From Chitinophaga pinensis (lineage in GTDB: Bacteria; Bacteroidota; Bacteroidia; B-17B0; Aurantibacillaceae), in contig CAMAPT010000015.1 of assembly GCA_945860225.1 (NCBI GenBank), positions 1-64,000 of the forward strand: a stretch of DNA of 64,000 nucleotides, given 5' to 3'. The notes below the pieces were generated by a model, which was not told the origin of the DNA, did no database searches, and saw nothing but the letters and a program-made list of their open reading frames with translations. Positions 1 through 64,000 of the stretch are shown in pieces. A program made the position numbers and the translations under genes. Position 1 is the stretch's first letter. The number at the start of each line of letters is the position of its first letter.

Positions 1-2
1 AT

Positions 3-134
3 AAACTCTATAAATCTTTAGAAGAAGTTAGCTTGTTTATTAAATCACAAACACAAAATCTAAAAAAAGAAGAAACTAAAAATACTTGCGCTTTTGATTA
101 CATTTTTTTAAATCAATTTTGGACTAAAAATTAA
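3..134 (+). CDS. 3' end of an unidentified gene (partial)
   Basis: Only the last 43 codons lie in the window; the gene begins upstream of base 1. The frame reads from base 3 to a TAA at 132-134 and gives a Lys/Asn-rich, hydrophilic C-terminus ending in NQFWTKN. No domain can be recognised from so little. It points toward the trigger-factor gene, and the two are separated by a noncoding stretch and a bidirectional terminator. It could be a chance frame, but codon use fits the AT-rich genome. Confidence 0.4.
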   Translation, partial: KLYKSLEEVSLFIKSQTQNLKKEETKNTCAFDYIFLNQFWTKN

Positions 135-159
135 ATCATTTTGGTATAACGAAAGAATA

Positions 160-293
160 ATTGTAGCTACAGGCAATTTTGCCACGCCAAGACATTATTT
201 TTTGTATCAGCTACAATAAGGTAAACGCTAGGCATTTTTTTGTATGATTGCTTCCGCTAAAAAATAGTTTTATATTCCTATGGGGTGGCGAAA
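160..293. other. noncoding stretch with nested inverted repeats
   Basis: The 257 bases between the partial gene and the trigger factor hold no ORF. Two inverted repeats are visible. Perfect 9-base arms ATTGTAGCT (160-168) and AGCTACAAT (209-217) flank a 40-base loop. Imperfect 12-base arms lie at 177-188 (ttttgccacgcc) and 282-293 (ggggtggcgaaa), with 10 of 12 positions pairing. The pair sets interlock rather than nest cleanly. The stretch could be a structured RNA, a mobile repeat or chance in AT-rich DNA. Confidence 0.25.
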
Positions 294-333
294 GCGTTCA
301 AACCGTTTATTTTCTTTCTAAATTTACCGCAAT

Positions 334-372
334 ACAAAAAGCCCGGATTTTTTAAAAATCCGGGCTTTTTGT
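334..372. terminator. bidirectional intrinsic terminator
   Basis: A near-perfect palindrome has GCCCGGATTTTT facing AAAAATCCGGGC, flanked by A-runs on one side and T-runs on the other, so it can work in both directions. It lies 20 bases beyond the stop of the trigger-factor gene on the - strand and would also stop transcription arriving from the left on the + strand. Confidence 0.85.
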
Positions 373-391
373 TGGTTGTCAAAACCTTGTT

Positions 392-1732
392 TTATTCAGT
401 AATTCCAAAAAAATCGTTGTAGCTCACTTCTTTAGTTTCTAATTTGCAAGAAGTTTTTAATACATCAAGTACTTTTTTACTGTATAACCCTTCAAATATT
501 TTTTGAGCTTCTTGTTCTTTTTTCAAGATACCGTCTACAATTTTAGCCACTTCAGTTTCTTCAGGTACTTGTCCGTAGCGAGCAAATTGAGAACGTACAT
601 AGTTACTTGCCTCTTCTTTAGCTTCATCAATGGTTACAGCAATGTTGTTGTTTTTAATGATTTTATTTTCAATTAATTTCCATTGCATAGATTTCGCATA
701 AGAAGGATATTCCGCTTCTAATTGATCTTTTGTTAATGGTTTTTCATTTACAGCCATTAACCAACGTTTTAAGAAATCGTCTGGTAAAGAAATGTTAAGT
801 TTTTCAACTAAAGTTTTTTCAACAGTTTCAACAAATTTTCTGTCTGTATCCTGAGAAAATAAAACAGCTAATTCTGATTTTATTTTGTCTTTGAACTCAG
901 TTTCTGAATTGATAGTGCCAGCACCATAAAGTTTATCAAACAATTCTTGATTTAATTCTGCATCTTCCATACGCGCAATGTTACGGATGGTTAATTGCAA
1001 GTTTGAATTAAAGTTTTCTGCAACTTCTTTATCTATAGCTAAAGAAATTGATTTATCAACGGCTGTATCATATAATTCATTGGCATTGATAATGATTTTA
1101 TCTTCTTTCTTAACTCCAATTAATTTTGCTTTAGCAGCTTCATTTTTCAAACGATCAATACCGATGCTAGTAGATTTGAATATACCTCCTGCTACAACAT
1201 TGTTATCAGCGTCTAACTCAACGATATCAATATATAAAACGTCTTTTGCTTCTGCTACTTCCGGGTTAGATGGTTTTCCGTAATTGCGTTTTACATCTTT
1301 AATGTATTTTTCAACTAAGTCGTCATCAATTTTTACAACATTGTATTCAAAAGAATGAGAATCATCTAATTTAAGGTCAAATTGAGGTGTTAAACCTAAT
1401 TCGTAATTAAATGTCCATTCTACTTGAGCATCAAAATCAATTTTTGAATCTTCCTTTGGCATCGGATTTCCTAAAATCTCAATTTTGTTTTCGTTGATGT
1501 AATTATATAACGTTTCGTTTAATATTTTATTGATTTCATCAACCAAAATGGATTTACCATGTTGTTTTTTTACCAAACTTACAGGTACTTTTCCTGGTCT
1601 GAAACCTGGCATAGACACTTGTTTTTGTACTTTTTTAATCGCATTCTCTACTTTGCTTTCATAATCTTGAGGAGCTAATGTGATGCTTAATTCTGCAGTT
1701 AATGCGTTAATGTCTTTTTTAGATATGTTCAT
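392..1732 (-). CDS. tig: trigger factor, ribosome-associated chaperone
   Basis: Trigger factor binds near the ribosome exit tunnel and shields nascent chains. The N-terminal ribosome-binding domain carries the signature GFRPGKVP at residues 43-50. A middle region (about 150-240) sits where the FKBP-type PPIase domain should be, but it lacks recognisable FKBP active-site motifs such as the G-F-E segment. A long helical C-terminal chaperone region follows. The length of 446 aa is close to the family norm (432 in E. coli). The ATG at 1732 starts directly with the conserved N-terminal domain. The gene appears monocistronic and is followed by a strong terminator. The identification is firm; loss of isomerase activity is inferred. 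Confidence 0.93.
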   Translation of the reverse strand: MNISKKDINALTAELSITLAPQDYESKVENAIKKVQKQVSMPGFRPGKVPVSLVKKQHGKSILVDEINKILNETLYNYINENKIEILGNPMPKEDSKIDFDAQVEWTFNYELGLTPQFDLKLDDSHSFEYNVVKIDDDLVEKYIKDVKRNYGKPSNPEVAEAKDVLYIDIVELDADNNVVAGGIFKSTSIGIDRLKNEAAKAKLIGVKKEDKIIINANELYDTAVDKSISLAIDKEVAENFNSNLQLTIRNIARMEDAELNQELFDKLYGAGTINSETEFKDKIKSELAVLFSQDTDRKFVETVEKTLVEKLNISLPDDFLKRWLMAVNEKPLTKDQLEAEYPSYAKSMQWKLIENKIIKNNNIAVTIDEAKEEASNYVRSQFARYGQVPEETEVAKIVDGILKKEQEAQKIFEGLYSKKVLDVLKTSCKLETKEVSYNDFFGITE

Positions 1733-1902
1733 GATTTTTTGTCTTAAAATAAATTATAAGGGTTGCAAAAATAAGGGATTTTAGCCAAATGTCAATGGTT
1801 TGACTGAATTTTTACCGGAATAACCCTTCCGTAAAGTATAAATGCTCTTTATACCTTATGAATAATTGTTTAAACTAAGCTTTTTAAGCATAATCATTTA
1901 CA

Positions 1903-2352
1903 TTATTCTTCTTCGTCGCTGTATAATTCCAATAATTCTTCCGGATAATCTTCTTTTAAAATATACACGCCGGTCATTGGGTTGACGATTTCTCGGATAC
2001 TTTTCAGATAAACATTAAAAGTCATCCCATTTTCGGTTTCTGTTTTCTCGGTTTTACTAACTGCTTTTTTGGAGAAACCAATACGAGTTAAAGAACCGTT
2101 TTCTAATAAACATTCCAAAACCATCATGTCGGGTATTTCAAAACTGAATTCTTCATCGTTAGGGTATAGCCCATTTAATAAATAGGTCGTATTATTAATG
2201 ACTTTAAAATTGGAAACATCGCCTTTTACTTCAAATTCATCTTCCCATAAATATTTCATATTATCTTCTGTTTCTTCCCCTTCATTATCTTTATCAGCAT
2301 AAGCCTGATTGAATTTTGAGTTGATTAGCTTTACATTAATGGTTACTTTCAT
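1903..2352 (-). CDS. small acidic hypothetical protein
   Basis: This is a 149-aa protein I do not recognise. It is strongly acidic, with Asp/Glu runs near residues 20-30 and a C-terminus ending SDEEE. It has no signal peptide, membrane segment or cysteines. The middle alternates hydrophobic and polar residues, suggesting a beta-rich fold. It lies 170 bases upstream of the trigger factor on the same strand with its own ATG, so it is probably a separate cytoplasmic protein. No function is assigned. Confidence 0.6.
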   Translation of the reverse strand: MKVTINVKLINSKFNQAYADKDNEGEETEDNMKYLWEDEFEVKGDVSNFKVINNTTYLLNGLYPNDEEFSFEIPDMMVLECLLENGSLTRIGFSKKAVSKTEKTETENGMTFNVYLKSIREIVNPMTGVYILKEDYPEELLELYSDEEE

Positions 2353-2464
2353 GATGCTTGTGCGTTTTATTTTAGAGCTTAAAAATAGTAGACTTCAATA
2401 CTTAATTTCTATTAATCTAAACAAACTTAGTAATTAATATCTTAATCACTCTCTTCTTTATTTT

Positions 2465-3880
2465 TTAATGGGTTAAACTTGCTTGTTCTGAATCTAACGA
2501 AATGCCCTGTTTTTTTAAAATGGACGTCACTTTATAAGCATACCATGCGAGATAAGCAAAACAACATACGGTAACAATATACGATTGATGAGCATTTTTT
2601 AGTAGATCTACCAAATAACCCTGAAATGGCGGAATTAATGCTCCTCCCAAAATCATCATAATTAATAAAGAGGAGCCTTGGTTGGTGTATTTTCCTAAAC
2701 CGGTAATGGCTAATGCAAAAATGCAAGGCCACATCACAGAACAAAATAATCCACCACTGATAAAGGAGTAAAGCGCTAAGTTTCCGGTGCTAATTAATCC
2801 AATAATCATCATGAAACATGCTGTTACGCTTAAAATGAGCAATGTGCGCGCCGGGTTATCGCCCGAAAAAATAAAAATAACCGATGCCAGTAAAATATAA
2901 GGGATGTAAAAAATAAAGTCTTCCACATGACTTCCTCTTAAATAATTGACGCCATAAATAACCCCAAAGGCTAATAATGGTGTTAACATTTGCATAAGAA
3001 TTTTTATGTTTTTACTGAAATTAAAAACGGCTAAGGCACCTGTCCATCGGCCAATCATTAAACTACCCCAATACAAAGAAATGAAATGAGAAATTTTTGT
3101 ATGATCAACGCCTTTTATTTCTGGCATAGCCAGTAAGGCTCCCATATTACTTTGAATAGAAACTTCTACACCCACATATACAAATATGGCAATCATTCCA
3201 AGGGTTAATTGCGGATATTTTAAGGCTCCCAAATCTTTATCTAGTTTTTCGGAGTTGGTAACGGCAGGTAATTTTGAAAACCATAAAATAGCCGCACATA
3301 GTATGAATAAGGCAAATAAAATAAGAGCAGGCATTTTTACGGCATCCAAATTGTTTTCGGTAACGGCAGGTGCATTTATGTTACCAAATAAGGCATAACT
3401 AAGAATAACTGGGCCAATGGTTGTTCCAAATGAATTAATTCCACCAGCTAAATTTAAACGCTGTGCTCCAGTTTCTTTTGCTCCAAAATTTATGACGAAG
3501 GGATTGGCAACAATTTGTTGCAGTGCAAAACCTAATCCAATCACAAATAAAGCGCACAATAACAATGGATAAGAATTAAAACTTGCCGCCGGTATAAAAA
3601 ACAATGAGCCGGAAGCGGAGATGAGTAAGCCTAAAATTAAAGCCTTTTTATACCCTATTTTATCGATTGGATCACCAATGGCACGTGATGTAAAAAAATA
3701 AACGACAGATCCAACCGCGTAGGCTGCGTAAAAAGCTAAATCAACTAACTGCGATTGAAATTGGGATAAGGTAAATTTGTCTTTGAAAAGTGGAATCAAT
3801 ATGCCATTGCTGGCTGCCACAAATCCCCAAAAGAAGAAAACACTGATAAGCGCCACAAAAGATGATTGTAATTTTTGCAT
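2465..3880 (-). CDS. sugar MFS transporter, FucP/GluP type
   Basis: A 471-aa polytopic inner-membrane protein with about twelve hydrophobic segments. The opening, with FFFWGFVAASNGILIPLFK at about 15-33, is typical of the L-fucose:H+ symporter (FucP) and glucose/galactose transporter branch of the major facilitator superfamily. Later segments include GGALIPPFQGYLVD near the C-terminus, also seen in that branch. Substrate cannot be read from the sequence; fucose, glucose or galactose are candidates. No sugar kinase or hydrolase lies alongside. It is divergent from the methyltransferase gene at 4021, with 140 bases between the starts. Confidence 0.85.
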   Translation of the reverse strand: MQKLQSSFVALISVFFFWGFVAASNGILIPLFKDKFTLSQFQSQLVDLAFYAAYAVGSVVYFFTSRAIGDPIDKIGYKKALILGLLISASGSLFFIPAASFNSYPLLLCALFVIGLGFALQQIVANPFVINFGAKETGAQRLNLAGGINSFGTTIGPVILSYALFGNINAPAVTENNLDAVKMPALILFALFILCAAILWFSKLPAVTNSEKLDKDLGALKYPQLTLGMIAIFVYVGVEVSIQSNMGALLAMPEIKGVDHTKISHFISLYWGSLMIGRWTGALAVFNFSKNIKILMQMLTPLLAFGVIYGVNYLRGSHVEDFIFYIPYILLASVIFIFSGDNPARTLLILSVTACFMMIIGLISTGNLALYSFISGGLFCSVMWPCIFALAITGLGKYTNQGSSLLIMMILGGALIPPFQGYLVDLLKNAHQSYIVTVCCFAYLAWYAYKVTSILKKQGISLDSEQASLTH

Positions 3881-4020
3881 AAATTAGTTTTTAGAATTAC
3901 CAAGATAGAGTTTTTGGTACGAGCCACTTTTTGTGGCTAACTTCATTTATCAACAACCTTCTTTTTACTACTTCTATCTTTAACTTTAAACTTTTAATTT
4001 CTAATTTCTAACTTTATCAA

Positions 4021-4905
4021 ATGCAATTACTAACTCCAACCCATTGGCACGACTACGAATTAATAGATTGTGGTGATTTTGAAAAATTAGAACGCTTTGG
4101 TAAATACATTACCATTCGACCAGAACCACAAGCTGTATGGAAAAAAAAATATTCGTACACCGAATGGGAAAAGCAAGCTCATGTGAAATTTATCCCTAAA
4201 AGTAGCTCTAGCGGAGAATGGAAAGCCTTAAAAAAAATGCCCGATCAATGGACTATTCAATATAGTTTGGGAGATAAGTCGGAAACCAAAGAAATTACGT
4301 TACGACTTGGCTTAACTTCCTTTAAACATGTTGGTGTATTTCCTGAACAAGCGTGTAATTGGGATGTTATTTTCAATTATTTGAGTGATTTAGAAAAACC
4401 AAAGTTTTTAAATTTATTTGCCTACACAGGTGGTGCCAGCGTTGCTGCTAAGGCAGCAGGAGCCGATGTAACACATGTAGATAGCATTAAGCAAGTTGTA
4501 AATTGGGCAAACGAAAATATGCAAAAATCAAATCTCGATAACATTCGTTGGATTATAGATGATGCTTTGAAGTTTGCAAAAAAAGAACAACGTCGTGGTA
4601 ATTTTTATCAAGGAATTATACTAGATCCACCGGCTTTTGGTCATGGGCCAAATGGCGAAAAATGGAAACTTGAAGACAATATTATGGAGATGATAGATTG
4701 TGTTTTAGATATTCTAGATCCAAAGCAACATTTATTAATTCTTAATGCGTATTCATTAGGATTTTCCGCTTTAGTACCCGAAAATCTATTACAGCCTTTT
4801 GCTTCCAAAAATCAGTCAAACTTAAGTATCGGAGAATTGTTTTTAAAAGCTAAAAGCGGAGTGAAATTACCACTTGGGGTATGGGGCAGACTTGAGAAAA
4901 GGTAG
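4021..4905 (+). CDS. class I SAM-dependent methyltransferase, RlmI-like
   Basis: A 294-aa protein. The Rossmann SAM-binding motif I region is FLNLFAYTGGASVAAKAAGA at about 136-155. An acidic motif II (THVDS) follows, and the LDPPAFGHG motif at about 201-209 resembles the catalytic loop of RlmI/RlmK-type 23S rRNA cytosine-C5/guanine methyltransferases. The PUA domain of RlmI is absent; instead the first 120 residues look like a short beta-rich N-terminal domain. The exact target is unknown; rRNA is the most likely substrate by family. The ATG follows an AT-rich leader, and the gene is divergent from the MFS gene. Confidence 0.8.
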   Translation: MQLLTPTHWHDYELIDCGDFEKLERFGKYITIRPEPQAVWKKKYSYTEWEKQAHVKFIPKSSSSGEWKALKKMPDQWTIQYSLGDKSETKEITLRLGLTSFKHVGVFPEQACNWDVIFNYLSDLEKPKFLNLFAYTGGASVAAKAAGADVTHVDSIKQVVNWANENMQKSNLDNIRWIIDDALKFAKKEQRRGNFYQGIILDPPAFGHGPNGEKWKLEDNIMEMIDCVLDILDPKQHLLILNAYSLGFSALVPENLLQPFASKNQSNLSIGELFLKAKSGVKLPLGVWGRLEKR

Positions 4906-4939
4906 TTTTCAAGTTCGTTTTTGATATAAAAAAATCTAT

Positions 4940-6775
4940 TTATCGACAGTAGGTCATTAAAGGCTGTTGTGCCGCATTAAATCCTAAAGCAACAGCTTTT
5001 TTAAATTCTTCACATGGATTTTGTTTTAGGTTTACCTTAGCAACGCCTTTCCAATAATAAGCTTCAGCAAAATCAGGATTTAATTCTGTACAAATATCTA
5101 AGTCTTTAAGGCAAGATGACATGTTTTGTTGTTTACCATACAAAATGGCTCTTCTCAAGTAATAGAGAGGGTTTTCTGAATCACTTATAATTACTTTGTT
5201 GTAAAGAGATAAGGCTTTATCCAATTGATTTAAATCGTCGTAACAATTGGCCAAAACATAATTCGCTTTAAAATTAGTTGGTTCTAATTTTAAAACCGTT
5301 TCAGCATCCTCAATGGCTTTATCAAATTTTTTCAAGGTATAAAATACATTCGCTCTTGCCACATACGCTTTTGAGTATTGTTTTAAGGCAATGGCTTTAT
5401 CAAAATCATTCAATGCGTCTTTCATTCTGCCCGTTTGAGCAAAAAGTAATCCACGGTTATAGTAACCTTTATAATAATTCGTGTTTTCATTGATAGCAGC
5501 TTTCAAATACTGCAAACCCATATCATAATTTTGGTTGAGCATATACTCGGCTCCTAAGCTATTGAGTGCGACAAAAGAGTGTGGATATTTATTTAAAATA
5601 TCGCTATACAATGTAATGCTGTTTTTCCAAACCGATGAGCGCATAAATGTTAGGCTTCCTAAAAACAGTACAAGTAACGTGGCAAAAATTTTGAACGTTA
5701 ATTCTTTAAAAGAAAGCAATGATAATATAGCAAACGAAACTCCTAAAATTGGTAAATACATATAGCGGTCGGCTGTTAATACTTCTCCAAACGGAATGAA
5801 TTGTAGAACTAATAATAAATTGGTTATAAAGAACAACAGTCCGAACAAAATGAATTTACGCTTTGATACGAATAACCAATACCCAATGATAGCTAATATG
5901 GCCACAACAAAATAGCCAATTAGTATGCTCATTATTTTTGCTTGAGGATAAGGATAAATAACAGAAAGATTAAAAGGGGCAAAAAATTTGCATAAATATT
6001 GTAAAAGTGCATAGCCTGCATATCCAATACGCTCGTGAATAGCAAAGGCATGATTTTGATTGATAAACTTATCTTCTGTTCGGGTATATATGGTGGTAAT
6101 ACCTAAAGCCAAAGCAATTAAAAAAAATGGAATTTTATTAAAAATTAAAGATTTGAAATTGATTTTATGATGTAATAAATAATCTATCAATGGCAACACT
6201 AATGGAAAACAAATAGCAGATGGTTTACTTAAAACCGATAAAACAAAGCATACCAAGGTATATCGGTAGTATTTGATGTGTTTTTCTACGATGTACTTTG
6301 AATAATAAATCATTCCCATCAAAAAAAACAAACCATATAAGAGATTATTTTTGGCTGAAACCCATGCCACAGTTTCAACTTGCAGTGGATGAAAACAAAA
6401 AATAATCGCACACAGCAAACCTTTTAATCTATTTTTAAAAAGTAAGTTGGTTAAGTAATAAACAAGACAACTATTTATTAAGTGAAAAATAATGTTGACG
6501 GCATGATGTCCTGCGGCATTTCCCTTAAAAATCAGCCAATCAAAAGCAAAACCTATCATGGTTAATGGGGCATAATTTCCAACGTAATAATTCGTAAAAA
6601 AGGCTTTTATGTCAAAGTAGTGCACGGCCTTATTATTCGTTAAAACGTCTCCATCATCCCAACTAATAAAGTGCGCCGAAAATAATTTTGAATACGCTAA
6701 AACGGCTAGAAGAATAAAAAGACCGACATAAAAATACGAAGGCTTCAATAGGGTATATTTATCGTTATTGCTCAC
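4940..6775 (-). CDS. TMTC-like membrane protein with TPR repeats (putative GT-C glycosyltransferase)
   Basis: The protein has about ten membrane helices followed by five to six tetratricopeptide repeats over the last 220 residues. The membrane part carries SWDDGDVLTNN and HPLQVETVAWVSAKNNLL, which match positions conserved in TMTC/PMT-type GT-C O-mannosyltransferases, so a lipid-linked sugar donor is plausible. The frame stays open upstream to an ATG at 7060, but that start would bury 76 codons inside the divergent glycosyltransferase gene at 6833. I therefore favour the GTG at 6775 (reading M-S-N-N-D-K), which leaves 57 bases between divergent starts. The enzymatic role is inferred; the start is uncertain. 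Confidence 0.7.
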   Translation of the reverse strand: MSNNDKYTLLKPSYFYVGLFILLAVLAYSKLFSAHFISWDDGDVLTNNKAVHYFDIKAFFTNYYVGNYAPLTMIGFAFDWLIFKGNAAGHHAVNIIFHLINSCLVYYLTNLLFKNRLKGLLCAIIFCFHPLQVETVAWVSAKNNLLYGLFFLMGMIYYSKYIVEKHIKYYRYTLVCFVLSVLSKPSAICFPLVLPLIDYLLHHKINFKSLIFNKIPFFLIALALGITTIYTRTEDKFINQNHAFAIHERIGYAGYALLQYLCKFFAPFNLSVIYPYPQAKIMSILIGYFVVAILAIIGYWLFVSKRKFILFGLLFFITNLLLVLQFIPFGEVLTADRYMYLPILGVSFAILSLLSFKELTFKIFATLLVLFLGSLTFMRSSVWKNSITLYSDILNKYPHSFVALNSLGAEYMLNQNYDMGLQYLKAAINENTNYYKGYYNRGLLFAQTGRMKDALNDFDKAIALKQYSKAYVARANVFYTLKKFDKAIEDAETVLKLEPTNFKANYVLANCYDDLNQLDKALSLYNKVIISDSENPLYYLRRAILYGKQQNMSSCLKDLDICTELNPDFAEAYYWKGVAKVNLKQNPCEEFKKAVALGFNAAQQPLMTYCR

Positions 6776-6832
6776 TGCAAACAAAATTAAGATTTGTATG
6801 GAAAGAAACGAACTAAATAGTAATTTTACATA

Positions 6833-7603
6833 ATGCCTCAAATATCGGTTGTCATTATTACGTTTAACGAAGAAAAAAACATTGCTCGTTGTCTGGAGTC
6901 TGTAAAAGACATTGCCGACGAAATAGTTGTCTTGGATTCTTTTAGTAAAGACCAAACTAAAGCTATTTGTGCCTCTTATGGCGTTAAATTTTACGAACAT
7001 ACTTTTGATGGACATATTCAGCAAAAAAACAGAGCCATTACTTATGCTTCTTTTCCACATGTTTTGTCGCTTGATGCTGATGAAGCTTTAGATGAAACAT
7101 TAAAAAAGTCGATTGCTGCGATAAAATCCAATTGGACTCATGATGGCTATTACATGAATCGCTTAACGAATTATTGCGGACACTGGGTCCGTCATTGTAA
7201 TTGGTATCCCGACACAAAATTACGTTTATGGGATAGTAGAAAAGGTTCATGGACAGGCATTAATCCTCACGATAAGTACGAATTAAAAGAGGGAGATAAA
7301 AACACCAAACACATAAAAGGTGATATTTTACACTATAGCTATTATACACAACAAGATCACTACAAACAGGTTGATTATTTTACGAACATAGCATCCAAAG
7401 CATATATAGAAGCAGGAAAAAAAGCGCCATTTTATAAACTTTTTCTCAATCCGGTGGCTAAATTTATAGATCATTATCTGTTACATTTAGGATTTTTGGA
7501 CGGTAAAGCAGGGTATCAAATCTCTAAAATTTCGGCTTACGCTACCTACCTGAAATATAAAAAAATTAAAAACATCACCGAACAGTTAAAACTTGGAAAA
7601 TAA
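6833..7603 (+). CDS. family 2 glycosyltransferase, WaaE/KdtX-like
   Basis: A 256-aa GT-A fold enzyme. It opens with ISVVIITFNEEKNIARCLES, the nucleotide-sugar binding start of GT2 proteins. The metal-binding DxD-like motif is LDADE at about 82-86, and the WYPDTKLRLWDSRKGSW block is typical of the LPS core beta-glucosyltransferase WaaE/KdtX group. It is probably a cytoplasmic-face enzyme adding a sugar to the lipid A core or a surface glycan. It is first in a tight three-gene set: the next gene overlaps its end by 11 bases. Confidence 0.85.
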   Translation: MPQISVVIITFNEEKNIARCLESVKDIADEIVVLDSFSKDQTKAICASYGVKFYEHTFDGHIQQKNRAITYASFPHVLSLDADEALDETLKKSIAAIKSNWTHDGYYMNRLTNYCGHWVRHCNWYPDTKLRLWDSRKGSWTGINPHDKYELKEGDKNTKHIKGDILHYSYYTQQDHYKQVDYFTNIASKAYIEAGKKAPFYKLFLNPVAKFIDHYLLHLGFLDGKAGYQISKISAYATYLKYKKIKNITEQLKLGK

Positions 7604-8597
7604 CGCTACTATATTAATCAGTCGAACCGATAGTATTGGGGATGTGGTGCTAACCTTGCCGCTAGCAGGTATTATAAAACAATTTATACCAAAGAGTAGG
7701 ATTTTATTTTTAGGAAGAAATTATACCAAAGACGTGATTGAGCTATCAGAACACGTTGATGAATTTATTAATTATGACATTATTTTAAAATTACCGAAAC
7801 AAGAACAAGTACAGGCGTTTAAAAACCTTCATATTACTCATATCATTCATGTGTTTCCTGATAGGCATATTGCTCAATTAGCCAAACAAGCAAATATAAA
7901 ACATAGGATTGGAACCACTAATCGTATATGGCATTGGTTGACTTGTAATATAAAAATTTCATTATCCCGAAAAAATTCTGATTTACATGAAGCGCAGTTA
8001 AATACTAAATTATTGGTTCCATTAGGCATTGATAAACCATTTAGTTTGGAGGAATTGTCTTCGTATTATGGATGCACTAAAATTCCTTTAATAGAAAAAT
8101 CAAATATTGAGTTAATTGATTCGAATAAAAAAATCATCATTTTACATCCAAAATCAAAGGGAAGCGCACGCGAATGGGGATTAGATAATTTTTCAAAACT
8201 CATCCAGCAATTAGATAAAAATAAATATCAAATATGTATCAGCGGAACTGCCCAGGATGGAGAATTATTAAGAGATTTTATTAATCGCCATTCCGGAATT
8301 ACCGATTTAACAGGAAAATTATCTTTAGCTCAGTTTATTGCATTTATCAATCATAGCGAAACCTTAGTAGCCGCCAGTACCGGCCCCTTGCATATTGCGG
8401 CTGCTTTGGGTAAACAAGCTATTGGTTTATTTGCTCCCATGCGACCTATTCATCCCGGCAGATGGAAACCTTTAGGAAAACGCGCTACTTACTTAGCTTT
8501 AGATAAAAATTGTAATGATTGCAGAAAAACGATGAAGTGCCATTGTATTCAGGCCATCCAAACATTAGAAGTAATTAATTTAATTGAACAAGCATGA
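7593..8597 (+). CDS. family 9 glycosyltransferase, heptosyltransferase-like
   Basis: A 334-aa GT-B enzyme of the ADP-heptose:LPS heptosyltransferase family. The N-terminal segment ISRTDSIGDVVLTLPLAG is the classic RfaF/RfaQ opening. The C-terminal half has the ILHPKSKGSAREWGLDNF segment and AASTGPLHIAAALGKQAIGL, which form the nucleotide-sugar site. Its start is a TTG at 7593 inside the end of the upstream gene, so the two are translationally linked. Near the C-terminus is a Cys cluster (CNDCRKTMKCHC). It likely acts in core oligosaccharide assembly with its neighbour; the donor sugar is not certain. Confidence 0.85.
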   Translation: MENNATILISRTDSIGDVVLTLPLAGIIKQFIPKSRILFLGRNYTKDVIELSEHVDEFINYDIILKLPKQEQVQAFKNLHITHIIHVFPDRHIAQLAKQANIKHRIGTTNRIWHWLTCNIKISLSRKNSDLHEAQLNTKLLVPLGIDKPFSLEELSSYYGCTKIPLIEKSNIELIDSNKKIIILHPKSKGSAREWGLDNFSKLIQQLDKNKYQICISGTAQDGELLRDFINRHSGITDLTGKLSLAQFIAFINHSETLVAASTGPLHIAAALGKQAIGLFAPMRPIHPGRWKPLGKRATYLALDKNCNDCRKTMKCHCIQAIQTLEVINLIEQA

Positions 8598-9391
8598 ATG
8601 CCTTACAAAACAAAGTTATTTGGATAACAGGCGCTTCGTCAGGCATTGGAGAAGCTTTGGTATATGAGTTTGCCAAGCAACAAGCAATTGTGGTAGTATC
8701 TGCTCGTAGAGAACAAGAATTGCAGCGTGTGATTACAAAAGCCAATTTCAACACTACTAATTTCTTAATTATCCCATTTGATTTATCTGATACAAGTCAA
8801 GTGCAAAAACACGTTCAACAAATTATAAATACATTTGGCAGAATAGATATTTTGATTAATAATGGTGGCCAAAGTCAACGAGCTGAAGCTATTGAAACTA
8901 ATACAGAAACAGAACGTTTGTTGTTTGAAATTAATTATTTCAGTGCGGTTAATTTATCAAAAGCGGTGTTGCCCTTTATGCTGAAGCAACGTTTTGGAAA
9001 AATAGTTGTAGTGAGCAGTATTGCGGGCAAGTTCGGATTTTATCTACGTTCATCATACTCAGCTGCAAAACATGCTTTGCATGGGTATTTTGAAAGTTTG
9101 CGTTTGGAAGTAGAAAAAAAAGGAATAAGTGTGTTATTGGTTTGTCCGGGTAAAATTAAAACAAATGTCTCGATAAATGCCGTCAGTGCCTCGGGTGTTT
9201 CACATAACAAAATGGATCCTAGTCATGAACAAGCCTTAAGCGCCGAAGCATGTGCTCAACAAATCATCAACGGAATTTTAAGAAACAAAGAAGAAATTTA
9301 TATTGGCGGTAAGGAATTGTTAAGTGTTAAAATAAAACGCTTTTTCCCAACCTTATTTGGAAAAATAATTAGAAAACAAAGCCCTTATTAA
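8594..9391 (+). CDS. short-chain dehydrogenase/reductase
   Basis: A 265-aa classical SDR. It has the cofactor motif TGASSGIGEAL at 13-23, the NNGG structural motif near 92 (usually NNAG), a catalytic Ser in VVSSIAGKFG and the YxxxK pair in YSAAKHALHG. It resembles the DHRS7B/DltE-type membrane-associated group, but the substrate cannot be read. Its ATG overlaps the stop of the heptosyltransferase gene in ATGA, so it is co-translated and may act on a lipid or glycan intermediate. A terminator covers its stop codon. Confidence 0.87.
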   Translation: MNALQNKVIWITGASSGIGEALVYEFAKQQAIVVVSARREQELQRVITKANFNTTNFLIIPFDLSDTSQVQKHVQQIINTFGRIDILINNGGQSQRAEAIETNTETERLLFEINYFSAVNLSKAVLPFMLKQRFGKIVVVSSIAGKFGFYLRSSYSAAKHALHGYFESLRLEVEKKGISVLLVCPGKIKTNVSINAVSASGVSHNKMDPSHEQALSAEACAQQIINGILRNKEEIYIGGKELLSVKIKRFFPTLFGKIIRKQSPY

Positions 9392-9405
9392 TAGGGCTTT
9401 GTTTT
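9373..9405. terminator. bidirectional terminator between convergent genes
   Basis: AAAACAAAGCCC at 9373-9384 pairs perfectly with GGGCTTTGTTTT at 9394-9405 around a 9-base loop. The stem contains the stop codon of the SDR gene and serves the convergent OmpA-family gene, whose stop lies at 9411. Confidence 0.85.
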
Positions 9406-9410
9406 TAGTA

Positions 9411-11582
9411 TTAAAGTCCAGTGAATTTAAGTTCTGTTCTTCTATTAAGCGCATGCCCTTCTTCCGAACATTCTATTCCATCTTTACAACTGTTCAATAT
9501 TTTTCTCTCGCCATAGCCCACAGATTTCAATCTTGTTTTTTTGATTCCTTTAGATATAATATAGGCAACAGCAGCTTTTGCACGTTTTTGTGATAACACT
9601 AGGTTGTAATTATCCAACCCTCTCGAATCGGTATGAGAGCCTAGTTCTAATTTTATATTTTTGTTGGCATTCATCATTTCAACAATTTTGTCTAAAATCA
9701 CCTTTGCCGAATCGGTCACCTTATAGTCATTAAATTCATAATGAATGTTTTCGATCACTATCACAGGTTTTTCTATTTTGGCAAGTTTGTTTTGCGCGTC
9801 TTTTTTTATAGGCTCTGATGTTTGTTTTTCAGGTTCTTGTTTTAGTTCTTCCTTTTTTTGATTCAATGCTAAATCAAATAATTCATTTAAAGTAATGTCG
9901 TTATTAATCTCCTCTATATTAGTAATGTTATTTAATAAACTATCTAATATAAAATTAAAGGTTAACTGCTGTTTTTTGTTTTTGAAATCAGCAGAATATA
10001 AATAAAAGTCTCTATTTAATTCAACATAAAAAGGGAGTATTTCGGCATTAATATCTTCTTCCAAAGGGTCTACTCCCTCAGCTGTTACTTTAATTTTATA
10101 ACCGCTTCCCGGCGTAATGGCCATTAAATATTTTCCGGTTTTCGAATTTGCATTAAATGGATCTAAGCGTTCATTGCTTTCTTTTTTTGTGACTTCAATT
10201 TTAGCTTCTGTTGGTTTATCATTAGCATACACAATTCCTTTTAAGAGTGCTAAAATTGGCTTTGCCCCTAAAATACCCGGAGACACAGAATAGATGTCTT
10301 GTGATCCTTTTCCTCCTAAATCTCCTCTATTAGAAGAAAAATATCCCACATTACCTTTTGCATTGATAACATAATATCGATCATCTTCGGTCGTGTTTAA
10401 GGGAATGCCCATATTAATTGGCTCAATCCATTTGTTGTCTTTTTTCATGGTGTACATAATGTCGTAACCACCAATGCTTTTGTGACCCTCTGAACTAAAA
10501 AATAACGTGATACCATCTATATGAATAAAAGGAGCGTCTTCGTTATAAGGGGTGTTAACACTTTGACCTAAATTTTTTGCCGGGCCCCAAGTTCCATTTA
10601 TTTTTTCCGATACATATAAATCTCGGCCACCTATACCACCCGGGCGTTCGGATGCAAAATATAAGTATTTACCATCGGCCGAAATAGAACAACTTCCTTC
10701 CCAGTATTCTGAATTAATGTTCGAATTCAATTTTTTAGGTTCAGCCCAGTTTTGACCATTCAAGGTACTGTAATATAAATCTCCTGGATTATTTACATCA
10801 CTTACGAATGAAAATAATGATTGTCCATCAGGTGACAAAGCTACTGCCGCATCATTTCCTTTGGTATTTAACGAGGTAATACCTTGCGGTTGACTCCAAA
10901 CCGTGTCTTTAGATCGGGTACTCATAAAAATATCTTCATGGTAATTCCCGTTTTCTTTGTCGGGAACCAAAAATTCATCCAATAATCCACCAGTACTTTT
11001 TTTACCAACGTAAGTAAAAATCATCATCGATTCATCAGCTGAAATTACAGGTACGCCTTCTATTTCATTGGTGTTTACTGGTCCCCCTAAATTTTTAATA
11101 TTAGCTACCACTTTTTTCTCAACTAATTCTTGGCCATTTTTACAATTCAAAATACCCAATTTGGCATTTTCTATAAGTTTTAAGTCATCGTCTGAAAGCT
11201 TATTACTTTTGGCTTTTGATTGCGTAGATAAAAAAGTTTCGTAAAATTTAGTGGCGTCGCTAAATTGGTAGTTCACATGATAGGCTTTGCCTAAGTAGTA
11301 ATCAATTTCTGGTGATTTATCGATGTTTTTAATTTCGTTTAGTAATTCAATGGATCTTGCCTTTTTTTCGGGATAGTATAAAGATGATAACGCTAAACGA
11401 AATTTGTAATCGTAATTTTTAGGAGACTGCTTGCAAATTTTGTCATAAAGTTCATAGGCTTTTTTGTAATCCTGTGAATCAAAATAATACTCAGCATCTT
11501 CTCTCAAACTTTTGCTTTGAGCGAATAGATTAGCTGAAATTAGTAAAATCGAAACGGGTAGTAAAATTCTTTGGAGTGTCAT
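9411..11582 (-). CDS. OmpA-family protein with TPR and PD40 propeller repeats
   Basis: A 723-aa exported protein. A signal peptide ends near LFAQS (residue 22). TPR-like helices occupy about 25-180. Five PD40/WD40-like beta-propeller segments follow at about 185-440, with repeated forms such as LSPDGQSLFSF, SADGKYLYFASE and YFSSNRGDLGG. A carboxypeptidase-regulatory-like domain lies near 450-520. A C-terminal OmpA peptidoglycan-binding domain has the signature LELGSHTDSRG. This architecture is common in Bacteroidota and includes proteins linked to gliding and type IX secretion (PorE-like), but I see no other T9SS gene here. It is probably periplasmic or outer-membrane attached and anchors to peptidoglycan. 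Confidence 0.85.
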   Translation of the reverse strand: MTLQRILLPVSILLISANLFAQSKSLREDAEYYFDSQDYKKAYELYDKICKQSPKNYDYKFRLALSSLYYPEKKARSIELLNEIKNIDKSPEIDYYLGKAYHVNYQFSDATKFYETFLSTQSKAKSNKLSDDDLKLIENAKLGILNCKNGQELVEKKVVANIKNLGGPVNTNEIEGVPVISADESMMIFTYVGKKSTGGLLDEFLVPDKENGNYHEDIFMSTRSKDTVWSQPQGITSLNTKGNDAAVALSPDGQSLFSFVSDVNNPGDLYYSTLNGQNWAEPKKLNSNINSEYWEGSCSISADGKYLYFASERPGGIGGRDLYVSEKINGTWGPAKNLGQSVNTPYNEDAPFIHIDGITLFFSSEGHKSIGGYDIMYTMKKDNKWIEPINMGIPLNTTEDDRYYVINAKGNVGYFSSNRGDLGGKGSQDIYSVSPGILGAKPILALLKGIVYANDKPTEAKIEVTKKESNERLDPFNANSKTGKYLMAITPGSGYKIKVTAEGVDPLEEDINAEILPFYVELNRDFYLYSADFKNKKQQLTFNFILDSLLNNITNIEEINNDITLNELFDLALNQKKEELKQEPEKQTSEPIKKDAQNKLAKIEKPVIVIENIHYEFNDYKVTDSAKVILDKIVEMMNANKNIKLELGSHTDSRGLDNYNLVLSQKRAKAAVAYIISKGIKKTRLKSVGYGERKILNSCKDGIECSEEGHALNRRTELKFTGL

Positions 11583-11689
11583 ATTTATATATTTTTATTT
11601 TTTATGGCCATATATGGTACAACAAGTTAATGAGTTGTGTTTGAAACAAACTTGGCTTTTTGTTTTAACCATAATTATGTAAAAGCAAA

Positions 11690-11714
11690 AAAGCCGGACA
11701 ATTTGTCCGGCTTT
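11690..11714. terminator. intrinsic terminator after the uppS-bamA-ompH operon
   Basis: AAAGCCGGACA at 11690-11700 pairs with TGTCCGGCTTT at 11704-11714 around a very short loop, with A/T-rich flanks. It lies 35 bases beyond the stop of the second ompH gene on the - strand. Confidence 0.8.
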
Positions 11715-11748
11715 AAAGATACATAAAATTATTTTCTTTGAATTGATA

Positions 11749-12342
11749 TTATTTACCAGCAGGTTTGCTTGCACCAGCAGGTTTAGTAGCAGGTTTAGGT
11801 GTATTTGAAGGAGCTCCAGGAATTTCAGCTGCCGGCATTGTATCTAATTTTTTCTTTACTAAAGGTAAAATATCATCAGAAGGCTCTGTGTATAAAACCA
11901 TTCCGGTGCTTGTATCTAATACATATTTATAGCTATTTTCTTTAGCTACTATGTCAATGGCTTTTTTAGCTTTATCATAAATAGGTTTTGATAATTCGCC
12001 ATATTTACGTTGGTAATCTTGTTGTGCTTGTCCTTTAAAATCTTCAATACGTTTATTTAAGTCTTGTAATTCTGTTTCTTTTGTAGATGCTACCAATGCA
12101 GAATAAGTTTCTTTATTTTTCATGTAGTCAGCATACTTTGTTTGTAATTCTGTATCCATGGTGGCCACCTGATTTTCTAAATCTTTTAAATATTTTTGAG
12201 CCACTTCTTGAGCCGTTTTACTTTCAGGCATTGTAGTAATTAATGAGTCTAAGCTGATGTGAGCAATTTTTTGAGCGTTTGCAAAAGTCATTGTCCCTGC
12301 TGTTAAAGCAATTATTGCAACTGTTTTTACTAAATTTTTCAT
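11749..12342 (-). CDS. OmpH/Skp-family periplasmic chaperone
   Basis: A 197-aa protein with a signal peptide ending at FANAQ (about residue 23) and a long Lys/Glu-rich coiled coil (about 45-130), as in Skp, which holds unfolded outer-membrane proteins in the periplasm. The mature start KIAHISLDSLITTMPE is typical for the family. An Ala/Pro/Lys-rich tail of about 22 residues (PKPATKPAG) is an unusual low-complexity addition. It is the last gene of the uppS-bamA-ompH-ompH block and is followed by a terminator. Confidence 0.87.
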   Translation of the reverse strand: MKNLVKTVAIIALTAGTMTFANAQKIAHISLDSLITTMPESKTAQEVAQKYLKDLENQVATMDTELQTKYADYMKNKETYSALVASTKETELQDLNKRIEDFKGQAQQDYQRKYGELSKPIYDKAKKAIDIVAKENSYKYVLDTSTGMVLYTEPSDDILPLVKKKLDTMPAAEIPGAPSNTPKPATKPAGASKPAGK

Positions 12343-12366
12343 TGTTTTATTGATTTGTATTGATTT

Positions 12367-12891
12367 TTATTTTTTTGATTTATTGTATCCCAAGAAAGTT
12401 AAAACGTCTTCGCTTTTATCGTATTTACTATTCGAATATAAAATGGCTACCTGACCTGATTTATCAAATATAAATGCTAATCCGCTTTTTTCGGCTACTT
12501 GTTTTACCGCATTATATACTTTATCCTGAATAGGTTTAACTAATTCCATTCGTTTGGTAAACAATTCGCCATCTACACCAAAACGTTGTTTTTGTAAATC
12601 TTTTACTTCTTTTTCTTTATTAATGATTTCATTTTCACGTTTTTTCTTCATGTCGTCTGTCAGCAAAACAGATTCGGCTTGATAAATTTTATACAACTTG
12701 TCGATTTCGGCATATTTTAATTCAATTTCTTTTTGCCAATCTACAGATATTTTGTCCAATTCTGCTTGAGCTGCTTTATACTCGGGAATATTTGATAAAA
12801 TATAATCTGTATCCACATATCCCATTTTTTGTGCCATTGAAACGGTTGAAACAATTAAAATAACGATTAAGGTAAAACCAATTTTTCTCAT
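12367..12891 (-). CDS. OmpH/Skp-family periplasmic chaperone
   Basis: The chosen start is the ATG at 12891 because the signal peptide begins there (MRKIGFTLIVILIVSTVSMA). The open frame extends 15 codons further to 12936 but adds only hydrophilic residues. The mature protein begins QKMGYVDTDYILSNIPEYK, the family signature, and continues as a coiled coil. It is a paralogue of the next gene, 24 bases downstream. Together with BamA it should chaperone and insert beta-barrel proteins. Tandem ompH copies after bamA are standard in this phylum. Confidence 0.87.
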   Translation of the reverse strand: MRKIGFTLIVILIVSTVSMAQKMGYVDTDYILSNIPEYKAAQAELDKISVDWQKEIELKYAEIDKLYKIYQAESVLLTDDMKKKRENEIINKEKEVKDLQKQRFGVDGELFTKRMELVKPIQDKVYNAVKQVAEKSGLAFIFDKSGQVAILYSNSKYDKSEDVLTFLGYNKSKK

Positions 12892-12969
12892 ACTAGTTTT
12901 TTTATAATTTCTATGGTTAATCATAACGTGTGCCAATATACACTTATTTTATAAATTAACATTTTTTGG

Positions 12970-15540
12970 TTACAGCTCTCCTAATTGAGCGCCTAAAGTA
13001 AAGTGGAACTGACCTTTTCCATTTCCAGATCCCGGATTACCGGGTATTGTATCAAAGCCCCAACCATAATCTAAGCCTAACAATCCAAACATAGGTAAAA
13101 ACACCCTTAGTCCAAGGCCCGCGCTGCGTTTTACTTGAAACGGATTAAAATCTTTATACTTAGCCCATGTATTACCGGCCTCGGCAAATCCCAAAACAAA
13201 AATAGTGGCTTGAGGATTTAATGAAATTGGATAACGTAATTCCATCGTATATCGGGCACATAATGGATCTCCATTAGAACTTGACACAGAATTATCTGCA
13301 TAACCTCTCAAGGCAATGATTTCTCTAGCCACAAAATTTTGATAACCACTTAAACCACTACCTCCCATGTAATAACGTTCGAAAGGAGAAACGCCTACTT
13401 TTTTGTTATAGATACCTAATATACCATATCCAATTTTTGTTCTTAAAACCAAATTACGAGCCTCTTTGCCTTCTCCGGCTTTTTTGTTTGTTAGTTGTGT
13501 GTACCACTCGGCTGTAAACTTATATTTTTGATATTCAATGAATTTATATTTTTCGGACATGGTAGCCGTTTCGTAATTTTTTCCATTAAATAGTGAGTAA
13601 GGGGGGGTAAACTGACATAAAAACGAAAAATTAGAGCCATTTTTTGGAAATATCGGTGCATCTATGCTGTTACGAGAAATATTTAATTTACCATTAAAAT
13701 CATTAGCATAACCATTGGCTAAAATGAAGTAAGGATAGTTTTGTAATTCATAATAATTATAACTCAAATCGGTAAAAATGGAGAAGAAATCATCTGGTTT
13801 TTTGAGTCGTTTGCCAAAGCCAACAGAACCACCTATAATTTTCATGGTGCTTCGATTTGGATTTAAAATTTTATCTCCATCAACGGTTGTTACGTATTTT
13901 TTTGCACCATTCGAGTTAAACATTGAATAAAAGGCTGAAACACTGAGGGAATTTGGTTTTTTACCTCCCAACCAAGGCTCCGTAAATGATAAATTATACG
14001 ATTGGTAAAATAAGCCATTGGTTTGAGCACGAATACTTAATTTTTGTCCATCACCTGTAGGAAGAGGGCTCCAAGATGAAGAATTAAAAATATTTTTCAT
14101 GGAGAAATTGTTAAAGGATAAACCTAAGGTACCAACAACTCGGCCTCCACCCCAACCACCAGATAATTCAACTTGATCGGATGGTTTTTCCTCAACTCTG
14201 TATTCAATATCAACTGTTCCATCAGCCGGATTAGGTGTAGGGGTAACACCTAATTTTTCAGGATCAAAATAACCTAATTGACTTAATTCTCGTTGGGTAC
14301 GAATAATGTCTGAGCGACGAAATAATTGTCCGGGCCTTGTTCTGATTTCGCGGTAAATAACATGATCGTTTGTTTTGGTATTACCCATCACCGTTACTTT
14401 ATTTACAATGGCTTGTTTACCTTCATACATGTGGATGTCTAGGTCAATAGAATCATTATGAACATTGACTTCTTGTGGTGTGACATTGAAAAACAGATAG
14501 CCGTCATCCATGTATAATGATGAAATGTCGTATCCATTCGGATTCATAAATAGTTTTTGGTCTAATAAAGACTGGTCAAAGATTTCGCCTTTTTTGATAT
14601 TTAAAATGGTGTCTAGCTGTCCGCTGCGGTATTTTGAGTTTCCTAACCATTTAATATTTCCAAAATAATATTGATGGCCTTCATCAATGGTTATATCCAC
14701 ATTGACTCTGTTTTTGCTCAAAAAATAGACCGTATCTTTGCTTACTCTCGCATCTCTGTAACCTTTGGTATTGTATTTTGCAATCATGGATGGCAAATCT
14801 TTTTCCAAATTATCTTCAAGGTATTTTCCTGAATTCCAGAAAGTGTACCAACGGAAAGGTTTACTATCGCTCATTTTTCGACGTAATTGCCAATCTGTTA
14901 AAATGGTGTTTCCTATAATGTTGAGGTTTTGAATTTTTACTTTCTTCCCTTTGTTGACGTTAATATAAACGATGACATGTGGAGTTTTGGTGGTATTGTC
15001 CGGTTCGGTTGTAATTTCAACGGAGGTGTGATAAAACCCTTTATTAATGTAATAATCTTTAACGGTATTTTTAATATACCCTAATGTGTAATCGGTAATT
15101 ACTTTTTCTCTAATCAAACGAATTTTCCCACGTATTTCATCGGCATCATTTTTTTTAACTTTACCTTTAAATGAAAATTTGGAAAGTCTCGGTTTTTCAA
15201 CCACTTCAATTTTTAAAAAGGCTTCGTTACCAAGTGTTTTTACTAAATAAATTTTAACGTCTTCAAATAAACTTTGTTTCCAAAGGGTTTTAATGGCTTC
15301 TCCTATTTTATCTCCAGGAATTTGTATTTTCTCGCCGTAAGTTAAGCCTGATAATAATCTCACAATGTTTTTATCGGTATAATCAGCTCCTTCTACCTCT
15401 ATACCTCCAATGGTATATTCTTTAGGTTTTTCCCAGTTAGTGGGTTCTATCGAATTAGATTCTCCTAAAACTATCTGAGGAAAAGCCAATTTACAAAAAG
15501 CGAGGAGGAAAAAGAAAATGGAATATTTGATAAATGTCAT
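12970..15540 (-). CDS. bamA: outer membrane assembly factor BamA (Omp85)
   Basis: An 856-aa protein. A signal peptide covers the first 22 residues. Five POTRA domains follow; the first begins EYTIGGIEVEGADYTDKNIV and a later one reads VNKVTVMGNTKTNDHVIYRE. The C-terminal half is a 16-strand surface-antigen barrel. The conserved lid motif of Omp85 proteins appears as ALRGY near residue 756, equivalent to VRGF/Y. BamA folds beta-barrel proteins into the outer membrane. Its ATG overlaps the stop of uppS by one base (TAATG), so the two are co-translated. Confidence 0.95.
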   Translation of the reverse strand: MTFIKYSIFFFLLAFCKLAFPQIVLGESNSIEPTNWEKPKEYTIGGIEVEGADYTDKNIVRLLSGLTYGEKIQIPGDKIGEAIKTLWKQSLFEDVKIYLVKTLGNEAFLKIEVVEKPRLSKFSFKGKVKKNDADEIRGKIRLIREKVITDYTLGYIKNTVKDYYINKGFYHTSVEITTEPDNTTKTPHVIVYINVNKGKKVKIQNLNIIGNTILTDWQLRRKMSDSKPFRWYTFWNSGKYLEDNLEKDLPSMIAKYNTKGYRDARVSKDTVYFLSKNRVNVDITIDEGHQYYFGNIKWLGNSKYRSGQLDTILNIKKGEIFDQSLLDQKLFMNPNGYDISSLYMDDGYLFFNVTPQEVNVHNDSIDLDIHMYEGKQAIVNKVTVMGNTKTNDHVIYREIRTRPGQLFRRSDIIRTQRELSQLGYFDPEKLGVTPTPNPADGTVDIEYRVEEKPSDQVELSGGWGGGRVVGTLGLSFNNFSMKNIFNSSSWSPLPTGDGQKLSIRAQTNGLFYQSYNLSFTEPWLGGKKPNSLSVSAFYSMFNSNGAKKYVTTVDGDKILNPNRSTMKIIGGSVGFGKRLKKPDDFFSIFTDLSYNYYELQNYPYFILANGYANDFNGKLNISRNSIDAPIFPKNGSNFSFLCQFTPPYSLFNGKNYETATMSEKYKFIEYQKYKFTAEWYTQLTNKKAGEGKEARNLVLRTKIGYGILGIYNKKVGVSPFERYYMGGSGLSGYQNFVAREIIALRGYADNSVSSSNGDPLCARYTMELRYPISLNPQATIFVLGFAEAGNTWAKYKDFNPFQVKRSAGLGLRVFLPMFGLLGLDYGWGFDTIPGNPGSGNGKGQFHFTLGAQLGEL

Positions 15541-16289
15541 TATTTGGAAGGAGTTAATTGCTCACTTGTTTTCCCAAAACGGCGTTCGCGGTTTTGGTAG
15601 TTTAAAATGGCTTCGAATAAATCGTTTTTACGAAAATCAGGCCAAAATTTTTCGGTAAAATAAAATTCGGCATAGGCCAATTGCCATAATAAAAAATTAC
15701 TAATACGGTGTTCGCCGCTTGTACGAATCATCAGTTCGGGATCAGGAATGTTTTTAGTACACAAGTAATTTTGAACATGTTTCTCCGTAATCTCGTCTGC
15801 TTGCATCAATCCATTTTGTACGTCTTTAGCAATTTGTTGGACGGCTGTAAGTAATTCCCATTTTGAAGAATAACTTAAAGCTAACACAAGTGTTAATCCC
15901 GTATTTTTAGATGTTATTGAAATAGATTCGTTTAGTTCCTCTAAACAAGCCGGGGGCAAACTTTCTAAATTTCCAATAGCTTGTAATCGTACATTTTTTT
16001 TATTCAACTCGGGTGTTTCGGCACTAATGGTTGAAACCAATAATTCCATGAGGGCATCCACTTCTTCTTTCGGACGATTCCAATTTTCGGTACTAAAAGC
16101 GTATAGGGTTACGTATTTTACACCCACTTCACCACAAGCTTCTACCACAGCTCTTACTGAATTTACTCCTTCATAATGGCCATAAATACGATTTTCGCCT
16201 TGTTGTTTTGCCCATCGTCCATTACCATCCATAATAATGGCAATGTGTTGTGGCACTTTTTGCTTGTCTATTTGATCTATTAAACTCAT
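15540..16289 (-). CDS. uppS: isoprenyl transferase (undecaprenyl diphosphate synthase)
   Basis: A cis-prenyltransferase of 249 aa that makes the C55 lipid carrier for peptidoglycan and LPS sugars. The catalytic Asp is in IIMDGNGRWAKQQG near residue 21. The substrate-binding block YAFSTENWNRP and the C-terminal RTSGEHRISNFLLWQ motif are intact, including the downstream aromatic/acidic residues in AEFYFTEKFWPDF. It leads the operon with bamA and two ompH genes, a conserved arrangement in Bacteroidota. Confidence 0.95.
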   Translation of the reverse strand: MSLIDQIDKQKVPQHIAIIMDGNGRWAKQQGENRIYGHYEGVNSVRAVVEACGEVGVKYVTLYAFSTENWNRPKEEVDALMELLVSTISAETPELNKKNVRLQAIGNLESLPPACLEELNESISITSKNTGLTLVLALSYSSKWELLTAVQQIAKDVQNGLMQADEITEKHVQNYLCTKNIPDPELMIRTSGEHRISNFLLWQLAYAEFYFTEKFWPDFRKNDLFEAILNYQNRERRFGKTSEQLTPSK

Positions 16290-16457
16290 TTTTATTGGAG
16301 AAGCACGAATTTACACTTTTAGCTGATATATGGCAAACATCCAAAGTAATTCGTCCTAAAATGTGTTAAGAGAAAAAATATAACTATTATAAGGTGGGTT
16401 AAGGTTACAAAAAAAGTTGCGTGACTTAATTGATATAACGAGAACGATTTTTTAAAA

Positions 16458-16577
16458 TCAGGCTTCAGGCAAAACAAATTTTACTTCACCAGTAGATAGT
16501 ATTTTAACCTCTGCTATTTGTTTTCCAAATACCGATTTCTTGGATAGTATCTCTATTTCTTATCCTTGATAAAGCAT
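16458..16577 (-). pseudogene. remnant ORF with an in-frame stop, downstream of hipA
   Basis: Immediately after the hipA stop the - strand reads a 39-codon frame from an ATG at 16577 to a TGA at 16458. It is interrupted only by a TAA at codon 6 (16560-16562). The product would read MLYQG-stop-EIEILSKKSVFGKQ and end KFVLPEA. A single change from AAA (Lys) to TAA would explain the stop. The rest looks like a real protein N-terminus with alternating beta-type residues. The parent gene is not identified. It is most likely debris from an earlier gene next to the toxin-antitoxin pair. Confidence 0.4.
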
Positions 16578-16579
16578 AT

Positions 16580-17881
16580 TTATAATCGAATCAATGTGGT
16601 CGCTATTTCATCTCGTAGTTTAGGTGATACTTTTACCTCATCGGCAAAGGTTTTCCATTGACTTACTGTTTTACTAATCTGCTCAATAGTTTCTGTAGCC
16701 TTTTTATTTTTGATGGAACTGCCAATAGCAAGCAAATCGTTCTTTGTAATATTTGATCTTTTGCCGTTAATACTTAAAGCATGTTGGCTTACCCACTGAT
16801 GCTTGGGTTGATAGGCATGGCAAACATCATAGGCAGGTGCTAATTCCCATTTTTCATCCTTTCTCAAACGAAAGGCGAAGTTCTTGGTATGGTCATCACA
16901 ATTACGAGCCACTACATTAAACACCATTCTGCGAAACAATTGCTCGGCATCAGCATAGGACAATTTAAGTTCTCTCATGGTTTGAAAAAGCTGCTCGTAA
17001 CTATAACTGGTTACGAGGTTGTAATCAAAATGCTTCATCGCACAAAAGGTTTGGATGTGATGTTTGGTAGAACCTCCTTCACGATCAAAACGCTTGGTCA
17101 TAAAATGTGCCCGACCATTTTCTTCCATTAATCTGGATGGCATCATATCAATACCACAAGCAATAGCCATATTGTAATAGGCCATTTCAACCCTACCATA
17201 GCCTTTGCTAGCGCCCAATTGAACATCACTTACTCCATCAAGTTTGATTAACCAATGCTCAAAACCCTTTGGAGCATTTGTTTGCCCTGATTTTACTTCT
17301 CCTTTTTTTTCGTTGTATGCTATTACGGCTTTTGGTCTTGCGCCACCGGCAGATGTGCCAATTCGCAAAATTTCCATAACGGCTTTTTCTTCATCTGCTT
17401 TCAAATTGGTAACAAATGCGTCTTTTTTGGATAGCATCCTTTGGGCAATATCTACCAAGCTATCTATTTCTAATGAGAAAGTTCGTTTGCTTTCCTTTAA
17501 TGTAGTCGGTTCAAACTCCAATGCTCCCATACCTCTTATGCCTATAAAACAAAGCATTTCAACAGGGTTCATGCTATCTAACTGCCTACCTTGCCGTGCC
17601 AGCCAAAGATTAATAAGTTCATTTCCATATCTATCGGGTAATACATCTGCCAATAGACCCGGCAAACCTTTAAAAGTATCTAAAGCTGAATCAGGCTTTT
17701 TTCCCAATGCTGGGAAACTGAATGTGTTTTTTGCTACACTCACTGGCATTTGTAATGGAGACAAATCCCATCCTTTAGTTTTAAATTTTGGGTCATACTC
17801 AAATGTAGCATAACCTGTTGTTTCATCCCAAGCTACTGCACCCACTAATTCGCCCCATATTTTCACATAAGCTGTATTCAT
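16580..17881 (-). CDS. hipA: HipA-family serine/threonine kinase toxin
   Basis: A 433-aa HipA toxin, close to the 440 aa of E. coli HipA, which phosphorylates glutamyl-tRNA synthetase. The HipA N-terminal domain spans about 5-125. The P-loop is GTSAGGARPKAVI near 175-187, followed by the ATP-contacting WLIKLDG. The catalytic loop NCDDHTKNFAF lies near 327-337 and the metal-binding Asp in APAYDV near 352. All key kinase residues are present, so it looks active. The start is the ATG at 17881, two bases past the hipB stop; a TTG nine bases upstream (17890) would overlap hipB. It is translationally coupled to its antitoxin. Confidence 0.9.
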   Translation of the reverse strand: MNTAYVKIWGELVGAVAWDETTGYATFEYDPKFKTKGWDLSPLQMPVSVAKNTFSFPALGKKPDSALDTFKGLPGLLADVLPDRYGNELINLWLARQGRQLDSMNPVEMLCFIGIRGMGALEFEPTTLKESKRTFSLEIDSLVDIAQRMLSKKDAFVTNLKADEEKAVMEILRIGTSAGGARPKAVIAYNEKKGEVKSGQTNAPKGFEHWLIKLDGVSDVQLGASKGYGRVEMAYYNMAIACGIDMMPSRLMEENGRAHFMTKRFDREGGSTKHHIQTFCAMKHFDYNLVTSYSYEQLFQTMRELKLSYADAEQLFRRMVFNVVARNCDDHTKNFAFRLRKDEKWELAPAYDVCHAYQPKHQWVSQHALSINGKRSNITKNDLLAIGSSIKNKKATETIEQISKTVSQWKTFADEVKVSPKLRDEIATTLIRL

Positions 17882-17883
17882 AC

Positions 17884-18231
17884 TCACCAAATTGAATCTT
17901 CTTCGTTGTTAGTGTTTTTATTTCTTGCCCTTTTTCGCTTTTCTTTTTCAGCCTTTGCCAATGCCAGTGGGCTTATACTCTTTTGAATCTCAAAAACTTC
18001 CATTATATGCAGCTGATCTAATACACGAAGCACCTGAATAAGTGTTGGTAATGTAATTGTCTCTCCTCTTTCGAGTAAGCTGAGTGTAGAACGGCTGATT
18101 CCGGCAGCTTCTGCTACCATGTCTTGGGTTTTGTTCTGCTCTAATCGGTGGTGTTTTATAAAAACTCCCACTTGTTTTGCCAAAGCATCATCACTCATTG
18201 ATAGCCATTTTGTGTATGATATATCAGTCAT
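17884..18231 (-). CDS. hipB: HipB-like XRE-family antitoxin and repressor
   Basis: A 115-aa protein with a helix-turn-helix at about 22-80 (QNKTQDMVAEAAGISRSTLS, then LLERGETITLPTLIQVLRVL), the Cro/C1 layout of HipB. A basic C-terminal tail (KAEKEKRKRARNKN) follows and probably contacts HipA or DNA. HipB neutralises HipA and represses the operon. Three copies of a related 18-base sequence lie just upstream and are good operator candidates. The gene directly precedes hipA. Confidence 0.88.
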   Translation of the reverse strand: MTDISYTKWLSMSDDALAKQVGVFIKHHRLEQNKTQDMVAEAAGISRSTLSLLERGETITLPTLIQVLRVLDQLHIMEVFEIQKSISPLALAKAEKEKRKRARNKNTNNEEDSIW

Positions 18232-18253
18232 AATGTATCCTAATTAATAATAA

Positions 18254-18361
18254 CGAATTATTTATCATGCAAAATAGCTATAAAGTTTTAATAAAAAAAT
18301 AAATGTATGATAAATCATTCGCTAATGGAAAAATATTTATTAATGAATTAAAAATCATACA
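18254..18361. promoter_or_regulatory. three candidate HipB operator sites
   Basis: Upstream of hipB an 18-base sequence occurs in alternating orientation. TGTATGATAAATCATTCG lies on the + strand at 18304-18321. A copy at 18254-18271 is inverted and matches 16 of 18. A weaker inverted copy lies at 18344-18361, matching 13 of 18. Start-to-start spacings are 50 and 40 bases. The nearest copy is 23 bases from the hipB ATG. This layout fits autoregulation by a dimeric XRE repressor. The assignment to HipB is inferred from position. Confidence 0.5.
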
Positions 18362-18371
18362 TAAAAGCATA

Positions 18372-18527
18372 TTACATTCTGTCTTTTGTTATATCGTAAT
18401 ACATTAATAATTGCTCATCTTCCAACAAAATATTTTGTGGGATCATATCGCTAAGTGTTACGATGGTTTTAAAATCTTTTTGTTCCCAACTGTTTTTGAA
18501 ACCTGAAAGCCGTTTCAATTTTGGATG
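18372..18527 (-). pseudogene. C-terminal remnant of an unidentified protein
   Basis: A 51-codon open frame runs from 18527 to a TAA at 18372, in the same frame as and directly after the stop of the pentapeptide gene, with no start codon of its own at the beginning. It reads like the compact C-terminus of a globular protein (LKRLSGFKNSWEQKDF, then LEDEQLLMYYDITKDRM). I suspect the end of a large helicase- or restriction-type protein but cannot show it. It may be debris left by insertion of the pentapeptide gene or of hipBA. Confidence 0.4.
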
Positions 18528-19091
18528 TCATCTTTCTATATCAATATCGTACTTGTCTAAAAGTCCCGAAATGCCTGAAATTGAAAATTTTGCTTTCTTA
18601 ATCCGGTTAATTTCAGGGTCAATTGAATAATTGAAAGAAGTTCGAAAGTCCGTTTTTTCAAGAATTGTGTGGTCAAAAATGGCTTGTGTTAAATTGCAGT
18701 CGTCAAACACCGAACTTGTTAAGTCTGCTTCTGCAAAGTCCACTTCTTCTAACTGCGAATTTTTGAAAACAGTTTTTTTGATTTTTGTCTTATAAAACGA
18801 AGAAAGGTTTAGTTGGCATCCGTCAAACGAAACAGAAAGTCCGAATTCATGACAAGTATCAAACCGAAGTCCTAACATTTTGCAGTCTTTGAATTTGACG
18901 TCCCGAAATGCTGTCTTGTTGAGCTTAGCTAAACTGAAATTACAACCATTAAATGTGCAGTCTATAAATTTAAATTCAGAAATGTCGCTGTCAGCAAAGT
19001 TACAATTGTTGAAAATACAGTTTTCGTATTCGCCTTTCGTCAGCGTGTCGTTTCGGTCAAACTTTTTGTCTTGTATGTATATTTCTGTCAT
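18528..19091 (-). CDS. pentapeptide-repeat protein, Qnr-like
   Basis: A 187-aa protein made almost wholly of pentapeptide units (A/C-D/N-F/L-x-x), for example CIFNNCNFADSDISEFKFID and VDFAEADLTSSVFDDCNL. The C-terminal part, FNYSIDPEINRIKKAKFS, matches the closing segment of Qnr-type DNA-gyrase-protecting proteins and ends in the helix GLLDKYDI. The fold is a right-handed quadrilateral beta-helix that can mimic DNA. Protection of gyrase is plausible but unproven. The gene sits in an accessory island beside hipBA, preceded by an attC-like palindrome. Confidence 0.8.
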   Translation of the reverse strand: MTEIYIQDKKFDRNDTLTKGEYENCIFNNCNFADSDISEFKFIDCTFNGCNFSLAKLNKTAFRDVKFKDCKMLGLRFDTCHEFGLSVSFDGCQLNLSSFYKTKIKKTVFKNSQLEEVDFAEADLTSSVFDDCNLTQAIFDHTILEKTDFRTSFNYSIDPEINRIKKAKFSISGISGLLDKYDIDIER

Positions 19092-19120
19092 TTGAAATGG
19101 TGTCTCGTTAAATTAGTATT

Positions 19121-19212
19121 CAACGTTTTCGGGCTAGGCGAAGGTGGGTATTTTTAGCACAAATGTGTCTGCGGAGCATTGAACCGCCACTTTTGCCAAA
19201 CCCGTGTTATCG
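19121..19212. repeat. imperfect palindrome, attC-like
   Basis: This 92-base element precedes the pentapeptide gene. The left arm has CGGGC (19130-19134), a spacer, then GGCGAAGGTGGG (19137-19148). The right arm has CCGCCACTTTTGCC (19184-19197), AAA, then CCCG (19201-19204). Between them lie two smaller hairpins, CACAaaTGTG near 19158 and GCGG/CCGC at 19171-19187. Bulged arms with short unpaired spacers resemble attC sites or palindromic mobile repeats, but canonical integron core sites (GTTRRRY) are not clear. Confidence 0.4.
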
Positions 19213-19244
19213 ATTCGGTGTTCTTTCTGTCACCCCGTATATTC

Positions 19245-20342
19245 TCATTCTGTCTGTTTTATTTTGTTCTTATTTTGTCTAAATATTATGAATTCGTTTA
19301 TAAAGTGTGATATAAACGTGAATGTCAAAATTAATAAAATAATGGTGATGTAAGAGCTTTGGTTAATACCGAAAAAAGCAATGCTCCAAATGATAATTAT
19401 CCATTGAGCAAAGTAAATGTTTGTCACTCCATTGCTCCACTTAAAAAGTAAGTCAAAAAACTTGTTCTGAGGTACTTTGTCTAGAATTAATTTATTAATG
19501 TAAAGCCAAAAGACTACAAAGCCGCACATAAATAACATTCCACCTTGTCGGCTGTGATAGTAGTCGTTGAAATGGTAATCTACGTTTGAATATGAAATGG
19601 CAATTCCAAGAACCAGAACTAAAATGCCAATTATTCCAAAGTATTTAAAAGTCGTACTTTGGTCTTTTGAGTTTTTCATTGTGTCGCCAAGAAACATACC
19701 TAGTAGTGGAAACGATAGCCAAGGAAATACAGGAAAAGCAATTTTATTTGCGATAAAGCTAAATTCAATTGGTTGGTCTCCCCAAAACAGTTCTAAAATT
19801 TGGTCTATTACTGGTATGTTTAGGTTAAAGCCCCAAAGAAATGGTGAAAGCATACTAATTAAAACTGCAGAGAATAATATAACATACTTGTTGATTTGGA
19901 ATTCCTGAATAAGAGCCATTATCATTAATGCTATTCCGGCAAATTGCAAAATATCAACGATGGTTAAAATAGTGTACCCATTCAGTTTTTCTAGTGGAAA
20001 TGTTTCTATAATATCCATTTTTAAGTAAGTGGAAAGGGTAAATGGTAAAACACCTCTAATGATATTTAATATGTAGCCCGACAAAAATATTTTAAAGCCA
20101 CGTAATAATCTTGGCTTCAATTCTGATTTCCTTGAATACATAAATGAAAATCCCATCAAAGTCATAAAAACGGGAGCTGCTGGCGGTCCTCCAAAAAATT
20201 CTATGATTTGTCCGAATACCGAGTTTTTTACTTCTTCACTTGCAAATACCTCAAGTGTATGAACAGCAATCATAAAAAATACTGCCAAACCTCTTGCAAG
20301 GTCTATTGACAAAAGTCTGTTGTTGTGAGTTGTTACATTCAT
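19245..20342 (-). CDS. DUF1624/HGSNAT-like membrane acyltransferase
   Basis: A polytopic membrane protein of 365 aa from the ATG at 20342; the frame is open 17 codons further to an ATG at 20393. The opening RLLSIDLARGLAVFFMIAVH is the family signature of heparan-alpha-glucosaminide N-acetyltransferase-like (DUF1624) and OpgC-like acyltransferases, with the conserved His near 25. About ten hydrophobic segments follow. Such proteins move acetyl groups across the membrane onto glycans; the acceptor is unknown. I prefer 20342 because the family motif starts just after it and a hairpin and CRP-like site then lie upstream. The C-terminus is Asn/Lys-rich. Confidence 0.75.
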   Translation of the reverse strand: MNVTTHNNRLLSIDLARGLAVFFMIAVHTLEVFASEEVKNSVFGQIIEFFGGPPAAPVFMTLMGFSFMYSRKSELKPRLLRGFKIFLSGYILNIIRGVLPFTLSTYLKMDIIETFPLEKLNGYTILTIVDILQFAGIALMIMALIQEFQINKYVILFSAVLISMLSPFLWGFNLNIPVIDQILELFWGDQPIEFSFIANKIAFPVFPWLSFPLLGMFLGDTMKNSKDQSTTFKYFGIIGILVLVLGIAISYSNVDYHFNDYYHSRQGGMLFMCGFVVFWLYINKLILDKVPQNKFFDLLFKWSNGVTNIYFAQWIIIIWSIAFFGINQSSYITIILLILTFTFISHFINEFIIFRQNKNKIKQTE

Positions 20343-20352
20343 ATTTATATCA

Positions 20353-20383
20353 TTTTTAGACTGCAAAATTGCAGTGCTAAAAA
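20353..20383. terminator. hairpin between the crp-like gene and the DUF1624 gene
   Basis: Arms TTTTTAG and CTGCAA at 20353-20366 pair with TTGCAG and CTAAAAA at 20369-20383 around a tiny AA loop. It lies past the stop of the Crp/Fnr gene, upstream of the preferred start of the DUF1624 gene. It could be a weak terminator or an operator; if the longer start at 20393 is used it would be coding. Confidence 0.4.
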
Positions 20384-20392
20384 ATGATTTCA

Positions 20393-20408
20393 TTTGACAA
20401 ATGTCACA
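20393..20408 (-). promoter_or_regulatory. CRP-like binding site
   Basis: Read on the - strand, this is TGTGA-CATTTG-TCAAA, matching the CRP/FNR-superfamily consensus TGTGA-N6-TCACA at 9 of 10 positions. It lies 50 bases upstream of the preferred DUF1624 start and 4 bases past the stop of the Crp/Fnr-type gene. Regulation of the membrane acyltransferase by that neighbour is an inference. Confidence 0.4.
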
Positions 20409-20411
20409 AAA

Positions 20412-20981
20412 TCATTTAGCTCTCAAACGGCTAAGTGTTTCTCTTGAAATTCCAAGAAAGGAAGCAATGTAAGTAAGCGGGATACGTTGGAAAAGTTGTG
20501 GTTCTTTGTCAAGCAATATCAGATATTTATCGATTGAACTCATCATTTGAGTAAAGTAAATCTTGTCTTCTAAAAATAAAGCGTAGTCTTCTATTATCGC
20601 ATTGATAAAATTAGCAATTTGAATATTTGAAAACATTAAAGGCTTTACTTGTTTTAGATTGATTGAAATCAGCGTACTATTTTCAATTAACTCAATAGTT
20701 TCTCTCGAAGGATTGTCTTTAAAGTTATGCAATGAACCAACCATATCATTCTCCAAAGCAAACCAAGTGTTCACTTCTACACCGTCTTTCAGATAGTAAC
20801 TTCTCACAGCACCTTTAACTACAAAATAAGCAAAGTCGTGTCGTTGGTTTTCTTTAATAAGTACGTGCTTTTTGTCCAAATTTAAAACTGACAAATGATT
20901 ACATATTTCTGCTATTGTTTTTTCGCTTAATTTTTGGTTAGTAGAAAAATGGTCTAAAAAGGTTTTGAATAAAATGTCCAT
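20412..20981 (-). CDS. Crp/Fnr-family transcriptional regulator
   Basis: A 189-aa protein with a cyclic-nucleotide-binding-like beta-roll (about 15-115; KHVLIKENQRHDFAYFVVKG) and a short C-terminal helix-turn-helix (IPLTYIASFLGISRETLSRL). The length of about 190 aa is typical of the many Bacteroidota Crp paralogues. No Cys cluster is present, so it is not an Fe-S FNR sensor. The ligand is unknown. It is followed by a CRP-like site and a membrane acyltransferase gene, which may be its target. Confidence 0.88.
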   Translation of the reverse strand: MDILFKTFLDHFSTNQKLSEKTIAEICNHLSVLNLDKKHVLIKENQRHDFAYFVVKGAVRSYYLKDGVEVNTWFALENDMVGSLHNFKDNPSRETIELIENSTLISINLKQVKPLMFSNIQIANFINAIIEDYALFLEDKIYFTQMMSSIDKYLILLDKEPQLFQRIPLTYIASFLGISRETLSRLRAK

Positions 20982-21216
20982 TCTTAAATGTCTATTTGGG
21001 TATTGATGTCTTTTAGTTTGTGGGGTCTTCTACCATTACTTATAACTCCTTTATTGTCGCTACACCTTTTCGCTTAGTATACCATTTTTGTTGGCTTTTC
21101 GAATGTATGTAGCGCTTTATAAAAATATTCATTTTTTCTAAATTATTAAATCACTGGTAGTTCCTTACCGTTTTATCTAAGCTGATATTATTGATGATTT
21201 ACAGTAGTTACGAGTT

Positions 21217-23679
21217 TTAAAAATCAATTTTTACATAAAACAAGGGTAAAAATCCTAATTGATAATTTTTAATCAAGGGGTCGGCATTTACATTGGCGGG
21301 GTCAGGGGCATAACTTAAGGCCAAAATGTTTTTGGCATTCATTAAGTTCACTAAATCCAAAGCAATTTCATAGGTAATTTTTTTGGTGTTAATTTTATAA
21401 GCTACCCTTACATCTAACCGATTGTAAGGATCGAACTGAAGGGTGTTTACTTTGTCGTTATCTGCCACTACATCCATTACCGCATTACTGGCAGCTACGT
21501 TAACCGGCGAGTAGCGTTTACCGCCGCCATACGTAAATTTAGTAGATACATTGATGGCATTTTTTTTAGAAGCGCCCAGTTCGTATTCTAAACCAGCCAA
21601 AACATTCATCATGTATTGTCCGTTAAAATCGGTATTAAAGGTTTTGCCATTACTAGCTTTATACTTACTGTCAAATAAACTAGCCGAATATAAAATGAAA
21701 TAATGCTTATTGAATGCTTTTTCTAAAGTTAACTCCAGCCCATAATTGTAGCCGGTTCCTTTATTCTGCATCGAGTAAATAGGAAAAAAACGGTTAAAAG
21801 AAGCGCCTCTGTTAATTAACGACACGCCCGAAGACACCGCATATACAGGCACATTCCATAAATATTGATAATATGTTTCTATTTTTGTTCTGAAATATTT
21901 TGAAACATGCCAATCGTAACCCAATACAGCATGCTGACTTTTACTAAATCCTAGTGAGGAGTTATCTAATTGTTTAGTGGCATTAAAGGTGGTTTTTCCA
22001 TGTCTTACTAAACTATCGGGCGAAGCAAAATATAGGTAAGTTGCTTGCATCTGACTATGCATGCCGTAAGCCACGCTTAATGATTGATTGGGTTTAAATT
22101 GGTATTTGATACTGGCTCTTGGTTCAAGGGTTACCTCATTATTAAGCGTTAAGTACTGCGAAAACACGCCTAAATTAGTACTCCATTTCTCGTTAAATTT
22201 ATGAACGAATGCCACATAGGGTTGACATAAATAAAAGTTAGCATTGGCGTCAACCCGTGTTTTAAAAGATTTTTGATTAATGGCTTGAGCAATGGTATCA
22301 TAACGCGAATTGATTTTGGCTTGGTCATAAAAATTGACATGAAAAGCATTGACTAAAAACCCGATTTTGACGCTGTTTTTTTGGTTGATTTTATGTTTAA
22401 CAAACCATGATAGGGTTGTTTTTCCTTCGTAAAAGTTGTACCCCAAAATTTTGGGTAACGTATCATTTGGTTTGAAATTTTTGTCTCGCAATACTAAAAA
22501 ATGTTCCACATCTAAACCTTGCCCACCATAGGCTAATGAGGTTTTCATGAATGTGCGACTATTAAATGAATAGGCGTGATTAAGAATGACTACACCCATA
22601 TTTGATGTAAAGTATTGGTCGCGGTTCAGGTCGCCATATAATTCTTTTGGTCTTTCTGTTTGGGTACTTAAAATGATTTTGATGGTGCTCCATCCTCCTA
22701 TACCGCTTAGCGAAAACACACCCGCCTTACTGGTAGGAAAATTAAATCGGAAAGCGCCATCCTGGTATTGAGGTACAGCACTTGTTCCTAGTTTAATATG
22801 AAGGCCTGATAATAATTTTAGTGTCGAATACCGGTAGTTTAAAAAATAGCTGCTTCCTTTTTCTTTGTTAATTGGCCCTTCTACTGAAAGCTCAGTTCCT
22901 AAAATGCCGAATTGAAAGGTGCGTTCATGTTTTTGATTGTTGCCATTTCTCATTTTTAAATCAAATACGCCTCCCAATGCATTGCCGTAATTGGCCGGAA
23001 AAGCGCCAGTGTAAAATTCGGAGTTGGCTAGGTATTTATTATTAATAATGGCCGTGGGCCCTCCTGCTGATCCGGCTACAGCAAAATGGTTGGGGTTGGG
23101 AATGTCGATTTCTTCTAAACGCCACAATAAGCCGGAAGGTGAATTACCGCGCACTACAATGTCGTTTCTACTATCATTGGTACCCTGAACACCCGCAAAA
23201 TTAGAGGCCATGCGGGCAGGGTCTTGTCGTGAACCCGGGTAACGCTCTGTTTCTTCGATACTAAACGTTTTAACATTGACGGCCTCCATATTGGCTACCA
23301 TGTCTTTTTGCTCATCGCCATTTACCACCACTTCATCCATTTGCACCAATGATTCTTCCATCTCTATGGCTAAAAATGTTTCTTTACCTGATGTAATCAC
23401 GACATCTGATAAGGGGATGGTGGTATAACCGAAAAAACTTACTATAAACGATCGGCGGCCCACTGGAATGGCATCTAATTTAAAATTACCATTGGCATCG
23501 GTAGTAGCAATGTGTTTTTTTGTACTGTCATTCATTAACCGAATAACCACGCCCGGTAGCCCAACGGCAGACACTTTATCGGTTATGTGTCCCCTTACGG
23601 TTTGCGTGTATTGCGTTTGCGAAAAAGCAACGTTAGAGGTAACGAATACGAAACTAAAAAATATAATTATGCGCTTCAT
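21217..23679 (-). CDS. TonB-dependent outer-membrane receptor
   Basis: An 820-aa protein. A signal peptide (ending SNVAFSQ) is followed by a carboxypeptidase-regulatory-like domain (about 27-115; VRGHITDKVSAVGLPGVVI). The plug domain lies at about 130-235 (DIVVRGNSPSGLLWRLEEID), and a long beta-barrel runs to the aromatic end FYVKIDF. Such receptors import a ligand across the outer membrane using TonB energy. No SusD partner is present, so it is not a standard polysaccharide locus; a siderophore, metal or peptide ligand is possible. A propeller protein gene lies just upstream. Confidence 0.88.
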   Translation of the reverse strand: MKRIIIFFSFVFVTSNVAFSQTQYTQTVRGHITDKVSAVGLPGVVIRLMNDSTKKHIATTDANGNFKLDAIPVGRRSFIVSFFGYTTIPLSDVVITSGKETFLAIEMEESLVQMDEVVVNGDEQKDMVANMEAVNVKTFSIEETERYPGSRQDPARMASNFAGVQGTNDSRNDIVVRGNSPSGLLWRLEEIDIPNPNHFAVAGSAGGPTAIINNKYLANSEFYTGAFPANYGNALGGVFDLKMRNGNNQKHERTFQFGILGTELSVEGPINKEKGSSYFLNYRYSTLKLLSGLHIKLGTSAVPQYQDGAFRFNFPTSKAGVFSLSGIGGWSTIKIILSTQTERPKELYGDLNRDQYFTSNMGVVILNHAYSFNSRTFMKTSLAYGGQGLDVEHFLVLRDKNFKPNDTLPKILGYNFYEGKTTLSWFVKHKINQKNSVKIGFLVNAFHVNFYDQAKINSRYDTIAQAINQKSFKTRVDANANFYLCQPYVAFVHKFNEKWSTNLGVFSQYLTLNNEVTLEPRASIKYQFKPNQSLSVAYGMHSQMQATYLYFASPDSLVRHGKTTFNATKQLDNSSLGFSKSQHAVLGYDWHVSKYFRTKIETYYQYLWNVPVYAVSSGVSLINRGASFNRFFPIYSMQNKGTGYNYGLELTLEKAFNKHYFILYSASLFDSKYKASNGKTFNTDFNGQYMMNVLAGLEYELGASKKNAINVSTKFTYGGGKRYSPVNVAASNAVMDVVADNDKVNTLQFDPYNRLDVRVAYKINTKKITYEIALDLVNLMNAKNILALSYAPDPANVNADPLIKNYQLGFLPLFYVKIDF

Positions 23680-23714
23680 GATATAAAAACAGATGGTTTT
23701 AGGAATGTGTATGA

Positions 23715-24527
23715 TTACTCAACGATTAACGAATCAGAATAGATTTTATAAAAATGATTGTTTTGCCAAAATACGGAATGAATCAGCGTATCCGGAAAAA
23801 CTTTCTCAATGGTTTCGAAATTTTGCGATTGATATTCTTTAAGGGTATGGTTTTCAAAATAAAACACATGACCGTTTATGACGTTAAATTCCTTTAGGCC
23901 CTTTAAAGGAATCGTTTTAGAGAAAGTTCCATACGTATCAAATACTAAAATACCCTCATTCGGACAATTTAAAAACAAATAATTGTTATGCTCCTGCATA
24001 TAATTCGGTTTGATATCAATGTCAAGTATCCGTTTTAAATTGCCTGTTTTAACAAGGGGTTTTAATTCCGCATCAAATTTTAAGAGTTCATTATTTTGGT
24101 TATCAAATACCCAAAAGCTATTATTGGCTGAGGCACAAACTAAGCTTGCTTGTTCGCATCCCATTTTTTCTAAAGAAATTTGTGTGCTCGAAGTGGTTAG
24201 TTGATTATCTAAAAATACAATCTGCTGAAAATCTTTGTAATACACTAAAATTTTGAGTGGGTTCATGGCATCTACAAATTCAATTTTACCATAGCGTTTT
24301 GTACTAAATTGTTTTTGAAAAATACCGTTCGCATTGTATTTACTAATTTCATTCTGAGAAATGGTATATATGTTTCCAAAATTATCTACCTCAACATGTG
24401 TAATTTTATGAGGGAATCGGATGCACACAGGTATAGGCTCGGAATGATATACAAAAGCACTACATAGTAAGGTGATGCACACAAGGGTTATCAAACCAAT
24501 TTTCAATATCCATTTTTTACTTTTCAT
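23715..24527 (-). CDS. exported beta-propeller-like hypothetical protein
   Basis: A 270-aa protein with an N-terminal membrane anchor or signal (about 8-27, IGLITLVCITLLCSAFVY). Repeated beta-segments resemble a propeller, with blade-like phrases such as HVEVDNFGNIYTIS, WVFDNQNNELLKFDAE and ILVFDTYGTFSKTI. No catalytic motif is seen. It lies 35 bases upstream of the TonB receptor on the same strand and may be co-transcribed with it. The family is common in Bacteroidota but its role is unknown to me. Confidence 0.65.
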   Translation of the reverse strand: MKSKKWILKIGLITLVCITLLCSAFVYHSEPIPVCIRFPHKITHVEVDNFGNIYTISQNEISKYNANGIFQKQFSTKRYGKIEFVDAMNPLKILVYYKDFQQIVFLDNQLTTSSTQISLEKMGCEQASLVCASANNSFWVFDNQNNELLKFDAELKPLVKTGNLKRILDIDIKPNYMQEHNNYLFLNCPNEGILVFDTYGTFSKTIPLKGLKEFNVINGHVFYFENHTLKEYQSQNFETIEKVFPDTLIHSVFWQNNHFYKIYSDSLIVE

Positions 24528-24556
24528 TTATCTACCGGTTAAACAGGTGTAACGAA

Positions 24557-26023
24557 TTAAAATTTTACGTAGGGTAATAATCCGTAAACGCCACCTTCTT
24601 TTCCCATGCCACCTTGTTTATAGCCACCAAAGGGCGATGTTGGATCTATTTGGTTAGAGGCATTAACCCATACAACGCCTGCTTGTAATTTGGAGGTTAA
24701 TCCAAAAACTCTTGAACTTTTATCACACCATATACTCATCGTTAATCCGTAAGGGATGTTATTTGCTTTTTCAATAACTTCTTCAATGGTTCTGAATGTT
24801 TGAATGGCTATCACAGGGCCAAACACTTCTTGTTGGTGAATTGGATGCGATTGCGATGTATTGATGAATAAGGTTGGACGAACAAACGAGCCTTTTTTTG
24901 GAAGAACCGATGTGTGCTGGTATATATTATCACTATCTGATTCTTGTTTTATTAATGCATCAATAGTCGTTAAGTGCGCTTTTGAATGAATGGATCCAAT
25001 GTCGGTATTTTTATCTAACGGATCCCCCACTATCAACGCAGCCATTCTGTCTTTTAATCTATGAATCACTTCATCAGCAATACTTTCCTGAATAAATACG
25101 CGAGAGCCATCGCCGCAAATACCACCTTGATTTATAAAAGCACTATTTACTATGGCTTCTACAGCCTCATTAATGGCCGCATCATCTAATATAATATGAG
25201 TTGATTTGCCGTTTAATTGGAGGGTAAATTTTTCAGATGTTCCGGCTACTGTTTTTTGAATCCATCGCCCGGTAGCGTGATTTCCTGTGAAAGAAATGGT
25301 ATCAATATCTTTGTGATGAACAAATGCTTCATTAACTGAATCAGTTCCGGTTACAATATTAATAACACCATCAGGCAGTTCGCTTTCCTGAATAATTTCA
25401 GCCAATTTTAAAGCCGTTAATGGTGTGGTTTCCGACGGATGGAGAACAATGGTATTTCCTGTTGCCAAAGCCGGCGCAATTTTACAAGCAGCCATTAATA
25501 GCGGAAAATTCCAAGGAATAATTTGTGCTACAACACCCAATGGTTTTGGAATTCGATTCGGAAAGGCATACGCGAGTTTGTCGGCCCATCCGGCATAATA
25601 AAAAAAGTAATTCGCCGCCAATGGTATATCAAAATTGCGGCTATTACGAATAGGTTTGCCAACATGTAATGTTTCAATTACCGCCAATTCTTTGGCTCGT
25701 TCTTGAATTAAACGGGCTATTCTGAAAATATATTTTGCTCGTTCTTTTGCAGGCATTTTTTCCCAACTCGTTTCAAAGGCCCTCCGCGCAGCTTTTACCG
25801 CCTTATCAATGTCTTTTTTAGAGGCTTCTGCTACACACGTTATAACGTCATCAGTTGCCGGATTAATGATGTTGGTGTATTTTTCGGAGTTTGGTTTTAC
25901 AAACTTTCCATTAATGAATAAATCATATTGATTTTTTAAATTCCCAGGCTCAATAGTTTCGAGAGCAGGATTGTATTTCCATTCGGTAAAATATTCTAAG
26001 GGTTGAGGTTCTTTTTTTGTCAT
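24557..26023 (-). CDS. aldehyde dehydrogenase family protein with altered active site
   Basis: A 488-aa ALDH-fold protein. The catalytic Cys is present at 303 in NQGGICGDGSR, the oxyanion Asn in PWNFPLL at 172, and the cofactor Glu in QEVFGPV. However, the general-base Glu of the LELGGKSP motif is Gln (FTLQLNGKST, Q269, with the usual 34-residue spacing to the Cys), and the Lys that normally binds the NAD ribose (VxKPSE) is His (VLHPSE, H195). It lies 41 bases after deoC, so oxidation of the acetaldehyde released by DeoC is the natural hypothesis, but the changes may alter chemistry. Confidence 0.85.
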   Translation of the reverse strand: MTKKEPQPLEYFTEWKYNPALETIEPGNLKNQYDLFINGKFVKPNSEKYTNIINPATDDVITCVAEASKKDIDKAVKAARRAFETSWEKMPAKERAKYIFRIARLIQERAKELAVIETLHVGKPIRNSRNFDIPLAANYFFYYAGWADKLAYAFPNRIPKPLGVVAQIIPWNFPLLMAACKIAPALATGNTIVLHPSETTPLTALKLAEIIQESELPDGVINIVTGTDSVNEAFVHHKDIDTISFTGNHATGRWIQKTVAGTSEKFTLQLNGKSTHIILDDAAINEAVEAIVNSAFINQGGICGDGSRVFIQESIADEVIHRLKDRMAALIVGDPLDKNTDIGSIHSKAHLTTIDALIKQESDSDNIYQHTSVLPKKGSFVRPTLFINTSQSHPIHQQEVFGPVIAIQTFRTIEEVIEKANNIPYGLTMSIWCDKSSRVFGLTSKLQAGVVWVNASNQIDPTSPFGGYKQGGMGKEGGVYGLLPYVKF

Positions 26024-26064
26024 GGTATTACTCAGTTAATTTATCGAATCACCAATTTGGATCA

Positions 26065-26967
26065 TTAATCAATGGATATATAATTTTTAGTATAGTAAAC
26101 GCCTTTTGCCTCTTTTTCTAATTGTAAAATAACGTCGTTGGCTAAAGAACTTGCTCCAAAACGAAACCATTCATTGTTTAACCAGGCGTTTCCTAATGTT
26201 TCATGTAACATTACCAAATAGTTTAAGGCTACTTTTGCCGAGCTGATGCCTCCAGCCGGTTTCATACCAATCATGATACCTGTTTTGTAATAATAATCTT
26301 TAATCGCATCGAGCATAACAAGTGTAACAGGCATCGTGGCGGCTATATTAATTTTACCGGTTGATGTTTTTATAAAATCGGCTCCGGCATATATGGCAAT
26401 ATCGCTTGCTCGTCTCACATCATCTAATGTTGATAGTTCTCCGGTTTCCAATATTACTTTTAAACGAGCGTGATATGGTTTACAAAGTTGTTTCATACTG
26501 GCAATTTCATCAAATACGAACTGGTAATTACCTTTTAGAAATTCTCCCCTGCTCATAACCATGTCAATTTCATCGGCTCCGTTATCGAGTGCAAAGTTTG
26601 TGTCGGTAACTTTTACTTCTTTGGTTGATTGGCCACTTGGAAATGCCGTAGACACAGAAGCAATTTTAACCGTACTTCCTTTTAGTGCTTGTTTAGCAGC
26701 GCTTACCATGGTTGGGTATACGCATATAGCTGCCACAGAGGGCAAATCAGGTAAGGCTACATGCGGATGCATCGCTTTGTAACACAGTTGTTTTACTTTA
26801 TTCTCCGTGTCTTTTCCTTCAAGAGTAGTTAAATCAATCATGCTAAGAGCCATTTTTAAGGCTTGTACTTTGCTTTCTTTTTTGATACTACGTGTAGTGA
26901 AACGAGCCACTCTTTCTGCAATTCCTGCTTGGTCAATTACTGGGATTTTCCTAAAATCATAGAACAT
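26065..26967 (-). CDS. deoC: deoxyribose-phosphate aldolase
   Basis: A class I aldolase of 300 aa that splits 2-deoxyribose 5-phosphate into acetaldehyde and glyceraldehyde 3-phosphate. The Schiff-base Lys is K200 in DFIKTSTGK, and the second active-site Lys is K236 in IGMKPAGG. DEIDMVMSRGEFLKG is also conserved. It is longer than E. coli DeoC (259 aa) because of an N-terminal extension, resembling the eukaryote-type DERA. It precedes an aldehyde dehydrogenase, suggesting a short deoxynucleoside catabolic operon. Confidence 0.93.
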   Translation of the reverse strand: MFYDFRKIPVIDQAGIAERVARFTTRSIKKESKVQALKMALSMIDLTTLEGKDTENKVKQLCYKAMHPHVALPDLPSVAAICVYPTMVSAAKQALKGSTVKIASVSTAFPSGQSTKEVKVTDTNFALDNGADEIDMVMSRGEFLKGNYQFVFDEIASMKQLCKPYHARLKVILETGELSTLDDVRRASDIAIYAGADFIKTSTGKINIAATMPVTLVMLDAIKDYYYKTGIMIGMKPAGGISSAKVALNYLVMLHETLGNAWLNNEWFRFGASSLANDVILQLEKEAKGVYYTKNYISID

Positions 26968-26996
26968 CGGCGTTGTATTAAACGGATTATTTACTT

Positions 26997-27004
26997 CAAA
27001 AGTA
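26997..27004 (-). promoter_or_regulatory. candidate -7 promoter box for deoC
   Basis: On the - strand this is TACTTTTG, matching the Bacteroidota -7 consensus TAnnTTTG, 29 bases upstream of the deoC ATG. No clear TTTG -33 element is found at the usual spacing. Confidence 0.3.
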
Positions 27005-27119
27005 AGATATTTATTGTATTTTTAAATTTTTGATATTTCACGTAAATTGGCAATTTATAATACCAAAAATCCAATTTTTTACCGTTTTTTGATGCCAAAT
27101 TTGATTAAATGAATAATTG

Positions 27120-28358
27120 ATGTTTTCACTGTGCGATAAAATACTTTCAAAAAACATTTTAAAACCCAATAGAAAACTATTCAGTAACTATTCTTTTACA
27201 TGTTTCGAAGAAATACAGTTGGTGCCTGAACCAGAATGGACAAAAGGCTTGAATCATAAAAATCCATTTTTGTCTCATGCCTATTTGAGTGTTTTGCATA
27301 ACGAAAAAACGGAGCACTTTAGATTTAGATACGTTATTATTTATAACAGAAAAAATCCGATAGGTGTTGTTTATTTTCAAATCAACGATTTTCCGGCGTC
27401 GGTATTTGGCGAATTAATTGAGAAACAAATTACCGAATTAAAAAGTCGGAGAGCTTCTGTTTTTCAAAGATATATTGAAAAAAACGAGTCATATACCGTT
27501 ATGAGGTTGGTGACTTGTGGTAATAATTTTATTAGCGGAGAACACGGTTTTTCAATCAATATCAATAGCAAAAAAACAACCTTTAAATTGGTAGAGGGAG
27601 TGATTGATAGTATTTCGAGAGCCGAAAAATTGAGAGGTAAAATTTCAGCGGTTTTGGTTAAAGATTTTTATGAAGAAGGTTTTGGGGATAAAAATTGTTG
27701 GTACTGCACCAAATTTGTTGATTTCAATGTAGAACCCAATATGATTGTTGACTTGCCAAATGGATTAACGAATTTGACGGATTACTTGGCTTGTTTTTCA
27801 AAAAAATATAGAAATAGAGCGAAACATATTTTAAATGCAAGTGCTCCCTTAACTAAAAAAAGGTTGACTAAAGAAGAAATATCGTTTTATAAAAGCACCC
27901 TTCATGGCTTATATAGTCAGGTATTTAATCAGGCCAAATTTAAATTGGTAAAATTATCTTCTCATTATTTTGAGGACGTTCTTACATCAAGTCCAGAGTC
28001 GTTTTATGTAGATGCTTGGTTTTTGGAAGATAAAATGCTATCCTTCGCCTGTGGTTTTTGTTTAGAAAATGAAGTGGAAGCTCATTATATTGGTTTTGAT
28101 TATACCTATAATAAGCAATACGAATTATATCAAACCATTTTATACAGTTTTATTGAGCAGGCAATTAAGGTTGAAAAATCTCGGATTAATTTGGGTCGAA
28201 CAGCGTCTGAAATTAAAACAACAGTGGGTGCAAAACCTCATGAATTACTGTGTTATATTAAACCTCAAAATACGGTTTCAAAACTCATTATGAAACCCTT
28301 TATGCAGTTTTTGCAACCTACCGAATGGATTCCAAGAAATCCATTTAAAGAAGGGTGA
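27120..28358 (+). CDS. FemAB/GNAT-like (peptidogalycan-type) protein
   Basis: A 412-aa cytoplasmic protein. The C-terminal half has GNAT-like features: FSKKYRNRAKHILN near 227-240, then DAWFLEDKMLSFACGFC, VEAHYIGFDYTYNKQYELY and a final KSRINLGRTASEIKTTVGAK. This resembles the FemAB-like/Acetyltransf_6 families that act on cell-wall or lipid substrates, but no specific acceptor is known. The start is the ATG at 27120; a TTG three bases upstream is in frame. It is transcribed away from deoC and stands alone. Confidence 0.65.
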   Translation: MFSLCDKILSKNILKPNRKLFSNYSFTCFEEIQLVPEPEWTKGLNHKNPFLSHAYLSVLHNEKTEHFRFRYVIIYNRKNPIGVVYFQINDFPASVFGELIEKQITELKSRRASVFQRYIEKNESYTVMRLVTCGNNFISGEHGFSININSKKTTFKLVEGVIDSISRAEKLRGKISAVLVKDFYEEGFGDKNCWYCTKFVDFNVEPNMIVDLPNGLTNLTDYLACFSKKYRNRAKHILNASAPLTKKRLTKEEISFYKSTLHGLYSQVFNQAKFKLVKLSSHYFEDVLTSSPESFYVDAWFLEDKMLSFACGFCLENEVEAHYIGFDYTYNKQYELYQTILYSFIEQAIKVEKSRINLGRTASEIKTTVGAKPHELLCYIKPQNTVSKLIMKPFMQFLQPTEWIPRNPFKEG

Positions 28359-28713
28359 TGCTTATAGTGTGGGTAAGGAATTATCCGATTAGATCATGAA
28401 TTCAATCTGTAAAAAGTATACAACTTTCCTGTTTTTGTATCAAACAGTTATCTGCCTCATCAAGTAGCTTTGTATAAAAAACAAAACTCGATATTTTATT
28501 TGCATGCATTTGTTTATTGGACATTTAATGCACTTATTAGCAGTATAAAATTAGAATAAATCCCCTCTCCATTTAATGGTTTATGAAAATTATTTGTACT
28601 TTGGTTCAACCTACTTTATAATACCAAGCAAACAATGGCCGCTAGGCTATAGAGAGATTGTGAATGTTATAATTAAGTTATAAGCCATATAGACAAAACC
28701 TTAACTTATTAAG
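28359..28713. other. noncoding gap before cassette-like genes
   Basis: This 355-base stretch is AT-rich and has stops in all frames. No RNA gene or terminator with a clear stem was found. A -7-like TACTTTGG (one mismatch to TAnnTTTG) lies near 28598, over 100 bases before the next gene. I see nothing else I can support. Confidence 0.3.
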
Positions 28714-29232
28714 ATGACTGACCAAGAGGAAACAAATTTGGAATATACTCTGACAAATTCGCAGAAAGACGATTGGATTTCTTATATAGCCTCAAACCAA
28801 GACGATTTCCCCGAGCTTATTAAACTTTCTATTTCTGACAAGCAACCTTATTCGTGGCGTGCCTCTTGGATGTTATCGAGTTGTATGAACAACAATGACC
28901 AAAGAGTAAAAAGATATATACAAAAGATTATTGATATATTACCAGCCACACAAAACAGCCAACAACGTGCATTATTAAAAGTTTTGCAACGAATGGAAAT
29001 AGAACCTAAATATGAAGGACAGCTATTTGATACTTGCTCAAAAATTTGGGAAAATATAAATAACAATCCTTCACTTCGTTTTCAAGCATTCAAAATAATG
29101 GTCGCTATTTCAAAAAACTATCCTGATATTTTAAACGAGATAAAATTATTGACAGACAAGTATTACACAGACAATTTATCAGATGTTGTAAAGAAATCAA
29201 TCTTTAAGTTAATGACCTATGACTACAAATAA
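28714..29232 (+). CDS. hypothetical HEAT-like helical protein
   Basis: A 172-aa protein of paired helices without signal peptide or membrane segment. Phrases such as PYSWRASWMLSSCMNNNDQR and NPSLRFQAFKIMVAISKNYP look like HEAT/ARM-type repeats used for protein contacts. No catalytic motif is visible. It is the first of three small, loosely spaced + strand genes placed between - strand housekeeping blocks, with a palindrome directly after its stop, consistent with an acquired cassette. Confidence 0.6.
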   Translation: MTDQEETNLEYTLTNSQKDDWISYIASNQDDFPELIKLSISDKQPYSWRASWMLSSCMNNNDQRVKRYIQKIIDILPATQNSQQRALLKVLQRMEIEPKYEGQLFDTCSKIWENINNNPSLRFQAFKIMVAISKNYPDILNEIKLLTDKYYTDNLSDVVKKSIFKLMTYDYK

Positions 29233-29249
29233 TACGGCTTATATCAGAA

Positions 29250-29318
29250 CATTTTCAATAGGCGGGCTTTCGTGCTCAGCATCAAAAGTAGTAGTAAGCA
29301 TTCCGCCCATCGCAAATG
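29250..29318. repeat. imperfect palindrome with symmetric internal loop
   Basis: CATTT (29250-29254) and GGCGG (29261-29265) pair with CCGCC (29303-29307) and AAATG (29314-29318). The two paired blocks are separated on each side by exactly six unpaired bases (tcaata and catcgc), and the loop is 37 bases. The bulged but symmetric form recalls attC-type recombination folds and sits just after a small cassette-like gene. No T-tract follows, so it is not a usual terminator. Confidence 0.35.
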
Positions 29319-29361
29319 TGTAAATCATGGCAAAAAACCTTAAAAGACGACACAGTTGAAT

Positions 29362-29643
29362 ATGAAAGATGATTATTTATTATTGATTTTTGAATTTTTG
29401 GTTTACGGAGTGACACTTTTTATTTTTTCGCTTAGAAGTAAAAATAAATTGAAAACCGTAACCACTAACTTAATCATATTAGGACTTTATGGCGGCCTTT
29501 TTACATATAATATTGTTTACAATGGAAAATATGGTTCAGGGTTTCTGTGGTTCTTTTATTTGACTTGTTCAATAGCATTACATTGGTTCATAAATTTAAT
29601 TGGACTTATTTTGACCTTTACGAAAACAAATCAACAGAGATAA
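29362..29643 (+). CDS. small membrane protein of unknown function
   Basis: A 93-aa protein with three hydrophobic segments (LLIFEFLVYGVTLFIFSL near 6-23; NLIILGLYGGLFTYNIVY near 36-53; FLWFFYLTCSIALHWFINLI near 62-81). It starts at the ATG 29362; a TTG two codons upstream is in frame. It ends in a short basic tail. No family is recognised. It lies between the HEAT-like gene and a glyoxalase-fold gene in the cassette-like stretch. Confidence 0.5.
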   Translation: MKDDYLLLIFEFLVYGVTLFIFSLRSKNKLKTVTTNLIILGLYGGLFTYNIVYNGKYGSGFLWFFYLTCSIALHWFINLIGLILTFTKTNQQR

Positions 29644-29787
29644 GTAAAATTGAAATCCCTATAGGCAATACCAAACTAATATTTGGAATTAATAAGAAAA
29701 TTTGATGAAATGACTGAGCAAAGACAATTATAAATAAAAGCAAAACCGCAGCCGCAAGAAAAACGAATGACATCACAAAAATAGACC

Positions 29788-30459
29788 ATGGAAATATTAG
29801 AAATAGAAATACAGACAGATAATCTTATAGAAACTGAAAACTTCTATACTCAAATGTTGGGATTAAAGTTGGTGCGTAAAGAACAAAACTCAATTTCATT
29901 TTTAGCTGGAACATCTACTTTGACTTTTATAAAATCTAATAAAATAAACCCGAAATATCATTTTGCTTTTAATATACCAAACAATAAACTTGACGAAGCA
30001 ATAACATGGGCAAAAGCAAAACTTAACTTATTAAAAAATGATGACCATGGGATAGTGGCAAACTTTGAAAGTTGGAATGCAAGAGCTATTTATTTTTACG
30101 ACAACAACCATAATATTTTAGAATTCATTGCACGTTTTGACCTGGATAATTCAACAAACAAACCCTTTGACATTTCACTCATTCAATCTATAAGCGAAAT
30201 TGGAATTGTGACGGATGAACCAATTAAACTTGCAGACAAATTGATTGAATCAAACGGCTTATATCTTTTTGATAAAAGTACTAAAAGTGAAAAATTTGCT
30301 GCATTAGGAAATGACAATGGGTTATTTATAATTGTAGAAACAAACAGAAAATGGTATCCAACTGAACAAAAAGCTGAAAAACATTTTACAAGAATAAAAA
30401 TATTGACGGATGGTTTAGCGCATGAAATCACAATGAATGCAGAGTATGCGATTAAGTAA
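29788..30459 (+). CDS. VOC/glyoxalase-fold protein
   Basis: A 223-aa protein of the vicinal oxygen chelate superfamily. The first module (about 1-118) has IEIQTDNLIETENFYTQMLG, the paired beta-alpha-beta start, and ends FYDNNHNILEFIARFDL with the expected metal-site Glu. A second module (about 130-215) has a similar layout and ends HFTRIKI. Members include glyoxalases, dioxygenases and drug-binding proteins; the substrate is unknown. It is the last of the three cassette-like genes. Confidence 0.75.
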   Translation: MEILEIEIQTDNLIETENFYTQMLGLKLVRKEQNSISFLAGTSTLTFIKSNKINPKYHFAFNIPNNKLDEAITWAKAKLNLLKNDDHGIVANFESWNARAIYFYDNNHNILEFIARFDLDNSTNKPFDISLIQSISEIGIVTDEPIKLADKLIESNGLYLFDKSTKSEKFAALGNDNGLFIIVETNRKWYPTEQKAEKHFTRIKILTDGLAHEITMNAEYAIK

Positions 30460-30524
30460 ATATATGGGTTAACGAAGCCTATAATTAATACTTTTTTGGT
30501 GTTTTTGTTTTTACCAGCCGTAAC

Positions 30525-31121
30525 CTAGTATAAATCTAAAGTTTCTAATCCCACATTAAACAAGGCATCAAGACAACTCATATTTGAACAAAACCCTATT
30601 TTATCTGCAAATACTTGATAATATGGTTTTGGAGCAGTTATGAACGGATTAGTTAAATCTGATAAACTCCTTAAATCCAGGAGGTCCTTAGGCGATGTAT
30701 TAAAAGCATCGGTAAAAAGAAGTTGTTTTTTTAGTCTTAAAATATGCAGTACGGTTTGCAGCAATTGGGTATTGAAGTCAAACAATAGTTCGTATTTATA
30801 TTCGTAAAATGGTTTAAATTCATCTTCGAAAAATTCGAAGTAGGGTGTGTTTTTATAAGCACTTGTAATTGTTCTCCAATGTTGTTTTTGCCAATTTTCT
30901 TTGTAACAAATTTTTTTATCTGAAATCAATTCTTTGTCTGCTTGTTTAACTAATGGTATGCTCAGACTTAATTTGCCGTTAGCAGTAACGATATCGCATC
31001 GGTTACGGTAAGTTTGTTTAACAAAATATTCATGCTTTTCTATAAAAACAGGTTCATGATGAATAATCTTTGATAAGTATTGAATGTTTGGTAAATAGGC
31101 AGTTGCCAAAATAATAGACAT
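30525..31121 (-). CDS. WbqC-family protein
   Basis: A 198-aa protein matching the WbqC family, often found in O-antigen or glycan clusters. It has the characteristic opening ATAYLPNIQYLSKI, then VKQTYRNRCDIVTANGKL, followed by WRTITSAYKNTPYFEFFEDE, where the W-R-x-x-x-x-Y-x-x-x-P-[YF]-F pattern is diagnostic. The biochemical activity of the family is not established; links to nucleotide-sugar or lipid transfer have been suggested. It lies 5 bases after lepB and probably shares its mRNA. Confidence 0.85.
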   Translation of the reverse strand: MSIILATAYLPNIQYLSKIIHHEPVFIEKHEYFVKQTYRNRCDIVTANGKLSLSIPLVKQADKELISDKKICYKENWQKQHWRTITSAYKNTPYFEFFEDEFKPFYEYKYELLFDFNTQLLQTVLHILRLKKQLLFTDAFNTSPKDLLDLRSLSDLTNPFITAPKPYYQVFADKIGFCSNMSCLDALFNVGLETLDLY

Positions 31122-31126
31122 AGTAA

Positions 31127-32170
31127 TTATTTTATGACATTAAACAGTCTTTCCCACCTGATTCCGGAATGTAATATTGGATCGGTTGAATAAATAATGC
31201 GGGTTGATTTACCAATAATATGATCTTCGGGTACAAATCCCCAATGCCGACTGTCTTGCGAATTATGCCTATTGTCGCCCATCATGAAATAATAATTTTG
31301 TTTGATGATGTATTGTGTTTTATATTCTTTGTTAATGAAAATACTGTCGTTTTTTATTTCTAGTAAGTTACCCTCATAGGCCGAAATAATACGTTCAAAT
31401 AGGCAAAGGCTTGTTGAATCTAATTTAACCGTATCTCCTTTAGCCGGAATTTTCAATGCTCCGTAATTATCTACATTCCACTTGTAACGAGCGTTAAACG
31501 GGAATACATATTCATCCCACAATCCTTGTTTTTCAATATCTTTTTCAATTTTTTTGATAAAAGGTTTCGATTTAAGCGTATCTATTAAGGTTTTGGTGAG
31601 CGTGAACGAATAATCGTTATTGTCAGATATTTTACCACCTTCTTTAAGGTTATAACGTGTAATAAATGTATCGTTTAAAACCGTGTCAGATTTTAAATGA
31701 TAGTTGAATTGTAAATTTTCCTCTTTATCGATTAATTGATGATTCACATAAACAAAGCCATCAACAATTTTGAGACTATCGCCTGGGATGGCCACACATC
31801 GTTTCACAAAGTAAGAACGATGGTCAACAGGATGTTCATCTTCTAACGGATAATTAAATACAACCATGTCATTTCTTTCTACATGAGGACTGCCAAACAA
31901 CCGCATATAAGGCAACGAGACGATGGTTGAATAATAGCGTTGGTTAATGAAAGGGATACTAAAAACTGTTTTTAATAATCTAGGTCCGTAAGACAATTTA
32001 TTAATCAACATATAATCCCCGGTCAATAATGTTTTTTCCATTGATGGTGAGCTAACGGGTGATATTTCGAAAAAAAATGTCCGGATAATCAATACCATAA
32101 AAAAAGAAATGCCAGTGGCTTTTAGCCATTCAATCGCTTTTAGTTTATTGGAATGATTAGTTGGCTCCAC
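31127..32170 (-). CDS. lepB: signal peptidase I
   Basis: A 347-aa membrane protease that removes signal peptides at the outer face of the inner membrane. The catalytic Ser is S43 in SPSMEKTLL and the general-base Lys is K123 in SYFVKRCVAIPGDSL. The C-terminal MMGDNRHNSQDSRHWGFVP box is intact. One membrane helix lies at 18-36. It carries a long insertion between catalytic boxes, usual for Bacteroidota. The start is a GTG at 32170, five bases after the rlmN stop. Confidence 0.93.
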   Translation of the reverse strand: MEPTNHSNKLKAIEWLKATGISFFMVLIIRTFFFEISPVSSPSMEKTLLTGDYMLINKLSYGPRLLKTVFSIPFINQRYYSTIVSLPYMRLFGSPHVERNDMVVFNYPLEDEHPVDHRSYFVKRCVAIPGDSLKIVDGFVYVNHQLIDKEENLQFNYHLKSDTVLNDTFITRYNLKEGGKISDNNDYSFTLTKTLIDTLKSKPFIKKIEKDIEKQGLWDEYVFPFNARYKWNVDNYGALKIPAKGDTVKLDSTSLCLFERIISAYEGNLLEIKNDSIFINKEYKTQYIIKQNYYFMMGDNRHNSQDSRHWGFVPEDHIIGKSTRIIYSTDPILHSGIRWERLFNVIK

Positions 32171-32175
32171 AAATT

Positions 32176-33237
32176 TTATTTAAAAACCTGAGTGGTTGAT
32201 TTGTTTTTATTAACTAATTGGCCGCAAGCGGCATCAATGTCTTTACCTCTACTGCGACGAACATTAACAATGACCCCCCGGCCTTCGAGATGTTTAACAA
32301 AGGCTTCCAAACGTTCAGGTGTTGTTTGTTGAAATTCCCCATCGTCAATAGGATTGTATTCTATAATATTGACTTTGGCGACTGTTTTTTTACAAAAATC
32401 TCCCAGTTCTCTGGCGTCTTGGATGCCATCATTAAAATCACGAAAAACGATGTATTCAAAAGTGACGCGCGACCCTGTTTTTTCATAAAAATAATTCAAG
32501 GCATCTTCCAAATTTTCTAACGAATTAGATTCGTTAATTGGCATAATATGATTGCGCTTTTCATCATTGGCTGCATGCAGTGATAGTGCTAAATTGAATT
32601 TAACTTGATCGTCGCCAAGTTTCATAATCATTTTGGCAATACCGGCCGTACTTACAGTAATTCGAGTAGGGCTCATGCCTAAACCATCTGCTGAGGTAAT
32701 TCGGTCAACCGATCTAATCATTTCTGCATAATTAAGTAAGGGTTCTCCCATACCCATGTATACAATATTAGTTAATGATTGGTTATACTTGGTCTCTGCT
32801 AAATTTTTTACCAAAGCTACCTGATCGTAAATTTCATCGGCATTTAAATTACGTAACCGTTTTAATTTTCCGGTTGCACAAAATTTACATGTTAAACTAC
32901 AGCCTACCTGAGATGAAATGCAAGCCGTCATTCTGCTTTTGGTAGGTATTAAAACACTTTCCACAACATTACCATCGTCTAACTTCATCGCGCATTTAAT
33001 GGTTCTATCATGACTTATCTGCATATCACTGATTGATACGGCATGAATAACGAATGTTTCCTTTAACCAATCTCTTAGTGGTTTGGATAAATTAGACATG
33101 TCATCAAAACTATGAGCCGTTTTCTTCCAAAGCCATTCATAAATTTGCTTAGCCCTAAATTTCGCTTCTCCTTTTTCTTTAAGAATGTTGATGAGTTCAA
33201 GTTCTGATAATGAGCGTATGTCTTTTTTTGTAACCAT
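32176..33237 (-). CDS. rlmN: 23S rRNA (A2503-C2)/tRNA (A37-C2) methyltransferase
   Basis: A radical SAM enzyme of 353 aa that methylates C2 of A2503 in 23S rRNA and A37 of some tRNAs. The 4Fe-4S motif is CSLTCKFCATGK, and the Cys in DAACGQLV near the C-terminus is the methyl-accepting Cys. GMGEPLLNY and SLHAANDEKR are also conserved. The start is the ATG at 33237; a TTG four codons upstream (33249) is in frame. It leads a short run with lepB and wbqC. Confidence 0.94.
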   Translation of the reverse strand: MVTKKDIRSLSELELINILKEKGEAKFRAKQIYEWLWKKTAHSFDDMSNLSKPLRDWLKETFVIHAVSISDMQISHDRTIKCAMKLDDGNVVESVLIPTKSRMTACISSQVGCSLTCKFCATGKLKRLRNLNADEIYDQVALVKNLAETKYNQSLTNIVYMGMGEPLLNYAEMIRSVDRITSADGLGMSPTRITVSTAGIAKMIMKLGDDQVKFNLALSLHAANDEKRNHIMPINESNSLENLEDALNYFYEKTGSRVTFEYIVFRDFNDGIQDARELGDFCKKTVAKVNIIEYNPIDDGEFQQTTPERLEAFVKHLEGRGVIVNVRRSRGKDIDAACGQLVNKNKSTTQVFK

Positions 33238-33339
33238 GGTATGACGCAAAGTTATCTATAAATACTGAAAAAAAATAAATGATTTTAACACATCATTTCG
33301 TGTTATATATTGTATAGACTTGTTTGAACCAAGATAGGG

Positions 33340-33912
33340 TTATTTGTAAAAATTCATCTCCTCCAGGTATTTCCAAACACTTGATGGCACAAAGCACGAC
33401 ACATCTTTTTTTTCTTTAATGGCATTTCTAATCATGGTAGAAGATAGGTCAATTAAGGGGGCATTTGTTAAAATGACACTTGGATGATGTTTTAATTCTC
33501 CCGGGTTTGAGTGAGGGCGAGGATATATATATAATTGATGATTTTTTAAAATTTGCTCAAAATTTTTCCATTTTGGAAAAGATTCTAAGTTGTCTTCTCC
33601 CATAATGAGTGAAAAGCGGTGGTTCGGATATTTTTCTTTTAGGTGTGCTAAGGTATGTATAGTGTATGATGGTTTTGATAACCCAAACTCAATGTTGCTG
33701 CTTTTAAAGTGAGGATAATCACCAATGGCCAAATTAACCATGTGCAAACGTTGATTTTGGTCTAATAAGGTTGATTTTTGTTTTAAGGGATTTTGAGGCG
33801 ATACAACAAACCACACCTGTTGCAAATCTGTAAAAGAAGCCATATAATTGGCTAATATCATATGCCCGACATGAATAGGATTGAAGGAACCGAAAAATAA
33901 GCCAATATGCAT
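33340..33912 (-). CDS. nadD: nicotinate-nucleotide adenylyltransferase
   Basis: A 190-aa nucleotidyltransferase of NAD synthesis that joins nicotinate mononucleotide and ATP. The N-terminal GLFFGSFNPIHVGHMILANY carries the family GxFxPxHxGH motif, and the C-terminal LIDLSSTMIRNAI is the ISSTxIR motif. Length is typical. It lies 47 bases downstream of trpS on the same strand. Confidence 0.93.
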   Translation of the reverse strand: MHIGLFFGSFNPIHVGHMILANYMASFTDLQQVWFVVSPQNPLKQKSTLLDQNQRLHMVNLAIGDYPHFKSSNIEFGLSKPSYTIHTLAHLKEKYPNHRFSLIMGEDNLESFPKWKNFEQILKNHQLYIYPRPHSNPGELKHHPSVILTNAPLIDLSSTMIRNAIKEKKDVSCFVPSSVWKYLEEMNFYK

Positions 33913-33959
33913 CTGGGTATGAATTAAATGTAAAACAAATTTAACATGTTAAATCACTT

Positions 33960-34931
33960 TTAAAAGCCAAGTACAGATCTCACGAGTTTTAATTTTTCTT
34001 GAGCCATTGTTCTTGCTTTGGCTTCCCCAATTTGCAATTCCTTTTCAATCAGGGCAGGGTTATTCATCAATTCTGCATAACGAGTTCTTGCCCGTTCAAA
34101 TTTTGTGAGAATTAATTCATATAACGCTGTTTTTGCATGACCGTATCCATAGCCCCCTTTTGCATAATTAGCCTGCATCTCCATAATTTGAGTATCGTTG
34201 GCTAATAAGCTATATAATTTAAAAACATTACAAGTACTACTATTTTTAGGTTCTTCAAGGGGTGTGGTATCTGTAATAATCGTTTTAATAACCTTAAGTA
34301 ATTCTTTCTCTGGTAAAAAAATATTTATGAAGTTGTTGTAAGATTTACTCATTTTTTGACCGTCTGTTCCCGGAACAATCATCACATTTTCGTCTGTTTT
34401 GGCTTGTGGAAGTAAAAAAACGTCTTGGTTATATTGAGTATTAAATTTTTGGGCGATATCTCTCGTAATTTCAATGTGCTGAATTTGATCTTTCCCAACG
34501 GGTACATATTCTGCATCGTATAAGATAATATCTGCCGCCATTAACACAGGATAAGTAAATAATCCGGTGTAAACTTCGTTCAGTCTGCCCGATTTGTCTT
34601 TAAACGAATGCGCGTTTGCCAACATTGGATAAGGGGTAAAGCAACTCAAATACCAAGTTAATTCACATACTTCCGGAATACGGCTTTGGCGATATAATAA
34701 ATTTTTTTCTGTATCAAAATCAAAGGCTAACCATGTTGCTGCGACGGAATTAACACTTTGTATTCTTTGCGAGGCATCTTTTTGAGTCGTTAATGAATGC
34801 AAATCGGCAATAAAAAACAAAGACTCGTTACCGGCTTGTTTACTTAATTCGATGGCCGGTAAAACAGCTCCTAAAATATTACCTAAATGTGGAATGTTGG
34901 TGCTTTGAATGCCAGTAAGTATCCGCGACAT
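33960..34931 (-). CDS. trpS: tryptophanyl-tRNA synthetase
   Basis: A class Ic aminoacyl-tRNA synthetase of 323 aa that charges tRNA-Trp. The HIGH-like motif is STNIPHLGNILG at about 10-21, and the KMSKS loop appears as GQKMSKSYNN. DIILYDAEYVPVGKDQIQH is also typical for bacterial TrpRS. It sits between lpxA and nadD on the - strand. Confidence 0.94.
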   Translation of the reverse strand: MSRILTGIQSTNIPHLGNILGAVLPAIELSKQAGNESLFFIADLHSLTTQKDASQRIQSVNSVAATWLAFDFDTEKNLLYRQSRIPEVCELTWYLSCFTPYPMLANAHSFKDKSGRLNEVYTGLFTYPVLMAADIILYDAEYVPVGKDQIQHIEITRDIAQKFNTQYNQDVFLLPQAKTDENVMIVPGTDGQKMSKSYNNFINIFLPEKELLKVIKTIITDTTPLEEPKNSSTCNVFKLYSLLANDTQIMEMQANYAKGGYGYGHAKTALYELILTKFERARTRYAELMNNPALIEKELQIGEAKARTMAQEKLKLVRSVLGF

Positions 34932-34965
34932 GATGATGAAATTAAAAAATGTGAGTTTGCGTGAA

Positions 34966-35739
34966 TTAAATTCCTTTTACAATTCCGTCTTTTGAATTTT
35001 TGATAAATCCAACAATTTGATTCTTTATGTCAGAATTTGGAATTTCTTGTTCAACCAATTCTAAAGCATTTGTTACATTATGTCCACGTACAAAAATTAA
35101 ACGGTAAATATCCTCAATTTGATTAATGGTTTCTTTATCAAAATTTCGACGAGCTAATCCTATGGTATTGACACCAATATATTGTAATGGTTCTCTGGCT
35201 ACGCGAATAAACGGCGGTACATTTTTTCGGACTTTTGATGCGCCGGCTAAAAAGCTATGTGCGCCAATGGTAATAAATTGTTGAATAGCGGCATAACCCT
35301 CAATAATTACAAAATCTTCAATAGTAATGTGTCCGGCTAGTCCAACATAATTTGCTAAAATAACATTGTTACCTACTATGCAATCGTGGGCAATATGCGC
35401 ATATGCCATAATTAAACAGTTGTCTCCAACAGAGGTTATCATTCTGTCTGCTGTACCTTTGTGAATGGTGGCATATTCTCTAATGATGGTATTGTTCCCA
35501 ATAATAGTTTTTGCTTTTTCGCCTTTATATTTCAAATCCTGAGATACAATCCCTATTAAGGCTCCCGGAAATATTTGACAATTGTTTCCAATGGTTGTAT
35601 CCGGATAAATAATGGCATTTGGATGAATGTGGGTATTGTCGCCAATAACTACATCATCATAAACTGTAGCAAATGCCTCAATGGTGACATTTTCTCCTAT
35701 TTGTGCTTTTTTACTAACGTTTGCAAGTGGTGAAATCAT
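34966..35739 (-). CDS. lpxA: UDP-N-acetylglucosamine acyltransferase
   Basis: The first enzyme of lipid A synthesis, 257 aa. Left-handed beta-helix hexapeptide repeats start at once (ANVSKKAQIGENVTIEAFAT), and the catalytic His lies in IMAYAHIAHDCIVG. The C-terminal helical domain begins after ASKVRKNVPPFIRVAREP. It follows lpxD and lpxC-fabZ on the same strand, the conserved lipid A cluster of Bacteroidota. Confidence 0.95.
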   Translation of the reverse strand: MISPLANVSKKAQIGENVTIEAFATVYDDVVIGDNTHIHPNAIIYPDTTIGNNCQIFPGALIGIVSQDLKYKGEKAKTIIGNNTIIREYATIHKGTADRMITSVGDNCLIMAYAHIAHDCIVGNNVILANYVGLAGHITIEDFVIIEGYAAIQQFITIGAHSFLAGASKVRKNVPPFIRVAREPLQYIGVNTIGLARRNFDKETINQIEDIYRLIFVRGHNVTNALELVEQEIPNSDIKNQIVGFIKNSKDGIVKGI

Positions 35740-35813
35740 ATATGTTTGATGTTGGGCCCGATGTTTTCTAATTTTAATAGTATGCTGTAATTGTAGGTAA
35801 AATCAGTTAATAG

Positions 35814-37244
35814 TTAGGCTAATTCGGTAGTTGTTGTTTTTACTTCGTTGCCTTTTACTTTTACAATTTGCGCCATCATTTCACCTTCCATAACGGGTTT
35901 ATTATTCACGTAGGCAATACCTTTCATGTGACAAATACCTCTTCTTATAGGAGTGACAAGACGTAAGCTAAATACAACGGTATCGCCCGGAATTACTTGT
36001 TGGCGGAATTTTACGCCGTCTATTTTGATGAAATACGTTAAGTAGTTTTCTGGATCGGGAACTGTTTTTAATACCAAAATACCACCACATTGAGCCATGG
36101 CTTCTATGAGTAATACGCCTGGCATAACCGGACTTTCAGGAAAGTGTCCTTTGAAAAACTCTTCGTTTAACGTCACATTTTTTACACCTATGACGTGTTC
36201 ATGAGATAACTCCATGATTTTATCTACCAATAACATCGGTTGACGATGAGGCAACAATTTCATGATGTCTGTAATGTTTAATAAAGGGGCTTTATTTAAA
36301 TCAACTTTTAGATGATCTTTTTCTGCTTTTTGAATTTTAATTAAAGCTTTTATTTTTTTAGCAAAATCGACGTTGCCTGCATGGCCCGGACGTGCTGCTA
36401 ATACGTGTATTTTTAAAGGTTTTCCTACTAAGGCCAAATCTCCCACAATATCTAATAGTTTATGACGAGCCGGTTCGTTAAAAAAACGAAGTTTGGTGTT
36501 GTTTAAAACACCTTTTCCTTTTACTTCTACATCAGGTTTTTTAAATACCTCGCGTAAATGATTTAATTTTTCTTCCGGTAATTCGCTGTCAACTAATACA
36601 ATGGCATTATCCATATCGCCGCCCTTTATCAGGTTATTGGCCAATAAAGCTTCCAATTCTCTCAAAAATACAAACGTCCTACATGGAGCAATCTGTTCTT
36701 TAAATTCACCAATATGATACATGCTAGCGTGTTGGGTTCCTAAAACTTCGCTGCCATAATCAACCATCACGGTGGTTCTGAAAGTGTCTTGTGGAACGGC
36801 TAACATTTCTACCTTTTTAATAGGGTCTTCGTAAGTTAAATTTTCGGTTAGTTCGAAATATTCGCGCAATGCCTCTTGCTCAACAATACGGGCAGATTCT
36901 AAAATTTCGATAAAACTCAGCGAGCTTCCGTCCATAATTGGCATTTCAGGACCAGATACTTGTATAAGGCAATTATCAATTTGTAATCCTACTAAAGCGG
37001 CTAATACATGTTCGGTTGTATGCACTCTAGCACCATTTTTCTCTAAGGTAGTTCCTCTTGATGTATCAACCACCAAATCGCAATCTGCTTCGATGATGGG
37101 TTGACCTTCCAAGTCAGTTCTTTGAAATTTATACCAATGATTTTCTGGTGCAGGATTGAAAGTTAAGGTAACAGGAGCTCCTGTATGTAAGCCTTTTCCG
37201 GTAATTGATACGGCTTTTTGTATGGTTCTTTGTTTATCAGACAT
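35814..37244 (-). CDS. lpxC/fabZ: bifunctional LpxC deacetylase/FabZ dehydratase
   Basis: A fusion of 476 aa. The N-terminal 310 residues are LpxC, the zinc deacetylase that commits lipid A synthesis; zinc-site His is in HTTEHVLAAL (H75, H79), with the later block HKLLDIVGDLALVG and the catalytic His in ARPGHAGN. From about residue 325 the protein is FabZ, the 3-hydroxyacyl-ACP dehydratase, with LLPHRQPMLLVDKI and the catalytic His and Glu in GHFPESPVMPGVLLIEAMAQ. The fusion is known in Bacteroidota and Chlorobi and may balance fatty acid and lipid A synthesis. Confidence 0.96.
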   Translation of the reverse strand: MSDKQRTIQKAVSITGKGLHTGAPVTLTFNPAPENHWYKFQRTDLEGQPIIEADCDLVVDTSRGTTLEKNGARVHTTEHVLAALVGLQIDNCLIQVSGPEMPIMDGSSLSFIEILESARIVEQEALREYFELTENLTYEDPIKKVEMLAVPQDTFRTTVMVDYGSEVLGTQHASMYHIGEFKEQIAPCRTFVFLRELEALLANNLIKGGDMDNAIVLVDSELPEEKLNHLREVFKKPDVEVKGKGVLNNTKLRFFNEPARHKLLDIVGDLALVGKPLKIHVLAARPGHAGNVDFAKKIKALIKIQKAEKDHLKVDLNKAPLLNITDIMKLLPHRQPMLLVDKIMELSHEHVIGVKNVTLNEEFFKGHFPESPVMPGVLLIEAMAQCGGILVLKTVPDPENYLTYFIKIDGVKFRQQVIPGDTVVFSLRLVTPIRRGICHMKGIAYVNNKPVMEGEMMAQIVKVKGNEVKTTTTELA

Positions 37245-37295
37245 AAGTTTAATGAGTCAATTAGCAAATTTTGGATAATCGGTTAATTGTTTTAA

Positions 37296-38324
37296 TTATT
37301 TCAATTTATTTTCTACATCTTTGATTCGGTCGTTCAATTTAGGCAAGTTTTTAAATAAAACATAACTTCTTCTAAATTCACCCAATGAAAAAGCTGGAGA
37401 ACCTTGAACGATTTCATTTTCTTTTTCTATGGAAGAAGCAACACCAGCCTGACCAGCAATTTTAACACCATCGGCAATTCGAATATGGCCAGCAACGCCT
37501 ACTTGGGCAGCTATCATACAGTTTTTGCCTATTTTTGAAGAACCTGCTACGCCAGACAATCCGGCAATAACGGTATTTTCTCCAATTTCTACATTGTGAG
37601 CAATTTGAACTAAGTTATCTAATTTGACGCCTTGTCTTAAGATGGTAGACCCGAGTGTAGCGCGGTCAATACAGCAATTGGCCCCAATTTCGATATTGTC
37701 TTCAATCACAACATTACCTATTTGTGGCACTTTTGCAAATTCTTTTCCATCTCGAGGTGCAAATCCAAATCCATCACTTCCTAACACGGTGTTAGCGTGA
37801 ACAACCACATTATGGCCAATTTTGCATTCATGATAAACCTTCACGCCCGAGAACAAGGTTGTATTATCACCAATAGTACAATTATCTCCAATGTAAACAT
37901 GAGGATAGATTTTAGTATTGTGCCCTATTTTGACATTTTTTCCTACGTAAGAAAACGCCCCAAAATAACATCCTTCTCCGTATTGCGAATTTTCTGATAT
38001 AAAAGAGGGTTGTTCGATACCGGTTTTGGTACCTTTAAATTCGTTATACATTTCTAAAAGGGTAGCGAAACTGGCGTAAGAATCATCTACTCTAATTAAT
38101 GTACAGGTTGATTTTATAGGCTTTTCAAGTGTTAAACTTTTGTTAACAATAACAATGCTTGCATTGGTATCGTAAATGTAGTTTGTGTATTTAGGATTTG
38201 CCAAAAAAGATAAGGTTCCTGGCATACCATCTTCAATTTTTGAAAGGTTAGAAACGGTGATGTTTTCGTTTCCTTCCACAGTTCCTCCTAATAAAGAGGC
38301 TATTTGAGTTGCAGAAAATTCCAT
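37296..38324 (-). CDS. lpxD: UDP-3-O-(3-hydroxyacyl)glucosamine N-acyltransferase
   Basis: The third lipid A enzyme, 342 aa. A short N-terminal uridine-binding domain ([20 protein letters not shown]) precedes a hexapeptide-repeat beta-helix, with the catalytic His in [14 protein letters not shown]. The C-terminal helix is normal. It is first in the lpxD-lpxC/fabZ-lpxA run, with gaps of 51 and 74 bases. Confidence 0.95.
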
Positions 38325-38376
38325 TTACCAAATATACTGTTTTTCTTAAAAAGGGTTATAGGAGCCTTTTTAAATT

Positions 38377-39069
38377 TTAAGCTTTTTGGAAATACCTCGT
38401 CTCAAATTCCTTGATAATTAAATCTGGTTTTCGAATGGATGCTTTTAACCACTCTATGTAAATCGTTTCTTTTTCTGAAAGGGTTAGCTGATAATTAGGA
38501 AATTCCTTTTCAATTCTGCCTCTAAGTTCGTACATACACAGAGCCGCACATACGCTAATATTAAAGCTTTCGGTAAAACCATACATCGGAAGTGTCACAA
38601 ATTCATCCGCCATTTCTTCTACATCTTTGGTAATTCCCGTTAATTCTGTTCCAAAAACAAGAGCCGTTGGCCTTGACATATCTAGTTGATGAAGGGATAT
38701 ACTGTTTTGGTGCAATGAAGTCGCAACTATGGTGTATCCTTTTGCTTTTAAATCATTGAGGCAAGCTTTGGTATTGTTTTCATGATGTTGATAACGGTTT
38801 AAGCTCAGCCATTGTGTAGAACCCATGGCAACATCTTCACTAATTTTATATTTGTTTCTGTTTTCGATAAAATTGATGCTTTGGATACCAAATATATCGG
38901 CACTTCTGAGCACGGCACTGAAATTATGTGTTTGATATACATCTTCTAAAACAATAGTGAGATGATTGGTCCGTTTATTTAAAACTTCTTTTAGTTTTCC
39001 CAATCTTCGTTCGCCCACAAATCCTTCTAGGTATTCGGTAAGCGCTTTATTATAAGCTAAATCAGACAT
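38377..39069 (-). CDS. TrmH/SpoU-family RNA ribose methyltransferase
   Basis: A 230-aa SPOUT-fold enzyme. The three family motifs are present: NFSAVLRSADIFGIQSINFI (motif 1 with the catalytic Arg), ALVFGTELTGITKDV (motif 2) and LPMYGFTESFNISVCAALCM (motif 3). It methylates the 2'-O of an RNA nucleotide; G18 of tRNA (TrmH) is the likeliest target by length and sequence, but rRNA is possible. It lies 52 bases upstream of lpxD, divergent from the pseudouridine synthase. Confidence 0.9.
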   Translation of the reverse strand: MSDLAYNKALTEYLEGFVGERRLGKLKEVLNKRTNHLTIVLEDVYQTHNFSAVLRSADIFGIQSINFIENRNKYKISEDVAMGSTQWLSLNRYQHHENNTKACLNDLKAKGYTIVATSLHQNSISLHQLDMSRPTALVFGTELTGITKDVEEMADEFVTLPMYGFTESFNISVCAALCMYELRGRIEKEFPNYQLTLSEKETIYIEWLKASIRKPDLIIKEFETRYFQKA

Positions 39070-39147
39070 TCGCCAAAGATAGCGTTTTTAATCATTCAAG
39101 TCATCTGTATTGTGCGAATAGGTAGTCGCTTATCCCTAAATAATCCT

Positions 39148-39155
39148 TACATTTG
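39148..39155 (+). promoter_or_regulatory. candidate -7 promoter box for the pseudouridine synthase
   Basis: TACATTTG, a perfect match to the Bacteroidota -7 consensus TAnnTTTG, lies 14 bases before the ATG at 39170, which would give a very short leader. No TTTG -33 element is seen at the usual distance. Confidence 0.35.
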
Positions 39156-39169
39156 CAAAAAATTAGATA

Positions 39170-40636
39170 ATGAGTAGAGACAGTCAAGGGCCTAGAAAAA
39201 TGTTTTCAAAAGGGGGCTCGTCAGATTTTAATAAAAGAAAATCTTTTTCGGGTTCCGATAAATCAAAACGTCCATTCAGAGGAGGGGAGGGATCTTCATT
39301 TAAAAAACGAGATGGAGATTCGTCAGAGAAACGTCCTTTTGTAAAAAGAGACGACAATTCGGAAAGACCTAAAAGGAATTTTGGAAGTTCAGAAAATAAA
39401 TCATATTCAGGTGAAAAAAGAACATTTGGCAAACGTCAGGATGGAAGTTTTAAATCTAAATCAGGTGGAGGATTTGATAGAGGAGAAAAACGTTCGTATG
39501 TAAAAAGAGATGGTAATTCGGAAGATAAACCACGCAGAAGTTTTGGAGATAGCGAAGGGAAATCATTTGTGAAGCGTGCAGATGGAAAATACGAAAGTGT
39601 GGGTGCAAGAAAATCATACGGAGATGGTGAAAGAAAACCATTTGCAAAACGTGAGGATGGAGATAGACCAAGAAGATCTTTCGGAGATGGTGAAAGAAAA
39701 CCATTTGCAAAACGTGAAGACGGAGATAGACCAAGAAGATCTTTTGGAGATGGCGAAAGAAAGCCATTTGTAAAACGTGAGGATGGAGATAGACCAAGAA
39801 AATCTTTTGGTGAGAAAAAAGAATTTGATAAGCCATATCAACCAAGGTTATCAAAATCGGAAAGAGTGGTTGAAAAATCAAAAAAAGCAGGACCTTCCAA
39901 AACATCCACTCAAAAAAATGTGAGTGATGATGCGGTTCGATTAAATAGATATTTATCTAATGCAGGAATATGCTCTAGAAGAGAAGCTGACGTTTTAATT
40001 GCAACAGGCGTCGTTACCGTTAATGGTAAAATTATTACGGAGATGGGTTATAAAGTAAATCCATCAGATGTAGTTACTTATGGAGGTGTTCCAATCAAGA
40101 ATGAGGTTAAAAAATATTTATTATTAAATAAACCTAAAGATTACATCACAACCATGGACGATCCGGAGGAACGTAAAACAGTGATGGAATTGATTCGTAA
40201 GGCTTGTAAAGAGCGATTATATCCGGTTGGAAGACTGGATAGAAATACGACCGGTGTATTGTTGTTTACCAATGATGGCGATTTAACGGCGAAACTTACA
40301 CATCCAAAATTTGAAATCCGTAAGGTATATCATGTGTCTTTAAATAAAAAAATGACTACCGAAGATTACAGGCTTTTAAGTGAGGGAGTTGAGTTGTCAG
40401 ATGGATTTATTAAACCCGATGCCGTTGAATTTGTAGGGGATGGAAAATTTGAATTAGGTGTAGAAATTCATAGTGGGAAAAACCGTATTGTTCGTCGTAT
40501 GTTCGAGCAGTTAGGTTATGAAGTTGTTAAATTAGACAGAGTAGCTTTTGCAGGATTAACCAAAAAAGATTTACCAAGGTCTAAATACCGTTTCTTGACC
40601 GAAAAAGAAGTGTCTTTTTTAAAAATGTTAGGGTAA
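39170..40636 (+). CDS. RluB-type 23S rRNA pseudouridine synthase with long basic N-terminal tail
   Basis: A 488-aa protein. Residues 1-255 are a disordered, highly basic Ser/Gly/Arg/Lys-rich tail, including three near-identical 21-residue repeats at 147-209. From about 260 it is a normal RsuA/RluB enzyme: an S4 RNA-binding domain (LNRYLSNAGICSRREADVLI) and a catalytic domain with the nucleophile Asp in YPVGRLDRNTTGVLLF. The target is probably a 23S rRNA uridine near position 2605. The tail resembles RNA-chaperone-like extensions found on Bacteroidota RNA enzymes and may tether it to RNA. Confidence 0.9.
   Translation: MSRDSQGPRKMFSKGGSSDFNKRKSFSGSDKSKRPFRGGEGSSFKKRDGDSSEKRPFVKRDDNSERPKRNFGSSENKSYSGEKRTFGKRQDGSFKSKSGGGFDRGEKRSYVKRDGNSEDKPRRSFGDSEGKSFVKRADGKYESVGARKSYGDGERKPFAKREDGDRPRRSFGDGERKPFAKREDGDRPRRSFGDGERKPFVKREDGDRPRKSFGEKKEFDKPYQPRLSKSERVVEKSKKAGPSKTSTQKNVSDDAVRLNRYLSNAGICSRREADVLIATGVVTVNGKIITEMGYKVNPSDVVTYGGVPIKNEVKKYLLLNKPKDYITTMDDPEERKTVMELIRKACKERLYPVGRLDRNTTGVLLFTNDGDLTAKLTHPKFEIRKVYHVSLNKKMTTEDYRLLSEGVELSDGFIKPDAVEFVGDGKFELGVEIHSGKNRIVRRMFEQLGYEVVKLDRVAFAGLTKKDLPRSKYRFLTEKEVSFLKMLG
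39608..39796 (+). repeat. three 63-bp in-frame tandem repeats
   Basis: Three consecutive copies encode RRSFGDGERKPFAKREDGDR plus Pro, with first-residue and A/V variants. They lie within the disordered tail of the pseudouridine synthase. DNA identity is high, so the copies look recent, and copy number may vary among strains by slippage or recombination. Confidence 0.85.
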
Positions 40637-40644
40637 TAAGTTGC

Positions 40645-40684
40645 GAGAGTTAAGTTGTTCAAACTTCCGAGCGGCTTAACTCTC
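40645..40684. repeat. perfect 10-base inverted repeat, no T-tract
   Basis: GAGAGTTAAG (40645-40654) and CTTAACTCTC (40675-40684) pair perfectly around a 20-base loop between the pseudouridine synthase and the ArsC-like gene. There is no following T-run, so it is not a standard terminator. It could be a regulatory hairpin, a weak terminator or a small mobile palindrome. Confidence 0.4.
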
Positions 40685-40702
40685 ACACCCAACAACATCA
40701 GT

Positions 40703-41053
40703 ATGAAAAAAATATATTACCTCTCTACGTGTGATACTTGTAAACGCATCATATCCGATCTTGGATTGAAAGAGAAAGGATTTGTTTTTCAGGATATAAA
40801 AACAGAAAAAATCACTTCCGAGCAATTGGAAGAAATCAAAAATTTGGCAGGAAGTTACGAAGCGTTGTTTAGTCGCGTTGCTCGTAAATACAAAGAACTA
40901 GGCTTATCAAAACAAAACTTATCAGAAACAGATTATAAAAACTACATTTTAGAGGAATATACCTTTTTAAAGCGTCCTGTTATCTGTATCGAAAACAAGG
41001 TGTTTGTTGGCAATACAAAATCTGTTATAGAAGCCGTAAAACAAGTGTTATAA
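40703..41053 (+). CDS. ArsC/Spx-family thioredoxin-fold protein
   Basis: A 116-aa protein. The start is the ATG at 40703, which gives the normal family opening MKKIYYLSTCDTCKRI; the frame is open 16 codons further but enters the hairpin region. The CDTC motif near 10-13 is the CxxC of Spx/YffB-type ArsC-like proteins. The C-terminal RPVICIENKVFVGN contains the conserved cis-Pro-type RP segment. An arsenate or glutathione-dependent reductase role is possible, but no ars genes are nearby. Confidence 0.83.
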   Translation: MKKIYYLSTCDTCKRIISDLGLKEKGFVFQDIKTEKITSEQLEEIKNLAGSYEALFSRVARKYKELGLSKQNLSETDYKNYILEEYTFLKRPVICIENKVFVGNTKSVIEAVKQVL

Positions 41054-41060
41054 CACATCC

Positions 41061-41606
41061 TTAATTTAAGGACGGATCAAACGGATAGTCGCTAAAAACT
41101 TTATAGCTCGGATTTATTTTTTTAAGTTCCTCACCCCATAAAGTATCCGAATCTTTTTCAATTAATTGAGCATATTGAGTTTGATTGGTTAACCATACCT
41201 GATTAGCGATTTCTTGTTGCAATTGATTTTTATCCCAACCACTATATCCCACATAAAATCTAATTTGATGTTCATTCACTTTGCCCTCTTCCATCATTTC
41301 GCATAATTGCATGAAATTTCCACCCCAAAAAACGTTACCTTTTATAGGCTGACTGTCTTTAAGAATGGTACCTAAAGTATGCGTATAAAACAATTGGTTT
41401 TGCGATACAGGTCCACCTTCAAAAATAGGGAAGTGAGCATTTTTTAAATGAGGGAAAATATCTTTAAGCAACAATCCTTGCATTTTGTTGATGATAAACC
41501 CAAGGCTACCCATTTCTGTTTGTTCGCATAAGTAAATGACCGAACGTCTGAAAATGCCATCTTGTAAAAATGGTTTCGCTATTAATATATCCCCTGTTTT
41601 TATCAA
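41061..41606 (-). CDS. YqgE/AlgH-family protein
   Basis: A protein of 181 aa from a TTG at 41606, which gives the normal family start (IKTGDILIAKPFLQDGIFRR). The frame continues upstream to 41687 but that part lies within the divergent pdxH gene. Family motifs include CEQTEMGSLGFIINK, FEGGPVSQNQLFY and FYVGYSGWDKNQLQQEI. AlgH-type proteins have been linked to alginate regulation, but their biochemical activity is unknown. Only 34 bases separate its start from that of pdxH. Confidence 0.87.
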   Translation of the reverse strand: MIKTGDILIAKPFLQDGIFRRSVIYLCEQTEMGSLGFIINKMQGLLLKDIFPHLKNAHFPIFEGGPVSQNQLFYTHTLGTILKDSQPIKGNVFWGGNFMQLCEMMEEGKVNEHQIRFYVGYSGWDKNQLQQEIANQVWLTNQTQYAQLIEKDSDTLWGEELKKINPSYKVFSDYPFDPSLN

Positions 41607-41617
41607 GAATATCTCTA

Positions 41618-41625
41618 TATATTTG
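41618..41625 (+). promoter_or_regulatory. candidate -7 promoter box for pdxH
   Basis: TATATTTG matches the Bacteroidota -7 consensus TAnnTTTG and lies 15 bases before the pdxH ATG, within the 34-base gap between two divergent genes. The promoter for the opposite gene must overlap it. Confidence 0.35.
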
Positions 41626-41640
41626 CCTAAAATACAAAAA

Positions 41641-42294
41641 ATGAACCAAGTAAACCAACATATTTCCCAGTTAAGGGAAGATTTCATGAAAGGCGAATTA
41701 TCGGAAATTCATTTAAAGAAAACACCCGACTTACAATTTGAGCAATGGATGTCGGATGCTATAGAGGCTAAAGTGAATGAAGTGGCTGCTTGTAATTTAG
41801 CAACGGTAAATTCTAACCATAAACCATCATCAAGAATTGTGTATCTAAGAGAATTTGGAAACAACGAATTTTATTTTTACACAAATTATGATTCTCGAAA
41901 AGCCGCAGAAATAGCAGATAATCCCTTTGTTTGCCTTACTTTTTTTTGGCCTGAATTAGAGAGACAAATTAGAATCGAAGGCATCGTGGTAAAAAAAGCA
42001 GAAACAGAAAAAAGTGACGCTTATTTTAATGCTCGACCTCAGGATTCAAAAATTGGCGCTTGGAGTTCTCCGCAAAGTCGCGTGCTAAAAAATCGCGAAG
42101 AGTTACAAGGCTTTATCGAACAGAACAAAAAGAAATTTGAAGACCAAGAAATTCCACGCCCTGAATTTTGGGGAGGATATATCATTAAGGCGACTTATTA
42201 TGAATTTTGGCAGGGACGTAAAAATCGTTTACACGATCGCATACGTTTTTCTTTAGAGAATGAAAATTGGAAAATAGAACGATTAGCACCATAA
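41641..42294 (+). CDS. pdxH: pyridoxamine 5'-phosphate oxidase
   Basis: A 217-aa FMN flavoenzyme that makes pyridoxal 5'-phosphate. The start is the ATG at 41641 (MNQVNQHISQLREDFMKGE), the usual beginning; the frame is open further upstream inside yqgE. Substrate and FMN sites are seen in SSRIVYLREFGNNEFYFYTN, RQIRIEGIVVK, SPQSRVLKNREEL and the C-terminal EFWQGRKNRLHDRIRF, which is diagnostic. Confidence 0.94.
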   Translation: MNQVNQHISQLREDFMKGELSEIHLKKTPDLQFEQWMSDAIEAKVNEVAACNLATVNSNHKPSSRIVYLREFGNNEFYFYTNYDSRKAAEIADNPFVCLTFFWPELERQIRIEGIVVKKAETEKSDAYFNARPQDSKIGAWSSPQSRVLKNREELQGFIEQNKKKFEDQEIPRPEFWGGYIIKATYYEFWQGRKNRLHDRIRFSLENENWKIERLAP

Positions 42295-42396
42295 GAATAG
42301 ACTAAAGAGAATCAAGACTAGAGGGAGTCAGGACTAGAGGGAATCAAGACCAAATGGACTAGAGAGAATCAAGACCAAAGGGACAAAAGAGACAAA
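42294..42396. repeat. degenerate tandem repeat of about 16 bp
   Basis: Between pdxH and the ureohydrolase gene a purine-rich unit close to GAATCAAGACTAGAGG recurs about five times with changes (gaatagactaaaga; gaatcaagactagagg; gagtcaggactagagg; gaatcaagaccaaatgg; gaatcaagaccaaaggg). The + strand is almost free of T in this stretch. It has stops in frame and is not coding. It may be a slippage-derived minisatellite or a protein-binding array. Confidence 0.6.
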
Positions 42397-42438
42397 AAAC
42401 ATAATATCATATTTATCAAAACTTTCTAAACTGCAGAC

Positions 42439-43482
42439 ATGAATAAACAAGAAAAAATACAAAATTTTGATCCTAATAGCGTAGGAGATGTAAACGCTAA
42501 TATGTTTGGATTACCATTTACAACTGAAGAATCGGAAACCGTTTTAATTCCTGTGCCTTGGGAAGTAACCGTAAGTTACGGAGGTGGCACTATGGATGGT
42601 CCTCAACAAATTTTTGACGCATCGTTTCAGGTAGATTTATATGATCCTATTGTGAAAGATGCTTGGAAAATGGGTATTGCCATGGATGACATCAACGAAG
42701 GATTAAGCGACAAATGTGAGATTTACAGACCTGTAGCCGAAATTATTATTGATAGACAAAGCAACGGAGAACCTGTTTCTGAAATTTCGGAAATAAAAGA
42801 TGTGAATAAGGTTTGTGAGGAAATGAATGCTTGGGTAAAACAACGCGTCTTACATTTTTTAAAACAAAAGAAAAGTGTTGGTTTAATTGGGGGCGATCAC
42901 TCGACTCCTTTAGGAATGATAGATGCACTAAGTGAACATTATACTGATTTTGCCATTTTACAAATAGATGCGCACGCTGATTTACGAGTGGCTTACGAAG
43001 GATTTGAATATTCGCATGCTTCTATTATGTACAATGCCTTAAAAAGACAACAGGTTAAAAAATTAGTGCAGGTTGGTATCAGAGATTATTGTCAAGCTGA
43101 ATTAGATATTATTCATGGCTCAGAAGGTAGAGTAAAAACTTTTTTTGACAGAGACATCAAACAACAACAATACAAAGGGAAATCATGGGATACCATTTGT
43201 CAGGAAATAGTTGCTGAATTGCCACAGCAGGTGTATTTGAGTTTTGATATTGATGGATTGGATCCAAAACTTTGTCCCGGAACTGGAACGCCCGTAGCAG
43301 GAGGATTTGAAACCGATCAGGTGTTATATTTATTAGAACAAGTAGTGGCTGCCGGAAAAACGCTCATTGCATTTGATATCAATGAAGTAGGAGGTGAGGA
43401 TGAGTGGAACGCCAATGTAGCAGCCCGTTTATTATACCGTATTGCTAATATGGCAGCACATAGTCAAGGCAAAAGACCCTAA
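42439..43482 (+). CDS. ureohydrolase (agmatinase/arginase/formimidoylglutamase family)
   Basis: A 347-aa binuclear Mn hydrolase. Metal ligands are in GGDHST, LQIDAHADLR and SFDIDGLDP, which match the three family signatures; VAGGFETDQV is also conserved. The substrate (arginine, agmatine or formimidoylglutamate) cannot be set from motifs alone. The N-terminal 90 residues are longer than in agmatinase. A terminator follows at 43503. Confidence 0.88.
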   Translation: MNKQEKIQNFDPNSVGDVNANMFGLPFTTEESETVLIPVPWEVTVSYGGGTMDGPQQIFDASFQVDLYDPIVKDAWKMGIAMDDINEGLSDKCEIYRPVAEIIIDRQSNGEPVSEISEIKDVNKVCEEMNAWVKQRVLHFLKQKKSVGLIGGDHSTPLGMIDALSEHYTDFAILQIDAHADLRVAYEGFEYSHASIMYNALKRQQVKKLVQVGIRDYCQAELDIIHGSEGRVKTFFDRDIKQQQYKGKSWDTICQEIVAELPQQVYLSFDIDGLDPKLCPGTGTPVAGGFETDQVLYLLEQVVAAGKTLIAFDINEVGGEDEWNANVAARLLYRIANMAAHSQGKRP

Positions 43483-43502
43483 TGGTAGATAATTAAAATC
43501 GT

Positions 43503-43535
43503 AAAAGGATAGTGATTTTGTCACTATCCTTTTTT
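43503..43535 (+). terminator. intrinsic terminator after the ureohydrolase gene
   Basis: AAAAGGATAGTGA (43503-43515) pairs with TCACTATCCTTTT (43521-43533) around a 5-base loop and is followed by T residues. Confidence 0.88.
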
Positions 43536-43564
43536 ATATTTGATAGCTAAACCTTACAATTAAC

Positions 43565-44572
43565 ATGGAATTAAAAAAAGAAATTATTGATAGGATACAT
43601 CAACTCGAAGAAAAATATAGTCTGATGGGGCAAAGCCTCGACAGTTATTTGGATGGATTACTTCTTTCCAATTACCTGACCTATTGGGATTATATTCAAG
43701 TTGACACATTATTAACTCTTCAAAATCCTAAAACGGATTTTCCGGACGAGAAGATTTTTATCATGTATCATCAAATTACTGAATTATACTTCAAGCTTTC
43801 TTTGCACGAAATGGAGCAAATAGGAAATAATGGAGTCCATATTCAACCTAATGGCCATGTTTTGGGTTTTAAAGAAGCCATTGATGTTAATTTTTTTGCA
43901 GAACGTATTACCCGTATCAACCGTTACTTTGAATCTTTAACCAAGTCATTCGAAATTATGGTGGATGGTATGGAAAAAGAGCAGTTTTTACGATACAGAA
44001 TGGCATTGTTACCGGCCAGTGGGTTTCAAAGCGCACAATACCGTAAAATAGAAATTTGTGCGACCGATTTTTTTAATTTAGTTGATAAAGATGTAAGGCC
44101 CACTTTGGCGGGTAAAAATGCGAGCATTGAGGAAATGTTTGAGCACATTTATTGGAACAAAGGCGCTACAGAATTAGCTACCGGAAAAAAAACCTTGACG
44201 CTCAACCAATTTGAGAAAAAGTATGGAGCAGAGTTTATGGCATTGGCTAAAGAATACGAGCAAAAAAATATGTGGGCCAAGTACAAATCACTTTCGGCAC
44301 ACGACCAACAAAATCCAAAATTAATTAATGCCTTAAAAGAATTAGACGTCAATGTAAATATCAATTGGCCTTTAATGCATTACAAGAGTGCGGTAAGGTA
44401 TTTGCAACAAAATACCGAAGATATTGCGGCAACTGGCGGAACCAATTGGCAAAAATATTTACCGCCTCGTTTTCAAAAACGTATTTTTTATCCCGAATTA
44501 TGGACTGCACAAGAGCACGACGATTGGGGTAAAGGCTGGGTTGAAACCAATGTGTTTAGAGCCGGGAGATAG
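43565..44572 (+). CDS. tryptophan 2,3-dioxygenase family protein
   Basis: A 335-aa heme dioxygenase-like protein that would open the indole ring of tryptophan to N-formylkynurenine. Family motifs include WDYIQVDTLL, the distal His in IFIMYHQITELYFKLSLHE (H69), PASGFQSAQYRKIE near 149-162 and, near the C-terminus, MHYKSAVRY with the heme-proximal His and ATGGTNWQKYLP. It is longer than typical TDO (about 280 aa). No kynurenine pathway genes are adjacent, so pathway context is missing. Confidence 0.87.
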   Translation: MELKKEIIDRIHQLEEKYSLMGQSLDSYLDGLLLSNYLTYWDYIQVDTLLTLQNPKTDFPDEKIFIMYHQITELYFKLSLHEMEQIGNNGVHIQPNGHVLGFKEAIDVNFFAERITRINRYFESLTKSFEIMVDGMEKEQFLRYRMALLPASGFQSAQYRKIEICATDFFNLVDKDVRPTLAGKNASIEEMFEHIYWNKGATELATGKKTLTLNQFEKKYGAEFMALAKEYEQKNMWAKYKSLSAHDQQNPKLINALKELDVNVNINWPLMHYKSAVRYLQQNTEDIAATGGTNWQKYLPPRFQKRIFYPELWTAQEHDDWGKGWVETNVFRAGR

Positions 44573-44587
44573 TACATTTTATAGCGT

Positions 44588-44622
44588 AATAATAAAAGCC
44601 GGAACTCCGGCTTTTATTATTT
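44588..44622. terminator. bidirectional intrinsic terminator
   Basis: AATAATAAAAGCCGGA at 44588-44603 pairs with TCCGGCTTTTATTATT at 44607-44622 around a loop of three to five bases, with T-rich 3' flank. It ends the tryptophan dioxygenase transcript. Confidence 0.88.
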
Positions 44623-44660
44623 TTGCTTATTATAAAACATGTTTACCTTTATCTAAGTAG

Positions 44661-45161
44661 ATGTTGAATATGATTAAAATACTAACTATCACCAAAAATA
44701 ATTGGCTTTTTTTTTGGATGGTATTAAATACACTAGCGCCATTATTTAGTTTTATGGGAGGTTATGGATTTATGTACTTTTTTGCTTTTTTTTATCCTTT
44801 AGCTCAAACATTTGCTATTAGTAAAATTCAATCTGTAAAATTTCCATGGCTCTGGATGGCTCAGTTTTTATATTGGTTATTACTTCTCATAATGTTTCAT
44901 GATCTAATTTACATTGTTATTGGAATACTAGTAAATTCTATTTTCGGACAATTACTTTTAAGAATTATGTTTGGTTCATTTGGCAGTTTTCATTGGTTAA
45001 AATGGAACACGATAGCGTTAATTTTTCCGATTCTTTCTTCACAAATATTAAAACATCAACATATTTCAAGTGATATTCTCGAAATTTTATTGATTGTTGG
45101 ATTATTTCTCTGTATTTCTTTTACTTCGGGTATTGGTTTAAATAAGGCTTACTGGAATTAA
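44661..45161 (+). CDS. hypothetical multi-pass membrane protein
   Basis: A 166-aa protein with four to five hydrophobic segments (NWLFFWMVLNTLAPLFSFMG near 13; MYFFAFFYPLAQTFAI near 38; FLYWLLLLIMFHDLIYIVIG near 68; later segments near 118 and 140). No charged motif or conserved site is recognised. An in-frame ATG three codons in (44670) is an alternative start. It lies between a terminator and the channel-like gene and may be a singleton. Confidence 0.5.
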   Translation: MLNMIKILTITKNNWLFFWMVLNTLAPLFSFMGGYGFMYFFAFFYPLAQTFAISKIQSVKFPWLWMAQFLYWLLLLIMFHDLIYIVIGILVNSIFGQLLLRIMFGSFGSFHWLKWNTIALIFPILSSQILKHQHISSDILEILLIVGLFLCISFTSGIGLNKAYWN

Positions 45162-45274
45162 TTTTACTCCCTATTAAAGCTTAAAGATTGAATGTGATGT
45201 CTAAGTAATAATCTTTCGTATAGTTTAAATAGATTGTTACTTTTAATAATTGTTAACTATCCTTACCTCTCATT

Positions 45275-46960
45275 ATGCTTAACGGACAATTACACGATGA
45301 TTATTTGCTGCGCTATTCGGTTGAAATGGAGCAAGATTTCTCTACTTTAACAAATACTGCCACAGTTACATTTTATGATGAGCACCAGCGTAAAGTAAGC
45401 CGAATCCATCTAGCCGTAGTTAGTAAAGAAACCATATATGATTGGATAAAAAACAATCAGCCTATTCATTTACAAGCCTGTTATGTAAAAGATTTTTCTC
45501 TTTCGGAGTTTCGTAAGTTGCAAAATTTAAAAGAGGATGAGTTGGTTACTTTGCACGACTTAAAGGCAATTCATACTTTTTTTGATGGCGAATCGACCAT
45601 TGATTTTAGTTGTTCGGTTTTCGAAGGGAAACAGACCATTTTTGATCATAGTGTTTTTGGAAATGGATATACTAATTTTTCATATTCTGATTTTGGCCAC
45701 GGCCATGTATCATTTAAGCATAGCAAGTTTGGAAGCGGGGCCACTAATTTTCAGTCGGTTCGGTTTGGAGATGGCGATATTTCGTTTGAAGAAACCAATT
45801 TTGGGAATGGTAATTTAAGTTTTGCTGACGCTCATTTTAGCAATGGTCATGTGCATTTCAAAAACACACTTTTCGGAAACGGTCACATCGATTTTAAATT
45901 TGCCAAATTTGCATTAGGTGATATTTCTTTTGAGCGAGCTACATTTGGGGTAGGAAAGAAAGACTTTAAAAAAGTAGAGTTCGGAGGAGGCCGCATTGAT
46001 TTTAGGCGAGTAGAATTTAATGATGGCGATGTGTTGTTTGAAGGCGTTGAATTTGGTAATGGTAAAATCAATTTTAGGGGATCGGTATTTGGAAAAGGGC
46101 ATGTAGGATTTGAATACGCTGATTTTGCAAATGGAGAGGCCATTTTTGATTATGTAGATTTTGGGACAGGTAATTTGAGTTTTTACCAAGCCAAAGCAGC
46201 CCATATTTCTTTTAGAAATTGTCCTTTTAACTGTTACATTGATTTGCGATTTAAAGCTTGTAAAATTGCCAATTTGAGTAATGCTGTTATTCGCGATATA
46301 GTTGATATAAAACCAGAACGCGACCATGTTCATATCAGAGAGCTTAACATAACCGATACGCGTATTTTAGGTCGTTTATTCATTAATTGGCGAGAAAATG
46401 AGGTTTTTCATTTAATTTATAACCAGAAAAAAAGCAGCCATTTTCAAAAAGCAGAACAATTCAGAATACTCAAAGAAAATTTCAGGGTAAATGGTCAGTA
46501 CGAAGATGAAGATGCGGCTTACATCGAATTTAAACGCTGCGAAGCAAAGGCACTTTTAGAAGAAGAAAAAAAATCGACGTTTATCGTCAAACTATGCGCA
46601 TACCCAAAGTATGCGTTTCAAAATTATGTGTTTGATTTTGTTGGCCGATACGCTACAGCGCCTACTCGCGTATTGCTGAATGCGGTATTGGCCGTATGTA
46701 TGTTTGGATTAGTTTATTACGGTTTTACGGTTGGTTTAAAAACATTTGGAACCATAGAAACCACTTTACCAAACCACTTGAATCATGTTCAGGAATTTTG
46801 GAATTGCATGTACTATAGCGCTATTACTTTTTTTACCATTGGATATGGAGATTATTTTCCATACGGTATTTTAAAGGCCGTAGCCGCTTTCGAAGGCTTT
46901 TCAGGGGTATTTTTAATGAGTTATTTTACAGTAGCTTTTGTCAGGAAAATTTTAAGATAG
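45275..46960 (+). CDS. K+-channel-like protein with a 12-residue-repeat solenoid
   Basis: A 561-aa protein in three parts. Residues 1-115 are a mixed N-terminal domain ending in a degenerate repeat. Residues 116-307 are sixteen gap-free 12-residue units, F-x-x-G-x-x-x-F-x-x-x-x, where Phe recurs at positions 1 and 8 and Gly at 4 in nearly every unit (for example FGDGDISFEETN, FGNGHIDFKFAK). This should form a narrow beta-solenoid with a Phe-lined core. After a linker with coiled-coil character (HFQKAEQFRILKENF), two membrane helices flank a pore loop with the selectivity filter TIGYGD (521-526), typical of K+ channels. Pentapeptide-repeat channels are known in bacteria; this 12-residue form I do not recognise. 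Confidence 0.85.
   Translation: MLNGQLHDDYLLRYSVEMEQDFSTLTNTATVTFYDEHQRKVSRIHLAVVSKETIYDWIKNNQPIHLQACYVKDFSLSEFRKLQNLKEDELVTLHDLKAIHTFFDGESTIDFSCSVFEGKQTIFDHSVFGNGYTNFSYSDFGHGHVSFKHSKFGSGATNFQSVRFGDGDISFEETNFGNGNLSFADAHFSNGHVHFKNTLFGNGHIDFKFAKFALGDISFERATFGVGKKDFKKVEFGGGRIDFRRVEFNDGDVLFEGVEFGNGKINFRGSVFGKGHVGFEYADFANGEAIFDYVDFGTGNLSFYQAKAAHISFRNCPFNCYIDLRFKACKIANLSNAVIRDIVDIKPERDHVHIRELNITDTRILGRLFINWRENEVFHLIYNQKKSSHFQKAEQFRILKENFRVNGQYEDEDAAYIEFKRCEAKALLEEEKKSTFIVKLCAYPKYAFQNYVFDFVGRYATAPTRVLLNAVLAVCMFGLVYYGFTVGLKTFGTIETTLPNHLNHVQEFWNCMYYSAITFFTIGYGDYFPYGILKAVAAFEGFSGVFLMSYFTVAFVRKILR
45620..46195 (+). repeat. sixteen 36-bp coding repeats (12-residue units)
   Basis: Sixteen consecutive 36-base units encode residues 116-307 of the channel-like protein. 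The protein pattern is strict but the DNA copies differ widely at synonymous positions, so the array is old and held by selection on the protein rather than being a recent expansion. Confidence 0.9.
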
Positions 46961-46972
46961 TTTTTTGTAAAA

Positions 46973-47548
46973 CTATTTCCCGGCCCCAACAGAAAACAAG
47001 CGGCTAATAGGCGTTGATTTCCCATTTTCAGAAAACACACCGTGCTCAAAACTTTTAACATCCTCTATGGTATAAAATGCTTTTGGCGTATGTTTTTGAA
47101 TCAGGTTTAGCACAGACTTTTTATTCGCACGTTTCACAATCGTAAATATGAGTTTAACAGGCCCCATAGCACCTTGTCCATCTACTACAGTAACTCCTTG
47201 ATGCGTGTTTTTTAATGCCTCCGTAAGCTCCAAAATAGGCTCATTGGTAATAATACGAACCATTTGCGTACCTATAGCTAATCGCTCTTCAATGTACATG
47301 CCCAAATAGGTGCCGGCACTAAAACCACCTGCCCAAGCAATAAAACAAGCTAAATTATCTAAATGACTAAATACTTGCCTCATAGCTACTAACCAAATTA
47401 ATACCTCAAAAAAACCCAATATTGGTACAATTTTACGCAAGCCTTTCGAAACAAAAATATGCCGTATGGTTGCCATGGTTACATCGCCCAACCTTGATAA
47501 AAAAATGAGAATGGGTAATATAATCCAGTTAAAATAATCAAATTCCAT
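46973..47548 (-). CDS. UPF0316/DUF2179 membrane protein
   Basis: A 191-aa protein with three N-terminal membrane segments (about 9-24, 38-57 and 66-88) and a C-terminal cytoplasmic DUF2179 domain (about 105-170) with VTVVDGQGAMGPVKLIFTIV. SRLGDVTMATIRHIFVSKG is the UPF0316 opening (DUF5698). The family is conserved but of unknown function; DUF2179 resembles small ligand-binding modules. It is convergent with the channel-like gene, with only 12 bases between stops. Confidence 0.85.
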   Translation of the reverse strand: MEFDYFNWIILPILIFLSRLGDVTMATIRHIFVSKGLRKIVPILGFFEVLIWLVAMRQVFSHLDNLACFIAWAGGFSAGTYLGMYIEERLAIGTQMVRIITNEPILELTEALKNTHQGVTVVDGQGAMGPVKLIFTIVKRANKKSVLNLIQKHTPKAFYTIEDVKSFEHGVFSENGKSTPISRLFSVGAGK

Positions 47549-47638
47549 ATTCGCGAAAATAATTTAACTGAGCGTTTAAATAGGTATCATTACCTTTAAT
47601 TATCAATAACAGATTGTTTAAACAATACTATCTTTTAA

Positions 47639-47959
47639 CAAAAAACATTTTTCAATAACACTGAACTTTATCGTATCGAAACCACACAAGAACATACCGA
47701 TTTAAATGTCCCAAAACAAAGCAAACGTATTGGGAAATTTTTCAGACGTTTATTTTTAACGCTGCTTATTTCTATTAGTTCTATTATTGGTATTAGTGTA
47801 TCGTTAGTATTCATTTATGAGGAAGAAGTTATCAATTTAATTATTAAAGAGCTGAATAAGCATTTAAATGCAGAGGTACGAATAGACCCTAAAAATATTG
47901 ATTTAACGATTATTCATTCTTTTCCAAGTTGCGCCCTTGAGTTTAAAGAACTCACGGCG
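47639..47959 (+). other. in-frame N-terminal extension of the AsmA-like gene without a standard start
   Basis: The frame of the AsmA-like gene stays open for 107 codons upstream of its first ATG, back to a TAA at 47636. The extension encodes a basic stretch (KQSKRIGKFFRRLF), a hydrophobic helix (LTLLISISSIIGISVSLVFI) and AsmA-like sequence (VRIDPKNIDLTIIHSF), all expected of this family. It contains no ATG, GTG or TTG in frame. Either a rare ATT/ATC start is used or a small indel has removed the true start. Confidence 0.6.
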
Positions 47960-50296
47960 ATGGATTCGAAAGATTTTGAAACAAAAGATACCTTATTGTT
48001 TGCCAAGCGACTGGCATTAGATTTTAACATCAAAGATTTATTTAATAAAAATTACACGATTCGGAAAATAGAACTCGAAAATGCTCAATGCCATTTGAAG
48101 GTCGATAAAAACGGAATCGTTAATTACTTGATTTGGAAATCGGATGGAGCAAAACAAGCGGGAGACAGCTTAAAATTTGCTTTGCAAAAAATCAGTCTAA
48201 CAAATGTTGACCTGACTTATAAAAATAGTCAACACAAAATCAAACTCAGCACGTCTATTAAGGAATTGGTTTTTAAAGGACATTTTAGCGAGCATCAATA
48301 TGTTTTAAAAACAGACGGAAAAACCTATGTGAATGTGTTTCAAGTTGGTAACATAAAATACCTTAATAACAAAAATTTGTCCTTTAACGTCGAAATTGAT
48401 GTAAACGGTTCTACCTATTCTATTAGGCACTCCGAAACAGCTATCAATAAAACCCAATTGGCCAGCAGTGGAACCTTTGTTGTTAAAGACAGCTTGCAAT
48501 CGTTAGACATAAATTTTAGTGGTAAAAAACTTGATATTTCAACAACGCTATCATTATTACCTGAAAAATTTAAGCACCAAATCAACGATTATGAAAGCGA
48601 TGGTGAATTTTATGCTTCCGGAGAGTGTCATTACAAAGTGGGCAAACCTTTCAATATCCGTTCTCAATTTGGTATTAAAAAAGCAACGATTACTCATACC
48701 GGAAAAAACGCGACACTTACGAATGTGAATTTATCAGGAAGTGTTATCGTTAATGAAAATAGAAGTGTGCTGACACTCAAAAACATTTCAGCGCAGCTCA
48801 ATAATAACTCATTTAGCGGCGATATGGAATTAACTAATTTCAAGGACCCTTATTTGAAATTGAAAATGTCTGCCAGTACTAAGCTCGAAGAGTTAATGGA
48901 TTTTTATTCAATTGATACCTTGGAAAACGCTAGCGGAAACATTCATGTAGAAGCAGAAATTGAAGGATTGATAGCCGATTTAAAAACAAATGCTTATAGT
49001 CCTGGTATTAAGGCTTCCGGAAAGGCCAATGTACATGCCTTAAAAGCTAAGTTTAAACAGTCGGAAAAAGAAATTAATATTCCCGAAGGAGAATTAGCCT
49101 TGAATAACAGGAATTTGAATGTTTATAATTTGAAATTAATTAAAGGGCATTCGGATGTGGTGTTATTAGGCGAATTGCCCAATTTTTTAGGCTATTTGTT
49201 TGATAATAAAGAGCCTTTAACCATTAATGCTAAATTAGTAAGCGACAAATTTGAAGTAGAAGATTTTTTGTTTGGAGCCGGTCAATCGAGTCATACCGAA
49301 TCGGTATCCATTTCTGATAATTTGAATCTTAATGTGCTTGTGGATGTAAAGCATCTGACTTTTGGTAAATTTTCGGCCATGAATTTTAATGGAAATTTGT
49401 TGCTGAAAAATCAAAAAATAGCACTAAAAGATGTGGTTTTGGAGGCTGCGGACGGAGATATTAAATTGAATACCATTATAGATGCAAGTCATGAACACCT
49501 TAAAGTTTCGGGTAGGTGTGAATTAAACAAAATGAATATTCAAAAGTTATTTATCCAATTAAATAATTTTGGTCAATCCGTTATTCAAGACCACCATTTA
49601 AAGGGATTTGTTACTTCAACTATTGATTTTTCCGCTATTTGGGATAATCAGTTAAAGGTCGATTTAGGAACTATCCAAGTTAGTAGCAACTTGTTAATTG
49701 AGCGTGGAGAATTGATAGGCCTGAAATCGTTGGAAAGTTTGGCTAAATACATAGATGTTAACGAGTTAAAGCATATTAAATTTTCAACACTACAAAGTGC
49801 CATTGATATCAAAAATAAAATCATCACAATACCAAAAACGTCTATTAAATCGAATGCCATTAATCTCGAATTATGGGGTAAACATACCTTTGAAAATCAA
49901 ATTGACTATCACATTCAATTGTTATTGAGTGAATTATTGGCAAAAAAACAGAGAGTTAACAAAAGTTTTGATGACGAATTATCGGTCATTGAACACGATC
50001 CTGAAAACAGACGTTCTGTATTTATTCTGATGACGGGGTCTATCGATAATCCAATCATCAAATACGATAAAAAAGGAGCTAAAGAAAAAATTAAAGAAGA
50101 TATTAGACAAGAAAAACAAAACTTAAAACAACTATTAAGAGAAGAATTTGGTTTCTTTAAAAAAGACAGCTTGAAACCAAGCAAAACGGAAGAAAAATCA
50201 AATCAAAAATTTGAAATACAATTTGGTGATGAAAAACCAAAATCACCAAAGTCACTTCAGCCTAAAAAGAAAGATGACGAAGATGAAGATTTTTAA
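47960..50296 (+). CDS. AsmA-like protein (C-terminal 778 aa from first ATG)
   Basis: AsmA-family proteins are large, inner-membrane-anchored periplasmic proteins implicated in phospholipid and outer-membrane homeostasis. From the first ATG at 47960 the sequence enters mid-domain (LAFAKRLALDFNIKDLFNKN pattern; here LLFAKRLALDFNIKDLF), continues with repeated beta-strand blocks (VTLKNISAQLNN-type; LKMNIQKLF-like near 520) and ends with a charged Lys/Asp/Glu tail (KKKDDEDEDF). The membrane anchor lies in the upstream extension at 47639-47959, so 47960 is probably not the real start. Without that anchor the protein would not be exported. Confidence 0.75.
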   Translation: MDSKDFETKDTLLFAKRLALDFNIKDLFNKNYTIRKIELENAQCHLKVDKNGIVNYLIWKSDGAKQAGDSLKFALQKISLTNVDLTYKNSQHKIKLSTSIKELVFKGHFSEHQYVLKTDGKTYVNVFQVGNIKYLNNKNLSFNVEIDVNGSTYSIRHSETAINKTQLASSGTFVVKDSLQSLDINFSGKKLDISTTLSLLPEKFKHQINDYESDGEFYASGECHYKVGKPFNIRSQFGIKKATITHTGKNATLTNVNLSGSVIVNENRSVLTLKNISAQLNNNSFSGDMELTNFKDPYLKLKMSASTKLEELMDFYSIDTLENASGNIHVEAEIEGLIADLKTNAYSPGIKASGKANVHALKAKFKQSEKEINIPEGELALNNRNLNVYNLKLIKGHSDVVLLGELPNFLGYLFDNKEPLTINAKLVSDKFEVEDFLFGAGQSSHTESVSISDNLNLNVLVDVKHLTFGKFSAMNFNGNLLLKNQKIALKDVVLEAADGDIKLNTIIDASHEHLKVSGRCELNKMNIQKLFIQLNNFGQSVIQDHHLKGFVTSTIDFSAIWDNQLKVDLGTIQVSSNLLIERGELIGLKSLESLAKYIDVNELKHIKFSTLQSAIDIKNKIITIPKTSIKSNAINLELWGKHTFENQIDYHIQLLLSELLAKKQRVNKSFDDELSVIEHDPENRRSVFILMTGSIDNPIIKYDKKGAKEKIKEDIRQEKQNLKQLLREEFGFFKKDSLKPSKTEEKSNQKFEIQFGDEKPKSPKSLQPKKKDDEDEDF

Positions 50297-50334
50297 TACA
50301 TAAAACCTTCATCGTGTATCTTTTATAAGTTGAT

Positions 50335-51474
50335 TTACAAGGTGCAGATAATCTCGGCCGCTTTTTCGAGCGTTTCATCTTTTTTAGCAAAGCAAAAACG
50401 CAATAATTGTTGTTGTTTTTGATCGCTATAAAAAACAGACAATGGAATGGTGGCTAAGCCCTTTTGCTTAGTTAATCGGATAGCAAAATCTATGTCCTTT
50501 TCTTCCGTAATATGTTTGTAATTTAATAATTGAAAATAAGTTCCCGAGCAGGGTTCGAGCAGAAAGCGAGACCCTGAAACTAACGAACGGAAGTAATCTC
50601 GTTTGGCTTGATAAAAATGATGAAGCTCTTGGTAGGTCGACGCATCTTTCAGGTATTCAGCTAATGCCAATTGTAATGGATGATTGACACAAAACACCAG
50701 GTATTGGTGTATTTTACGAAATTCGTTCATTAATTCTTTTGGAGCCGCTACGTATCCCAATTTCCAGCCGGTTGCATGAACCGTTTTCCCAAAAGATGAA
50801 ACAATGATACTTTGTTTGGCCAAAGTTGGGAAACGGGCAACACTTTGGTGTTTTTTGCCGTCAAAACACATGTGCTCATATACTTCATCGCTGATGACTA
50901 GTATGTCTTTATCTTTCACTAAGGCTTGAAGTTGTAATAAATCATCTTCGCCAAGAGTTGTACCACTTGGATTATGCGGCGAATTAATGATAATCATTTT
51001 GGTTTGGTTGGTGATGGTGTTTTTTACCACATCCCAATTAATTGTAAAATTTGGGTATTCTAGGGTTATCGGTTTTACAATACCTCCATGTACTTCGATG
51101 GCAGGGATATAAGAGTCGTAAGCCGGCTCAAAAACAATGACCTCATCGCCTTGATTAATAAATGCGGCAATACTTGTATAAATACCTTGAGTAGCTCCTG
51201 CCGTAATTGTTATGTCCGTTTCAGGATGATAATTGGCATTGTAACAATTTTGTAACAATTCACAAATGGTTTCCCTTAATGATAAAGCACCCGGAAGAGG
51301 CGCATATTGATTGAAACCTGAAATATGTTTTCTAACAAATTCGAGTAATTGAGGATGACAATCATAATCTGGAAAACCTTGAGAGAGGTTAATTGCCTGG
51401 TGTTCTTTGGCCAACCCACTCATAACAGCAAAAATGGAGGTTCCGGTGTGAGGTAATTTTGAAATTATTTTCAT
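50335..51474 (-). CDS. PLP-dependent aminotransferase, methionine aminotransferase (YbdL)-like
   Basis: A class I/II fold-type I aminotransferase of 379 aa. The PLP Lys lies in VSSFGKTVHATGWKLGYV near 227, with the usual downstream Arg-type phosphate contacts. NLSQGFPDYDCHPQLLEFV, TAGATQGIYTSIAAF and INSPHNPSGTTL are diagnostic. It matches the YbdL/KAT-type group, which uses methionine or kynurenine and 2-oxo acids. It is monocistronic and convergent with the AsmA-like gene. Confidence 0.9.
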   Translation of the reverse strand: MKIISKLPHTGTSIFAVMSGLAKEHQAINLSQGFPDYDCHPQLLEFVRKHISGFNQYAPLPGALSLRETICELLQNCYNANYHPETDITITAGATQGIYTSIAAFINQGDEVIVFEPAYDSYIPAIEVHGGIVKPITLEYPNFTINWDVVKNTITNQTKMIIINSPHNPSGTTLGEDDLLQLQALVKDKDILVISDEVYEHMCFDGKKHQSVARFPTLAKQSIIVSSFGKTVHATGWKLGYVAAPKELMNEFRKIHQYLVFCVNHPLQLALAEYLKDASTYQELHHFYQAKRDYFRSLVSGSRFLLEPCSGTYFQLLNYKHITEEKDIDFAIRLTKQKGLATIPLSVFYSDQKQQQLLRFCFAKKDETLEKAAEIICTL

Positions 51475-51507
51475 TTTATTTATAAAAATTACAGCAAGTT
51501 GCTAAAA

Positions 51508-51545
51508 AAATCTTATTTTTGCTATCCGTTTAAGAAATAAGATTT
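51508..51545. repeat. perfect 11-base inverted repeat upstream of the aminotransferase gene
   Basis: AAATCTTATTT (51508-51518) pairs with AAATAAGATTT (51535-51545) around a 16-base loop. It lies between divergently transcribed genes (aminotransferase and tRNA-Cys) and could be an operator. The left arm overlaps TATTTTTG (51514-51521), a match to the -7 consensus reading toward the tRNA. Confidence 0.35.
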
Positions 51546-51606
51546 AAGAATGTTGATTTAAAATTTTTTACTTCTACCTTCATATCTCCGAAATCTTAAA
51601 TTTTAT

Positions 51607-51677
51607 GGTCCTGTGGCCGAGCGGCTAGGCAGAGCTCTGCAAAAGCTTCTACAGCGGTTCGAATCCGCTCGGGACCT
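51607..51677 (+). tRNA. tRNA-Cys (GCA)
   Basis: A full cloverleaf. The acceptor arm GGTCCTG pairs with CGGGACC (one G-U). The anticodon loop is CTGCAAA with GCA. The T arm is GCGG-TTCGAAT-CCGC. The 3' CCA is not encoded. It is the only tRNA found in the window and is followed at once by a terminator. Confidence 0.95.
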
Positions 51678-51680
51678 CTA

Positions 51681-51710
51681 AAAAACCCCTGATTTTTCAG
51701 GGGTTTTTTG
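51681..51710 (+). terminator. intrinsic terminator after tRNA-Cys
   Basis: AAAACCCCTGA pairs with TCAGGGGTTTT around a short T-rich loop, followed by more T residues. It begins four bases after the tRNA. Confidence 0.9.
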
Positions 51711-51755
51711 TTTTCTTAATTTGAATGTTGTTTAAAACAGTTTCTTTTTCAAAAA

Positions 51756-52451
51756 ATGATAAAAGCCATAGCCATAGACGATGAACCTATCGCACTTAGG
51801 GTGATTGAACATTTTTGTCAAGACATCGAAGGCATAGATTTAGAAAAAACTTTTAATAATGCCCAAGATGGATTGAATTACTTAAATAGTTATCCTACAG
51901 ATTTGATTTTTTTGGATATCGATATGCCTCAAATAAATGGAGTGGATTTGTATAAGCAATTAAAACAAGATAGTGTGGTTGTTTTTATTACGGCTCATTC
52001 TGATTATGCGGTTCAGGGTTTTGATTTAAATGCCTTAGATTATTTACTCAAACCCTTCACATTTGAGCGATTTAAGAAAGCAACCGATAAGGCTAAAGAG
52101 TATTTTTCACAGTTTAGTTTACAAAAAACCTCAGGGCATATTTTTGTGAGAGCTGATTATAGTTTACAAAAAATCATCGTAGACGATATTTTGTTTATTG
52201 AAGCGTTGGATGATTATTTGAAAATTCATATAGAGGGTCAAAAAACCATCGTGGCGCGCATGACCATGAAAGCTATATTGGAAAAATTAGCTCACTCAGG
52301 TTTTATGAGGGTACATCGTTCTTACATAGTACCCGTTAAAAAAATTGAAAGTCTTCGAAATAAAACAATTATAATTAAAGAGGCATTAATACCAATAGGT
52401 AATAGCTACGAAGCAGAAATTTCGAAATATTTTAAAGACAAATCATCGTAA
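51756..52451 (+). CDS. LytTR-family response regulator
   Basis: A 231-aa two-domain regulator. The receiver domain (1-120) has D8/D9, the phospho-acceptor D54 in IFLDIDMPQINGVDLY, ITAHSDYAV and the conserved Lys in YLLKPF. The LytTR DNA-binding domain (about 130-230) has IFIEALDDYLKIHI-type sequence (here LFIEALDDYLKIHIEG) and FMRVHRSYIVPVKKI. No histidine kinase is adjacent, so it is an orphan or pairs with a distant kinase. Confidence 0.92.
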   Translation: MIKAIAIDDEPIALRVIEHFCQDIEGIDLEKTFNNAQDGLNYLNSYPTDLIFLDIDMPQINGVDLYKQLKQDSVVVFITAHSDYAVQGFDLNALDYLLKPFTFERFKKATDKAKEYFSQFSLQKTSGHIFVRADYSLQKIIVDDILFIEALDDYLKIHIEGQKTIVARMTMKAILEKLAHSGFMRVHRSYIVPVKKIESLRNKTIIIKEALIPIGNSYEAEISKYFKDKSS

Positions 52452-52500
52452 TGGGTAAACAATAATTGCCTATGGTTGTTAAAGAATAAAAAACCGAACC

Positions 52501-53421
52501 ATGCCTACCCAATATGCTATAAAGGATTTAGAAAGACTTTCAGGAATAAAGGCGCACACCTTACGTATATGGGAACAACGTTATGGTATTTTAAAACCTG
52601 AACGTACCGACACGAATATTCGTTATTATACTTCCGAAGATTTAAAACGAATATTAAATATTTCATTGCTTAATAACAATGGTTTCAAGATTTCTAAAAT
52701 AGCTAAATTACCAGAAGATGAAATTATCCGATTAGCTCAATCCATATTGAATAATTTCAATAAAGAAAGTGATCAAATAGATAATTTGGTGCTGTGTATG
52801 ATGGAAATGAATGAATCTAAATTTGAAAAAATTATCTCCAATTGTATCATTCATTTCGGGTTTGAAAGCACTATCGAAAAAATTGTTTTTCCTTTTATGA
52901 GGCAAATCGGAAATATGTGGCAAGTGGGTATGGTAAATGTGGCTCAAGAGCATTTTATTTCTCATTTAGTTCGTCAAAAAATTATTGTAGGTATTGATGG
53001 ATTGTACCCTGAACCTTTGGCCAATCCTAAGACATTTTTATTGTATCTTCCTACAAATGAATTGCATGAATTGGGCTTATTGTATTGCCATTTTTTAATA
53101 AAATCAAAAGGGCACAAATGCCTTTATTTAGGACAGTCGGTTCCTTTTGACGACGTTCTGTCTACTTCTGATATTTTACATCCGGATGTGATTGTAACCA
53201 CGTTTACTAATCCAATGGATGGAATCTCTATTCAGGAATATTTGAATAATTTATCTAAGGCTTTCCCTAAAGCAAGTATCATGTTGTCGGGACGAGTATT
53301 TTTTGATGGAAATGAAACGATTAAACTTCCAAAGAATGCTTTTTTGTTTCATTCTCACGAACAGTTTAAAAATGTCCTGCATAGTGTTAACTTTGCATTT
53401 AATGCGTATAAACCTAATTAA
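52501..53421 (+). CDS. MerR-family regulator with B12-binding domain, CarH/LitR-like
   Basis: A 306-aa regulator. The MerR helix-turn-helix is at 5-75 (AIKDLERLSGIKAHTLRIWE, then RYYTSEDLKR). A helical bundle follows with W140 and E150-H151 in a W-x9-E-H arrangement, as in the adenosylcobalamin photoreceptor CarH. The cobalamin-binding Rossmann domain has E-L-H189-E-L-G, matching the [D/E]xHxxG axial-ligand motif. It should be a light-sensitive or B12-dependent repressor. No carotenoid or photolyase genes lie nearby. Confidence 0.87.
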   Translation: MPTQYAIKDLERLSGIKAHTLRIWEQRYGILKPERTDTNIRYYTSEDLKRILNISLLNNNGFKISKIAKLPEDEIIRLAQSILNNFNKESDQIDNLVLCMMEMNESKFEKIISNCIIHFGFESTIEKIVFPFMRQIGNMWQVGMVNVAQEHFISHLVRQKIIVGIDGLYPEPLANPKTFLLYLPTNELHELGLLYCHFLIKSKGHKCLYLGQSVPFDDVLSTSDILHPDVIVTTFTNPMDGISIQEYLNNLSKAFPKASIMLSGRVFFDGNETIKLPKNAFLFHSHEQFKNVLHSVNFAFNAYKPN

Positions 53422-53758
53422 CCTAGTTTTAGCTTCTTTTTTATTCTTTGCTTGTCATCCAACGCAACAAGAAGATGAGGCTGTGCCTACTACAGTTTTA
53501 AATGAAGATCAAATGGTTACGTTGCTAACCGATGCTTATTTAGTAGAAGCGGCTTCAGGTATTAATATTAAAAATGTTTCCGGAGACAAATTTGATTCTA
53601 TGTACTGCTTTAATCCTATAAAGGATAAAAACGTAAGTAAGGCATTGTTTGACTCTTCTATGAGCTATTATTCGAGTCACCCAAAAAAATTAAAAAAAAT
53701 ACATGATCGAATTTTAGATGCCTTGAGTGCTATAAACATTAGCGGAAAAGTCAATTAA
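53402..53758 (+). CDS. DUF4296 lipoprotein
   Basis: A 118-aa protein. The start is the ATG at 53402, which gives a lipoprotein signal peptide (MRINLINLVLASFLFFAC, Cys at 18); it overlaps the end of the MerR gene by 20 bases, so they are co-translated. The DUF4296 body has QMVTLLTDAYLVEAASG. Members are small exported helical proteins of unknown function, widespread in Bacteroidota. The longer open frame from 53303 has no signal at its start. Confidence 0.8.
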   Translation: MRINLINLVLASFLFFACHPTQQEDEAVPTTVLNEDQMVTLLTDAYLVEAASGINIKNVSGDKFDSMYCFNPIKDKNVSKALFDSSMSYYSSHPKKLKKIHDRILDALSAINISGKVN

Positions 53759-53844
53759 TTGTTGTTAATACTCATGTTTACCAAAATATAAATGATAATT
53801 TAATACGTTTACCATACACGAGTTAAAGCCATTAAATAAATTAG

Positions 53845-55065
53845 ATGAAGACCGTAGATGATATTAAGGCCATGGCTAAAACATTGTTTGAAGATGTATT
53901 AGCGTTTAGGAGGCATATTCACCAAAATCCTGAGTTATCCTTTCACGAATTTAATACATCCAATTATGTGTGTTCTATTCTTGATAAATACGACATCGCG
54001 TATCAAAAAGACATAGTTCAAACAGGTATCGTGGCTATTATTGAAGGTAAAAATTCATCAAAAAAAACCATTTTATTAAGAGCTGATTTGGATGCTTTAC
54101 CAATTGAAGAAAAAAATGAGGTAGTTTATAAATCAAAAAATCCGGGAGTTATGCACGCCTGTGGGCATGACGTACATACGGCATCGGTTTTAGGAACAAC
54201 TCTTATTCTCCATCAGCTTAAAGAGCAATTTGAGGGTACAGTAAAAGTGGTGTTTCAGCCGGGCGAAGAAGTTTTACCCGGAGGAGCTTCTTTAATGATT
54301 GCTGAGGGGATTTTGCATAACCCAAGTGTTGAGATAGCGTTGGCTCAGCATGTTTTTCCTAGTATGGAAGTTGGTAAAGTAGGTTTTAGGAGTGGCATGT
54401 ATATGGCAAGTACCGATGAAATCCATATTACAGTTTATGGCAAGGGAGGTCATGCGGCTATGGCAGCCGAGTATAATAATCCGTTAGTAATAGCTGCTCA
54501 TATCATTACAGAAATTGAGAAACAATTCCCTTTTAGTATCGATGCAGAAGGTGTAGCACGAAATATAGGTAATCGTATTCCAACCGTTATAGCCTTTGGT
54601 AAAATGGAGGCAAAAGGAGCAACAAATGTGATACCTGAAACGGTATATTTAGCGGGTACATTCAGGACGATGGATGAACATTGGCGAAACGAGGTTAAAA
54701 AGCAAATTGCAGAGATTGTTCATGCGGTTTGTGCTTCTTATGGTGCAAAAGCTGATATAAACATTATCGATGGCTATCCTTTTTTAACCAATAATCCTGA
54801 AGTTACAACTCTATGTAAGCAGGCTTCTATAGAATATCTAGGGGCTGAAAATGTAGAAGATTTGCCATTGCGCATGACTGCAGAGGATTTTGCATATATC
54901 ACACAACAGGTGCCGAGTTGTTTTTATCGTTTGGGTACCGGAAATAAATCACTAGGAATAACATCAGGAGTTCATACGGCGACTTTTGATGTTGATGAAA
55001 AGGCTTTGGAAATTTCTATCGGGCTCATGGCATGGATGACACTGTCGTTATTTCAGAGAAATTAA
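53845..55065 (+). CDS. M20-family amidohydrolase (hippurate/N-acyl-amino-acid hydrolase-like)
   Basis: A 406-aa metallohydrolase. Metal-binding and catalytic residues are in LRADLDALPIEE, MHACGHDVHTASVLG and FQPGEEVLPGG; the dimerisation lid begins near DEIHITVYGKGGHAAM and the last ligand is in GVHTATFDVDE. The substrate is probably an N-acyl amino acid or a peptide; the family is broad. A terminator follows. Confidence 0.88.
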   Translation: MKTVDDIKAMAKTLFEDVLAFRRHIHQNPELSFHEFNTSNYVCSILDKYDIAYQKDIVQTGIVAIIEGKNSSKKTILLRADLDALPIEEKNEVVYKSKNPGVMHACGHDVHTASVLGTTLILHQLKEQFEGTVKVVFQPGEEVLPGGASLMIAEGILHNPSVEIALAQHVFPSMEVGKVGFRSGMYMASTDEIHITVYGKGGHAAMAAEYNNPLVIAAHIITEIEKQFPFSIDAEGVARNIGNRIPTVIAFGKMEAKGATNVIPETVYLAGTFRTMDEHWRNEVKKQIAEIVHAVCASYGAKADINIIDGYPFLTNNPEVTTLCKQASIEYLGAENVEDLPLRMTAEDFAYITQQVPSCFYRLGTGNKSLGITSGVHTATFDVDEKALEISIGLMAWMTLSLFQRN

Positions 55066-55091
55066 AAAGCCTTACCGATTAGTAAGGCTTT
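55066..55091. terminator. intrinsic terminator between convergent genes
   Basis: AAAGCCTTAC (55066-55075) pairs with GTAAGGCTTT (55082-55091) around a 6-base loop, right after the M20 stop. It may also serve sdhB, whose stop is at 55152. Confidence 0.85.
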
Positions 55092-55151
55092 AAATATTAG
55101 GCAAGTTATAATTTTAAATTTCTATAAGAAATGGGAAATTTAAATATTCAT

Positions 55152-55916
55152 TTATTTAATATTAGCTGACATTAACTCTCTATTCATTCGAGCTATATTT
55201 TCAATAGAAATACCTTTAGGACATTCCGCTTCACAAGCCCCTGTATTTGTGCAATTTCCAAACCCTTCCTCGTCCATTTGAGCTACCATTTTCTTAACAC
55301 GTTCTTTACGTTCAACTTGACCTTGAGGTAATAAAGCTAATTGAGAAACTTTTGCCGAAACGAATAACATGGCAGAACTGTTTTTACAAGCTGCTACACA
55401 AGCTCCACAACCAATACATGCTGCGGCACCAAAAGCCTCATCAGCATCTGTTTTGGGGATTAAAATATTATTAGCATCTTGAGCATTACCAGTGTTTACA
55501 GAAACGTAACCTCCACTTGCAATAATTCTATCAAAAGCACTTCTATCAACTGCTAAATCTTTAATTACAGGAAAAGCAGCACTTCTCCATGGTTCTACTA
55601 CAATAGTATCACCATTTTTAAATGAACGCATGTGCAATTGGCAAGTTGTTACACCTTGCTTAGGTCCATGAGGGCGTCCATTGATGTACATACTGCACAT
55701 TCCACAAATACCTTCGCGACAATCGTGATCAAATGCAATAGCTTCTTTGCCTTCGCTGATTAATTTTTCATTTAATACGTCGAACATTTCTAAGAACGAC
55801 ATATCTGTGGAGATGCCGGTTAATTGATGTGTTTCAAAGCTTCCTGAGGCTTTGCTATTTTTTTGTCTCCAAACTTTTAAAGTTAGATTCAATTCTGTTC
55901 CGTGTCCTGATCCCAT
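55152..55916 (-). CDS. sdhB: succinate dehydrogenase/fumarate reductase iron-sulfur subunit
   Basis: A 254-aa subunit that carries electrons between flavin and quinone. The 2Fe-2S site is [16 protein letters not shown] and a later Cys in TTCQLH. The 4Fe-4S and 3Fe-4S ligands are in [15 protein letters not shown] and [17 protein letters not shown]. It is last in sdhCAB, 8 bases after sdhA. The sequence is of the Bacteroidota/epsilon type, which can work in either direction. Confidence 0.95.
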
Positions 55917-55924
55917 CGTTTCTA

Positions 55925-57937
55925 TTATTTATATGATCGTTGTGCGATTTTAATATTCTCGTATTTTAACTCTTCTTTGTTTAATTCCCATTCGCTAACA
56001 CCTTTGTATTCCCAAGCAGCAACATAAGCAAAGTTCACATCATCACGTTTTGCTTCACCTTCTTCTGTTTGGTGTTCTTCGCGGAAGTGACCTCCACAAC
56101 TTTCTTCGCGATTTAATGCATCTTTACACATTAATTCTCCCAATTCAATAAAGTCTGCAACACGACCTGCTTTTTCTAAATCCGGATTAAATTCGTCAGC
56201 ACTTCCTAGTACACGTACATCACTCCAAAATTCTTTTCGTAATGCTTGAATCTGAGCAATAGCTTCTGTTAAACCTTCTTTATTACGAGCCATGCCGCAT
56301 TTGTTCCACATAATAAGTCCTAAACGTTTATGGAAACTTTCTACAGATTTAGTTCCTTTAATTGATAAAAATTTATTAATTAAATCTGTTTGTTCTTTTA
56401 GGGCTTGGTCAAAAGCAGGATGTTTTGTTTTTAATTTATCAATTGAATCAGTTTTATCTTTTTCAGCACTCATACGAGATACTTCAGCTGATAAATATAC
56501 TCCCAATGTATAAGGGATAACAAAATATCCATCTGCTAATCCTTGCATTAATGCAGATGCACCTAGACGATTGGCGCCATGGTCTGAAAAATTAGCTTCA
56601 CCTAAAGCGTATAATCCTTTTACGGTGGTCATTAAGTTGTAATCTACCCATAATCCGCCCATTGTATAATGCACTGCAGGATAGATACGCATTGGAGTTT
56701 CATATGGATTTTCTCCTGTAATTTGTTGATACATATCAAACAAGTTACCATATTTTTCTTTCACAACTTCTTTACCTAAGCGCATAATTTCTGCTTGGCT
56801 CGGGTTTTGAATATTTCGTTTAGCAGCTTCAGTTCTACCATAACGAGCCGTATTATATGCGAAATCTAAGTAAACTGCCATTTTGGAATTACCAACACCA
56901 TAACCAGCATCACAGCGTTCTTTTGCTGCGCGGGAAGCTACATCGCGAGGTACCAAGTTACCAAATGCAGGATAACGGCGTTCCAAATAATAATCTCTTT
57001 CTTCTTCAGGAATATCGGTTGGTTTACGGGTATCATCTTTCTTTTTAGGAACCCAAATACGTCCATCGTTACGTAACGATTCAGACATTAAGGTTAATTT
57101 AGATTGGTGATCACCAGAAACAGGAATACAAGTTGGGTGAATTTGTGTGTAACAAGGATTTCCGAAGTAAGCGCCTTTTTTGTGAGCTTTCCAGGCAGCT
57201 GTTACGTTACTTCCCATAGCATTAGTCGATAGATAAAATACGTTACCATATCCACCAGTACACAATAATACAGCGTGACCAAAATGTTTTTCCATTTCGC
57301 CCGTTATCAAATTACGAGCAATAATACCACGAGCAACCCCATCAATTGTTACTACATCAAGCATTTCGTGACGAGAACATAATTGTACGGCTCCCATTCC
57401 AACTTGACGCTGTAAAGCAGAGTATGCCCCTAATAATAATTGTTGTCCAGTTTGACCTGCAGCATAAAATGTACGTTGTACTTGAGTACCACCAAACGAA
57501 CGATTACTTAACAAGCCACCATACTCACGTGCTAAAGGAACACCTTGAGCCACACACTGATCAATAATATTGGTTGATACTTCCGCTAAACGATGAACGT
57601 TTGCTTCACGTGCTCTGTAATCCCCACCTTTAATGGTATCATAAAATAAACGGTAAGTTGAATCACCGTCGTTTTGATAATTTTTTGCAGCATTGATACC
57701 ACCTTGAGCAGCAATCGAATGTGCGCGACGAGGCGAATCCTGAAAGCAAAATACTTTTACTTTATAACCCATTTCGGCCAAAGAAGCAGCCGCAGAAGCT
57801 CCCGCTAAACCAGACCCTATAACCAGTACTTCTAAATTACGTTTATTTGCTGGGTTAACTAATGGAACAGTAGAGCGGTATTTAGTCCACTTTTGTTCCA
57901 ATGTACCTTCAGGAATTTTCGAATCTAATTTTGACAT
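55925..57937 (-). CDS. sdhA: succinate dehydrogenase/fumarate reductase flavoprotein subunit
   Basis: A 670-aa flavoprotein. The dinucleotide-binding motif is [20 protein letters not shown], and the covalent FAD His lies in [16 protein letters not shown]. Substrate-site residues are in [33 protein letters not shown] and SRAAKERC-type segments. It is the catalytic subunit between sdhC (47 bases upstream) and sdhB. Confidence 0.96.
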
Positions 57938-57983
57938 ATCTTTTGATTACTTTAATTTTTTACTACTGAAATAGAAACACTTG

Positions 57984-58646
57984 TTATTTAATGATACCTA
58001 AAAACATAGTTAAAGGCATGGCAGCAAACAAAATGCATACAATGATGGAGAACCAAATACCAAATTTTTTAATGCTTGGAGTATATTTTTTATGATTCAT
58101 ACCTAAAGATTGAAATGCGGATTGAAAACCGTGTAATAGGTGATAACATAGTGCAATAACTCCAACTAAATATAATAATACGAAATACCATTGACTGAAA
58201 ACTTGTTTCATGTTTTCAAACGTATTATGTTCTTCATGAGCAAATACAGCTTGCTTTGTGGGCAACCAAAAATTACCTAAGTGAACTACAAGGAAAATGA
58301 GTAATAAAGACCCTAAAACACCCATACTGCGGCTGTACCAAGATGAGTTAGCGGCGCCATCTACCATTGCGTAACCAACAGGACGTGCTTTCTTATTTTC
58401 ATTAGTTAAAACCCATGCTTGAACAATATGAGCTATTAAACCGGCAAATAATCCGATTTCTACGATACGAATAACAGGGTTGTGAGCCATAAAATGAGCT
58501 CCTGCATTAAACGACTCGCCACTATCATTCAAGAAAATGAGAGAGTTAATACTAACGTGCACAATTAAGAATGAAACCAAAAATAGACCGGTTGATCCCA
58601 TTAGCACTTTTTTACCGATTGATGATTTTAAGAATTTGTTATTCAT
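57984..58646 (-). CDS. sdhC: succinate dehydrogenase cytochrome b subunit
   Basis: A 220-aa inner-membrane subunit with five hydrophobic helices. The N-terminus SSIGKKVLMGSTGLFLVSFL and HVSINSL, then the heme-ligand His residues in the second, third and fourth helices (IAHIVQAWVLT, VVHLGNFW, CYHLLHGFQSAFQSLG), match the b558-type single-subunit anchor of Bacteroidota. It is the first gene of sdhCAB and has a good promoter about 100 bases upstream. Confidence 0.93.
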   Translation of the reverse strand: MNNKFLKSSIGKKVLMGSTGLFLVSFLIVHVSINSLIFLNDSGESFNAGAHFMAHNPVIRIVEIGLFAGLIAHIVQAWVLTNENKKARPVGYAMVDGAANSSWYSRSMGVLGSLLLIFLVVHLGNFWLPTKQAVFAHEEHNTFENMKQVFSQWYFVLLYLVGVIALCYHLLHGFQSAFQSLGMNHKKYTPSIKKFGIWFSIIVCILFAAMPLTMFLGIIK

Positions 58647-58751
58647 TATTTAGATATTTATTGTTTTTAATTTAATTACAAGAACACCATTTAATTATCT
58701 GTAGGAACAAAAAATAATTTTCAAAAAAGCCCCTCATTATTTTTGACCCGG

Positions 58752-58783
58752 CAAATGTATAATTGTCAAGGATTTAAAACAAC
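58752..58783 (-). promoter_or_regulatory. promoter of sdhCAB (Bacteroidota -33/-7 type)
   Basis: On the - strand, GTTG (58780-58783, one mismatch to TTTG) and TACATTTG (58752-58759, a perfect TAnnTTTG) are separated by 20 bases, matching the phylum consensus spacing. This places the start of transcription about 100 bases before the sdhC ATG. Confidence 0.5.
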
Positions 58784-59000
58784 ATTTTTTAAAGCTTTTG
58801 TTACATTTAATAACAAGATTAAGACCTATTTAGTTTATAAATAGACCAAAATAAGCTTATTTGGAATGGTTCTAAATTTTTTAAGGTAAAATACGTAATT
58901 GGTTTCTTTTTCAGAGGCTTTGATGAAAGTTATATCAATTCATTCTATTTTTGGATGTAAAATCTAGTGTAATCATATAGATTTAAAACATCTTTTGAAT
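58784..59000. other. AT-rich intergenic stretch upstream of the sdh promoter
   Basis: Part of the 354-base gap between sdhC and the gene at 59001. Apart from the sdh promoter I see no stem-loop, ORF or repeat that can be supported; the DNA is very AT-rich. Confidence 0.3.
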
Positions 59001-59552
59001 TTATGATTCGACAGATAGATGTATAATTTCATTATTTTTTTCCGTGACGTATTTCCCAAGATTACTTCCATTTCTATGCACATTTTCGCAAACTAAAGGA
59101 AAGGAATGTTCAAGACGTAAAATGGTCAACAAATCATTTTTAGATAATTTACTGTTCACCGCTTCGAGCACTAAAAATTCGAAATTATTACAATATTGTA
59201 GTAATAAAACCTTATCAGGATTATATTTGATTTTAACAACTTGTCTCTCTTGTAGGTTTTTAATAATGATTTGCTGAGTATTTTCAAGATAAGAATTACT
59301 CTCAATATTTTCTTTATTAATGGCAGATTTAAAACATTCAAAGCCTGCGTAAACAGCTAAAATATCGAGTGTATAAAGCCTAGGTTTGTGCTGGCCAATT
59401 ATAATTCCAAATAATCTTTTTAAAGTTGTTGCACTTACATTCGCATTGCATTTTCTTTTAATAGAAATTGACAACTCTTCACAATCTTTTGGATATCGAA
59501 TAGGTTTTCCATATTTCAATTCAATTCTGTTTTTCAAAAACTCAGGAATCAT
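59001..59552 (-). CDS. hypothetical, possibly DNA-binding protein
   Basis: A protein of 183 aa from the ATG at 59552 (an in-frame ATG at 59588 would add 12 polar residues). The N-terminal 70 residues look like a helix-turn-helix module: IPEFLKNRIELKYGKPIRYP, then SISIKRKCNANVSATTLKRL and RLYTLDILAVYAGFE, a layout that recurs in an unnamed Bacteroidota family. The C-terminal 100 residues are a beta-rich, acid-containing domain with a Cys. No function is established. Confidence 0.6.
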   Translation of the reverse strand: MIPEFLKNRIELKYGKPIRYPKDCEELSISIKRKCNANVSATTLKRLFGIIIGQHKPRLYTLDILAVYAGFECFKSAINKENIESNSYLENTQQIIIKNLQERQVVKIKYNPDKVLLLQYCNNFEFLVLEAVNSKLSKNDLLTILRLEHSFPLVCENVHRNGSNLGKYVTEKNNEIIHLSVES

Positions 59553-59588
59553 TTTTGTATTATTTTTTCGAAAATTAATATTTAACAT

Positions 59589-59878
59589 TAAAAAACAACA
59601 TATTTAAACGAAATATTTATTTTGAATAATTTGAATAAAATAAACAGAGGTGTATTTAAGTCAAAAAATATTCGAATTAAATCATAAACTTTGAAATTAA
59701 AATAAGCGTTTTGATATTCCTATACCCACTGCTACCCGTTTTTTATCAAGTAGTAGTGCATGTTTTTTAAGGCATACTTGGTTTAAAAAGAAAAATATTC
59801 AGCCTGATATCCGTTTGTTAGGTCAGTTGATTTTTGGAATTATAAAAAATAGATGGTTGTAAGCGAAATGAATTATAA
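59589..59878. other. noncoding gap
   Basis: Very AT-rich, with stops in all frames; it separates the putative DNA-binding gene from the glycosyltransferase cluster. No terminator-like stem or RNA gene was found. Confidence 0.3.
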
Positions 59879-60838
59879 TTAATCTAAATTGATTTTTTTA
59901 TCTAACAGATAATGATTTCTGTCTGGTGAATTTCTTAATATTAACTCACCAATAAATCCTGCTAAAAATAGCATAGTACCCAATATCATGGATGTAAGGG
60001 CTATAAAAAAAGATGTGCGGGTTGTTAGCAATTTAGCCGGTAAATGATTCACAACATGATATAACTTATCTAGTCCTAAGTAAATAACAGAGGAAAATCC
60101 AATAATAAAAATTAATGTACCAATTAACCCAAAAAAATGCATCGGACGTTTTCCAAATTTTGAAAGAAATGAAACGGTCAATAAATCTAAAAAACCATTG
60201 ATGAATCTGTCCCATCCAAATTTACTGACCCCATATTTACGTGCTTGATGTTGAACAACTTTTTCGCCAATTTTATTGAATCCAACATTTTTTGCTAATA
60301 CAGGAATAAAACGATGCATTTCACCATATACTTCTATACTTTTTATGACTTCTTTACGGTAAGCTTTTAACCCACAGTTCATATCATGTAATTTAATACC
60401 TGAAATTTTTCTGTTTGTCCAATTGTATAATTTTGATGGTATATTTTTAGTGAGTGCATTATCAAATCTTTTTTGTTTCCAACCACTCACTAAGTCATAT
60501 TGACCTGATATAATCATATTATATAGTTCAGGAATTTCATCAGGAGAATCTTGTAAATCGGCATCCATCGTAATCACAACGTCCCCTTGTGAGGCTTCAA
60601 ACCCAACATGTAAGCCAGGTGATTTGCCGTAGTTACGTCGAAATTTGATGGCTTTTACACACGGATTAAGTTTAGCTAAGTTTTCTATAACCTGCCAAGA
60701 TTTATCCTTACTCCCATCGTCGATAAATAAAATTTCATATGAATATCCGTTTGTATCCATCACGCGCTTAATCCAGTCGTGTAATTCAACTAATGATTCT
60801 TCTTCGTTAAATAAGGGGATGACAATTGAGAGATTCAT
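59879..60838 (-). CDS. family 2 glycosyltransferase, GtrB/dolichyl-phosphate-mannose-synthase-like
   Basis: A 319-aa protein. The GT-A domain opens LSIVIPLFNEEESLVELHDW, with the metal site in ITMDADLQDSPDEIPEL and LHDMNCGLKAYRKEV. The last 90 residues form two membrane helices (about 230-255 and 273-298). It resembles GtrB/ArnC-type enzymes that load a sugar onto undecaprenyl phosphate for transfer across the membrane. It is at the edge of a glycan- or metabolite-type cluster with two radical SAM genes. Confidence 0.88.
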   Translation of the reverse strand: MNLSIVIPLFNEEESLVELHDWIKRVMDTNGYSYEILFIDDGSKDKSWQVIENLAKLNPCVKAIKFRRNYGKSPGLHVGFEASQGDVVITMDADLQDSPDEIPELYNMIISGQYDLVSGWKQKRFDNALTKNIPSKLYNWTNRKISGIKLHDMNCGLKAYRKEVIKSIEVYGEMHRFIPVLAKNVGFNKIGEKVVQHQARKYGVSKFGWDRFINGFLDLLTVSFLSKFGKRPMHFFGLIGTLIFIIGFSSVIYLGLDKLYHVVNHLPAKLLTTRTSFFIALTSMILGTMLFLAGFIGELILRNSPDRNHYLLDKKINLD

Positions 60839-61121
60839 ATAATATGGTTAATGAAATTCTAAATATAGTTAAGATATAATTTTTATCAAAATTATGTAAA
60901 TAATGAAATTCGTTACATTTATAAAAATGTAAGGTTTTTAATTATTTCCCTTCTATTTAGTATTAACTACTCGCATTTTTCGGGAGAAGTTGCTAATTAT
61001 ACATTAGCCTGTAATTATGAGTAATGATGCTGAAGGATTTAATTCTGTCTTTTTTCAATTTTGGACCGGATTAAGCTTAGATGTGAGTTTTTAAATCATC
61101 AAACCAGGTATATCACAAATA
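60839..61121. other. noncoding gap
   Basis: This 283-base AT-rich stretch between the glycosyltransferase and the first radical SAM gene has stops in all frames. I see no supported signal in it. Confidence 0.3.
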
Positions 61122-62516
61122 TTATTTACTTAACTCCATCTGCAGTTGATACTTCAATGATTTTAATTTCAAATAAGGGATTTTGAAAAGATTTTTATTT
61201 TTTGTTTTTAAATACACTTCATTCATTACCCATTGAATAGCGAATTGATAATACTGTTTTGAATAGGTACGTTTAAAGTCGATATCTCTATCTGTAGAAG
61301 TTTCCCATTCTAAACTTTGATCTAAAAATTCATTTTTCACTTCATTATATAGTTCTGTTCCTTTAATAGGATAAGCAATAGTAATAGTATACTGAGACGG
61401 ATTAGATTGCACTAAATGCTCAATAGTTTCTTTAATGTCTTCTTTAGTTTCTCCTGGGTAACCTAGCATAATAAATGTACCAGCTTCTAAACCATGGTGT
61501 TTGGCAAGTTGAATCATTTGTCGAGTTTGCATGACATCTACTCTTCTATCCATAGCATCAATTATTTTTTGAGAACCACTTTCGGCTCCAACCCAAACCC
61601 TGAAACAACCACTTTCTTTTAATGTTTTTATGACTTCCTCATTTAATCTATCAGCTCGTGAAATAATTTCATAAGGAATAACGGCATCCACTTTTTTAAC
61701 CTCCTCTGCAAATTCCCTTAACCACTTATGATGAATAGTAAAAACATCATCTACAAACCAAATCATATCTGGATTGTAAGTATCTTTAATCTGCTTCATT
61801 TCCTGTGCTACTAATTGCGGAGAACGTCTACGATAAGTGCCACCATAAACTGCTCTGCTACACCATTTGCAGGTATATGGGCAGCCACGCATGGTATTTA
61901 TACTCATCATACTATACCCATGGTGGGTTTTCCAGCCATTTAAGTATGGTGTAAAACTAATTTTTTCTCTGGCTGGAAAAGGCAAAACATTTATATCTTT
62001 TATTAAAGCGCGTTCGGGTGTGGTAATTACTTTTCCATTCTCTAAATAAGCCAATCCTTTGATATTAGAAATTGCTATACTAAGCGGAGTTGAAGCATCT
62101 AAAATTTTTATCGCATTTATTAATTCCAAAGTAGTTTCTTCGCCTTCGCCAATAATAATAAAGTCGGCGCCATAATTCAAAAAATTCTCTGTATGATTTC
62201 TAACTTCTGGTCCACCAAGAATTATTTTTGTATCGTTTAGTAACGGTTCACTTTTTATATACTTAATAATTTTAAGCACATTCAACTTCGTCATTAAATT
62301 AGTATAAATAGCTACAACATTTGGCTTCGTAGTAATTAATTGTTCTTTTAATTTATCTAAAGTAGAAAAAGTAGAATCAAATACGTCGTTCTCGTAACCA
62401 TGTTTTTCGAGAAAAGCAGAAATATATAAAATTCCCAATGGCACATAAGGCTTCATGATTTGAAGTTCCTTTGGATCTTCACTCAAAAAATAACCGTGTG
62501 TAAAAAGAATTTTCAT
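61122..62516 (-). CDS. B12-binding-domain radical SAM protein
   Basis: A 464-aa enzyme. A cobalamin-binding-type domain spans about 1-140 (PNVVAIYTNLMTKLN, then IILGGPEVRNH and GEGEETTLELI), but the axial-ligand motif DxHxxG is not evident, as in several family members. The radical SAM core has C212, C216 and C219 in RGCPYTCKWCSRAVYGG, then MIWFVDDVFTIHHKWL and the GTFIMLGYPGETKEDI block. Relatives act as methyltransferases, cyclases or methylthiotransferases. It is paralogous to the truncated gene at the window end; a SAM methyltransferase lies between. Confidence 0.85.
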   Translation of the reverse strand: MKILFTHGYFLSEDPKELQIMKPYVPLGILYISAFLEKHGYENDVFDSTFSTLDKLKEQLITTKPNVVAIYTNLMTKLNVLKIIKYIKSEPLLNDTKIILGGPEVRNHTENFLNYGADFIIIGEGEETTLELINAIKILDASTPLSIAISNIKGLAYLENGKVITTPERALIKDINVLPFPAREKISFTPYLNGWKTHHGYSMMSINTMRGCPYTCKWCSRAVYGGTYRRRSPQLVAQEMKQIKDTYNPDMIWFVDDVFTIHHKWLREFAEEVKKVDAVIPYEIISRADRLNEEVIKTLKESGCFRVWVGAESGSQKIIDAMDRRVDVMQTRQMIQLAKHHGLEAGTFIMLGYPGETKEDIKETIEHLVQSNPSQYTITIAYPIKGTELYNEVKNEFLDQSLEWETSTDRDIDFKRTYSKQYYQFAIQWVMNEVYLKTKNKNLFKIPYLKLKSLKYQLQMELSK

Positions 62517-62535
62517 TTGTTATAAAAATACGCCT

Positions 62536-63318
62536 TTATTTCTTTTTAAAAACAATTAAGTAATGATCGGCGTAGTTTGATAAAAACGAAAAATGACCAA
62601 ATAGGTTATCTAATAATTTCAAGAAACCAAACAGACCTTTTCTTTTTACAACATAAGATTCTAAATAAGATGGTGGCACAAATAGACCGATAGGTTTAGC
62701 AGAAATGTAATTGTAATTTTCTTTAAATAACTGCTTCATATCTGCTGGGCTGTAATAATAAGTTTTAAAATGATTGCCTTTGATGTTTGCTTCAACGCCA
62801 TCTTTATTTCTTCTACGATTTGCCTTTATAAACTCATTTTTATATTTAAAGAAAAAGTTCTCCCATTTACAATTAGTTCCCATAATTACAAAAGCTAATT
62901 GATCAGAAGATTTTTGAACTTGCTTACAACTGTTTTTAAATTTTTGGAGTTCCTCGTTATTCAAACAATTTAATCCCCCAAAATTTGAAAAAATGATATT
63001 GTATGTATTTGGGGCAAGTAATGAAATATCTTGTGCTGACAATTGTTTAAAATCAACAGTATTGTTAGAGTTTTTATAGTTAGCAACCTCAATCATACCT
63101 TGGGAAATATCTGTTGCTGTAACTGTTGCGGCTGTTTTTGATAACCACATAGCATCCTCTCCAGTACCACAATTTATTTCAAGAACAGATTTATTCTGCA
63201 AACTTAGTAGCTTTAAAAGTTTCTGATGTACTTGCAAACGTTGTGCTTTACCAATTAAAGAATTAGTAAAATGATTGTCATAGCTTTGAGCGTATGTATC
63301 AAAATTTTGCTGTTGCAT
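62536..63318 (-). CDS. class I SAM-dependent methyltransferase
   Basis: A 260-aa protein from the ATG at 63318; a TTG three codons upstream is in frame. The Rossmann motif is VLEINCGTGEDAMWLSKTAA near 41-60, then TATDISQGMIEVA and the motif IV-like NIIFSNFGGLNCLNN. It resembles ubiquinone/small-molecule methyltransferases. It overlaps the upstream radical SAM gene by 20 bases and lies 19 bases before the next one, so all three are one operon. The substrate is unknown. Confidence 0.87.
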   Translation of the reverse strand: MQQQNFDTYAQSYDNHFTNSLIGKAQRLQVHQKLLKLLSLQNKSVLEINCGTGEDAMWLSKTAATVTATDISQGMIEVANYKNSNNTVDFKQLSAQDISLLAPNTYNIIFSNFGGLNCLNNEELQKFKNSCKQVQKSSDQLAFVIMGTNCKWENFFFKYKNEFIKANRRRNKDGVEANIKGNHFKTYYYSPADMKQLFKENYNYISAKPIGLFVPPSYLESYVVKRKGLFGFLKLLDNLFGHFSFLSNYADHYLIVFKKK

Positions 63319-64000
63319 CAGGCTCAATTTGTTTCAGTTTTAGCTTTTCTAAAAATTCTTGTGGAATTATTTTAATTAAAGACAGTGTGTTTTTTAAATT
63401 TTGTTTAGTTGGTTTAAAAAATATTTTTTTAGCAGATTCATAGGCAATGTGTTTTTTATAACGGCGATGGATATAACGTTGCAGCTGTTTATAAAACTCT
63501 GGTTTGTAAGTGTTTTTAAACATCATATCCAAATCATCGCTATCTGTCCAATTGCTTTTATCTTTCAATTCTTCTTTTACTTTATCGTAAAATACAGTAC
63601 CAGGCAAAGGATAAGAAACGGAAATACCAATATCATCAGGCAATAAATCCTCAACCATTTTCACTGTCAATTTAATATCATCAATGGTTTCCCCTAAATA
63701 ACCTAATTGCAAAAACAAAGAAATATGAATATTATTCTTTTTCAATAAACGAGTTGCTTCATAAATCTGCTCAACCTTAGTGCCTTTATCCATAGCATCC
63801 AATATTCTTTGAGAACCACTTTCAGCTCCCATCCAAACCATAGTGCAACCGCTATTAGCTAAGTGTTTGATATTATCTTCCTCTAATAATAAATCAGCGC
63901 GACTTTGTATCTTGTAGCTAACTTTAACCTTCTCTTTTTTAATATAATATTCAAAATCCCTTAACCAGTTAGGCTTCAAACCAAAAATATCATCGGCAAA
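63299..64000 (-). CDS. B12-type radical SAM protein, C-terminal part (truncated by window edge)
   Basis: The frame is open to the window edge. The first residues visible are FADDIFGLKPNWLRDFE, which align with VDDVFTIHHKWLREF of the gene at 61122, so the true start and the CxxxCxxC motif lie beyond base 64000. Following conserved blocks are SRADLLLEEDNIKHLANSG, WMGAESGSQRILDAMDKGTK and LFLQLGYLGETIDDIK. The TTG inside the visible part (63979) is not the start. It is a paralogue of the neighbouring enzyme. Confidence 0.88.
   Translation of the reverse strand, partial: FADDIFGLKPNWLRDFEYYIKKEKVKVSYKIQSRADLLLEEDNIKHLANSGCTMVWMGAESGSQRILDAMDKGTKVEQIYEATRLLKKNNIHISLFLQLGYLGETIDDIKLTVKMVEDLLPDDIGISVSYPLPGTVFYDKVKEELKDKSNWTDSDDLDMMFKNTYKPEFYKQLQRYIHRRYKKHIAYESAKKIFFKPTKQNLKNTLSLIKIIPQEFLEKLKLKQIEPDATAKF

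Follow-up and report, generated by a model that had tools for sequence, protein, structure and literature searches.

Organization of the gene

What does a strictly periodic, Phe-rich repeat array do when it is joined to the pore of a potassium channel, and to which kind of repeat does it belong? The question is raised by an open reading frame located at 45275-46960 on the forward strand of the window, the whole stretch of 64,000 nucleotides that was analysed. It starts with an ATG, backed by a Met in the same column in 35/35 ortholog rows, and codes for a protein of 561 aa. As the original prediction had described, sixteen gap-free units of 12 residues (residues 116-307), with Phe at positions 1 and 8 in 16/16 units and Gly at position 4 in 15/16, lie ahead of a two-helix pore with a TIGYGD filter. 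The parts of the gene, all on the forward strand, are listed below, together with the evidence used for each of them (AF2, AlphaFold2).

45275..46960, +: whole gene, 2TM potassium channel with an N-terminal beta-solenoid (ORF, Pfam, 34 other full-length orthologs, alignment)
45275..45556, +: N-terminal beta-meander/helix domain entering the solenoid, residues 1-94 (AF2 secondary structure)
45620..46195, +: sixteen 12-residue units, residues 116-307, predicted to form a right-handed beta-helix of some eight coils with 24 residues each (sequence, AF2, structural alignment)
45836..46051, +: units 7-12, residues 188-259, candidate binding surface (conservation; exposure assumed from pentapeptide geometry)
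46196..46384, +: irregular solenoid end in which strands go on, residues 308-370 (AF2)
46439..46570, +: helical hairpin, residues 389-432 (alignment, AF2, conservation)
46580..46642, +: helix before TM1, residues 436-456 (AF2)
46661..46735, +: TM1, predicted helix, residues 463-487 (AF2; membrane role suggested by the Ion_trans_2 match, aligned from 488)
46787..46852, +: pore helix and selectivity filter, residues 505-526, with TIGYGD at 521-526 (sequence, Pfam, AF2, alignment)
46871..46957, +: TM2 and C-terminal end VAFVRKILR, residues 533-561 (alignment, AF2, conservation)

The Pfam model Ion_trans_2 (PF07885) matches residues 488-559 with 43.8 bits (cutoff 22.5), which places the protein in this family, and the same model matches all of the order-level (35/35) and class-level (22/22) relatives, five rows being common to the two sets. 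Predicted helices at 463-487 and 533-560 flank the filter in the AF2 model. A T[IV]GYG filter is found in 35/35 rows of the ortholog alignment, one of which reads GYGE, and the class set has 18 rows with GYG and 4 with GFG. Homology marks the pore as one of the K+ type, and the architecture is established at the level of the sequence. Pfam recognized no known sensor domain in the protein and no match at E<=1 in residues 1-94. The hairpin has the consensus EQFRILKENFR.NGQYEDEDAAY.EFKRCEAKA, and the helix that follows it (436-456) is possibly an interfacial, slide-like one. The channel has no C-terminal domain, the chain stopping just past TM2, so that any cytoplasmic regulation would have to enter from the N-terminal side.

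Two further Ion_trans_2 places occur in the same genome. The window also codes for a second pentapeptide-repeat protein, ordinary-looking, of 187 aa and without a pore (18528-19091, -).

The 12-residue unit and its relation to pentapeptide repeats

Chance was rejected as the source of the periodicity: the longest run of F(x6)F motifs spaced by 12 comprises 16 of them, and none of 10,000 shuffled versions of the protein gave a run of more than 3. Positions 6 and 11 of the unit hold mostly small or beta-branched residues, and no Cys occurs at any of the 12 positions in the sixteen units. The mean pairwise identity between units is 36% for the protein and 50% for the DNA; given this divergence and the collinearity of the orthologs, a recent expansion of the array was rejected as well. 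Unit similarity within the array (45620-46195) peaks weakly at lag 3, that is 36 residues (z 2.2 vs. shuffled unit order), a period not explained by a 24-residue coil.

By one definition (PMC8145042), a pentapeptide-repeat protein has eight or more five-residue repeats in unbroken succession; the Phe spacing of the array, which alternates between 5 and 7, does not agree with it. The residue classes of the 2019 pentapeptide consensus (PMC7337050) fit register 6-10 of the unit in 67/80 cells and register 11-3 in 53/80, vs. 15-36 of 80 cells for the remaining ten registers; in the second face, position i+1 (mostly Gly) falls outside its class in 15/16 units. From these fits, the unit looks like one pentapeptide (6-10) followed by one with two extra residues (11-5).

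The Pfam pentapeptide models give a graded picture. In the window protein itself no pentapeptide cutoff is reached: Pentapeptide_3 (PF13576; cutoff 27 bits) has no match at E<=1 and Pentapeptide_4 scores 17.9 bits, below its cutoff of 38. One of the six orthologs scanned alone (L022) exceeds the Pentapeptide_3 cutoff with 41.6 bits, and this model matches 4/35 order-level relatives (E<=0.1) and 8/22 class-level ones (E<=0.001), as well as other arrays of 11- and 12-residue units. The claim that these are not ordinary pentapeptide repeats is right, but the register fit and the Pentapeptide_3 matches in some orthologs point to kinship. A single model covering both the units and the pore, named in advance as a finding that would count against the original prediction, was not found; Pentapeptide_3 and Ion_trans_2 are separate models.

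Predicted fold and coil width

AF2 was run as a monomer on 35 related sequences. The full model has a mean pLDDT of 87.3, with values of 86-96 for ten-residue blocks across the array. As whole-model structural matches were weak, the array was also folded alone with its ends (residues 95-352, 35 rows), giving a pLDDT of 93.4 and a pTM of 0.88. A Phe-rich solenoid ahead of a K+-type pore had been anticipated, with structure prediction of the tetramer as one proposed check, and the monomer model is indeed a confidently predicted solenoid.

Its coil width can be read from the predicted strands. The self-agreement of the strand string is highest at lag 24 (0.863 in both the array-alone and the full model), compared with 0.66 and 0.77, respectively, at lag 12; at lag 20 it falls to 0.384 and 0.372, values that do not fit a coil of 20 residues, the width (4 x 5) of the ordinary pentapeptide-repeat fold. 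Strand patterns mostly differ between odd and even units, as expected if each coil takes up two units and the array makes about eight coils. Sequence covariation has a weak peak near separation 24 (Neff 27) and is not decisive between 12 and 24.

In structural alignments (VIA-align) of the array model, HetL (3du1) comes first with a Z of 18.8 and an rmsd of 2.8 over 217 residues. The Sf6 tailspike is level with it (Z 18.6, 248 residues), and further tailspikes, several lyases and an ABC-transporter partner come close behind. Tailspikes and lyases, which are unrelated right-handed beta-helices, reach Z values of 16-18.6, as high as the pentapeptide proteins, and the matches as a whole, which extend over 196-252 residues, belong to the wide, right-handed type of beta-helix. 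The top Foldseek rows for the array model are a synthetic beta-solenoid, AlbG, EfsQnr, QnrB1 and MfpA (E 6.6e-5 to about 2e-3), the superpositions on pentapeptide proteins being poor (TM-scores <0.5, rmsd mostly 7-14). With the whole model, Foldseek placed QnrB1 first at a weak E of 6.8e-3, in the company of channels and beta-helix enzymes; a second structural search was filled by tailspikes and lyases.

Taken as a model, the array looks like a stretched pentapeptide-type beta-helix with faces of 5 and 7 residues, and its coil looks like two 12-residue units (24 residues), repeated about eight times; the coil number is taken from the periodicity of the strands and from structural alignment, the handedness and coil shape from structural alignments. 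The narrow, two-sided solenoid put forward originally, with one 12-residue unit per coil and a likeness to the insect antifreeze proteins, agrees with the exact sequence period, with the constancy of the Phe and Gly positions across units, with the lag-12 agreement of 0.77 in the full model and with a covariation signal that does not choose between 12 and 24. The best strand period of 24, the mostly different strand assignments of odd and even units and the wide right-handed helices among the structural matches all speak for the broader coil. The insect 12-residue antifreeze solenoids have Cys bridges and a Thr-Cys-Thr ice face, and the sixteen units are without Cys. The narrow form is quite improbable. 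The absence of insect antifreeze structures among the structural matches listed is evidence neither for nor against it.

Distribution and conservation

Out of 87 genomes of the window's family (equivalent here to its order), 39 matched at 1e-5: 35 at full length, including the window, two as fragments at contig ends and two over the pore region only. The 35 full-length rows make up alignment A1, in which no indel occurs at residues 104-320. A draw of 395 genomes from the class, searched with the ortholog alignment at a threshold of 1e-15, yielded 27 matching genomes, namely the window, two of its family, 23 covering at least residues 25-562 and one with a fragment. The 23 full-length relatives come from eight other families; 17 of them, representing all eight, were combined with five A1 rows into a class set of 22 rows. 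Identity to the window protein drops to 39% in this set, in which the array measures 190-192 residues in 22/22 rows. Per row, Phe at position 8 is present in 15-16 units, Phe at position 1 in 13-16 and Gly at position 4 in 10-15. The distribution across Bacteroidota, which the original prediction had proposed to check, includes full-length channels in 35/87 family genomes and, elsewhere in the class, in 23 genomes from eight families.

A draw of 395 genomes from the phylum, searched with a single sequence as query, gave matches in 7 other genomes, over residues 443-561 only, and no full-length relative outside the window genome. Set beside the class search, this outcome points to a patchy family, as seen by searches of unequal sensitivity. 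At the phylum level, the C-terminal module was found in 4 other genomes of 394. An apparently decayed copy lies at G507:C19:19125-19526 (-), a 131-residue fragment covering residues 432-562 only, with eight stop codons.

Seven ortholog pairs were compared for substitution rates. The only one with a dS <1 (L024/L027) has an array dS of 0.30 and a dN/dS of 0.078, the array dS of the other six being >1.1 or saturated with an array dN of 0.04-0.13. Over the seven pairs, dN is 0.02-0.13 for the array and 0.01-0.22 for the pore, the array value lying below that of the pore in 4/7 pairs and above it in 3/7. Averaged across the 35 rows, conservation reaches 0.77 in the array, 0.84 in the hairpin (389-432), 0.90 in TM2 and 0.62 in residues 1-95; the TM2 end (533-561) is the best-conserved segment compared and residues 1-95 the lowest before TM1. 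The array is under long-term purifying selection and fixed in length, which bears out the view of an old, selected array with diverged copies, the dN/dS value coming from one pair.

Within the array, conservation of the presumed exposed positions is highest in units 7-12. The observed block is reached in 209 of 20,000 unit-order shuffles, a modest signal from a statistic that does not correct for shared ancestry. Among the positions kept in >=97% of the 35 rows, units 7-12 include D206, K208, F209, D230, K232, D242, D252 and G257.

Genomic context

No conserved neighbour was found, the most-shared nearby gene being present in 6/18 sources (17 loci and the window) and, with short flanks, in 5/47 loci; hence no partner or signal can be named from the context. 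Within its own genus, the channel gene occurs in 1/20 genomes. Two places upstream, at 43565-44569, lies a gene which we take to be tryptophan-dioxygenase-like and which has near full-length matches of 81-93% in 15/19 other genus genomes, and the gene next downstream of the channel has matches of 68-81% in 16/19. With both nearby genes kept in most of these genomes, the contig fits the genus, and contamination was rejected. Among the matches listed, the two genes lie on different contigs in the genus genomes, which left no empty site to be defined. The closest relative found (76%) belongs to a different genus, and the gene tree pairs the window channel with a genus g3 sequence (100/100) and does not hold genera g3 and g8 together. 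The 1/20 presence and the tree make it likely that the gene was gained by transfer or repeatedly lost.

Related channels and arrays

The original prediction knew of no other case of this repeat class joined to a pore. Such a fusion is not unique: apart from the relatives in eight other families, a plasmid protein of Salinibaculum sp. KK48 (WP_302083717.1, P0004), annotated as 'pentapeptide repeat-containing protein', matches Pentapeptide_3 (8e-49) and Ion_trans_2 (27.5 bits, cutoff 22.5). Like the window channel, it has long Phe-centred units, then a linker and a 2TM pore. It differs in its units of 11 residues (gaps of 5 and 6, vs. 12 with gaps of 5 and 7), its archaeal origin, its N-terminal part, its filter (TIGYGN) and its C-terminal end.

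A protein of Halalkalicoccus jeotgali (WP_081461395.1, P0002) shares the succession of pentapeptide domain, linker and 2TM K+ pore, as well as a chain that ends after TM2, with 24-27% identity to the window protein over the shared part; its repeats are ordinary ones of 5/10 residues, unlike the 12 of the window protein. The virus-derived phrog_15350, a family of unknown function, spans 9-522 of the 522 residues of this protein (L044 1201-2766; 2.8e-121). It matches the whole window protein at 5.7e-10 (aligned 145-557), a score that comes from the C-terminal part, as this part alone gives 9.8e-11 and the array alone no match.

The 12-residue spacing itself (F-F gaps of 5 and 7) recurs in a Streptomyces plasmid protein (WP_328741277.1, P0001; Pentapeptide_3 7.6e-45), whose units are far more alike than those of the window protein and which has hydrophobic N-terminal segments instead of a pore, Pfam finding no channel pore in it. 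In total, 73 plasmid records matched the window protein, 65 of them from Streptomyces and none over >80% of the query. Related pentapeptide channels are present on haloarchaeal plasmids, and proteins of Aeromonas and of Bacteroidota combine shorter, ordinary pentapeptide regions with a pore. A 320-aa ORF with pentapeptide and Ion_trans_2 regions (L065 2383-3345), absent from the existing gene table, occurs in a 4.9-Mb record of Aeromonas caviae that is catalogued as a plasmid and is probably a chromosome.

The haloarchaeal, Aeromonas and Bacteroidota relatives follow a common plan: a repeat domain, a helical linker, a 2TM pore and an end near TM2. In an alignment of 12 C-terminal modules, three of them from orthologs, the pore is clear and the hairpin loosely alike, with 21-26% identity over the module; a basic tail directly follows TM2 in 7/9 non-ortholog rows. 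The hhalign alignment with L037 begins at residue 446, past the hairpin. Judged from their sequences, these proteins may be variants of a single modular channel type whose beta-helices differ in width; because repeats can converge, the arrays of the window protein and of the other channels need not be orthologous.

Proposed mechanism and rival explanations

On balance, we regard the protein as probably a 2TM K+ channel that is regulated via its N-terminal beta-helix and the conserved hairpin leading into TM1. The suggestion that a part ahead of the pore could gate it finds such a part in place, and the gating itself we infer. As is usual for 2TM channels, the N-terminus would be cytoplasmic and four subunits would make up each pore, with the solenoid rod probably inside the cell. 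Residues 116-307 would wind into about eight coils of a beta-helix, right-handed and roughly quadrilateral, with four Phe-centred faces per coil that alternate between 5 and 7 residues, after which the chain would pass through the hairpin (389-432), a further helix, TM1, the pore loop and TM2, and end. The trigger could be a partner or ligand that binds the conserved face in the middle of the solenoid (units 7-12), or a shift between the four solenoids; it would move the hairpin and the pre-TM1 helix, and the pore would open or close. By analogy with HetL-HetR (PMC7476756), a binding site would most plausibly lie on the conserved face that units 7-12 present. More tentatively, the channel may possibly stand for a distinct gating class, in which a fixed-length, eight-coil N-terminal beta-helix serves as sensor or lever and is hairpin-coupled to TM1 in a protein without a C-terminal domain, haloarchaeal and bacterial relatives following this plan with the coil widened from 20 to 22 to 24 residues.

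The main rival is a scaffold-only solenoid: the K+ path would be constitutive or driven by membrane potential, and the rod would be a rigid support for assembly, anchoring or the holding of a partner. It accords with the lack of a conserved neighbour and of a Pfam sensor domain, and a fixed-length rod suits a spacer. The clearest pentapeptide functions are also binding ones, such as SV2C acting as a receptor (PMC8145042) and HetL-HetR (PMC7476756). The hairpin leading into TM1 is, however, together with TM2, the best-conserved part, which suggests mechanical coupling, and the presumed exposed positions of units 7-12 are kept beyond what a spacer needs; we therefore hold this alternative to be rather unlikely.

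Improbable, too, is an effector carried by a phage, plasmid or island, in the form of a channel that would depolarise the cell, for instance in defence or conflict. The gene's presence in a single genome of its genus, near two genus-typical genes, and its strongly supported junction with a g3 sequence would suit such an origin, as would phrog_15350, which spans a whole pentapeptide-K+ channel, and the plasmid location of haloarchaeal relatives. The long-term constraint and the full-length copies in 35/87 family genomes speak against it, as do the lack of conserved neighbours, mobile or other, and the searches of mobile elements, in which neither the window protein nor WP_302083717.1 matched phage records, nor the ortholog alignment viral contigs, at the sensitivities used. 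A defence system was rejected, as PADLOC gave no match. Least probable of all, to the point of being very doubtful, is an MfpA/Qnr-type DNA mimic tethered to the membrane. It could appeal to the Foldseek matches with MfpA, QnrB1, EfsQnr and AlbG, but fold likeness proves no function, and it was rejected on the net charge of the 192-residue array, only -7 to +1 with a mean of -3.6 (35 rows).

Comparison with known systems

Databases already contain this repeat class and the general fusion, in the form of separate Pfam domains and of annotated proteins. Among the open-access literature matches listed, none is a paper on a pentapeptide-repeat K+ channel, and none describes a fixed-length 12-residue array fused to a pore in nine families of one class. 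In a recent review of K+ channel modularity, a term search finds none of the words pentapeptide, solenoid and beta-helix (PMC12332018).

The fixed array length in nine families and the 5+5, 5+6 and 5+7 series on similar channels would show how a beta-helix can be widened. Most of the abundant pentapeptide-type proteins have no known function; a solenoid fused to a domain that is measurable as a current makes the role of the solenoid testable. HetL, the first structural match of the array, has 20-residue coils and is a soluble, single-domain protein without a pore; it binds HetR mainly via one face of its beta-helix (PMC7476756).

As for the pore, profile similarity to solved channels is highest for TOK (7.1e-5) and Kir7.1 (1.6e-4) and weaker for MthK (about 0.06), the similarity lying in the two-helix pore and its filter. 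In Kir and MthK, regulatory domains come after TM2. The window channel, unlike these two, has nothing there; if its solenoid gates the pore, it would be a K+ channel controlled wholly from the N-terminal side.
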